Source: a virus. From it: a stretch of 34,282 bases of DNA. Positions 1-34,282 of this stretch are shown here, piece after piece (positions within the stretch are counted from its first letter, which is position 1; every line of letters starts with the position of its first letter). A program made the translations under genes and the position numbers. The notes beneath the pieces were generated by a model. That model did not search any database. It was not told where the DNA came from and was given only the letters and a program-made list of their open reading frames with translations. The stretch lies in IMG/VR virus record IMGVR_UViG_3300032288_004457, positions 1 through 34,282 of that record. The stretch is one strand, 5' to 3'.

Positions 1-44
1 CCAATAACATTTTTTCCGTAACCTGTTGTAATAAAAACTATCAT
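1..44 (-). CDS. Start of an unidentified gene, cut by the left window edge
   Basis: An ATG at 44-42 overlaps the TGA stop of the tail-fibre gene as ATGA, a coupling seen elsewhere in this window. The frame stays open to base 1 and reads MIVFITTGYGKNVI. Only 14 residues are visible, so no function can be assigned. Its position directly after a tail fibre would suit a fibre accessory, assembly or lysis protein, but that is a guess. The call rests on the overlap and the lack of stops alone. Confidence 0.5.
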   Translation of the reverse strand, partial: MIVFITTGYGKNVI

Positions 45-3000
45 ATAACTTCTTGTATTTGATTATTTGACCCACTTATTTGTGCTTCTAATTTTTCTAC
101 TTTTTCTGTTAATTCTTGTATCGCCTTTATTGCAATAGCATGAAATGATGTATAATCTAAATGTTTAAAATCATCATATTTGTAACCCTTTTTTTCATAT
201 ATTAATTCTGGCATTATTTGTTGTATATCATCTGCTATAAACCCATATCCTTTTTCAAATTCAAAATTACCAGTTATATGTTGTAACCAATCGTAACTAA
301 CAGGATTTAATTTTTTAATAGTTTCTATTCCGTTTAAAATAGTTTTTATATTAGTTTTTGCTCTTATATCGGATGCTGTAACTGAACCCGCTGCTACTGT
401 TCCTGTCACAGAAATATTACCAGCAAATACACCAACATTCCCAGCACCGGCTGCATCTCCCAATGCTACATAACTACCTTCAGCAGAACCAATTTGTACA
501 CCATTTGTTCCAAATTCAGCTCTAGGTGCAACCGCTAATAGTGTTGCATTTGCAGTTCTCGCATCCCATCCAAATGCAATTACATATAAACTAGCTGCAG
601 CAGTTAATGGGTCTGTTCCTTGTGGGTTTATTCTAGCTTGAACAACTGTTCCTAAGTAAACTTCTATCGTATAAACTTGAGTAGATACAGCTGTTCCAAT
701 AGATGGTATTGTTACCGTTCCTCCCGCAAACCCAGGTAAATCAATATTGCCAAATGGAGATGAAAAAGTATTTGACCATTCTAATTGGGCAACCGTAATA
801 TATCCACTTGCAACAGTTTCACCTATACCTGCTTTTTTAATTACATAGTTCACATATGCATAATATGCATATTGACAACTTGTTCCCGTTCCCATGTTAT
901 GACATTGTACAAATCCTAAACTTGTAACAGATGGATATGGTATAACTAATGCTACATTATTACCATCTACACCAGATGGTGTTGATATATATGCGATTTG
1001 TGCAGTTCCCGCAGTCGATGCCAATGCCGTTAGGGGGCCATACTGAGATGAATCGTTTCCACTAAGACTTGTTAAGTCTGAGCCTGCCCCTGAAACCGTT
1101 ACCGATATCGTTGATGTGGAACCAATATTAACTGCCCCACTTTTAATTCTGGTTTTAACTACACCACCACTTTTGAAATCGATTCTATTATTTGCATTAT
1201 CTATATCAATATTTGTATTAAAAATTTTATTAGATGCAATTGACCACCCAGCTGCAGCCGTCCCGATAAACCCTGATTCTGCAGTTATTACACCTGTTAT
1301 AGTTGCATTTGTGGCAGTTAATGCTCCTCCAGGCGTTACTCTAAATGGTGCGGATGCAAATGTAGCATTTCCTAAATAAATTCCATTTGAATCCGCTTTA
1401 AAAATATTATTACTACTTCCTATGGAAATCGTACCACCTGTAATAGTGGCACCACTAACGGTATCACTAAATGTACCAGTAGCACCTGTGAGATTTCCTT
1501 TGAATGTAGCATTACCATTCGATGCTATTTTAAATTGTTTTGCCGAAATCCATCCCGCTCCAAACGTTATATCTCCATTATTCGTTGTGTATGTATCATC
1601 TGCTCCCTCTGTTCCTCTATAAATTGCATTGGAATTTACTGACCAACCACCAACACTTCCTGCCGTTTTTGCAGAACCATTTTGTTGTGCTGAATTTGCA
1701 TTACTCTCAACGGTCGATGCAGCGGTTGAACCAATAGTAGCTGTCCCTGAAATAGATACACTACCTGCAATCACAACACCACCCGCTTCTGTAAATCTTA
1801 TATGTGCACCGGATGGGTCACCAAATCGCATACTACCTGTCGTATCTAAGTAATATCCTTTTCCGGTCATTAATGCCGATGCGTTTGCACTTCTAATAAA
1901 TCCCTTATCAGTTGCACCATATGTTCCCATTACCAATCCTCTTGTAATAGTTGCATCTCTTGCTAAAAGAATATCCGTAGCTACTGATTCAAAAGTTGCA
2001 CCAAATGGTCTCCAATATGTTGTATAGGATGTACCGGTTATCGGTTTATCTAATGTACCGAGTGCGGTTGATGTATGTCCTGTTTTTGCTAAATAATATT
2101 CCGAATCACTACCACGTACAACATCTACTCTAATTGATGATGAAAAGTATGTTGTATTAGGGGCCCAATCACCTCTATAAACTACTCCCGGTCCTACACC
2201 ACCATCAGCCCCGTTTGCACCTGCAGTACCAGTTGGGACTTTTGTAAATCTTACTACAATCGTTTGAGTTTGACCAGTAGTTCCTTCACTATCAGTATGA
2301 GTAACCACAATAGTAGCAGAAGCTTCTGCTGCATTCATAACTGCTGCAGATGTATTTAATATATTACTATTTGTAGCAATAGTTGGATTTGTTGAAAATC
2401 CAGTATATGTTGCCGTCATTGAAGTGAATCTACTAGTTGTTCCTTCTAATGCAGTTATGGTAACATTTGTTAAAGTTCCAGTTTGCACTCCTGCAGCATT
2501 TGCTAATACCGATTGTGCTTGAGGAGTTGCAGATACTACTATATTTGGTGCAGCTTTTTTTGTTTTTGATAATGATAATGTATCCGTTATCGTTCTACTT
2601 ATACCTTCGGAATCTGTAACTACTGCACTAATATCTACCGTTGTGGAATTTACTCCATTTGCTAAAGTTTTTCCACTCAAAGTAACCAATCCAGTTGATG
2701 GGGTGGTAGATATACTTGAAATATTTGCAGATGTTGCAGTTAAAGATGTTATTGTTAAATTTGTAGTTGCACCATCGTAAGTTTGTTTTACACTTACAGT
2801 TACATTTGAAAATGCATCTATTTGTTCACCTGTTGATTTAGCCGTTACTGTTTGGTCCTTAGCCGTTGATGATATTTGTAAAACTGGTGCAGCTTTTTTA
2901 TTTTTAGTATATGTTACTAATTTTGTTGTATCGGATGTATCACCAGCACCATCCTTATATCTTATAGTCAAATTTAAAGAACCACTATCGGCATCTAATC

Positions 3001-5305
3001 TTGTTATAAAATAATCGGTTGTTGAATAGGTTAATGAGCCAGTTTGAACATTGCTTGCAACTGCTGATATAACATCAAATCTATTATTTGCAGATAAACC
3101 ATTACTATGTGCTATGGTTTCATTACCAACCTTTACACTTACCGAACCACTACTCAATACAAAAGAACCACTTTCCACAAATCCAGTAGAACGTGCCGGT
3201 AGTGATGCATTATCATTTGTCAAAGATACCGATAAACCATCCAATATTTTTACAGGACTTATCTTAATTGCATCTGAAAACACATTTCCAAATTGGTCAG
3301 AACCAGAAACTGCATAAATTGTTTCACCTGTTCCATATGGATAAGATGTTCCTGATAACGTATAAGTATCCACACCATTTGTTGTATTTGTAGAAACATA
3401 TGTTAGTGGAGGTTTCCCACTTCCGGAATTTATAGTCAAAGGAGTATCTGCAGAAGCTAGGTTTTTTCTTTTAGCTTCTATTGTTATTATTTGTCCTGTT
3501 GGGTTTAATGATAAATCGGTTGCTTTATAAATAAATTGATTTGTATTTGCAGTTACAAAAACACCCGGTGCATTTTCACCATCTTCAAATCTATAAATAG
3601 TTTCATGTTGGTGTAACCCATCACACGATGCAGTATATATGATTGAACCAACAATTATATTTGAAAGACTTCCTGTAAACTCATCTAAATGTGCAATAAA
3701 TCCGTTTTCACTTGGATTGGTTGGTTCTCCGGGGTATGGGTATGGACCACCTGGAGCTAAAGTATAAACCGATGGGTCAATATAACTTCCTGTTAAATCA
3801 AAAACCGAACGACCATATGTTACGGAACCAGTTAAATTTACCTTTGTAACGGTAAAACCAATAGTTTGAAATACGGGATTACCAATTGAACCTGTGAAAA
3901 ATCTAAATGCATTTCTATCCGAATCAAATGTTAATGACCTTAATATTCTATTTAAATTACCTCCTGTAAAATTTGCACTTTGTGTTACTGCTACTGGAAC
4001 GTAATTATTATTAACATCATAAAACTCAAATTTAAAATTATATGTTTCATCACCAATAACAGTTGGCATTGTTGTAATAAACGAAATCTCATCAGGAGAA
4101 AATGCAGTTTCCTGTGAAAGTTTTAAACTAATATTTCCCAAATGCCATTCACCTTGTGATTGAGAAAAATATAAACTTGCAGTAGGATAGTTTCTATCTA
4201 ATTTAAATGGAATTGTTGTATCTAATAAATTCTTCGTTGGTTGTGTTCCCACTAAAGTTGCAATACTACTTGATATTATTATTGGTACTTCAACATTATT
4301 TTCTATTGATGTTGTAACTTGACTTAAATAAATTCCCAAATTACTGGATGTTGAAGATGAATAAAATGCATCTAAATTTAATTCGTAAGTATTTCCACTT
4401 TTTATATCTAAAGATGATGTATAGGTAAAATATCCACTTCCTGATAATTTTAGACCACTTTCTACTCTACTCGATGTTAATTCGGTAGTAAGTGAACCAG
4501 TATTCCAATAATTTTGTAAAGTTTCTGATGTTAATATTCCAGTTTCACCAACAACACTACCAGTTAAACCATAACTTGTTAATAATTCTTTTGATTCAAC
4601 CAATATATCTTGTATCAAATCAAAATCAGAAATATCACCCTGTGAGGTTCTAAAAACTTTTACTCGTTTTACATCTCCTGCAAATGTTTCTAATTGTGAT
4701 AATTTTATTTCTGCAAAGGATTGACTTACTCCTGAATTTATTTTTGAACCACTTTCTATTCTATAAATTGGTGATAATATTTCAGTAATTGTCGCTTGCG
4801 GTCTTTTGTAAAAACGAATTTTAGTAGTATTTGGTAAAGATGGATTAACATTTATTTGTTTTTGCCATTTTACATTATATGCACCCTGCCAATTTACAGG
4901 AATTGGTGTAATTAATCCGTTATTATCATATGAACCCAATTCACCTAATATGGTTAGTGTACAAGGACCATAGGATGTATCTGGATAAATGTAAACTGCT
5001 ACTACTTTTGAAGTACCTTCAAAATATTCGGTTACAATTGATTCGCCACCAACCGACGCTGATACGATACCCTCTCCTGGCTCATTGTAAATAACATTAC
5101 CCAATGCATCTTTTAATTCTATTCTAACCAAAGTATCAGGAACCAAATATTCGGAACCCTGTATTAAAAATGCATTTTTACCACCCGTAAATGTATCAGG
5201 TAATTCTGTAATATTAAAATATCTACTGGTTGGTTCTGTATCTTGAACAAAAACTTGGTATTTATCTAAATCTTGTTTAAAAAGCGATTTTCTTAAATCT
5301 GCCAT
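41..5305 (-). CDS. Large tail fibre / receptor-binding protein with C-terminal S74 intramolecular chaperone
   Basis: A 1754-residue structural protein, probably the host-contacting fibre. Residues 1-200 form a beta-rich N-terminal part that may attach to the baseplate. The middle is rich in Ser, Thr and Gly and holds Ig-like segments, two of them opening with a KKAAP motif. Then come a short collagen-like stretch (GTAGANGADGGVGPG), a carbohydrate-binding-like segment starting YRGDWAPNTTY, and beta-helix-like repeats such as ATITGGTISIG. The C-terminus is an S74 chaperone of the endosialidase type: SDIRAK starts near residue 1645, followed by GYGFIADDIQ, HLDYTSFHAIAIKAIQEL and a short coiled coil. 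In that family a Ser and a Lys five residues apart drive self-cleavage after trimerisation, and Ser1645/Lys1650 fit. The ATG at 5305 lies 12 bases after a candidate late promoter. The sugar or receptor bound is unknown. Confidence 0.9.
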   Translation of the reverse strand: MADLRKSLFKQDLDKYQVFVQDTEPTSRYFNITELPDTFTGGKNAFLIQGSEYLVPDTLVRIELKDALGNVIYNEPGEGIVSASVGGESIVTEYFEGTSKVVAVYIYPDTSYGPCTLTILGELGSYDNNGLITPIPVNWQGAYNVKWQKQINVNPSLPNTTKIRFYKRPQATITEILSPIYRIESGSKINSGVSQSFAEIKLSQLETFAGDVKRVKVFRTSQGDISDFDLIQDILVESKELLTSYGLTGSVVGETGILTSETLQNYWNTGSLTTELTSSRVESGLKLSGSGYFTYTSSLDIKSGNTYELNLDAFYSSSTSSNLGIYLSQVTTSIENNVEVPIIISSSIATLVGTQPTKNLLDTTIPFKLDRNYPTASLYFSQSQGEWHLGNISLKLSQETAFSPDEISFITTMPTVIGDETYNFKFEFYDVNNNYVPVAVTQSANFTGGNLNRILRSLTFDSDRNAFRFFTGSIGNPVFQTIGFTVTKVNLTGSVTYGRSVFDLTGSYIDPSVYTLAPGGPYPYPGEPTNPSENGFIAHLDEFTGSLSNIIVGSIIYTASCDGLHQHETIYRFEDGENAPGVFVTANTNQFIYKATDLSLNPTGQIITIEAKRKNLASADTPLTINSGSGKPPLTYVSTNTTNGVDTYTLSGTSYPYGTGETIYAVSGSDQFGNVFSDAIKISPVKILDGLSVSLTNDNASLPARSTGFVESGSFVLSSGSVSVKVGNETIAHSNGLSANNRFDVISAVASNVQTGSLTYSTTDYFITRLDADSGSLNLTIRYKDGAGDTSDTTKLVTYTKNKKAAPVLQISSTAKDQTVTAKSTGEQIDAFSNVTVSVKQTYDGATTNLTITSLTATSANISSISTTPSTGLVTLSGKTLANGVNSTTVDISAVVTDSEGISRTITDTLSLSKTKKAAPNIVVSATPQAQSVLANAAGVQTGTLTNVTITALEGTTSRFTSMTATYTGFSTNPTIATNSNILNTSAAVMNAAEASATIVVTHTDSEGTTGQTQTIVVRFTKVPTGTAGANGADGGVGPGVVYRGDWAPNTTYFSSSIRVDVVRGSDSEYYLAKTGHTSTALGTLDKPITGTSYTTYWRPFGATFESVATDILLARDATITRGLVMGTYGATDKGFIRSANASALMTGKGYYLDTTGSMRFGDPSGAHIRFTEAGGVVIAGSVSISGTATIGSTAASTVESNANSAQQNGSAKTAGSVGGWSVNSNAIYRGTEGADDTYTTNNGDITFGAGWISAKQFKIASNGNATFKGNLTGATGTFSDTVSGATITGGTISIGSSNNIFKADSNGIYLGNATFASAPFRVTPGGALTATNATITGVITAESGFIGTAAAGWSIASNKIFNTNIDIDNANNRIDFKSGGVVKTRIKSGAVNIGSTSTISVTVSGAGSDLTSLSGNDSSQYGPLTALASTAGTAQIAYISTPSGVDGNNVALVIPYPSVTSLGFVQCHNMGTGTSCQYAYYAYVNYVIKKAGIGETVASGYITVAQLEWSNTFSSPFGNIDLPGFAGGTVTIPSIGTAVSTQVYTIEVYLGTVVQARINPQGTDPLTAAASLYVIAFGWDARTANATLLAVAPRAEFGTNGVQIGSAEGSYVALGDAAGAGNVGVFAGNISVTGTVAAGSVTASDIRAKTNIKTILNGIETIKKLNPVSYDWLQHITGNFEFEKGYGFIADDIQQIMPELIYEKKGYKYDDFKHLDYTSFHAIAIKAIQELTEKVEKLEAQISGSNNQIQEVI

Positions 5306-5317
5306 TAGAATTATTTA

Positions 5318-5327
5318 ATATAAATAT
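5318..5327 (-). promoter_or_regulatory. Candidate phage late promoter, tail-fibre gene
   Basis: The coding strand carries ATATTTATAT, ending 12 bases before the tail-fibre ATG. The same 10-mer or a close variant precedes six other genes here. There is no obvious -35 element, as in T4-type late promoters. In this divergent region the motif could also be read the other way, as TATAAATA towards the rightward gene. Confidence 0.55.
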
Positions 5328-5348
5328 CGTCAAAAAAAGAATTATCAC

Positions 5349-5358
5349 ATATTTATAT
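5349..5358 (+). promoter_or_regulatory. Candidate late promoter for the lone rightward gene
   Basis: An exact ATATTTATAT on the plus strand, 59 bases before the ATG at 5418. The longer leader contrasts with the 5 to 20 bases seen for the leftward genes. Read on the other strand it is TATAAATA pointing at the tail-fibre gene, so the direction here is not settled. Confidence 0.4.
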
Positions 5359-5360
5359 AA

Positions 5361-5400
5361 AGAAAACTAAGAAATACTATAATGTATTGTAGAAAACTAA
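5361..5400 (+). promoter_or_regulatory. Operator-like repeats upstream of the RHH-like gene
   Basis: A perfect 10-base direct repeat, AGAAAACTAA, occurs at 5361-5370 and 5391-5400, exactly 30 bases apart. Between the copies lies an inverted repeat, AATAC (5373-5377) and GTATT (5384-5388), with TATAAT as the spacer. The arrangement is visible in the sequence. That it is an operator for the downstream ribbon-helix-helix-like protein, or a TATAAT-type promoter under its control, is inference. Confidence 0.4.
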
Positions 5401-5417
5401 AGAAAAATAAATAAGTT

Positions 5418-5603
5418 ATGAAATACGCTATGTTACAAATCAAAAAAGAAACCCATGAACTTCTCAAAGAATATTGTGAAGAACACGGGTTTAAAATGGG
5501 TAGTTTAGTTGAAAATTTAATCAAAAAACACATTGGTGTTTCAAAACCTCAATCAGGTGTGTTGAAGGCTGATAAAGTTACGATTAAAAATCAATCTTAC
5601 TAA
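5418..5603 (+). CDS. Small ribbon-helix-helix-like DNA-binding protein, the only rightward gene
   Basis: A 61-residue protein. MLQIKKETHELLKEYCEEHG could form a short strand and first helix, and KMGSLVENLIKKHI a second helix. This strand-helix-helix layout resembles small CopG/Arc-type repressors, which bind DNA as dimers. A basic tail follows. The match is by pattern only; it could be another small helical phage protein. It is the sole plus-strand gene, lying between the recombination nuclease and the tail fibre. Its last 20 bases overlap the 3' end of the SbcD-SbcC gene, tail to tail. Direct and inverted repeats just upstream suggest self-regulation. No Shine-Dalgarno is present; the leader is A-rich. 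Confidence 0.7.
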   Translation: MKYAMLQIKKETHELLKEYCEEHGFKMGSLVENLIKKHIGVSKPQSGVLKADKVTIKNQSY

Positions 5604-8600
5604 ATCCATTTTCTTTTTTTATTTCAATTAATCCATCTACTATATCTCTCATAGCATCTAAGTGGGAAATTACCCAAATAAAATCAAATTGAGTTTTCAG
5701 ATATTGCATCATTCCAAATAAGGATGATAAATTATCACTATCTAATGTACCAAATCCTTCATCAATAACAAGGAAATTAGGACGTGGTAATCCACATATG
5801 TTTATAAGTGCAACTCTTATTGCCAAACCACTAATAAACTTTTCCATACCACTACACATCTCCAAAGCCCACTCCTGGTCTTCGTAAACAATCTTTGCAT
5901 TGATGTTTTTACCATCCACTTCCATTATTACTCCAAAATCTACAACTTGTCCTAAAATGTTATTTACCTCATTTTCAATGACCGGTAAGGCTTTTGAAAT
6001 TAGTTCATATGGAATACCATCTCTCTTTACAGCATCTAAATAATAGGTGTATAATCTGTTCTTTTCTTCTAAATCCTTAACTTCATCCATTTTTGCTTTG
6101 ATGTTGTCTATAAATGATTGTAATTGCGAAATAGAACCATTTACCGATGTTATTTCCTTGCCAATCTTTTTAATATCTGTTTCAATTTTACCTTTCTCTA
6201 TTTCTAATTCTTTAATTTGTTTTTCTAACTCTTTATTGCTTTCAATTGTATCTTCGTTTTCGTAATATTTTTCAATATCTTCTTCAACTTTATCTAATTG
6301 AGCTTCCAATAATTCTTCTCTACTCTCCAAAGTTTTTAACTCGGCTTCTGCCGTTCTTAAAATACCTTTGGCTTGAGAATGTTTACCTGTCAAATCAATC
6401 CACTCATTATATTGTTCTTCCACACCTTCCCATCTATCCAAAGTTTGTTGAATACCTGTTGCATCAATTAATGCATCTTTAACTATTTGTTGTAGTTGTG
6501 GTAATGCTTCTTTTGCTTTCATTGCATCCTTTACGAATTCATTATCACAACAAAATTTACAATTTGGGTCATATTGGTGATTATCTAAATGTTTAATCTT
6601 TTCTTCCGCGGCTTTTAAATAAAGTTTTGCAGTTGAATGTGTTTTTTCTGCTTCAATTAATCTCTTTTGTTCTCTCTGATAATTTGAGTATGCAACTTCT
6701 ATATCAATTCCATCTGATTGTTTCTTTTCTTCGATTGATTGTGAAAGTTCATTAATTTTTCCAGTATAAGTTTCAATATTCTTTTCTTTTGCTTCATATG
6801 AAACTTCTAATGCTTCTAATTTTTCATTTATATCTTTTCTCTTTTCTTCCAAATCGGATAAATTTAAATTAGAGTCAATTGGTGTAAGATTTCTACTTAA
6901 TTCCAATATAACACTATCCAATCCATCTTTATCACCATTTAATTTATTTAGTTGTTTTTCTAATTCTTTTAATTCACTTTTTTTACCTTTAATCTCAATA
7001 CCTTTGTTGGCCAATTCTGTCGTAAAGTCGGTTTTCTTAAAATTTTTGATAAGAACACTTACTTCTTTCGTATCTTCAACTGCTGCATCGAATAACTTAT
7101 CGAAAACATTTAATCCCATAAACTGAGCAAGTAAATCCTTTCTCTCACTTTGAGATTTATCAATGAATAGTGCGTTATTACCTTGCAAACTCAATGCAGT
7201 CAACACAAAATCTTCGTAAGTTCCTACATATTGTTCGATAATTGCATTTGTATCTCTACGCTCGGTTCCGTTTAAGGATGTTCTTTCATCACCATCCATT
7301 CGGTAGAACTCGACATCTACTTTTACATTCTTTCCTTTATTGATTGTCTTTGCAGTTCTTTCAATAAAGTATCTTTCACCATTGATATCAAATTCCAACT
7401 TACAACTGAAATCGGTTTTACGATTATTCATTATGTTTGCTGCTTTGAATGCTCTACTACTCTTATCATAAAGACAAAATGAAATAGAATCAAATAAAGA
7501 TGATTTACCTGATGCATTTGGTGCAAATAATCCCATCAAACCATTTAATTTACTGAAATCGATTTTATTATCTTCACCATATGAGAACATATTAGAGAAT
7601 TCAAAACGGATTGGTTTCCATTGAATATTTCTAACCACATCATCTAATACTATTCTACTATTTACATCTCTATTGATTGTTTCCAATTCTGCTAAATCAT
7701 CATCTGTCACAAATGGCATCATTCTTCTCACATAATCATTGATAAGTGAGTTTTGATGGTTTATATCTGTAATATCTTCAAATTCTAATTTGTTTTGTCT
7801 ATTACCTGTTTTTAATTTAGAAAGAGAATCTGTTCTAATAAGAGTAAAATCTTCAATACCGTATCTCATTTTAATTTCCGTTAATACTTTCTTTGTATCT
7901 GCGGTATCGGTATTGGATAAACGAACTCTCAATCTTGCATTCTTCGGCATATTGTTTACAACTGGTACATTACCATTATCAACATCTAAAGTATAGTATC
8001 CAAAATCGTTTTGAATATCCACTGGTTCATATGTCATCGTATCCATATCCCAAACTAAGAAACCATGCTTATCTAATGTTTCCCCAAAGTTTTGTTGAAC
8101 CAATGAACCGGCATATACAACCTTACATCCTTTTGGAGAAACCATCTCTTGTCTTTTGTGAATATCACCTAAAAGGGCTAAATCATAACCATCAAATATA
8201 TCGGTTGTAAAGTGTCTGCTACTTACTACATAACCCACATCAGTCATTGAGTTATCAACAGGTCCGTGAAATAATGCAATCTTTGTTTTTGCATCAATAT
8301 CTTCTGCTTTTGGCCAGTTATCTTTATTATCAAAAATAGAATAAACTGCAAATGCAGTATCACCATAATTCCAAACCTGTGTATCTCTCAAATAATGAAA
8401 GTTATCTAAATTTAATGCTTCTACTATTGGAGTCAATACATCTATTCTATCCAAATTATTCATATTACAATCGTGATTACCTGTAATAAGGATTGTAGGT
8501 GCCAATTTAGCACATTCTGTAAATAACCAACTAATTTCTCTAACTAACTCTGGAGACATTTCTAATTTAGCGTGAGCAATATCACCTGCTAAATAAATGA

Positions 8601-8727
8601 TTGCATCATCCGTTCCTCTTTGATGGATTTCTGCAAACATTTTTTCAAATACTTGTCTATACTCTTTGTGTCTTTTTACATTGCGGATATGAACGTCTGC
8701 AATGTGATAAATTTTCTTTAAACTCAT
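5584..8727 (-). CDS. Fused SbcD-SbcC (Mre11-Rad50; T4 gp47-gp46) recombination nuclease
   Basis: One 1047-residue chain carries both subunits of the Mre11/Rad50-type complex, which processes DNA ends for recombination and recombination-dependent replication. The N-terminal metallophosphatase part has HIADVHI (D11, H13), AGDIAH (D49), GNHD (N84, H85), H154 and GDIH (D188, H190). From about 372 the ABC ATPase begins: Walker A APNASGKSS near 402-410, then a Q-loop region near 515. Two long coiled coils flank a zinc-hook CKFC at 723-726. The C-terminal lobe has the CSGMEKF signature near 958, Walker B FLVIDEG near 985-991, a D-loop and an H-loop His near 1022. All catalytic elements look intact. 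T4 and most bacteria use two genes. The ATG overlaps the primase stop as ATGA, implying coupled translation. Confidence 0.95.
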   Translation of the reverse strand: MSLKKIYHIADVHIRNVKRHKEYRQVFEKMFAEIHQRGTDDAIIYLAGDIAHAKLEMSPELVREISWLFTECAKLAPTILITGNHDCNMNNLDRIDVLTPIVEALNLDNFHYLRDTQVWNYGDTAFAVYSIFDNKDNWPKAEDIDAKTKIALFHGPVDNSMTDVGYVVSSRHFTTDIFDGYDLALLGDIHKRQEMVSPKGCKVVYAGSLVQQNFGETLDKHGFLVWDMDTMTYEPVDIQNDFGYYTLDVDNGNVPVVNNMPKNARLRVRLSNTDTADTKKVLTEIKMRYGIEDFTLIRTDSLSKLKTGNRQNKLEFEDITDINHQNSLINDYVRRMMPFVTDDDLAELETINRDVNSRIVLDDVVRNIQWKPIRFEFSNMFSYGEDNKIDFSKLNGLMGLFAPNASGKSSLFDSISFCLYDKSSRAFKAANIMNNRKTDFSCKLEFDINGERYFIERTAKTINKGKNVKVDVEFYRMDGDERTSLNGTERRDTNAIIEQYVGTYEDFVLTALSLQGNNALFIDKSQSERKDLLAQFMGLNVFDKLFDAAVEDTKEVSVLIKNFKKTDFTTELANKGIEIKGKKSELKELEKQLNKLNGDKDGLDSVILELSRNLTPIDSNLNLSDLEEKRKDINEKLEALEVSYEAKEKNIETYTGKINELSQSIEEKKQSDGIDIEVAYSNYQREQKRLIEAEKTHSTAKLYLKAAEEKIKHLDNHQYDPNCKFCCDNEFVKDAMKAKEALPQLQQIVKDALIDATGIQQTLDRWEGVEEQYNEWIDLTGKHSQAKGILRTAEAELKTLESREELLEAQLDKVEEDIEKYYENEDTIESNKELEKQIKELEIEKGKIETDIKKIGKEITSVNGSISQLQSFIDNIKAKMDEVKDLEEKNRLYTYYLDAVKRDGIPYELISKALPVIENEVNNILGQVVDFGVIMEVDGKNINAKIVYEDQEWALEMCSGMEKFISGLAIRVALINICGLPRPNFLVIDEGFGTLDSDNLSSLFGMMQYLKTQFDFIWVISHLDAMRDIVDGLIEIKKENGFSKIDF

Positions 8728-9683
8728 AAAGAATTTATTTTATTTAATAATAATTCTTCCAAAGAGAATTCTTTAGTTTTCTTTAGTTCTTCGTAGAATT
8801 TTTCATAACCCATATCGGCAGCATCTTTATCTTTTAGATACATCATTTTTACCTGTATACCATTTTTTCTAAAGTATTCGGCTGCTTTCAATGCTTCGGT
8901 TATTGCATCATTATCTAATGAAATTATAATATCACTAACTCCACTCATAAAGATTTTCTCAACTAATTGTTTAGATGGAAACTTGCCTAAAAGTGGGATA
9001 GCATTTCTTTTAATTGTTATTGCATCAAACACACCCTCACAAAGTATAATCGGTTCATTCCAATTTACCTGTGATTCAAAACATATAATATTTTTACTGA
9101 TTGGTGGGTTTTTGTATTTCATTTTGTTTTCTGGGTAATAAGACCTAGAAACAAAGTAATTAAGTGAACCATCAGAATTATATGATGGAATAATTACTCT
9201 TTGCCCATACAACCCTTCTTTACAATATCCAATATTATATTTTACAATATCTTTCATTGTAATACCTCTTTGAGTAAGGTAATACATAGCATGTTTATAT
9301 TCAGGATTGAATCCTTTTGGTTCTTCTGATAAACTAATAAATTCTTTTGGAAGTTGAATGAATACCTTTGTATCAGCATCTTCTTGTTGTGGGGTATATT
9401 GAGAATCCCCATATATTTCTCTAATAATAGATATAGTTTTCCTGTCTACATCAAGTTTACGAAGTAGAGATGTCAGTTTTTTACCACCACTATTACAAGT
9501 CCAACAATGCCACTTTTGAGTTTCTGTATTTACCTGTAACTTTTGTTTATGGTGATTACAAAACGGACAATAAAATGCTAATTCGTTACCCTTTAATGTA
9601 AGATAACTACCCAACGTATTAGATAACGTGGATATTACGATATTTTTATCAGTTTGCTTCAACACAACTGTAATATACAACAA
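8724..9683 (-). CDS. DNA primase (Cys4 zinc finger plus TOPRIM)
   Basis: This protein makes RNA primers for lagging-strand synthesis. Numbered from the longest frame, the zinc finger has C39, C42, C60 and C63 (YCPFC and WHCWTC), the four-cysteine form of T7 gp4 and T4 gp61. The TOPRIM catalytic fold has CEGVFD (E216), SLDNDA (D257, D259) and LKDKDAAD near 284-290. No helicase domain is fused, so a separate helicase is expected elsewhere in the genome. The frame has no early ATG. The first possible start is TTG at 9683, but GTG at 9665 (residue 7) is attractive because a GTATATTAC element sits four bases before it, exactly as before the UvdE ATG. It overlaps the SbcD-SbcC gene by four bases. 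Confidence 0.9.
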   Translation of the reverse strand: MLYITVVLKQTDKNIVISTLSNTLGSYLTLKGNELAFYCPFCNHHKQKLQVNTETQKWHCWTCNSGGKKLTSLLRKLDVDRKTISIIREIYGDSQYTPQQEDADTKVFIQLPKEFISLSEEPKGFNPEYKHAMYYLTQRGITMKDIVKYNIGYCKEGLYGQRVIIPSYNSDGSLNYFVSRSYYPENKMKYKNPPISKNIICFESQVNWNEPIILCEGVFDAITIKRNAIPLLGKFPSKQLVEKIFMSGVSDIIISLDNDAITEALKAAEYFRKNGIQVKMMYLKDKDAADMGYEKFYEELKKTKEFSLEELLLNKINSL

Positions 9684-9706
9684 ATATTTGATATTACCAA
9701 ATATTT
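9670..9706 (-). promoter_or_regulatory. Candidate promoter region before the primase
   Basis: Two copies of CAAATATTT (plus strand, 9681-9689 and 9698-9706) lie 17 bases apart, the spacing of paired promoter boxes or of binding sites on nearly the same DNA face. Just downstream, GTATATTAC (minus strand, 9678-9670) also occurs before the UvdE gene. No ATATTTATAT motif is present. It may be an early or middle promoter, read by host polymerase, for primase and nuclease. Function is inferred. Confidence 0.35.
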
Positions 9707-9717
9707 ACATAAGTATT

Positions 9718-10134
9718 TTATTCAGAAAACCAAGAATCTGGTATTTCCTTATCTGCATACTTAAATCCATGCTTATCACACCAATCTCCATAGGTGGTTT
9801 TGGATTTCTTATTGATTTTGTTCTTTGAATTGGAAAACACGAATCGTATATCTAAATTAGGGTTTTGTTCTTTTACCAATAAGTGTTTCTTCCTATCAGC
9901 AATAACAAATCTACCCTTTGTTTCTACCCTAATACCATTTGGTAACTTAAAATCAGGATTGTAAGTATGTTCAGAAGCAGGTATAACATAAACCACTTTT
10001 TCTGACTCATATTCAACTGCAATTCCTTTACTTTCGATTTGTTTTGAAACGTTTTCCTCAAGACCTGACTTAAATCCATATTTCTTTGCAACCCATTTTG
10101 GATTGTTCTTTTTTGTAACTTTTTTCTTAGCCAT
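9718..10134 (-). CDS. T7 endonuclease I-type Holliday-junction resolvase
   Basis: A 138-residue homologue of T7 endonuclease I (gp3), which cuts four-way junctions and branched DNA. After a lysine-rich N-terminus the core reads SGLEENVSKQIESKG, then VIPASEHTYNPDFKLPNG, then VETKGRF. The PD-(D/E)XK residues are E26, D61, E71 and K73. They sit at a constant offset of six from T7's E20, D55, E65 and K67, so the enzyme should be active. RKKHLL, RFVFS and GDWCDKHGFKYADK further match the family. T4 itself uses the unrelated endonuclease VII (gp49), so this is a T7-type part in a T4-type genome. It lies nine bases after the 87-aa gene and probably shares its transcript. Its likely role is branch removal before packaging and in recombination. 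Confidence 0.95.
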   Translation of the reverse strand: MAKKKVTKKNNPKWVAKKYGFKSGLEENVSKQIESKGIAVEYESEKVVYVIPASEHTYNPDFKLPNGIRVETKGRFVIADRKKHLLVKEQNPNLDIRFVFSNSKNKINKKSKTTYGDWCDKHGFKYADKEIPDSWFSE

Positions 10135-10143
10135 TAAAACTTA

Positions 10144-10407
10144 TTAATCTTTTTTAGTTTGCTCACTATACTTTTTACCCTTAGCATCATTATAAGTAGG
10201 GCCCCACTCACCAACTCCGGCTCCATATCTTTTTGTAGATAATTTCTTTTCTAATTCAGATATTGATTTTTCATCTACTAAATTTGCTTCTTTACCATTT
10301 TTACCCTCCGAATAATATGGAGTCAAATCTCCAGGAGCAGCTTTTGCATCAACGGTTGATTTTACCTTTTGAAAATCACTATTGTATAATTCTATAATAC
10401 TAGGCAT
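10144..10407 (-). CDS. Small uncharacterised protein (87 aa)
   Basis: I do not recognise a family. The protein is hydrophilic, with MPSIIELYNSDFQK at the start, a helical stretch SISELEKKLSTKRYG in the middle and a Gly/Lys-rich, charged tail. There is no signal peptide or membrane segment. It starts 13 bases after a candidate late promoter and ends nine bases before the resolvase. It may be a minor virion or assembly protein placed at the end of the structural block, but nothing in the sequence proves that. Confidence 0.75.
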   Translation of the reverse strand: MPSIIELYNSDFQKVKSTVDAKAAPGDLTPYYSEGKNGKEANLVDEKSISELEKKLSTKRYGAGVGEWGPTYNDAKGKKYSEQTKKD

Positions 10408-10420
10408 ATTCTTTTCTTTT

Positions 10421-10430
10421 ATATAAATAT
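10421..10430 (-). promoter_or_regulatory. Candidate late promoter, 87-aa gene and resolvase
   Basis: Exact ATATTTATAT on the coding strand, 13 bases before the ATG at 10407, inside the 26-base gap after the 390-aa gene. It could transcribe the 87-aa and resolvase genes late, when junction resolution is needed. Confidence 0.5.
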
Positions 10431-10433
10431 AAA

Positions 10434-11606
10434 TTATGTGTCAAAACGGACAATAAAGTTAACAGTCAAATCATTTTCGGATTTTATTGGTTGTGGTAAC
10501 TTGGCAACGGCTACTAAATCACAATTATCATCATATAAACCTATTGTTGTAATAAATGGTGCTAAGAATGAGCCTGTTGAATCAACTGAACCACTTTCAA
10601 AATAATGTTCAAATCCACCAGATATAGATGATGTATACATTGATGGAATTCTATAATCCAAAATATCACCATTTTCTAATTGTGTTTTCTTTTTGATATA
10701 ACTTACTCCTGGATTTGTTACAACACTAACAGATTTACCATCGGAAGTTATGTATCTTTGAGTTTCTCTACCAACATTAACAATCGCAGTTGGGTTGGTC
10801 GAAACATTAAATTCATCTTGTTCCGATATTAGTAAATATTCATGTTCATAAATTGTTTTGGTTGATTTAAATGATAAATCCCAATTTGAATTTAATAAAG
10901 AACTAATTTCTTTGGTCATTACTATCAAACCTTGATTATAGAAAACATTACCAAATCTAATTACCTGTGCTTCTGGTTCTAAAAATGGAATATCATCAAC
11001 CAACATTAATCCAGATTCTATATCAAATGATTCGATTTGTAATTCATATAAAACTCCATCATAATTCATTGATAATATATTATTTTCAATATCAAATGTC
11101 AATGGGTCTAATTCTAATAATGAACCGGAATATGGATTATCCGCAATATCAATAAAATTTATAGTTTCATTTTCTACATCTATTTTTCCAAAATAAATTC
11201 TATCAGGAACATCACCAACCAAATTACCATATGTATCATCGAAGTAAGTTGTTCCATTATCTATTAAATTAACAGAACCTTTTTTAATTCCTTCACCAAC
11301 ATATATTTGTGGAATAGAAATTAATTTAGCAGAACCGCTTAAAAATCTTTCTTGTACTTTTGGTTTATTTGAATAATAATTTGTTTTTTCACCAAATCTT
11401 ATAAATGGATTATCTTCCAATCCATTATAAAATTGTGCTCTTAATTGTCCGTATATTGAGTTTTTAGGATATAAACCGGATAAATCTGAAGATTTTTCAT
11501 CGGCTTCCAACAGAGAAATTTCATTAGAACCACTATCAAAGTTCCATTCTTTGTATGCCTTAAAAGGTCTTATACTAATATCTGATTTGGGAATTCTTTT
11601 TAACAT
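10434..11606 (-). CDS. Structural protein, paralogue of the 414-aa protein at its C-terminus
   Basis: A 390-residue beta-rich protein, probably a virion or tail component. The last 40 or so residues contain TTIGLYDDNCDLVAVAKLPQ, closely matching TTVGLYDDANELLAVAKTSQ in the 414-aa protein upstream. Both sections are preceded by a Ser/Gly-rich stretch with an NPT motif and end in a short strand finishing RFDT or KLDF. The N-terminal two thirds differ, so the shared C-terminus looks like a common attachment or assembly module. The ATG at 11606 is only five bases from a candidate late promoter, so its message would be leaderless or nearly so. An intrinsic terminator separates it from the 414-aa gene. 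The specific role is unknown. Confidence 0.8.
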   Translation of the reverse strand: MLKRIPKSDISIRPFKAYKEWNFDSGSNEISLLEADEKSSDLSGLYPKNSIYGQLRAQFYNGLEDNPFIRFGEKTNYYSNKPKVQERFLSGSAKLISIPQIYVGEGIKKGSVNLIDNGTTYFDDTYGNLVGDVPDRIYFGKIDVENETINFIDIADNPYSGSLLELDPLTFDIENNILSMNYDGVLYELQIESFDIESGLMLVDDIPFLEPEAQVIRFGNVFYNQGLIVMTKEISSLLNSNWDLSFKSTKTIYEHEYLLISEQDEFNVSTNPTAIVNVGRETQRYITSDGKSVSVVTNPGVSYIKKKTQLENGDILDYRIPSMYTSSISGGFEHYFESGSVDSTGSFLAPFITTIGLYDDNCDLVAVAKLPQPIKSENDLTVNFIVRFDT

Positions 11607-11611
11607 ATCGT

Positions 11612-11621
11612 ATATAAATAT
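11612..11621 (-). promoter_or_regulatory. Candidate late promoter, 390-aa gene
   Basis: Exact ATATTTATAT on the coding strand, only five bases before the ATG at 11606. If the motif acts as a -10 element, transcription would begin at or within a few bases of the start codon. It follows directly on the terminator at 11632-11657, which fits a new transcription unit. Confidence 0.5.
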
Positions 11622-11631
11622 CTTATTAACT

Positions 11632-11657
11632 AAAAACCCACCCTTTTACAGGTGGGT
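11632..11657 (-). terminator. Intrinsic terminator after the 414-aa gene
   Basis: On the minus strand ACCCACC pairs perfectly with GGTGGGT (seven base pairs, plus-strand 11636-11642 with 11651-11657) around an eight-base loop. A run of T follows on the coding strand. It lies 24 bases beyond the stop at 11682 and is the clearest hairpin in the window, set in otherwise AT-rich DNA. Confidence 0.85.
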
Positions 11658-11681
11658 CTTAATTAGTTTATTATTCTCCGA

Positions 11682-12926
11682 TTAGAAATCTAATTTAACT
11701 TTAATTGCAATCTCTTTATCAAATGATTTTTCGATAGGTTGCGAAGTTTTAGCTACTGCCAATAATTCATTTGCATCATCATATAAACCTACTGTTGTAA
11801 TATAAACATGTGGGTCGTTTTCAAAAGTTGGATTAACAAAAGCACCTACTGAACCAGTTACGAATGTTGGGTTATTTGAAAAGTTAAATTCTCTGTTGTT
11901 TGCTCTTACAAAGTAATGAGATGTAGAAACATTTTCAGTTCTTCTCGCTTGGAAATCAGAACCACTATCCAATGCTTTTAAAAATGCAACACCACCAAAT
12001 TCAGGACTTCTATTAATATGATATACACCGGCTGCAGATGAAGTTGCTGCTGCTAATTCACTGCCAACAGATACACTCAATGCATTTGGATTCAATAAGA
12101 TGATACCCATATCTGGATAGAATAAACCATATCCTTGTCCGTTTGTAGGAGCTGAGTAGTTTGCAATTGATGCAGTTAATGCAGAACCAATATTCAACGA
12201 ACCACTAACCATATGATAAACTCTACCGGCAGTTGTTACATTTTCATCAGAACCACCACTATCATCAATTAATACGATTTCACCAGCTGTTCCTTTTAAT
12301 TTAATTGAAACGTTTCCTGGATCTAATCTTTCTTTATATCTAGCTCTATTTACATTAATTGCATAAAATGATGTTAAATCATGTCCACCTGCAGTTGAAC
12401 CTGTGTAAACACTAAATGCAGTATCACCCGTTCCTAATAATACATTCTTATATTGATTATAAGTTGCCAATGTAGGAACAGTTGATGCATCATCTTGTGT
12501 TAAGGTTGGTGCACCGAATCCTATTGAATCACCATAAGCAATTGAGAATTGAACCTCAGAAGCTTCAGATGAAGTTAATCCATTATATACATCTATGTAG
12601 TATTTACCACTAGTTGATGCAACTTGTGCAGATGATGTAAATGATGAACTTGGGTCTAATGAACCAGTATCACCACTCCATATTCCAGAAGTTACAATTT
12701 GTGTTCTATTTACTACTTTATCAATAGCACCGAACTTTTTGTAAATACCATTTGTTATAGTAGTTACATCCGCACTGATTTGCTCACCTTGACCTAAAAA
12801 TTGGTTGATGATACTTACCAATTGATTTGTATCAACCGGTGTTCCGTTTGTATTAGATGCACCTGCCAAGTATTGTGATAAATTACTTGCTAAAAGGGCT
12901 CCTCTATTATCTCTTATTACTGCCAT
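11682..12926 (-). CDS. Structural protein (414 aa), likely abundant
   Basis: A Ser/Thr/Ala/Gly-rich beta protein, probably part of the tail or virion surface. It opens with MAVIRDNRGALLASNLSQYL, followed by a helical region to about residue 75, then long beta-rich segments. Its C-terminus has HVYITTVGLYDDANELLAVA, the module shared with the 390-aa protein downstream. It forms a two-gene unit with the 207-aa gene (eight-base gap). That unit has its own candidate late promoter (13580-13588) and a strong terminator, a layout suited to high expression. No enzymatic motif is visible. The exact part of the particle it forms cannot be told from sequence alone. Confidence 0.8.
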   Translation of the reverse strand: MAVIRDNRGALLASNLSQYLAGASNTNGTPVDTNQLVSIINQFLGQGEQISADVTTITNGIYKKFGAIDKVVNRTQIVTSGIWSGDTGSLDPSSSFTSSAQVASTSGKYYIDVYNGLTSSEASEVQFSIAYGDSIGFGAPTLTQDDASTVPTLATYNQYKNVLLGTGDTAFSVYTGSTAGGHDLTSFYAINVNRARYKERLDPGNVSIKLKGTAGEIVLIDDSGGSDENVTTAGRVYHMVSGSLNIGSALTASIANYSAPTNGQGYGLFYPDMGIILLNPNALSVSVGSELAAATSSAAGVYHINRSPEFGGVAFLKALDSGSDFQARRTENVSTSHYFVRANNREFNFSNNPTFVTGSVGAFVNPTFENDPHVYITTVGLYDDANELLAVAKTSQPIEKSFDKEIAIKVKLDF

Positions 12927-12934
12927 AGTTTATA

Positions 12935-13558
12935 TTATTGAACGTAAGTTACTGTTACTGGAATAGTTTGTGAACCACCTGTTTCGTTACCATAAACTGT
13001 GATTGTTGTCTTTACAGTCGATGTTAATGATGGATTAGGGATAAATTTGAAAGATAAACCTTTAGCGATAGCTGCTGTTGCAGAAGCATTATCACCAATG
13101 AATACTGGAGTAGTTCCTGCATCACCGGTTACACCTTCACCCACAATATCACCCGCATTTTTGTTAGATAAAACAACAGTATATCCCATTGTTCTATTAC
13201 CTGCTGGCGATGTGGTTGGAGATAATGCAACTTCACCACTTCTTTGATTTACTGAAACATTAGGAACCCCAAATTCCACAACAGGAATTCTAGTTGTATT
13301 TTTTGGCAAAGTTACTAACTTATATTTCATTACTTGAGTTTCATCAGGATTAGCTTCCAATACAGGCATATTTTTAATAGCTGCATCATAATAAGCAGAA
13401 CCCAATGGATGTGCTGGTTCGTAAAGTGTGTAATCAATCTCATCATCTGCTAATGCAAATTGAGTGATGTTTAATCCTTGTCCAGCTGCTAACTTTTCTC
13501 TACCTTTTTTTGTTAAGATAGCATCAACTGTTAATTCGGTATTACTTAAATATCCCAT
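12935..13558 (-). CDS. Structural protein (207 aa), first gene of a two-gene late unit
   Basis: The N-terminus MGYLSNTELTVDAILTKKGR, followed by GLNITQFALADDEIDYTLY and a PLGSAYYDAAI segment, is of a type I associate with structural proteins of large tailed marine phages, though I cannot name a family. The C-terminal 60 residues resemble an Ig-like beta sandwich, ending TIPVTVTYVQ. There is no signal peptide or membrane segment. It sits between the giant 1651-aa protein and the 414-aa protein, eight bases from the latter. The ATG follows an A/T-rich leader about 20 bases after a variant of the late-promoter motif. The role is inferred from context. Confidence 0.75.
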   Translation of the reverse strand: MGYLSNTELTVDAILTKKGREKLAAGQGLNITQFALADDEIDYTLYEPAHPLGSAYYDAAIKNMPVLEANPDETQVMKYKLVTLPKNTTRIPVVEFGVPNVSVNQRSGEVALSPTTSPAGNRTMGYTVVLSNKNAGDIVGEGVTGDAGTTPVFIGDNASATAAIAKGLSFKFIPNPSLTSTVKTTITVYGNETGGSQTIPVTVTYVQ

Positions 13559-13578
13559 AGTATAATATTAATCTTTGT

Positions 13579-13588
13579 TTATAAATAT
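13579..13588 (-). promoter_or_regulatory. Candidate late promoter, 207/414-aa unit
   Basis: ATATTTATAA on the coding strand, 9 of 10 bases of the motif, in the 48-base gap before the 207-aa gene and 20 bases from its ATG. With the terminator at 11632-11657 it would define a 207/414 transcript. Confidence 0.5.
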
Positions 13589-13606
13589 AATTATTTTAAA
13601 ATTCCG

Positions 13607-16600
13607 TTATTCTACTTCCAAAATTGGTTCGTTAGCAGGTCTACCTGATTTATTAACTTTCAACGTATTAGGATTAGATGAGAATACTTCAATTGGTGGT
13701 GTTCCATCCAATGTTGTTGCCGAAGTATTTTTACTACCCAAATAATATGAATTTTTTAATCCAGTTGTTAAATCTGATGTATTTCTGTAATGTGTTGGTA
13801 AATATCCTGTTAATGGCTTTACCTCAACAATACTACCAGTTCCTGCATTTATAACTTTTGAACCCGAATATGGTTGTATATTTAATTCGGTTTCATAATA
13901 TACCGAAGATGTTAAATAATAACCACCTCTTGGGTCACCTTTTCCATTTATTTTAATTAATGGTGCAACAACATCTCTTCTTTTTTCTTGTTTGATTAAA
14001 TCAACTTTTACTCTATCTCTTTTAGTTATACCATCCGAATCAATGTATGTTCTAATTGCATATCCATTGTTGCCATATAAACCAAATCCAATTTCTTCAT
14101 AAGCTGACTGACCTACGATTTTTGTCATGCTGTAAATATCAATCTCACTTTGTATTGTTGCATCAAATTGAGCATCAATATCAACTTCGTATTGTAAATT
14201 TTCTGCGGTAGCTTGTGTATCATCGAAATAAACATATGAAGCAGTATATTGATAATTTTCTGCAATAGTTCTCTGAGTATCAGTTGTTGAAATCAATGAT
14301 TCGTATTGATTGTTTTCTGCAATAACATTTTCACTTAAGTTTGCATCTACAACACTTTCATATTGATTGTTTTCGGCAATTGTAATTGTAGTATCACCAT
14401 ATTTAATTTCCGTATCTAATTGATAATCATTTCCTGTTGGTTTTTTGTGTGCAACTTTACTTCTTTCTAAAAAATGTGGTTCAATCAATAAACCGGTAGT
14501 TGCTTTAACTCTTGCGGGTAACATCCTCTTAATATCTTCAAACATTGATTTCTCATATAGTTTTATTAAGTTGATGTATTCGTATATGTTTCTATTATCA
14601 AATCTTTTGAAATAATAATTTCTTAAAGAATCTAATTGTGAATAGTTTGGTTTATAATCATCGGATGGGTCACCAATATAGTTATCAATATTCAATCCAC
14701 CGAATGATTTTGCAATATCCATATTTAACTCTTTTGTAGGAGAGAAAAATAAACCAACTCTATTGGAATCCGTAGGTGATTGGTCAAATGCTTTCTTAGT
14801 TGCTCTACCTTTTGCAGATAAATCAGAAACTAATGTTTGTGATTCAAATCTAACTTTTTGTGTTTGAAATCTACTTGCTCCACCATCTGGATACGGCATC
14901 ACTACCGTTCTATCTATTGGTTCAAATTGGAATGGATAACTTGTCTTTGATGCATCAAATCCAATTGCAGTTGCATATAATAATGGTTCTATGTTTTCAG
15001 AATATAATGATGCCGTTGTTCCATTTTCATAATCATTTCTTGTCAATCCTGTTTCAAAATAGATATTTGTATCAACATTTATCAAAGATGATGTTTGTGC
15101 TAAATTTTTTGGATATTCAAAATCTAAACGGAAATACAAATCATCAACGGATGCCGATAAACTATTACCATTCACCATTTCCGGAAAAGAAACATGTTGA
15201 TAAAATACATCATCATTTAATTGTTCACTCCATAATCTAAATTCATCAACACTACCACTATAATTTCCACCCAATTCTAATAAACTTCCGGTATTCCAAT
15301 TAGTATACGAACTTGCAGTAATACTTTCTTCAAATATTGTTCTTTCTTTTTCCGATTGTCTTATAGATAATTTTAATCCGTTAGAACCACTACTAATTGC
15401 TACACCAAAAAATCTTCCATTAAATATTGGTTGCAATGATGATGATATTGTGTTTAATAATTGGTTAGAGCCAGAATATGTAAATTTAACTTGACCATAT
15501 TCATTATTTGTAGAACCACTAAGATATACACCCCATCCACTTCCTGAAATTAATGTTTGATAATTTGTATAATTTACAGGTTTAACAAATAATTCAATTG
15601 TATTGGGTTTTCTAAGTTTATCGGTATCTTTCCATTCCATTTGAATTTTAGAACTATTGTTCATCTTAAGTGCAGTAGTAACATTATCTATTAATAATTT
15701 ACCTTTTTGTTCTTCGGATACTTCAGGTCCACCAAATTCTAATATAGAAAGATTTGATGATGGTATACCATAACAAGCCAATAATGCGTAAATACCTTGT
15801 CTTGTACCTTTATGTTTTAATAAATATGGTAAGTTATTTGCTATTCTTCTCCAAACTTCATAATTTCTTTTCTTTGCAGGATTTGTGTTTACTTCATTTC
15901 CTTCACTATCTACACCAAATACCAAATTCCATAATTGATTATCTGCTGCTAAGTTTCTAGCATCCCAATTAAACGATTTTAATATATCATATAACAATTT
16001 ATCCGATATGTTTCCTGTGCTTTTGTATCCAAGTCCTCTACTTTTTTCAATTGATTTTGTGTGAAAATATATGTTATCAAAATGTTGTCCAATCATTGAG
16101 AAAAACAATAATAAATTTGCATTATTTTCATTATTTACAATATATTGTGGAATATTATTATTTATCCAATCAGGATTTTGAAAATCATGTTCTTCTGCTA
16201 ATTCAATAATATTATCATACCAATTTGAAACAATATTATTCGTCCAACTGATTCTATTTGTTCCATTAAATGGCCATGATAATGAACTTGATGTATGTAG
16301 AAAATTTTCAAAACCATCAAATGATTGAAGGATTTGATTTTTCTTTATTGTTTGTCTTTCAACTTCTTGAATAGATGCGATTGAACCGGTATAAGAACCA
16401 GAAGGGCCATTTGTATAATTTGTAGAAGCAGATATTATTAGATTATCATATAGTTCAATTAATTTTACTTTATAAACAAAATTATCTACTCTTTCCTTTG
16501 CAGAACTAAAATGTGTAAAGTTATTCCACAAATAAGTAGAACCACTTACATATTCAATATTTAAATCAATACTATCTATAAAGCTACCGCTTAAATATTT

Positions 16601-18562
16601 ATTAACCAAATTTGCCGATGATACTGAACTACTTAATAGTAAATCATCTAAAGATTCATATCCAGTTGATTTTCCCGTTACGAAATCAACATCTACATTA
16701 AAATTAGGTCCTTTTAATGGTGGACATATTAAATTATCTTGTTGATTTAATACAATCGTTTCAATTAATGGATTTGTAAGTAATTTAGTAATCCATAACG
16801 TTGAATTATTTGTAATATTTGCCGAAATTGGTTTGTATAATTTTAATATCAAACTTTCAACAACATCTTCTGGTTTTACAAACTCATTACCCAATTCATC
16901 TGTGGATTTTTTTGATAAAGTCCAATCATCATTTTCCCAAGAGGAAATTAAAAATTGATTATCATCTCCAAAATTAGCTAAATGGGTTAAGTACTTACTA
17001 TCCTTATCTAAATCAGGAATATTAATTTGTGATTTAAACGCTGCAAGTAAAGATGTGTATATTAAATCTTCATCTAATTGTATTGTTGGATATATAACGG
17101 TTGTAGTATATGTGTATGTATTACTTTGTAAACTAACTTCACCACCATTATTAATTGCAGTAAATATGAATGTTACATTTCCACTCCAATTTGTATAATT
17201 ATCTTTTAATGATTTTAGATTTACTTTAAAAGAACCTACCGGTGTTAATTTATCTAAATAAACAATTTTTGTATTATCTTTTTGTAATAATTCTACTTTT
17301 ACAAAAGATGATGAAACCGATTCGTATTTTATTTCATATTCTATATTATAATCGGAAAATGATGGAATATCTATTGAAGTTGGATATGAAACATTCGTAA
17401 TGATTGGAGTATCATTGATTTTATTAAATTTGACAAGAATCTGATTAGATGTACCTTCTATCGTATCGGATATAGGAGTTAATATTAATTTTTGTAAATC
17501 GTAACTTCCAGCAAAATCGTTTTTAAATGATACTATAAAAGATTTTGTTGTTATATTTTTTACATTACCATTTGGAAATTTTACATTTACACTATTTGCA
17601 TTGGTAGTATCAAATGCAATTTCAATGGTTTTATCGGAATCCGAATCTTTTACATCTGCATTAAACTGAGTTGTTGAAGTTGTAATAGATGGTTGTGGAA
17701 TATTTTTATTAAAAGTTAAATTGACATTTATATTTCCAGTTTTTATTATTGAAGCCGGAACCGTTATAGTTCTGTCTGTTGATGAATAACTACCAATTTT
17801 TATATTTTCAAATCCGTAATATTTTGGTAAATCACCTTTAATTGTTAAAACCAATTTTGAAGAATTAATATTATCTTCACTTAATTTCAATTCTCCACTA
17901 TTTTCATTTGATAACGGAATGTTTCCTTTTAATAGGTTTGAAATATTATAATCAATAGAAATTACATTACCCAATTCATTTGTAAAATTGGAATTTACAA
18001 TTATATCAAAAGCATATGATTTAGATGGTATAATATCAATTGGGTCACCTTCTATTGGTTTTATTTTTTTAGGTTCAAACAAAAATGATAACTCCATAGT
18101 GCCAACCACTCCACTCAAATTTTTATATTCATAAAATTCGAATTCTGTTTGGCTACCAGGTTTTAATCTATATTCCGAAGCACGTATGGATTCATAAAAA
18201 GTTTGTTGTCCTGTTTGTTGGTTAAATCCTCTAAATTCTCTATTTAAAAATACAACAAAATAATTTTTTGCAACTCTGTTATCAATCTTTGCGGTATAAG
18301 TTCTCTGACTTCCAAAATTAGTTGTTGGTGTAAAAGAAACATATTGTGATGTACCAATTCCTAATGTACTTGCACCATCAAAATACTCCGCAGAATCATC
18401 ACATTTTAAAAAAATATTAAAAGTTCCATTTGTATCTGAAATTATTGGTGGAATGGATGTACCTCCTCCGCCACCTCCACCACCTGGACCAACCAATTCG
18501 GTGCGACCTAATTCGTTATCTATTTGAATATTCTCGAAAGTTCCTGGTTCTATATTTTGCAC
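13607..18562 (-). CDS. Giant tail/baseplate protein (1651 aa) with LamG-like domain and AENxQY repeats
   Basis: A very large structural protein, likely at the baseplate periphery. Near the N-terminus is a run of eight or more glycines (VGPGGGGGGGG), a flexible hinge. Residues 100-500 are beta-rich and Ig-like. Around 880-940 is a helical segment containing YLLKHKGTRQGIYALLACYG. From about 990 to 1110 lies a concanavalin/LamG-like fold, with IELFVKPVNYTNYQTLISGS and SGSVDEFRLW, suggesting carbohydrate binding. Residues about 1385-1460 hold four copies of an AENxQY repeat. The C-terminus is Ser/Gly/Tyr-rich. The start is GTG at 18562, with no nearby in-frame ATG, 13 bases after a candidate late promoter. 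A gp7/gp10-like wedge role would fit the neighbours, but similarity to a named T4 protein is not evident by eye. Confidence 0.8.
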   Translation of the reverse strand: MQNIEPGTFENIQIDNELGRTELVGPGGGGGGGGTSIPPIISDTNGTFNIFLKCDDSAEYFDGASTLGIGTSQYVSFTPTTNFGSQRTYTAKIDNRVAKNYFVVFLNREFRGFNQQTGQQTFYESIRASEYRLKPGSQTEFEFYEYKNLSGVVGTMELSFLFEPKKIKPIEGDPIDIIPSKSYAFDIIVNSNFTNELGNVISIDYNISNLLKGNIPLSNENSGELKLSEDNINSSKLVLTIKGDLPKYYGFENIKIGSYSSTDRTITVPASIIKTGNINVNLTFNKNIPQPSITTSTTQFNADVKDSDSDKTIEIAFDTTNANSVNVKFPNGNVKNITTKSFIVSFKNDFAGSYDLQKLILTPISDTIEGTSNQILVKFNKINDTPIITNVSYPTSIDIPSFSDYNIEYEIKYESVSSSFVKVELLQKDNTKIVYLDKLTPVGSFKVNLKSLKDNYTNWSGNVTFIFTAINNGGEVSLQSNTYTYTTTVIYPTIQLDEDLIYTSLLAAFKSQINIPDLDKDSKYLTHLANFGDDNQFLISSWENDDWTLSKKSTDELGNEFVKPEDVVESLILKLYKPISANITNNSTLWITKLLTNPLIETIVLNQQDNLICPPLKGPNFNVDVDFVTGKSTGYESLDDLLLSSSVSSANLVNKYLSGSFIDSIDLNIEYVSGSTYLWNNFTHFSSAKERVDNFVYKVKLIELYDNLIISASTNYTNGPSGSYTGSIASIQEVERQTIKKNQILQSFDGFENFLHTSSSLSWPFNGTNRISWTNNIVSNWYDNIIELAEEHDFQNPDWINNNIPQYIVNNENNANLLLFFSMIGQHFDNIYFHTKSIEKSRGLGYKSTGNISDKLLYDILKSFNWDARNLAADNQLWNLVFGVDSEGNEVNTNPAKKRNYEVWRRIANNLPYLLKHKGTRQGIYALLACYGIPSSNLSILEFGGPEVSEEQKGKLLIDNVTTALKMNNSSKIQMEWKDTDKLRKPNTIELFVKPVNYTNYQTLISGSGWGVYLSGSTNNEYGQVKFTYSGSNQLLNTISSSLQPIFNGRFFGVAISSGSNGLKLSIRQSEKERTIFEESITASSYTNWNTGSLLELGGNYSGSVDEFRLWSEQLNDDVFYQHVSFPEMVNGNSLSASVDDLYFRLDFEYPKNLAQTSSLINVDTNIYFETGLTRNDYENGTTASLYSENIEPLLYATAIGFDASKTSYPFQFEPIDRTVVMPYPDGGASRFQTQKVRFESQTLVSDLSAKGRATKKAFDQSPTDSNRVGLFFSPTKELNMDIAKSFGGLNIDNYIGDPSDDYKPNYSQLDSLRNYYFKRFDNRNIYEYINLIKLYEKSMFEDIKRMLPARVKATTGLLIEPHFLERSKVAHKKPTGNDYQLDTEIKYGDTTITIAENNQYESVVDANLSENVIAENNQYESLISTTDTQRTIAENYQYTASYVYFDDTQATAENLQYEVDIDAQFDATIQSEIDIYSMTKIVGQSAYEEIGFGLYGNNGYAIRTYIDSDGITKRDRVKVDLIKQEKRRDVVAPLIKINGKGDPRGGYYLTSSVYYETELNIQPYSGSKVINAGTGSIVEVKPLTGYLPTHYRNTSDLTTGLKNSYYLGSKNTSATTLDGTPPIEVFSSNPNTLKVNKSGRPANEPILEVE
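14190..14400 (-). repeat. Four coding repeats of about 20 residues (AENxQY)
   Basis: Inside the 1651-aa gene the peptide reads IAENNQYES, IAENNQYES, IAENYQYTA and TAENLQYEV in succession, each followed by about 11 variable residues. Matching blocks of DNA (for example attgttttctgcaat and near copies) are visible on the plus strand. The spacing is regular, but the intervening residues have diverged, so these are old protein repeats and not a recent slip. Confidence 0.8.
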
Positions 18563-18575
18563 ACTCTATATTTTT

Positions 18576-18585
18576 ATATAAATAT
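18576..18585 (-). promoter_or_regulatory. Candidate late promoter, 1651-aa gene
   Basis: Exact ATATTTATAT on the coding strand, filling half of the 23-base gap after the 297-aa gene and 13 bases before the GTG start. The position supports GTG as the real start. Confidence 0.55.
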
Positions 18586-19479
18586 TTATTTGATAATAAT
18601 ATCTCTTCTTTTGAAATTTGCAGAATTATATTTAATAGAATCCAACAATATATTATTAATTTCGTTAACTAAATATTGGTATTCATATTGTTCATAATCA
18701 ATGAATCTAATATTAGATTGTTTACCAAAATCCGTATCACCCGGTTTATATCCTTTATTTGTTAAAAAATATCTAACACCATCTTTAAAGTTTTGAATTA
18801 TTCTTTTTTTATAACCCTCAAAATCCGAAACACCAAAATCTTTTTTCAAAACATTTATATAATCTTTACCATATTGCGAAATAAGATAATCATCCACTTT
18901 TGATAAAAATGAATTATCAAACGAATCAACAACATCTAAAATACTTTTTTTGTAGAATGCAAAATCTTTTGTAAGTGATTTTAAATTTTTAAATTCATTT
19001 TTATTAATATTATTTATATTTTCATCTTTTGTTTTTAATGGTATGATTCTAATTTCCTCTCTTGATGGGGAAATTTCTTGTATCCAAACTCTTTGTAATT
19101 CGTTTTCATTACCAACTCTGTTTCTAACAAAGTTTAAATTAATTTTTAATATACCATTTGCAAATCCTAAATCACTTAATAATTTTTCAACATTAATTGC
19201 AACTTCTTTTTTTCCCAAATTATTTGTAATATTATACATATAATTTTTAATATCTGTTGCTTTTACATAAGCTATATTATTTCCTGATTTTTGCGGTAGT
19301 AGGTTGTTATTAATATCATAAACCGATACTTCCATAACATCATATGGTGTATTACCAAATTCACTTATTTGTATTTCATTTTTTGAAACTATAAATAAAT
19401 CTTTGCTTTCTAAAAACTGGCCGGTATTATCCGTTTTATTATTTATGTTTTCAAAATTTGTATATTTTTTTATACTCAT
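18586..19479 (-). CDS. Uncharacterised tail-region protein (297 aa)
   Basis: I do not recognise a named family. The first 150 residues look beta-rich, with VMEVSVYDINNNLLPQ and VWIQEISPSREEIRIIPLK; the second half is helical and rich in Lys, Asp and Asn, with DYINVLKKDFGVSDFEGYKK. The EISPSREEIR motif suggests a link to baseplate or fibre-attachment proteins. There is no signal peptide or membrane segment. It lies between a coiled-coil protein (10-base gap) and the 1651-aa protein (23-base gap) in the baseplate block, so a virion role is likely. Base composition is even more AT-rich than its neighbours, with many Asn and Lys AA-rich codons. Confidence 0.7.
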   Translation of the reverse strand: MSIKKYTNFENINNKTDNTGQFLESKDLFIVSKNEIQISEFGNTPYDVMEVSVYDINNNLLPQKSGNNIAYVKATDIKNYMYNITNNLGKKEVAINVEKLLSDLGFANGILKINLNFVRNRVGNENELQRVWIQEISPSREEIRIIPLKTKDENINNINKNEFKNLKSLTKDFAFYKKSILDVVDSFDNSFLSKVDDYLISQYGKDYINVLKKDFGVSDFEGYKKRIIQNFKDGVRYFLTNKGYKPGDTDFGKQSNIRFIDYEQYEYQYLVNEINNILLDSIKYNSANFKRRDIIIK

Positions 19480-19489
19480 AATTTATTTT

Positions 19490-20611
19490 TTAAAATCCAG
19501 GGAAAGATTTCCAATGCTGCAATTTCAATAAAGTTTTATAATCTTTTGATTTTATAGAACCATCTTTTCTTGTAACACTTATTGTAATTCTACCAGTACG
19601 GTCTGAACTATTTTGATTTTTACTATAACTTACACTATCTGCTGTTATAATATTTTTTAATGTTTTGGTTTTACCTGCATCTAACGTAAAGTTTGTTTCC
19701 GGAGTACGGAACCACCTACCAGCATCATCAAAAATTGTACTTATACTAATTGTTATTGGGAATTTATCATTATTTGTTACATCAATTATTTCACCATACT
19801 TCCATTGATTTAACCCACTCTTAGAAGTTGATAATGCTCCTAACAACCAACCATCTTTATCATTTCCTTTTGCCGTAAATTTAACCAAACCTACTTCATT
19901 AATAATATCTGCACCCGATGCAAAGGCCACATTTTGTGCAGATTGTTGAATTGCTTGCTGTTGTTGTAATGCACCCAATTGAGCTTGTAAACCTTCTATG
20001 ATTGAATTTAAAGAATCAATTTGTTTAATCAATGCTTTAATCTGTGCTTTGAATCCTGTATTTTGAGATTGTAATGATGCTCTTAATATACTTTCATCAA
20101 CTGATTTTTGTAATGATGTTGTAATTTGAGCGGTGAAATCTACAATAGTTCCATTTAAAGTATCCAATTGATTTACTAGTGCATCATTTGTTTGTTCAAT
20201 TGTTAATCTATTATTTATTTCCGTTTGAACTTGTGCTCTTAAATCAGTAATAGTATTATTTAATGAATCTATTGTTAATTGTAATCTTGTATTTTGAATT
20301 CGCAGTTCATTACTAGATGTTACCTCTGCATCATATATTGGTTTTGGAATCAAATCCAAATTTGCGGTTGGTATATTAGGTGCCAATTCCGTAACGGAAA
20401 CATTTACTGCTTTTAATAATTCAACTTCATCATATTTTGGTTTATCCAAACCTTTAAATACTAAAGATGTTGCAGGATTTGTTTCATCTACAATTGTAAC
20501 ATTATATTCGTTTTTTGAAATTGCAGCAGAACCTGATACACTTAAAATTTCTTCTAATTTTTGTGATTTTTGTTCCTCTAATTTTTGTGCTATGGCTTCT
20601 AATCCTGTCAT
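19490..20611 (-). CDS. Coiled-coil tail-region protein (373 aa)
   Basis: Residues 1-25 are a charged helix (GLEAIAQKLEEQKSQKLEEI). From about 105 to 225 there is a long coiled coil with repeated patterns such as LDTLNGTIVDFTAQI and IKQIDSLNSIIEGLQAQLG, closing in a Gln-rich run (LQQQQAIQQ). The last 130 residues form a beta-rich domain with WKYGEIIDVTNNDKFPI and GRITISVTRKDGS, perhaps Ig-like. A rod with a globular tip suits a fibre or strut on the baseplate. It begins two bases after the DNRLRE-like gene and precedes the 297-aa gene by 10 bases, so all are probably cotranscribed. No enzyme motif is seen. Function is inferred from shape and place. Confidence 0.75.
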   Translation of the reverse strand: MTGLEAIAQKLEEQKSQKLEEILSVSGSAAISKNEYNVTIVDETNPATSLVFKGLDKPKYDEVELLKAVNVSVTELAPNIPTANLDLIPKPIYDAEVTSSNELRIQNTRLQLTIDSLNNTITDLRAQVQTEINNRLTIEQTNDALVNQLDTLNGTIVDFTAQITTSLQKSVDESILRASLQSQNTGFKAQIKALIKQIDSLNSIIEGLQAQLGALQQQQAIQQSAQNVAFASGADIINEVGLVKFTAKGNDKDGWLLGALSTSKSGLNQWKYGEIIDVTNNDKFPITISISTIFDDAGRWFRTPETNFTLDAGKTKTLKNIITADSVSYSKNQNSSDRTGRITISVTRKDGSIKSKDYKTLLKLQHWKSFPGF

Positions 20612-20613
20612 TA

Positions 20614-21672
20614 TTAAATTATTTCAAAAGTATACTTGTCATCAATTATTGTTGATATACCACTTTCTATAACTTTTAATTTTAATTTATAAGTTCTATT
20701 TTTTGGAATCGTATTTAAATTCATAATAAAGTAATTTGATGTAGAATCACAACTTACTTTTGTATAATTTCCAAATGGTAGTATAATTTCACCTGTAACA
20801 TAATCTTCTAATTGATAATATATGTTTGAAATATATTTTGATTGGTCATATGCAAATGTTGTTCCAAAAGATTTTAAAGGATACATATCTCTACCCTTAA
20901 CTCTAATTTTTACCTTTGTATTTGATGAGTATTCGTTTTTAAGATTTGTAATTACAACCTTATAACCCTCCTCTGCCGAACCCGTTACTGGCGATAAACT
21001 TCCTGTTGAAAAGGAAAAATCATCATATACGATTTCTAATTTAGGTTCATATATTGTATTGGTTTCTTTTGAAAAGAATTTTAATAATCCATAATCCAAA
21101 GTATCCGATTCGGTATTTAAACTATGATGAATTACCAATCCATTATTAGGTAAAGAACCACTTAACCACAAATTTATGATATCAGTTACATCCATTCTAA
21201 TATCATCCGGTTCATTATTAAATGATTGTGATGCCTCACTACCCGTATACCAAGTACCACCCTCAGCATTTGCAGAACCTGTTGTTCCTGATGCAAATAC
21301 GGCAGTTCCTGCTATTACATTATCTTGCCAAGTATCAATTCCGTTTCTATATTTCCAACTTATACCATCCGATGTTACATTATCAAATTTAGTACCAGTT
21401 CCCATTGTCCAACTTTGAGAAACGGCGTTTGCATATATTGTGTATTGAAGTGGTATTTCCTCTGAGTTTGCAGACTTAAGATTTAAGTAAGCTCTCCAAT
21501 CACTTCCTGTTTCTAAATTTGAAACATCGAACTTGATGAAACTTCGTGCTATGTCTTTTGAAGAACCATAATAAAGTTTACCTACTTCTAATATCTCATC
21601 TCTACCAGCATTTTGTTCTGGTTGTTGTAGATATACACTTGCGTCATATGATGATGTATAAAATATATGCAT
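20614..21672 (-). CDS. DNRLRE-like beta-sandwich structural protein (352 aa)
   Basis: The first 225 residues look like a DNRLRE-type carbohydrate-binding-module fold. A start with Ser-rich YDASVYL leads to RSFIKFDVSNL, then QSWTMGTGTKFD, DGISWKYRNG, GGTWYTG and MDVTDIINLWLSGSLPNNGL, a pattern typical of this fold. The C-terminal third, from SFSTGSLSPVTGS, is a separate beta domain. It could display a sugar-binding surface on the baseplate or bind other tail parts. Its ATG overlaps the gp6 stop by one base (TAATG), so translation is likely coupled. The fold assignment is by pattern only. Confidence 0.75.
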   Translation of the reverse strand: MHIFYTSSYDASVYLQQPEQNAGRDEILEVGKLYYGSSKDIARSFIKFDVSNLETGSDWRAYLNLKSANSEEIPLQYTIYANAVSQSWTMGTGTKFDNVTSDGISWKYRNGIDTWQDNVIAGTAVFASGTTGSANAEGGTWYTGSEASQSFNNEPDDIRMDVTDIINLWLSGSLPNNGLVIHHSLNTESDTLDYGLLKFFSKETNTIYEPKLEIVYDDFSFSTGSLSPVTGSAEEGYKVVITNLKNEYSSNTKVKIRVKGRDMYPLKSFGTTFAYDQSKYISNIYYQLEDYVTGEIILPFGNYTKVSCDSTSNYFIMNLNTIPKNRTYKLKLKVIESGISTIIDDKYTFEII

Positions 21673-23687
21673 TATATTGCCCTCCCTTTAATGTCTTTAT
21701 TTGGATATTTAACTTCGAATATTGATGGGTCTAAAGAAGGATAGACAATCTTACCTTTAGTTGCTGCATCTATATTGTATCTATTTGGTGAATAATTACC
21801 ATCACCACCACATAAGTTTGAAATCTTAACCGATGGTACACTCATTACTCCTTCTACATTTGCTAATATTAATTCTATTTCTGAAATGTTTATTGGTTTG
21901 TTGAATGTCCAATTATCTATATTAAAATAGGTTTGTAATTCGGTTACACAATTAGTAAGAACTTCTCTTTTATTGTAATTTGAATAAACGGATATTTCAA
22001 AATCAACTCCAATATTTACAATAAATCCATCTATAATATTAACACCATCTGTCAACATTCTATATTCACCCAAATATGTTTTAAGATTTTGTTTTACAGT
22101 TTTATTTAATATTGTCAAATTTTTATTAATATCATATCCTAAAAGATACATATTAATTGCAAATGGATTATTAACTTCTGATATTGATGTTTTCTTTTGA
22201 GTAAGATATTTAACCAATTCTTTTTGAATATCTTGCTTTGAACTTCCTTTTAAATTATCTACTAAATTTGTAAATTCTGCAATATTTTGTGGAGAGGATA
22301 AAATAGAAGAAGGTGAATTGTTATCTATCTCACCATCAGGACTTACATATACTTTAGCAACACTACCATATCGTTCTGGCATACTTAATGCTCTAACCAT
22401 ATAATCTTGTCTAGTCACTGCTCTATTTTGTGAACCAAACATTGCCAATGCATTTTGTCTAATTTCTTCTATTGTTTCTGCACCTCTTCCACCCACAGCT
22501 GATTCTAAATTTTCAATACCAACCGATTGTTTATATATTGCATAGTTTGATAAATCTGCCGTTGCGATTAAATCTTCTTCAAATTCTATTTTAGATATAG
22601 AAACTAAATCACTCTGATTTACATTTGAAGATACTCCACCACCAATTAAATACTTTATAGTTAAAATCTTTCCATTAGGTGCAATACCCATCGTATTTGT
22701 TTTTAAAAAGTTAGATGGGTCTATACCTTGATTTAATCTTTGTATTGAATTTGCTAATCCCAATCCAACATTTTTTGGATTTGGTATTAATGTTTCATCA
22801 TTTCCATTAAATGTTCCATTACCAAATTGTAAATCCATTGTATTATCAGAATTTACTTTTATTGAAAACCTTCTTGGAACTTTTTGAACTTCTAAAATAT
22901 ATGGTACATCTGCAGATATATCCGATGAATTATTATTTATTAATGTATTTGGTTGTTCTACAAATATTGTTTCTTGTGCCAAATATGGTACTTCATAATA
23001 AATGCTATTATCTTCATCTACAACACTTAATATTTCAATAATATTAGTATCATTTAAAGTTATAGTTGGATAATCGGTAGAATCGGAAACGGTTATTGTG
23101 GTTGTAACTTCTTTTGCAGATATCGCTTGAACTGTTTTTGTTATTAAGTATTGTTCAGGAATTCCTGTTGTTGTGTTTCTTGAAAATACATCAATTTCTC
23201 TACTGCTTGAATTTGAAAAATCAATATTATCAATTGTAGTGAATGTAATAGATGAGTTTTCCGTTGAGGCAACCTCCAATCCAGCTTTTATTTTTAAAAA
23301 ATATCTATCATCCGGTCTGTTTAATGAACCACTTCCTACCGATGGAACCAATTGATAAACCGTCAATGTAGTAACTGCAGGAGTTGTTACCTTTGGTTTA
23401 TATCCCATAGATTGTGCCAATGCAATCACATTTTTCCTTTCCGTTGCATTTGTCAACATAGATTCTTTCAATTGAACATCTTGGTAGAAAGATAACATAT
23501 CACCAATTGCAGCAGCCTGCTCTAAAAAAACCATTCCAGGGGATGCATCATTAAAATCAGAATATTGATTTGGAAAATATGTTTTCGTAAAATCAATAAG
23601 ATTTTGCTTTAATGCATCGAAATCTTTTCCTAGATAATTTACACTTTTTGCATTACCCCAATTTTTATTTATAGATTTTATTGCCAT
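21672..23687 (-). CDS. Baseplate wedge subunit, gp6-like (baseplate J family)
   Basis: A 671-residue protein matching T4 gp6, the wedge protein that forms the continuous ring of the baseplate and moves during contraction. The N-terminal signature is clear: YFPNQYSDFNDASPGMVFLE followed by AAAIGDMLSFYQD (residues about 37-70), then a helix with NATERKNVIALAQSMGYKPK. RQDYMVRALSMPERYGSVAK near 425-445 is another conserved baseplate-J-like segment. The length is close to T4 gp6 (660). It lies nine bases after the gp25-like gene and shares a TAATG junction with the DNRLRE-like gene. No SD is present; the leader is A/T-rich. Confidence 0.95.
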   Translation of the reverse strand: MAIKSINKNWGNAKSVNYLGKDFDALKQNLIDFTKTYFPNQYSDFNDASPGMVFLEQAAAIGDMLSFYQDVQLKESMLTNATERKNVIALAQSMGYKPKVTTPAVTTLTVYQLVPSVGSGSLNRPDDRYFLKIKAGLEVASTENSSITFTTIDNIDFSNSSSREIDVFSRNTTTGIPEQYLITKTVQAISAKEVTTTITVSDSTDYPTITLNDTNIIEILSVVDEDNSIYYEVPYLAQETIFVEQPNTLINNNSSDISADVPYILEVQKVPRRFSIKVNSDNTMDLQFGNGTFNGNDETLIPNPKNVGLGLANSIQRLNQGIDPSNFLKTNTMGIAPNGKILTIKYLIGGGVSSNVNQSDLVSISKIEFEEDLIATADLSNYAIYKQSVGIENLESAVGGRGAETIEEIRQNALAMFGSQNRAVTRQDYMVRALSMPERYGSVAKVYVSPDGEIDNNSPSSILSSPQNIAEFTNLVDNLKGSSKQDIQKELVKYLTQKKTSISEVNNPFAINMYLLGYDINKNLTILNKTVKQNLKTYLGEYRMLTDGVNIIDGFIVNIGVDFEISVYSNYNKREVLTNCVTELQTYFNIDNWTFNKPINISEIELILANVEGVMSVPSVKISNLCGGDGNYSPNRYNIDAATKGKIVYPSLDPSIFEVKYPNKDIKGRAI

Positions 23688-23696
23688 ATATTTTTA

Positions 23697-24134
23697 TTAA
23701 TTTTTAATATCCAAAGTTAAATTATCCGTTAGTGATGTGTTTGATTTTAATGCGAATTTAACATCTAAAATTATTTTATTAGTATCGATATCATTTTCAT
23801 CATAATCAAAAATAATTTGTTGAATTTCTAAATAAGGAAGCCACATATTTACAGCATCTAAAATACTACTTTCAATTTTTGTATTTATTGTTTCATTTAT
23901 AATTGGTTCAAATAAGATATCCCAAATATCACATCCAAAAGTTGGGTTTAATTCTCTTTCACCTTTTCTGGTCATAATTAAATTGATAAGATTATCTTTA
24001 GCTTGTTTTAGTGTTGTATAATTAACTGCAAAAATACCATTAGAATCGTTTGTTTTATTTATTCCGATTCCAACTATTTTGTAATCATTTTCCGCTAAAT
24101 CAGCTACATTAATTTTACCTAATTCTATTGCCAT
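23697..24134 (-). CDS. Baseplate wedge subunit, gp25-like
   Basis: A 145-residue protein of the gp25/GpW family, a small wedge protein that joins gp6 and primes sheath assembly in T4. The diagnostic region is LIMTRKGERELNPTFGCDIW followed by DILFEP (about residues 53-78), with helices on either side and a C-terminal strand pair typical of the fold. The length is close to T4 gp25 (132). Its neighbour gp6 is its known structural partner. It is coupled to the 171-aa gene through a TAATG overlap. Confidence 0.92.
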   Translation of the reverse strand: MAIELGKINVADLAENDYKIVGIGINKTNDSNGIFAVNYTTLKQAKDNLINLIMTRKGERELNPTFGCDIWDILFEPIINETINTKIESSILDAVNMWLPYLEIQQIIFDYDENDIDTNKIILDVKFALKSNTSLTDNLTLDIKN

Positions 24135-24649
24135 TATTTAAATCTCTTTACTAATTCACTATAATCTCTTGTCAATGCTTTTATTGTTGCATCTTGTAAC
24201 CCGTCGCCTGTTGATTCAAAGTTTGGTGTATTTTGAGGAATATCATGTATCATTCTATAATCCATAGTTTCCCAATCTTCTTCCATACTTTTTTGTGGTT
24301 GTATCATATCTAAAACACTTCCCCCTGTTCCAATTGTTCCACCCTCTACTCTTTGTGCAGCAGTAAATGGTTGTGTCATATTCAAAATCTCATTAATCAT
24401 TGGGTCTTTTGAAAACTCTTTTGTAGGCCTATTTGGAATTTGAATTGGGCCTTCAATTGGAGTTTGTTGTTTTTTAACCTGTGTAGGTCTAACTTCCGTC
24501 ATTTCTCTTAATGATGGAGTTGTTTTCTTTTGTGAGTTCAATGTAACTGCACCGGACTTAATCAATTTTGCCAATTCTTCTTTGACTTGTTGCTTAACTT
24601 CGTTTTTTACAACTTCTTTGATTAATCCGACTAATAATTTCGAATCCAT
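24134..24649 (-). CDS. Uncharacterised tail-region protein (171 aa)
   Basis: A hydrophilic protein with an N-terminal amphipathic helix (LIKEVVKNEVKQQVKEELAK), a low-complexity Pro/Thr/Gln-rich middle, and a helical C-terminus ending GLQDATIKALTRDYSELVKR. No family is recognised. The helix plus linker plus helix layout could be a chaperone, scaffold or tail-assembly adaptor. It opens a sub-cluster with gp25 and gp6 and is the first gene after a variant late-promoter motif, so it likely heads that transcript. Its stop overlaps the gp25 ATG. Confidence 0.7.
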   Translation of the reverse strand: MDSKLLVGLIKEVVKNEVKQQVKEELAKLIKSGAVTLNSQKKTTPSLREMTEVRPTQVKKQQTPIEGPIQIPNRPTKEFSKDPMINEILNMTQPFTAAQRVEGGTIGTGGSVLDMIQPQKSMEEDWETMDYRMIHDIPQNTPNFESTGDGLQDATIKALTRDYSELVKRFK

Positions 24650-24661
24650 AATAATTGTTTT

Positions 24662-24671
24662 TAATAAATAT
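24662..24671 (-). promoter_or_regulatory. Weak candidate late promoter, 171-aa/gp25/gp6 unit
   Basis: ATATTTATTA on the coding strand, 8 of 10 bases of the motif with the TATTTAT core intact. It lies 12 bases before the ATG at 24649 in the 35-base gap after the Pro-rich gene. The spacing matches the better sites. Confidence 0.35.
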
Positions 24672-24684
24672 TTAATTTTAATAA

Positions 24685-26139
24685 TTATCCAACATTCGGT
24701 ATTGTTGGTGTTTTAATGTTTACATCCACTTTTGGTGGTTTTATTTTAATATCAGGCAAAGATAGTGCCAATGAAGCAAAAATATCTACTGGACTTATAT
24801 TTGGTAATTCCGGCAATTCTGGAAATTGAGGTATTTCTATACTACCTAAATCTATTTGTGGAAATTCTACAGTCGATGGAAAATCGGGTATCGGTGGTCC
24901 GTTTTTAACTTGATATCCTGTATAATTTATGATAGCCGGTGCTGGAGGTGCGGGTGGTGTATATTGTGATGTAACCATCATATTTCCACCGACTCCTAAT
25001 AAATGAATTTGTGCCAAAGATAAAAATGGGTCAAGTAACACATTTGTTTTTGTACTAAATATAAAACTTGGTGGTGTGAAACTGATAAATGGTGGGTCTG
25101 GTATTAAACCTTTTATCTTTTCTTCTGCCAATGCTCTTATTTCTTCTTCTGTTGGGGTTTTTGCATCTATTTGTTCTTGTAATTCTTCTTTTGTTGGAAT
25201 ATTTGGGATTTCAATTGGTATATCTATTTCTGGTACTAAACCATTTGCCGTATCTTTTACAAATTTTTTAATTTCTTCTAAAGTTGGTTTTGGTTTTGGT
25301 ATTGAATCCAATATTGCCACAACGGCTTGTACATATTGATAAATTGGTTGTAAAATAATATCTTCAATTGGTGGTATTATTTGTTTTTTAATTTCTTCAA
25401 TTGCAATTACTAATAATTTTTCTTTTGCTTCTTCAATAATCTTTTTTCTATCCGGTAATTTTGGAAATTGAAACTTCAATGCCTTTTTTATTTGTTTACC
25501 TATTGCTGGCTTTTTCTTTTTAGCTTCTTTTAATTTTTTTATTATCTCAACCGCACCCTTAACTACTGGATGATTTTTTATATCCGGTGCAACTGCTTCT
25601 TTATTTATTATTTTTTGAGCTGTTTCGTAAACTGGTATAGTAATTGATGGTAGAGGTGGGATTGCCGGTAATGTTATCGTTTGTTTTTTTAATTCATCTT
25701 CTAAAAGTTTCAACGCTTCTACTTCTGCTTTATGTGCTGCAGCTGTTGCAGCTAATGATATCGGGTCTGGTCCTATATTTTGAATTGTTCCTGGTGCCGG
25801 TGGTGTGGTTGGCCATCCTAATGGTTTTATTAATGGATTTGGTAAAGGTGACATTTCTGCTCCTAACCAATATGCATCAAATGCAGATGGGTATATTTCT
25901 TGTAATACATTAAAATTACTACCAACACTTTCCGTTCCTTTCTTTAGTGCATTTTTAATAGCATCTGCCATACCTTTAACATTACCATTGATAACATTAA
26001 CTCCGTATAACAAATCACCACCACTTTTAATTGCTTTATCGTATTCATTTGCATAAAATTCAGCAAACTCATCCGGGTCAGCTTTAAATTGACCTGTAAC
26101 CATTGCAGTTAAAACATTCAACTTAAAAATTGCCCACAT
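24685..26139 (-). CDS. Pro-rich baseplate-region protein (484 aa)
   Basis: The first 100 residues are helical and contain a conserved-looking part, NEYDKAIKSGGDLLYGVNVI, then KNALKKGTESVG. The rest is very unusual: long Pro/Ile/Lys/Glu-rich stretches such as LPAIPPLPSITIPVYE, a lysine cluster (KKLKEAKKKKPAIGKQIKK), and repeated PT(L/K)EEI motifs (KPTLEEIKK, IPTKEELQE, TPTEEEIR). Near the C-terminus come TPPAPPAPAI and more alternating Pro/hydrophobic segments (IDLGSIEIPQFPELPELPN). Such a chain could be an extended ruler or lining protein. It sits one base after the spike-like gene, among baseplate genes, so it is probably a virion protein, but I know no family for it. Confidence 0.75.
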   Translation of the reverse strand: MWAIFKLNVLTAMVTGQFKADPDEFAEFYANEYDKAIKSGGDLLYGVNVINGNVKGMADAIKNALKKGTESVGSNFNVLQEIYPSAFDAYWLGAEMSPLPNPLIKPLGWPTTPPAPGTIQNIGPDPISLAATAAAHKAEVEALKLLEDELKKQTITLPAIPPLPSITIPVYETAQKIINKEAVAPDIKNHPVVKGAVEIIKKLKEAKKKKPAIGKQIKKALKFQFPKLPDRKKIIEEAKEKLLVIAIEEIKKQIIPPIEDIILQPIYQYVQAVVAILDSIPKPKPTLEEIKKFVKDTANGLVPEIDIPIEIPNIPTKEELQEQIDAKTPTEEEIRALAEEKIKGLIPDPPFISFTPPSFIFSTKTNVLLDPFLSLAQIHLLGVGGNMMVTSQYTPPAPPAPAIINYTGYQVKNGPPIPDFPSTVEFPQIDLGSIEIPQFPELPELPNISPVDIFASLALSLPDIKIKPPKVDVNIKTPTIPNVG

Positions 26140-26140
26140 A

Positions 26141-27367
26141 TTACTTACTTAAAAATGTTCTACTAGATTGTATTTTACCTAATCTTTTCTTAATTGATGT
26201 AAAAATTGCTGCATTGTGAGGACCAGGTCCCGTAGGTCCTACTCCTGTTGCAAATACCATTTTATTAATTGCATCTAACATTTCTTCCATCAATGCAATT
26301 AACTCACCAGCTAAAACCGCTCTTTGTACATCCTGCCCTGCTTTTCCATTTGTTTTTTTAACCTCACCCAACCAAATGTTTCCGGTCCCATCCGTTGATA
26401 AAACAATATTTCGTTTTGTTTGGAAAATTATGTTATTATCGGAATGAATATGTGAATCACCAATTGAATCAACACTAAATTTGCCATCTGTAATTATACC
26501 TGTATTACCTTTACCAAATATAATAAATTCTTTTGCCTTTGCAGATAAAACTATTCTATCTGAATTTATAAATAATTGGTCACCTGTAAAATTCGATGAA
26601 TTTGGATAATTACTAAATCCTATCTTTTGTTTTTTAATAGTTTCTTTGAAAGGAATTTTTATCTTACCGGAGGTAATATAAACGGAAGTTCCATCCTTAT
26701 TAATATCTTCGGTTACTAGCTCCCCAATCGGTTTGGAATCTAATTCAGGATTTTGTTTATTACGAATGAATATTCCAGGAGATGAAGTTTTATCATCTTC
26801 TGTTAAAAAGAATTCACTAAAACGTATTGTATTACCAACTCTACCACTTATTATAGTATCACCATCTTTTGGTTGTAAAAATTTTATTTTTTCATTTTTT
26901 TTATAAGATGATTTTTGAGAATCCGATTTTGATGGTTTTGAATTGGGTGTTCCATCCTTTGCCGATTTATAATCGGAATTTTTATTTGATGTACTCAATT
27001 GAACGGCATCTCTCTCCGTATTTAATATTGATATACTTGCATTTTCTCTATAATTTGGATATAAAGATATACTATATGGCAACCAATAGTTTATATCGGA
27101 TATTTTTAAAATTAATATAGTTTCACCTATTATTGGGTATGTTATATTGTTTTTATCAAATGGAAATGCAATATTTTCACCCTTGAATATTACTTTATTA
27201 GATTTAAATTTTACTGCACCTAAATATTCTATATTATTTAAAGATTCTATATAATCTTTATTATCATTATATTTAGGAATTAAATTACTATTAATATCAA
27301 TTTTTTTATCATCAGGTAAATTGGTATATATTTGCTCTACTGTTGCTAAAAATGAATATATTTCCAT
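26141..27367 (-). CDS. Baseplate hub/spike-like protein (408 aa)
   Basis: A beta-rich protein probably forming the central membrane-piercing spike or its adaptor. Residues 1-130 could be an OB-like fold (KVIFKGENIAFPF and YPIIGETILILKI). A charged linker with SDSQKSSYKKNEK follows. The segment from about 270 to 335 has beta-prism features typical of gp5/VgrG-type spikes: LFINSDRIVLSAKAKEFIIF, then SHIHSDNNIIFQTKRNIVLS and GNIWLGE. The C-terminal 60 residues are helical and basic. Unlike T4 gp5, I see no lysozyme domain. It shares a TAATG overlap with the 135-aa gene and ends one base before the Pro-rich gene. The fold is inferred from pattern and location next to gp25 and gp6. Confidence 0.7.
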   Translation of the reverse strand: MEIYSFLATVEQIYTNLPDDKKIDINSNLIPKYNDNKDYIESLNNIEYLGAVKFKSNKVIFKGENIAFPFDKNNITYPIIGETILILKISDINYWLPYSISLYPNYRENASISILNTERDAVQLSTSNKNSDYKSAKDGTPNSKPSKSDSQKSSYKKNEKIKFLQPKDGDTIISGRVGNTIRFSEFFLTEDDKTSSPGIFIRNKQNPELDSKPIGELVTEDINKDGTSVYITSGKIKIPFKETIKKQKIGFSNYPNSSNFTGDQLFINSDRIVLSAKAKEFIIFGKGNTGIITDGKFSVDSIGDSHIHSDNNIIFQTKRNIVLSTDGTGNIWLGEVKKTNGKAGQDVQRAVLAGELIALMEEMLDAINKMVFATGVGPTGPGPHNAAIFTSIKKRLGKIQSSRTFLSK

Positions 27368-27774
27368 TATTTTACTTTGGTTTTAATTTCTTCAATTTCT
27401 ATTTCTAAATCAACCATTTTTTCTTTAGCTTTTTCTTCTACCGCATTTATAGTATCTTCCATATCCTGTAATAATTGTGCTTTTTCGTTTTCACTTAACC
27501 AACCATCTTCACCAATACCTTTAGCTTCAGCTGCTGCTAATCTTTGTGCAATTGTTGCAAGTTTAATTAAATGGTCATCGTTTTTAACTGATACTTCAAT
27601 TAAATCTTTTATAATAGGTGCAATAACAGTTGCTTCACCAACATTTTTAATTAATTTACGAAGTGATTCAATCAAATCGGAAATGTTTTTCTTTTTGTTT
27701 TGTTGGTTTTCGTATATATCCTTAAATAATGATGATAAATTTTTACCATCAAATAGTTGAAATTCAGCACTCAT
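27367..27774 (-). CDS. Small helical protein (135 aa) at the start of the baseplate block
   Basis: An almost fully helical, charged protein. It has LFKDIYENQQNKKKNISDLI, then an Ala-rich helix RLAAAEAKGIGEDGWL, then a C-terminal coiled coil with NAVEEKAKEKMVDLEIEIEE. No family recognised. It could be a tail-assembly chaperone, a hub-associated protein or a regulator. It overlaps the SGNH-like gene by 11 bases and the spike-like gene by one base (TAATG), so it links the accessory block to the baseplate block in one transcript. Confidence 0.7.
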   Translation of the reverse strand: MSAEFQLFDGKNLSSLFKDIYENQQNKKKNISDLIESLRKLIKNVGEATVIAPIIKDLIEVSVKNDDHLIKLATIAQRLAAAEAKGIGEDGWLSENEKAQLLQDMEDTINAVEEKAKEKMVDLEIEIEEIKTKVK

Positions 27775-28546
27775 AGAGTTTATTCTTTACTATATAATTA
27801 TAAAGTTCTTCAGTTATTAGTTTATAACCATTATCATTTGGGTGTTGTGCAACTTTCATTGGGTTTGGTTTTTTAATCTCCCAAACATTATCATTTTTGT
27901 AATATTTCATCATCCATGCTTCTAAAGATATTTCTCCAAATCCCCAATAATTCTTTTTATTAATTAAATTTGTAACATCATCTTTTTTATCCAATTGTTG
28001 AACCATCAAATCAAATGCATCACACATCAGATATTTAATTCCATATTCGTTTAACATTTTTTGTAAAAATACGATATAGTTTTGATTTATTATATTGTAA
28101 TAATTTTGATTAAACAATTCTAGTAAAAAGAATTTTTTATAATCTGATAAAAAGTTATTAAATTTTTCATCACCAAATTGATAAGAATCGGTAAATTTAT
28201 GTGGTAATATAGATAATTCCATTTGCCCCCAACTTATCCACTCACCTTTTGGTAAAAACGGAACATAATCTCTTAAAGATGAACTCCACATTATAACAAC
28301 AAAATCTCCTTTTTTAATTTTATCATTTCGTAAATCGTTAATAACATCATTAAAAATCATATTATTGGCTCTACCACTCCAGCCATTATTAACCGGTTCT
28401 AACCCCATTTTTTTGGAAAGGTGTTTTACCCAACTATTTTCATTTCTAAATAATTGTAATTGCTGTCTATCTTTAATAGTTTGTTCATGTGTCCAATTTG
28501 CACCTTCACCTTCTGTCCAACTATCTCCGTATGCGTATAATTTCAT
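27764..28546 (-). CDS. SGNH/GDSL-like hydrolase (260 aa), catalytic set incomplete
   Basis: The N-terminus has the GDSW block (residues 7-10, Ser9 as likely nucleophile), followed by WVKHLSKKMGLEPVNNGWSG with the Gly block, and a C-terminal block VAQHPNDNGYKLI with His235. This matches the overall SGNH fold, whose members remove acetyl or other acyl groups from sugars and peptides. Two features weaken a standard esterase: block III reads VIMWSSSLRD without the usual GxND, and the position three before the His is Val, not Asp. It may therefore be a variant with altered chemistry or a binding protein. It starts three bases after the carbamoyltransferase stop, which suggests both act on the same glycan or nucleotide. 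No signal peptide is seen. Confidence 0.75.
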   Translation of the reverse strand: MKLYAYGDSWTEGEGANWTHEQTIKDRQQLQLFRNENSWVKHLSKKMGLEPVNNGWSGRANNMIFNDVINDLRNDKIKKGDFVVIMWSSSLRDYVPFLPKGEWISWGQMELSILPHKFTDSYQFGDEKFNNFLSDYKKFFLLELFNQNYYNIINQNYIVFLQKMLNEYGIKYLMCDAFDLMVQQLDKKDDVTNLINKKNYWGFGEISLEAWMMKYYKNDNVWEIKKPNPMKVAQHPNDNGYKLITEELYNYIVKNKLYEC

Positions 28547-28549
28547 AAC

Positions 28550-30250
28550 TTATTTGCTAATTAAATAATTTCCCAATACTAAATAATTCATATCACAATT
28601 TTCAAATGTCCAGATTGCTTTTTGTGGGTTATTTGTCATTGTGTGGTCTTTTAAATTAAATGATGTATTCAATAAAATTGGTGTTCCTGTTATCTTTTCA
28701 AATTCTTTTAACAAATCATAATATAATGGATTTTGTTCTCTTTTTACTGTCTGTATTCTTGCTGAGTTATCAACGTGCGTTACCGATGGTATAGGTGTTT
28801 CGGAAATAACTTCAACAACTTGATTCATATATGGAACATCTTCTTCTGATTTGAAATATTTTTGATAATCTTCATGTGTTACAGATGGGGCAAATGGCCT
28901 GAACATTTCTCTCTTTTTGACAACCTTATTGATTCTATCTCTAATATCAGGCAAATGTGGATTGCCCAATATAGAACGATTACCTAATGCTCTTGCACCA
29001 AATTCCGTTTTAGCTTGAAACCATCCTACTATATTACCTTCTTTTATCAATCCTGCAACTTTTTTAACCAATTCATCATCATACAAATATTCAACTTTTG
29101 TATCTTCGGAAAAATGGTCATGTATAATTTCATATAATTCAGTTGTATTCCACTCTGGTCCTAAATATGGTGATTGATTATCTCCACCTTTTACTTTTGG
29201 ATGTCCTAATGTTTGGTGGTAATGATATAAACATGCACCTATTGCAGAACCGGCATCCGATGGTGCAAATGGAATCCAAACATTTTTAATTGATGTAAAT
29301 TTTTTGATTTTACCATTGGCTGTTCCATTATATGCACACCCACCCCCTAATACTAAATTCTCACTTGACCAATTGTTTGATACTCTGTTTATTATAAAAT
29401 ATAATTGACTTTCATACCATTGTTGTAAAGAAGCTGCTAAATCTTTATGATGTTGTTCTATTGGTTCATCTTTAAATCTAGGAGGAAATCCAATCAATTT
29501 CATCAACTTATAACTAAACATATCGTTTTCTGAAATTTGATATGTAAAATATTTTTGATTTATATTCACCAATTCACCCAACCAATCAAATGTAGATATT
29601 TTTTCAAATACATTTTTATATTTCAAATCAGTACCATATGGTGCTAACCCCATTACCTTATACTCCCCCTCATTTGGTTTGAATCCTAAATAAGCAGTAA
29701 ATGCGGAATAAACTAATCCTAATGAATTTGGAAAAGTTAATTTATTTATTGTCTGAAATTTATTATCTCTAACATAACAAGCCAACATAGTTTCATCTTC
29801 ACCAACACCATCTATTGATAAACCTATTGCATTATCAAATGGGGATGTATAATATGAAAAAGCCAAGTGAGATAAATGATGTTTGGTATTTACAATAATA
29901 CCAACATATCCAATTGATTTTAATATATTTTTTAAACCACCTTCGGTTTGGTGCCATCTTTTATTAAATTCTCTCCATTTTTTTGGATATCGTTTACCTC
30001 CCCACTTTCCAATTATTCTTTTAACTCTTTCATATTTTAAATTCGGGTCTTCATACCAACAAACCATATCGATTTCATCGATTGTAATTTGTGCATAGTT
30101 TAAAACCCATTGGATTGCCTTAAACGGAAAAGAACTATCATGTTTTTCACCAGATAGTTTTTCTTCTTCGATAGCTGCGATTACTTTACCATCAATAATC
30201 AGTGCAGCAGCTGCATCGTGATAAAATGCGGATAAACCTAATTGTATCAT
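28550..30250 (-). CDS. NodU/TobZ-type O-carbamoyltransferase (566 aa)
   Basis: Enzymes of this family move a carbamoyl group from carbamoyl phosphate, through carbamoyl-AMP, to a hydroxyl group. The N-terminal Kae1-like part has FYHDAAAALI (H11, D12), AIEEEKLSGEKHD, the metal-binding HHLSH (124-128) and LSIDGVGED (144-152). NLVLGGGCAYNGTANGKI marks the ATP-binding region. The C-terminal part has TEFGARALGNRSIL near 415-430, the family motif (usually GPRALG), and MFRPFAPSV. Length and all main motifs suggest an active enzyme. Phage members are known; one was reported to carbamoylate 5-hydroxymethylcytosine in phage DNA, while bacterial ones act on sugars and antibiotics. The substrate here cannot be told. 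It lies three bases after the sigma-factor gene and three before the SGNH-like gene. Confidence 0.93.
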   Translation of the reverse strand: MIQLGLSAFYHDAAAALIIDGKVIAAIEEEKLSGEKHDSSFPFKAIQWVLNYAQITIDEIDMVCWYEDPNLKYERVKRIIGKWGGKRYPKKWREFNKRWHQTEGGLKNILKSIGYVGIIVNTKHHLSHLAFSYYTSPFDNAIGLSIDGVGEDETMLACYVRDNKFQTINKLTFPNSLGLVYSAFTAYLGFKPNEGEYKVMGLAPYGTDLKYKNVFEKISTFDWLGELVNINQKYFTYQISENDMFSYKLMKLIGFPPRFKDEPIEQHHKDLAASLQQWYESQLYFIINRVSNNWSSENLVLGGGCAYNGTANGKIKKFTSIKNVWIPFAPSDAGSAIGACLYHYHQTLGHPKVKGGDNQSPYLGPEWNTTELYEIIHDHFSEDTKVEYLYDDELVKKVAGLIKEGNIVGWFQAKTEFGARALGNRSILGNPHLPDIRDRINKVVKKREMFRPFAPSVTHEDYQKYFKSEEDVPYMNQVVEVISETPIPSVTHVDNSARIQTVKREQNPLYYDLLKEFEKITGTPILLNTSFNLKDHTMTNNPQKAIWTFENCDMNYLVLGNYLISK

Positions 30251-30253
30251 ATT

Positions 30254-30946
30254 TTAAATTTTTATATCACCTTCCCTATCAAATTCATTATAAAGTGCCA
30301 TTTGTTTTTCTTTCATTTTATTGACAACTTTAGTTATATAATGGGTTGGGTGCCCTGTCATTTCTCTAATAAGTAGGTATAAAGATTTTTTATTGAAATT
30401 TTCTATATAGTTTGCTCTTCTGAATAATTCTAACACCGCGTCTGCGATTTGCATATCTCTTTTTTTGGGAAAGAAATTTTCTAGATGTGTATCCCAGTAT
30501 TGCAACATTCTTACATTAAACATTCTATGTTCATCATTACGGACTTCTTCTTTAAAATTATTCTCAGTATCCCAACTTTCAGGTAATGCTGACATTATAT
30601 CTGTATCTTTGTATCTTTTATAGTTTGCGTTATTATTTAAAATTAAATAATTTCTTGCAACAATAGTAAAATAACTAAATGCTTTACCTTTACCATTTTT
30701 GTACATATGAATTTTCTCAATCATAAATGCAACAACCTCTGCCATTACATCTTGTGGGTCATCATCAAAATAAGTAAATTTCCATTTATTATAAACAATT
30801 TCTGCTAATTTTTTAAATGCAGAATCAATTCTTTCCCTATACAATTTATCTTTAATATATTGGTCGGTTGTAAGATTATACTCAATGATAGCATCTTCGG
30901 TATCTTTTGTAAAATATTGTCTATTTGGACCTCTTTTTCTAGGCAT
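30254..30946 (-). CDS. Late-transcription sigma factor, gp55-like
   Basis: A 230-residue sigma-70-family protein, probably the phage's late sigma. A basic N-terminus (MPRKRGPNRQYF) leads to a helical region. Residues about 65-125 match region 2: DDDPQDVMAEVVAFMIEKI, then GKAFSYFTIVARNYLILNNN and NYKRYKDT, which in this family melt and recognise the -10 element. The C-terminal part has LYLLIREMTGHPTHYITKVV, like a short helix-turn-helix. T4 gp55 (185 residues) works with the sliding clamp and gp33 and recognises TATAAATA with no -35. Here the likely targets are the ATATTTATAT sites upstream of structural genes. It lies one base after the 80-aa gene. Confidence 0.88.
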   Translation of the reverse strand: MPRKRGPNRQYFTKDTEDAIIEYNLTTDQYIKDKLYRERIDSAFKKLAEIVYNKWKFTYFDDDPQDVMAEVVAFMIEKIHMYKNGKGKAFSYFTIVARNYLILNNNANYKRYKDTDIMSALPESWDTENNFKEEVRNDEHRMFNVRMLQYWDTHLENFFPKKRDMQIADAVLELFRRANYIENFNKKSLYLLIREMTGHPTHYITKVVNKMKEKQMALYNEFDREGDIKI

Positions 30947-30947
30947 A

Positions 30948-31190
30948 TTATTGTTGAGTTTTGAATCTTTCGATTGTTTGTTTAATTTGATAAAATATAG
31001 AACCTACTTCATCATCTTTCTCAAACATCTGACGATTATCGATTTGTCTCAATGCTTCAAGTAATGCTTTATTTCTATTCAATTCATCTTCTATAAAATC
31101 TTCATAAGATTCTAATTTATTTAACAAATTAAATATTGTATACCCTGCACCCGTCAACATTACTATTAAAAATATTAATATTATTTCCAT
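30948..31190 (-). CDS. Small single-pass membrane protein (80 aa)
   Basis: Residues 3-21 form one membrane segment (IILIFLIVMLTGAGYTIFN). The remaining 58 residues are charged and helical, with LNKLESYEDFIEDELNRNKA and FYQIKQTIERFKTQQ, likely a cytoplasmic coiled coil. No family can be named. A membrane anchor with a cytoplasmic helix could be a lysis-timing, superinfection or host-envelope factor; the sequence does not decide. It sits between peptide deformylase (three bases) and the sigma-factor gene (one base) in the same operon. Confidence 0.75.
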   Translation of the reverse strand: MEIILIFLIVMLTGAGYTIFNLLNKLESYEDFIEDELNRNKALLEALRQIDNRQMFEKDDEVGSIFYQIKQTIERFKTQQ

Positions 31191-31193
31191 AAA

Positions 31194-31829
31194 TTAAACT
31201 ATTTCGTATCCTTGTAAAAAATATTTGTTAGCATGTTTTCCCTTAACTTCTAACAATTCACCATTTGGTGATTTCATAACGATTTTTTCATTTCTACCAT
31301 ACTCTACTTTTTTAACAAATGTTGTAGAATATATCCTATCTCTAATTGTTAACCCATCCAAATGGTCTATTTCATGCTGAACCACAACTGTTTTCATTGT
31401 ATCAACACCTACACCACCGGATTCTTTATCTTGTTCAGGATTTATTTGAAAGATTAATTCACCCAAATTATCGGTTTGAATTTTAACCATACTTGCTCTA
31501 ATAGTTCTAATCGGTTTTTCTACTGACCTTGGTATTGATAAACAACCTTCTACAAAAATAAATCCATCTTTTGACTTTTCAATCATTTGTGGGTTTACTA
31601 AGAATAATTCTTCATCACCAAATTTAATTAAACATGCTCTTTTTTTAATTCCAATTTGAGTTGCCGAAATGCCCAATCCACCATATTTTGCCAAAGCATC
31701 TATAAGTGTTTGTTTTAATTCATCTGCTTCCTGTTGTGTGATTTCTGTTTTTAAACATGGTGTTTTAAGATATTCTTTAAATTCTTTTGTTTCAAACCCA
31801 TGCTTGTCTTTGTCAACGATTAATTTCAT
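31194..31829 (-). CDS. def: Peptide deformylase (211 aa)
   Basis: It removes the formyl group from the first methionine of new proteins in the host cytoplasm. All three family motifs are present: GLGISATQ (51-58), EGCLS (94-98, metal ligand Cys96) and QHEIDH (151-156, His152, Glu153 and His156). The C-terminal 40 residues (from about 170, with VMKSPNGELLEVKGKHANKY) extend beyond the usual bacterial core and look specific to this protein. Phage deformylases are known from marine T4-like phages, where they may speed maturation of short-lived or phage-made proteins. The gene overlaps the DUF2061 gene by four bases (ATGA). Confidence 0.95.
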   Translation of the reverse strand: MKLIVDKDKHGFETKEFKEYLKTPCLKTEITQQEADELKQTLIDALAKYGGLGISATQIGIKKRACLIKFGDEELFLVNPQMIEKSKDGFIFVEGCLSIPRSVEKPIRTIRASMVKIQTDNLGELIFQINPEQDKESGGVGVDTMKTVVVQHEIDHLDGLTIRDRIYSTTFVKKVEYGRNEKIVMKSPNGELLEVKGKHANKYFLQGYEIV

Positions 31830-32041
31830 TTTTCTTTATTTTTAAGTCCATATTTTATCCAATTATACCAAACCCTTTCATGTAAAAAGTAAATTATTGG
31901 TTTTATTATTAATTCCCCCAAACCTACCATTCCTGCCCATTTTATAGGAAGGCCGGCAAATAAGGTAAGAATAATTGTAGTTATAGTTCCAATAAAACGA
32001 TAACTAATACTTTTTACTATATGTCTTTTAACTAACGGCAT
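31826..32041 (-). CDS. DUF2061-like membrane protein (71 aa)
   Basis: The whole protein fits DUF2061: an N-terminal VKRHIVKSISYRFIGTITTI, a first membrane segment to LFAGLPIKWAGM, a second around GLGELIIKPIIYFL and a tail HERVWYNWIKYG. These are the conserved motifs of this small two-helix family of unknown function. In bacteria I recall DUF2061 near or fused to sulfate-activation genes such as adenylylsulfate kinase. Here it overlaps the nucleotidyltransferase by 14 bases and the deformylase by four, so all three are tightly coupled. A role in the membrane with a nucleotide-handling partner is possible but unproven. Confidence 0.88.
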   Translation of the reverse strand: MPLVKRHIVKSISYRFIGTITTIILTLFAGLPIKWAGMVGLGELIIKPIIYFLHERVWYNWIKYGLKNKEK

Positions 32042-32402
32042 ACTCTATAACATCTCCATTTGAATCCATATACCCCTGTCTAATTTTAGTTCCACTAATC
32101 ATTTCGACATCTGTTGGTGGTGCATGGTGTACAACATCATACCCAACACCTCTACCATAGTTTACACTTTCAATATCAGGAATTATACTGATTAAAATTT
32201 TATCCGAATTTTCTATAAAGAATTTTTCTTGAGATAAATCTTTAAGAACTTGTTGTGCCGATTTTGGATTGTTTTCATCAACTTGCACATCTCTAATTGC
32301 TACCCAAACATTTTTTCCTTTGTTTAGTTGTTGATTGATTAACCATTCGTGTCCTGCGTGCCAAGTTTGCCATCTTCCGATGTATAATGCGTATTTTTTC
32401 AT
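32028..32402 (-). CDS. NMNAT/cytidylyltransferase-like nucleotidyltransferase (124 aa)
   Basis: The N-terminal YIGRWQTWHAGHEWLI holds the HxGH motif (15-18), and MISGTKIR (101-108) matches the ISTxxR-type motif that binds the triphosphate. IIPDIESVNYGRGVGYDV lies between. These features mark the nucleotidylyltransferase superfamily that includes NMN adenylyltransferase, ATP sulfurylase and CTP-dependent enzymes. At 124 residues it is shorter than typical NMNAT (about 170-200), though both key motifs are present. The product could be NAD, an activated sulfate or another nucleotide conjugate. It begins two bases after the 57-aa gene and overlaps the DUF2061 gene. Confidence 0.85.
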   Translation of the reverse strand: MKKYALYIGRWQTWHAGHEWLINQQLNKGKNVWVAIRDVQVDENNPKSAQQVLKDLSQEKFFIENSDKILISIIPDIESVNYGRGVGYDVVHHAPPTDVEMISGTKIRQGYMDSNGDVIEYAVS

Positions 32403-32404
32403 AA

Positions 32405-32578
32405 TTAATTTTTTTCTATAAGTGATTCAATTAATACCCATCCAAAAAACATAATACCAATTGGTAAATTAACAGAATATCCAAAGGATACTGATAATCC
32501 CAATCCTATTACTAATTTCATTGCTTTTAATCCATCTTTTATGGTTCTTTTATACCAATAATCGAAATAATTTTTCAT
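32405..32578 (-). CDS. Small membrane protein (57 aa)
   Basis: A complete short frame with an ATG at 32578, immediately after the UvdE stop (32579), and a TAA at 32405-32407, two bases before the nucleotidyltransferase ATG. It fills what would otherwise be the largest gap in the window. The start MKNYFDYWYKRTIKDGLKAM is basic and aromatic, followed by two hydrophobic stretches, KLVIGLGLSVSFGYSVNL and PIGIMFFGWVLIESLI. A two-helix membrane hairpin, similar in plan to the DUF2061 protein two genes downstream, is likely. The role is unknown. Confidence 0.75.
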   Translation of the reverse strand: MKNYFDYWYKRTIKDGLKAMKLVIGLGLSVSFGYSVNLPIGIMFFGWVLIESLIEKN

Positions 32579-33466
32579 TTATATAAAGTTTAATATTGCT
32601 AAATCTTTTGCTTTTGCCTCCACTTCAACATCAATATCAACACCATATGAATTTGGTAAAGAATTGATATAATCTGAGTGCGCTTGTGGTTTTAATTTAC
32701 TATTATTCTCATGCAATGATTTTGATTCAGAATAATGTGTTAATTGTGTTACTCCAGCAGGCCAACTTTGTGATGCTAACTTAAGTGCATCTTCTTCGGA
32801 AAGGTCACCTGTGTTAAATTTGTGGTGATGATAATCAAAAACAATAGGAATACCTGTTTTTTCGTGAATATACATCAAATCTTTAACAGAATACATACTG
32901 GCCTTATCATCATTCTCAATTGTAAGGCGTGTTTTAACCGATTTAGAGAGTCTTCCGAAATTAGTGATAAATCTATCCATTGCACTCTTTTTATCACCAT
33001 ATACCCCATTACAATGAATATTAATAACATTATAAGGTGTTTGAGATAATCCCATAGCATCCATAATACGACCATGTACTTCCAAATCCTTAATTGTATT
33101 CAAAACAACCGATTCTTTTGGTGAAGTTAATACATTAAAAGGACCTGGATGAAAAGTTAACCTCTGTCCGTATTTATTTGCCTTATCACCACACTTTTTT
33201 AGTATGGTTGATATTTCTTTCCAATCTTTTAATTCTGTAAATTGGTATTCAGTAGCCCATGGAAACATTTCACTACTCATTCGGTATAATTTAATACCTC
33301 TTTCTTCATTCCAATCAATAATTCGTTCTAAATCGGCAACATTTTGTAAAACCAAATCAGAAACATAATCTAAACCTTTTTGTGTAAAGGTTTTTTTAAT
33401 CATTGTTCTGTTAGTTGTAATATTTTTGCCTAACGATAAGTTTATACAAGCGTATCCTAAATTCAT
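32579..33466 (-). CDS. uvsE: UV-damage endonuclease, UvdE/UvsE family (295 aa)
   Basis: An ATP-independent endonuclease that nicks 5' to UV photoproducts and some other lesions, starting excision repair. The TIM-barrel pattern and metal ligands are all visible: MNLGYACIN at the start, YRMSSEMFPW (61-70), TFHPGPF (His106), NIHCNG (His151), IENDD (Glu184), FDYHHHK (Asp211 and His213-215), LTHYSES (His244), AHSDYI (His263) and VDIDVEVEAKAKD (acidic residues near 279-283). The length is close to bacterial enzymes. It would protect phage DNA from sunlight, fitting an aquatic host. The ATG follows a GTATATTAC element by four bases, shared with the primase gene. It lies 39 bases after the partial membrane protein. 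Confidence 0.95.
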   Translation of the reverse strand: MNLGYACINLSLGKNITTNRTMIKKTFTQKGLDYVSDLVLQNVADLERIIDWNEERGIKLYRMSSEMFPWATEYQFTELKDWKEISTILKKCGDKANKYGQRLTFHPGPFNVLTSPKESVVLNTIKDLEVHGRIMDAMGLSQTPYNVINIHCNGVYGDKKSAMDRFITNFGRLSKSVKTRLTIENDDKASMYSVKDLMYIHEKTGIPIVFDYHHHKFNTGDLSEEDALKLASQSWPAGVTQLTHYSESKSLHENNSKLKPQAHSDYINSLPNSYGVDIDVEVEAKAKDLAILNFI

Positions 33467-33470
33467 ATAG

Positions 33471-33479
33471 GTAATATAC
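33471..33479 (-). promoter_or_regulatory. GTATATTAC element before UvdE
   Basis: GTATATTAC on the coding strand, four bases before the UvdE ATG. The same 9-mer is four bases before a possible GTG start of the primase. If it is a -10 element, both messages would be leaderless. It may mark early or middle genes for DNA work. Two copies only, so this is tentative. Confidence 0.3.
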
Positions 33480-33505
33480 GAAAATAATTCTAAAATACCA
33501 AATTT

Positions 33506-34282
33506 TTAATAAGTTTTGATATTTTCTTCTTCGTTTCTAAATTTTGCTAAGTCTCTTGGGCTTCCACCTTTGTTTGACATCCAATAATTTACTGCTTTTG
33601 GGTTATTTATCCATAATTTACGATTATTCCAAGGATAATCAGGATGCATATATTCTTCCCACTTTAATTCTGATAGTTTTTGTTCTAAAGATTCATTAGT
33701 AGGTGGAGCATTATCCACAACATCATCAGACTCAACAACATTTTCTTTCGTTTCCGTGTTAATCTCATCTTTTTCGTTTTTGTTAAGAATATTTTCTACT
33801 ATAACTTCGTTTTCTTCTTCATTTGTAGAATTATTTCCACTATCTCCGTAAATTTGATAATTTTTTTCCATTAAATCATCTAAATCACTCATATCATAGG
33901 TTGGTTCTTTTCTTTTTACTATAATTAGTCCATTAAATGCGATAATTAGAGCCACCGCAAGTGGGTCAAACACAATTACAATCAAAAATATGAAGAATTT
34001 CACTACATTTTTCAATTCTATACCAAATGCTTCGGCTACAAATCGGAATCCACCTACTTCTTTCTCTAAATCTAAGTTTTTTAACTTAATTTCGTTGATT
34101 TTTTCAGTATTTTTAGCATTTTCTGTTTGCAAACCCTCAATTTTTTTATTAATTTGAGTAGTTTGACGGTCTTTGTTATCAATTGAACGTAAAAGACGAG
34201 AATTTACCTTACCTTTATCTAAAATTGTTGATTGAGTTTGTGATAATTGACCTAATTGAGTGTTTAATTGAGTAATTTGAGC
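33506..34282 (-). CDS. Coiled-coil membrane protein, N-terminus beyond the right window edge
   Basis: The frame stays open from the stop at 33506 to base 34282, so it is longer than the apparent TTG start at 34132 suggests. The 50 codons beyond it read AQITQLNTQLGQLSQTQSTI onward and continue the same coiled coil, rich in Gln and Thr. Then comes the motif NLDLEKEVGGFRFVAEAFG, a hydrophobic region VKFFIFLIVIVFDPLAVALI of one long or two short membrane segments, and an acidic linker. The C-terminus has KWEEYMHPDYPWNNRKLW and YWMSNKGGSPRDLAKF. No function is known to me. A membrane-anchored coiled coil could be an infection-stage membrane protein or part of the virion. Gene length beyond the edge is unknown. 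Confidence 0.8.
   Translation of the reverse strand, partial: AQITQLNTQLGQLSQTQSTILDKGKVNSRLLRSIDNKDRQTTQINKKIEGLQTENAKNTEKINEIKLKNLDLEKEVGGFRFVAEAFGIELKNVVKFFIFLIVIVFDPLAVALIIAFNGLIIVKRKEPTYDMSDLDDLMEKNYQIYGDSGNNSTNEEENEVIVENILNKNEKDEINTETKENVVESDDVVDNAPPTNESLEQKLSELKWEEYMHPDYPWNNRKLWINNPKAVNYWMSNKGGSPRDLAKFRNEEENIKTY

Follow-up and report, generated by a model that had tools for sequence, protein, structure and literature searches.

A carbamoyltransferase gene and a swappable SGNH-fold gene within a T4-like phage baseplate operon: candidates for sugar decoration

Gene content of the window and the carbamoyltransferase

The window is an IMG/VR virus record of 34,282 bases with 30% G+C. It is a genome fragment in which all substantial genes lie on the minus strand. 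Two T4-like baseplate genes (gp6-like and gp25-like) share their operon direction with the gene pair studied here, comprising a carbamoyltransferase (CT) gene and a gene for an SGNH-fold protein (Table 1). The original prediction had described these as two genes three bases apart at 27764-30250, and both open reading frames (ORFs) were found exactly so. A long tail fibre with an S74 chaperone domain at its C-terminus is also encoded, together with a DnaG-like primase, an endonuclease, SbcCD-like genes, a peptide deformylase and UvdE.

The nearest deposited relatives of the gp6-like protein (approximately 40%) come from Flavobacterium phage Immuto and a phage deposited as Microcystis phage Mel-JY01, so the host of this T4-like phage is perhaps in or near the Bacteroidota. 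Bacteroidota-type promoters (TTTG-TAnnTTTG) were found three times in the window against 4.2 expected and therefore gave no clue to the host. Sigma-70-like and terminator-like sites occurred at chance level, and tRNA, Rfam and tandem-repeat searches of the window returned nothing. The 230-residue neighbour upstream of the CT had no match in Pfam or PHROG; by eye, it may resemble a T4 gp55-like late sigma factor. The 135-residue ORF downstream directly abuts the CT gene in phages that lack the SGNH gene.

Table 1. Positions of the gene pair, its motifs and its neighbours in the window
Feature	Position	Strand	Description and basis
gp6-like baseplate wedge gene	21672-23687	(-)	PHROG 219/10646; operon direction same as the pair
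gp25-like baseplate wedge gene	23697-24134	(-)	PHROG 261/43; operon direction same as the pair
135-aa downstream neighbour	27367..27774	(-)	start overlaps the SGNH stop by 11 bases
SGNH-fold protein	27764..28546	(-)	260 aa; weak Pfam GDSL matches, predicted model, 57 distinct sequences
SGNH block V, H235-P-N	27836..27844	(-)	HPN invariant in 57 sequences
SGNH variant block III, W87-S-S-S-L-R-D93	28268..28288	(-)	replaces GxND; immediately follows beta-strand 82-87 of the model
SGNH block I, G7-D8-S9-W10	28517..28528	(-)	putative nucleophile Ser9; S9, G7 and W10 invariant in 57 sequences
CT-SGNH spacer	28547-28549		3 bases
CT	28550..30250	(-)	566 aa; NodU/TobZ/GdmN family by Pfam, PHROG, PDB relatives and alignment
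CT residues W410, G423, R425, K445 and R451	28898..29023	(-)	separate it from DNA-type CTs; alignment
CT HHxxH metal-site motif, residues 124-128 (HHLSH)	29867..29881	(-)	invariant in alignment A2 and all aligned groups
230-aa upstream neighbour	30254..30946	(-)	next to CT by conserved synteny

The CT was covered over its full length by Carbam_trans_N (PF02543; 6.7e-57) and Carbam_trans_C (PF16861; 1.9e-63), with bit scores of 193.9 and 213.5 that passed the curated cut-offs of 24 and 27, and it matched phrog_1601 ('Nol-like') at 8.5e-121. Its relatives in the PDB are 7xb6, GdmN, NovN and TobZ, with 33-35% identity to GdmN and 7xb6; identity to cellular CTs was 38-41%. All the main motifs reported at the outset were located: the metal- and nucleotide-site motifs comprise HHxxH, D147, D332, R420, R447, R498, NTSFN (528-532) and RALGNRS, and of these HHxxH, D147, D332, RALGNRS, R498 and NTSFN were invariant in the 38-row alignment A2 and in a cross-family alignment. 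The score against NF041651, the NCBIfam equivalog for the nodulation protein NodU itself, was 137.4 bits, far under its cut-off of 1000, and identity with NodU was rejected. By family membership, the CT is classed as a complete two-domain NodU/TobZ-type O-carbamoyltransferase. It is a new member of a known family; the SGNH protein is a new variant. Genes of the CT family are listed as 'auxiliary' in many aquatic phages, and their target has usually been guessed.

Distribution of the pair and conservation of the SGNH-fold protein

Gene order was compared in 133 loci with both flanks, a count that includes contigs fetched by both the CT and the SGNH queries. The order CT-(SGNH)-135-aa ORF-baseplate genes was constant throughout; the SGNH gene was present in 76 loci and absent from 57 (gap mostly 26-53 bases). 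For CT-query loci alone, it was present in 18/75 and lacking in 57/75, so the CT and the SGNH protein do not need each other, and an obligatory partnership in which one adds and the other removes a group, as first envisaged, is unsupported. Presence of the SGNH gene changed at least six times on the CT tree, and most simply 12 times. On the SGNH tree there were at least four switches of context, and SGNH homologues (49-74%) without an adjacent CT lay in sugar clusters or beside sulfotransferase-like or 2OG-oxygenase-like ORFs. Given this constant order, variable SGNH presence and recurrence in other contexts, the CT gene belongs stably to the phage lineage, and the SGNH gene is an accessory that can be swapped.

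The AlphaFold model of the SGNH protein (pLDDT 87.5, pTM 0.88) was matched best in the PDB by TesA (Z 13.4, rmsd 2.9, 163 residues). Further solved structures with the same fold were CE2, rhamnogalacturonan acetylesterases and PatB, and 32 viral models matched at E < 0.001, nearly all of them uncharacterised. On this model, the protein has a predicted SGNH alpha/beta/alpha fold. Its Pfam matches were weak, with Lipase_GDSL at 21.6 bits falling short of the curated cut-off of 23.6, and sequence and profile searches of the PDB gave nothing apart from a histone match due to chance. The sequence showed no apparent signal peptide or membrane segment. Homologues were absent from the INPHARED collection (tblastn, E 0.01). 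None was found in cellular genomes with two peptide patterns, an absence that is weak because only these two patterns were used. A literature search of incomplete coverage yielded no phage paper on this SGNH variant.

Fifty-seven distinct SGNH sequences were compared. Ser9, His235, Pro236 and Asn237 were unvarying, and N53, N61 and E223 were also fixed. In block III, residues W87, S88, S89, L91, R92 and D93 were identical in every sequence, with Ser or Thr at position 90; the motif is thus WSS[ST]LRD, and the Asn of GxND occurred in none of the 57. The position three residues before His235 was likewise never Asp, being occupied by Pro, Ala, Val or Ile only (Val in the window). Gly58 of block II was present in 53/57 sequences and replaced by Ser in 4/57. 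The original prediction had correctly described a protein that keeps GDSW (7-10) and a C-terminal His and lacks both the GxND Asn and the Asp at -3. Its phrase 'altered catalytic blocks' holds in that the differences are real; because they are fixed in 57/57 sequences, they are family features and not losses, and the Asp of GDSW is itself Cys in 16/57 (Asp in 41/57). The dN/dS ratio of the SGNH gene was 0.05-0.22, indicating purifying selection, and with the invariant residues this ruled out a decayed gene or pseudogene. Dozens of viral contigs show the tight CT/SGNH junction, with 2-17 bases separating the matches; from this recurrence and the dN/dS ratio, the pair is more than a chance association.

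Active SGNH enzymes are known without the block III Asn (the SASA family, and BcPatB1 with an Arg in the oxyanion hole) and without the block V Asp (CE2 and NanS) (PMC9487903), so their absence here is no evidence of lost function. The oxyanion donor may be Arg92 or Ser88/89, and D176, D93 or E223 are candidates for the substitute acid. SGNH proteins that seem catalytically broken form a conserved family with a block III of its own; if active, they would build the SGNH oxyanion hole in a new way and offer an entry point to sugar decoration by T4-like phages.

The same missing Asn and Asp, and the location of the gene among baseplate genes, one of which it overlaps, would also fit a non-catalytic sugar-binding or baseplate protein in which constraint has retained the fold and the Ser and His. 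We regard this as rather doubtful. Against it stand the invariance of Ser9, His235 and the new block III in 57 sequences and the existence of active enzymes without either residue (PMC9487903). The gene is, moreover, often missing from the site while the baseplate genes stay, and it recurs in metabolic sugar clusters.

Gene context and a sugar target

Window-type CTs joined the CT of locus L228 on the maximum-likelihood (ML) tree (100/99), and this is the nearest phage relative, at 45% identity. Its gene sits in a phage sugar cluster with three epimerase-type proteins, a dTDP-sugar 3,5-isomerase and two TPP-enzyme halves; the cluster also holds seven SGNH-like ORFs, one of them of the window's SGNH subfamily. 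Cultured T4-like phages often show similar surroundings: the second CT of P-SSM2 and the CT of S-CAM3 adjoin genes for a sugar kinase, a phosphoheptose isomerase, an epimerase and tail fibres, and such settings in T4-like phages have previously been described as lipopolysaccharide (LPS) or capsule modification (PMC3037559; PMC7824862). The MetaGPA study found genes such as those for glycosyltransferases on either side of the CTs of unmodified contigs (PMC8670742). The four pair-carrying records larger than 130 kb (G001, G002, G004 and G005) each contain three to four sugar epimerase genes, elsewhere in the record. GT2 genes were found in three of the four, distant SGNH paralogues were found as well, and the cluster gene set of G005 is the same in kind as that of L228.

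On balance, we favour the reading that the pair decorates sugar. The CT would form carbamoyl-adenylate from carbamoyl phosphate and ATP, an established chemistry of the family seen in TobZ and in a 5-hydroxymethylcytosine (5hmC) enzyme (PMC8670742), and would then transfer the carbamoyl group to a hydroxyl of a sugar within a glycan pathway directed by the phage. The SGNH-fold protein would act in the cytoplasm as an optional accessory, attaching an acyl (ester) group to a glycan of the same kind or taking one off; it would use Ser9 and His235, and its conserved block III of the Ser/Arg type would stand where the Asn is usually found. We infer the catalytic activity of both proteins and the shared substrate, as well as the chemistry and a role for Arg92. 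The sugar target is favoured by gene context and tree position, since a nucleotide-sugar cluster holds the nearest phage CT, further clusters of this type have the SGNH gene but no CT, and all four pair-carrying contigs over 130 kb hold epimerases. The predicted SGNH fold, with its matches to carbohydrate esterases, also speaks for it. Against it, the window pair lies in a baseplate operon and not in a sugar cluster, the window, as a 34-kb fragment, shows no sugar genes of its own, the CT stands without the SGNH gene at most CT-query loci, and some smaller contigs of the CT lineage (G006, G007, G017, G018 and G020) have no epimerase, which may reflect contig truncation. Phage DNA, a virion glycan and a host surface sugar had all been proposed as targets. 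Context supports both sugar targets, whether a glycan of the virion or a modified polysaccharide on the host surface, and they are indistinguishable here, with the baseplate-operon position perhaps leaning to the virion; DNA is disfavoured, as set out below.

Antibiotics are tailored by relatives of the CT, and a survey of jumbo phages suggested that the CT clusters of cyanophages serve to decorate the capsule or concern a secondary metabolite (PMC7824862). The CT, with the SGNH protein when present, could tailor a small secondary metabolite or a host polysaccharide during infection and leave the virion untouched. We think this unlikely: no biosynthetic core genes lie near the window pair, which, from its place in the baseplate operon, may be timed to virion assembly.

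The block III variant may extend to a wider set of SGNH-like proteins. Nine cluster loci were read, and ORFs of 190-420 residues with an N-terminal GxS motif were taken (31 in total). In 22/31 of these, the block III position had [S/T]xxxR after a hydrophobic strand, against 2/70 other ORFs of the same loci and 1.8% of shuffled segments. Because the pattern was defined after inspecting the sequences, in a small sample with some orthologous ORFs (L357, L359), it is treated as a lead. A profile of the window family found several more distant SGNH copies per large genome, and Pfam and NCBIfam name almost none of these ORFs. It is possible, and we suggest it tentatively, that this group of phages has a large SGNH-fold enzyme set not yet described, several per genome, in which the [S/T]xxxR Arg (with Ser) replaces the oxyanion-hole Asn, and that with interchangeable carbamoyl-, sulfo- and sugar transferases it makes up a swappable toolkit for diversifying a phage-made glycan.

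Comparison with DNA-acting carbamoyltransferases and other known systems

As the original prediction noted, a metagenomic phage member of the CT family acts on 5hmC, making 5-carbamoyloxymethylcytosine (PMC8670742). The protein sequence of this proven enzyme, taken from that paper, was used as the query for DNA-type relatives, and phage relatives were found in Xp15, four Acinetobacter records and six Bacteroides records. Four of these loci were fetched. A thymidylate synthase (TS)-family or deoxycytidylate hydroxymethyltransferase gene is annotated within approximately 2 kb in three (Xp15, BF503P4 and MD-2021a); the fourth, Effie, is unannotated and collinear with MD-2021a. An alignment and ML tree were made from 50 CTs, comprising five of DNA type (the 5hmC enzyme, Xp15, Effie, MD-2021a and BF503P4) and 45 others. 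The five were split from the 45, which include all window-type CTs, with 100/100 support and a branch length of 3.4; the proposed phylogenetic check thus gave no clustering with the DNA-acting enzyme. The window CT is 21% identical to the proven enzyme, and 21-25% to the enzyme and its phage relatives. Arg425, Lys445 and Arg451 are present in the window CT and all 44 others, and are Thr, Asn and Met in the five DNA-type CTs, which also have Val or Ile at the W410 position and Cys or Gly at that of G423. The study authors named W408, G421 and R423 of TobZ as the positions most associated with DNA modification (PMC8670742). The spacing of W410, G423 and R425 in the window equals theirs, a mapping made by spacing alone with TobZ outside the alignment.

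A dCMP hydroxymethylase was sought in 22 related viral records of the CT/SGNH lineage (34-326 kb), and none was found; TS-family genes occurred in only two, and each has the Asn (LPFN) typical of true thymidylate synthase. A search for Tet/JBP, run without a positive control, gave no match. From the clade split, the absence of the Thr/Asn/Met residues and the absence of a dCMP hydroxymethylase from the related records, it is very improbable that the CT carbamoylates 5hmC in phage DNA with the SGNH protein editing the product, even with a proven 5hmC enzyme in the family. Three residues and one clade now divide DNA-acting from sugar-associated CTs, so that the types can be distinguished by sequence.

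With sugar decoration as the favoured reading, the pair can be set beside known systems. The CT resembles the O-carbamoyltransferases NodU, CmcH, TobZ and GdmN in its full-length two-domain architecture, HHxxH, Asp metal ligands, RALGNRS and RFxPFAP-type motifs; it differs in sitting in a phage baseplate operon and in a well-supported phage clade of its own. It shares the superfamily and the metal- and nucleotide-site motifs with the 5hmC carbamoyltransferase (PMC8670742) and its relatives in Xp15, Effie, MD-2021a and BF503P4, whereas that group has T/N/M at 425/445/451, nearby TS-family genes and a separate clade. The cyanophage and pelagiphage CTs of P-SSM2, S-CAM3, HTVC008M and Mosig are also from T4-like phages, have R425/K445/R451 in common with it and in several cases lie in a sugar or tail-fibre neighbourhood, but CT identity is 30-33% and no SGNH homologue of the window subfamily accompanies them (tblastn, phage collection). 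The SGNH protein is similar to SGNH/GDSL carbohydrate esterases and O-acetyltransferases (the TesA fold; CE2, rhamnogalacturonan acetylesterase and PatB) in predicted fold (VIA Z 10.8-13.4), block I Ser, block II Gly58 and block V His. In contrast to these enzymes, it has the W-S-S-S/T-L-R-D block III and no Asp three residues before the His; it is approximately 80 residues longer than TesA. It also matches DUF6071 (PF19547) below the cut-off of 27 bits, at 18.0 bits for the window protein and 26.4 bits for a paralogue (L172:5898-6632).

Surroundings of the carbamoyltransferase

A peptide deformylase and an NMN-adenylyltransferase-like ORF keep their position upstream of the carbamoyltransferase in most relatives. 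In the related viral locus L089, the carbamoyltransferase frame continues into the downstream 135-aa ORF (gap between the two, −15); the two genes are fused there, or the sequence contains an error.

Features described in this section
Feature	Location	Strand	Note
Peptide deformylase + NMN-adenylyltransferase-like ORF	window 31194-32402	-	upstream of carbamoyltransferase
Extended carbamoyltransferase frame	L089:5001-7022		~674 aa
Window-type SGNH, second copy in G005	L333:1501-2322 = G005:C1:120496-121278
Conserved sugar-cluster family	L228:4580-5854; L051:1621-2874; L069:5735-7000		400-430 aa
SbcD/SbcC-like ORF	window 5584-8727	-	1047 aa; profile matches

Sugar-gene neighbourhoods

The second SGNH copy of G005, a pair-carrying record, lies ~10 kb from its carbamoyltransferase-SGNH pair and is flanked by two sulfotransferase-like ORFs and one 2OG-oxygenase-like ORF. 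Several distinct SGNH-like ORFs were present in each of five phage sugar clusters (L357, L358, L359, L228 and L209); most of these ORFs lack a Pfam name and have [ST]xxxR as their block III. The conserved sugar-cluster family, for which a convincing Pfam name was likewise absent, may be an undescribed glycosyltransferase. Two ORFs adjoining sugar-modifying genes (L061:639-2501 and L333:132-623) contained segments that look like Hint/intein-type or Hedgehog-like sequences.

SbcCD-like ORF

Profile searches matched residues 4-335 of this ORF to an SbcD-like profile and residues 317-1046 to an SbcC-like profile. Because both match one ORF, an SbcCD-type nuclease normally split over two genes looks to be a single fused protein here.
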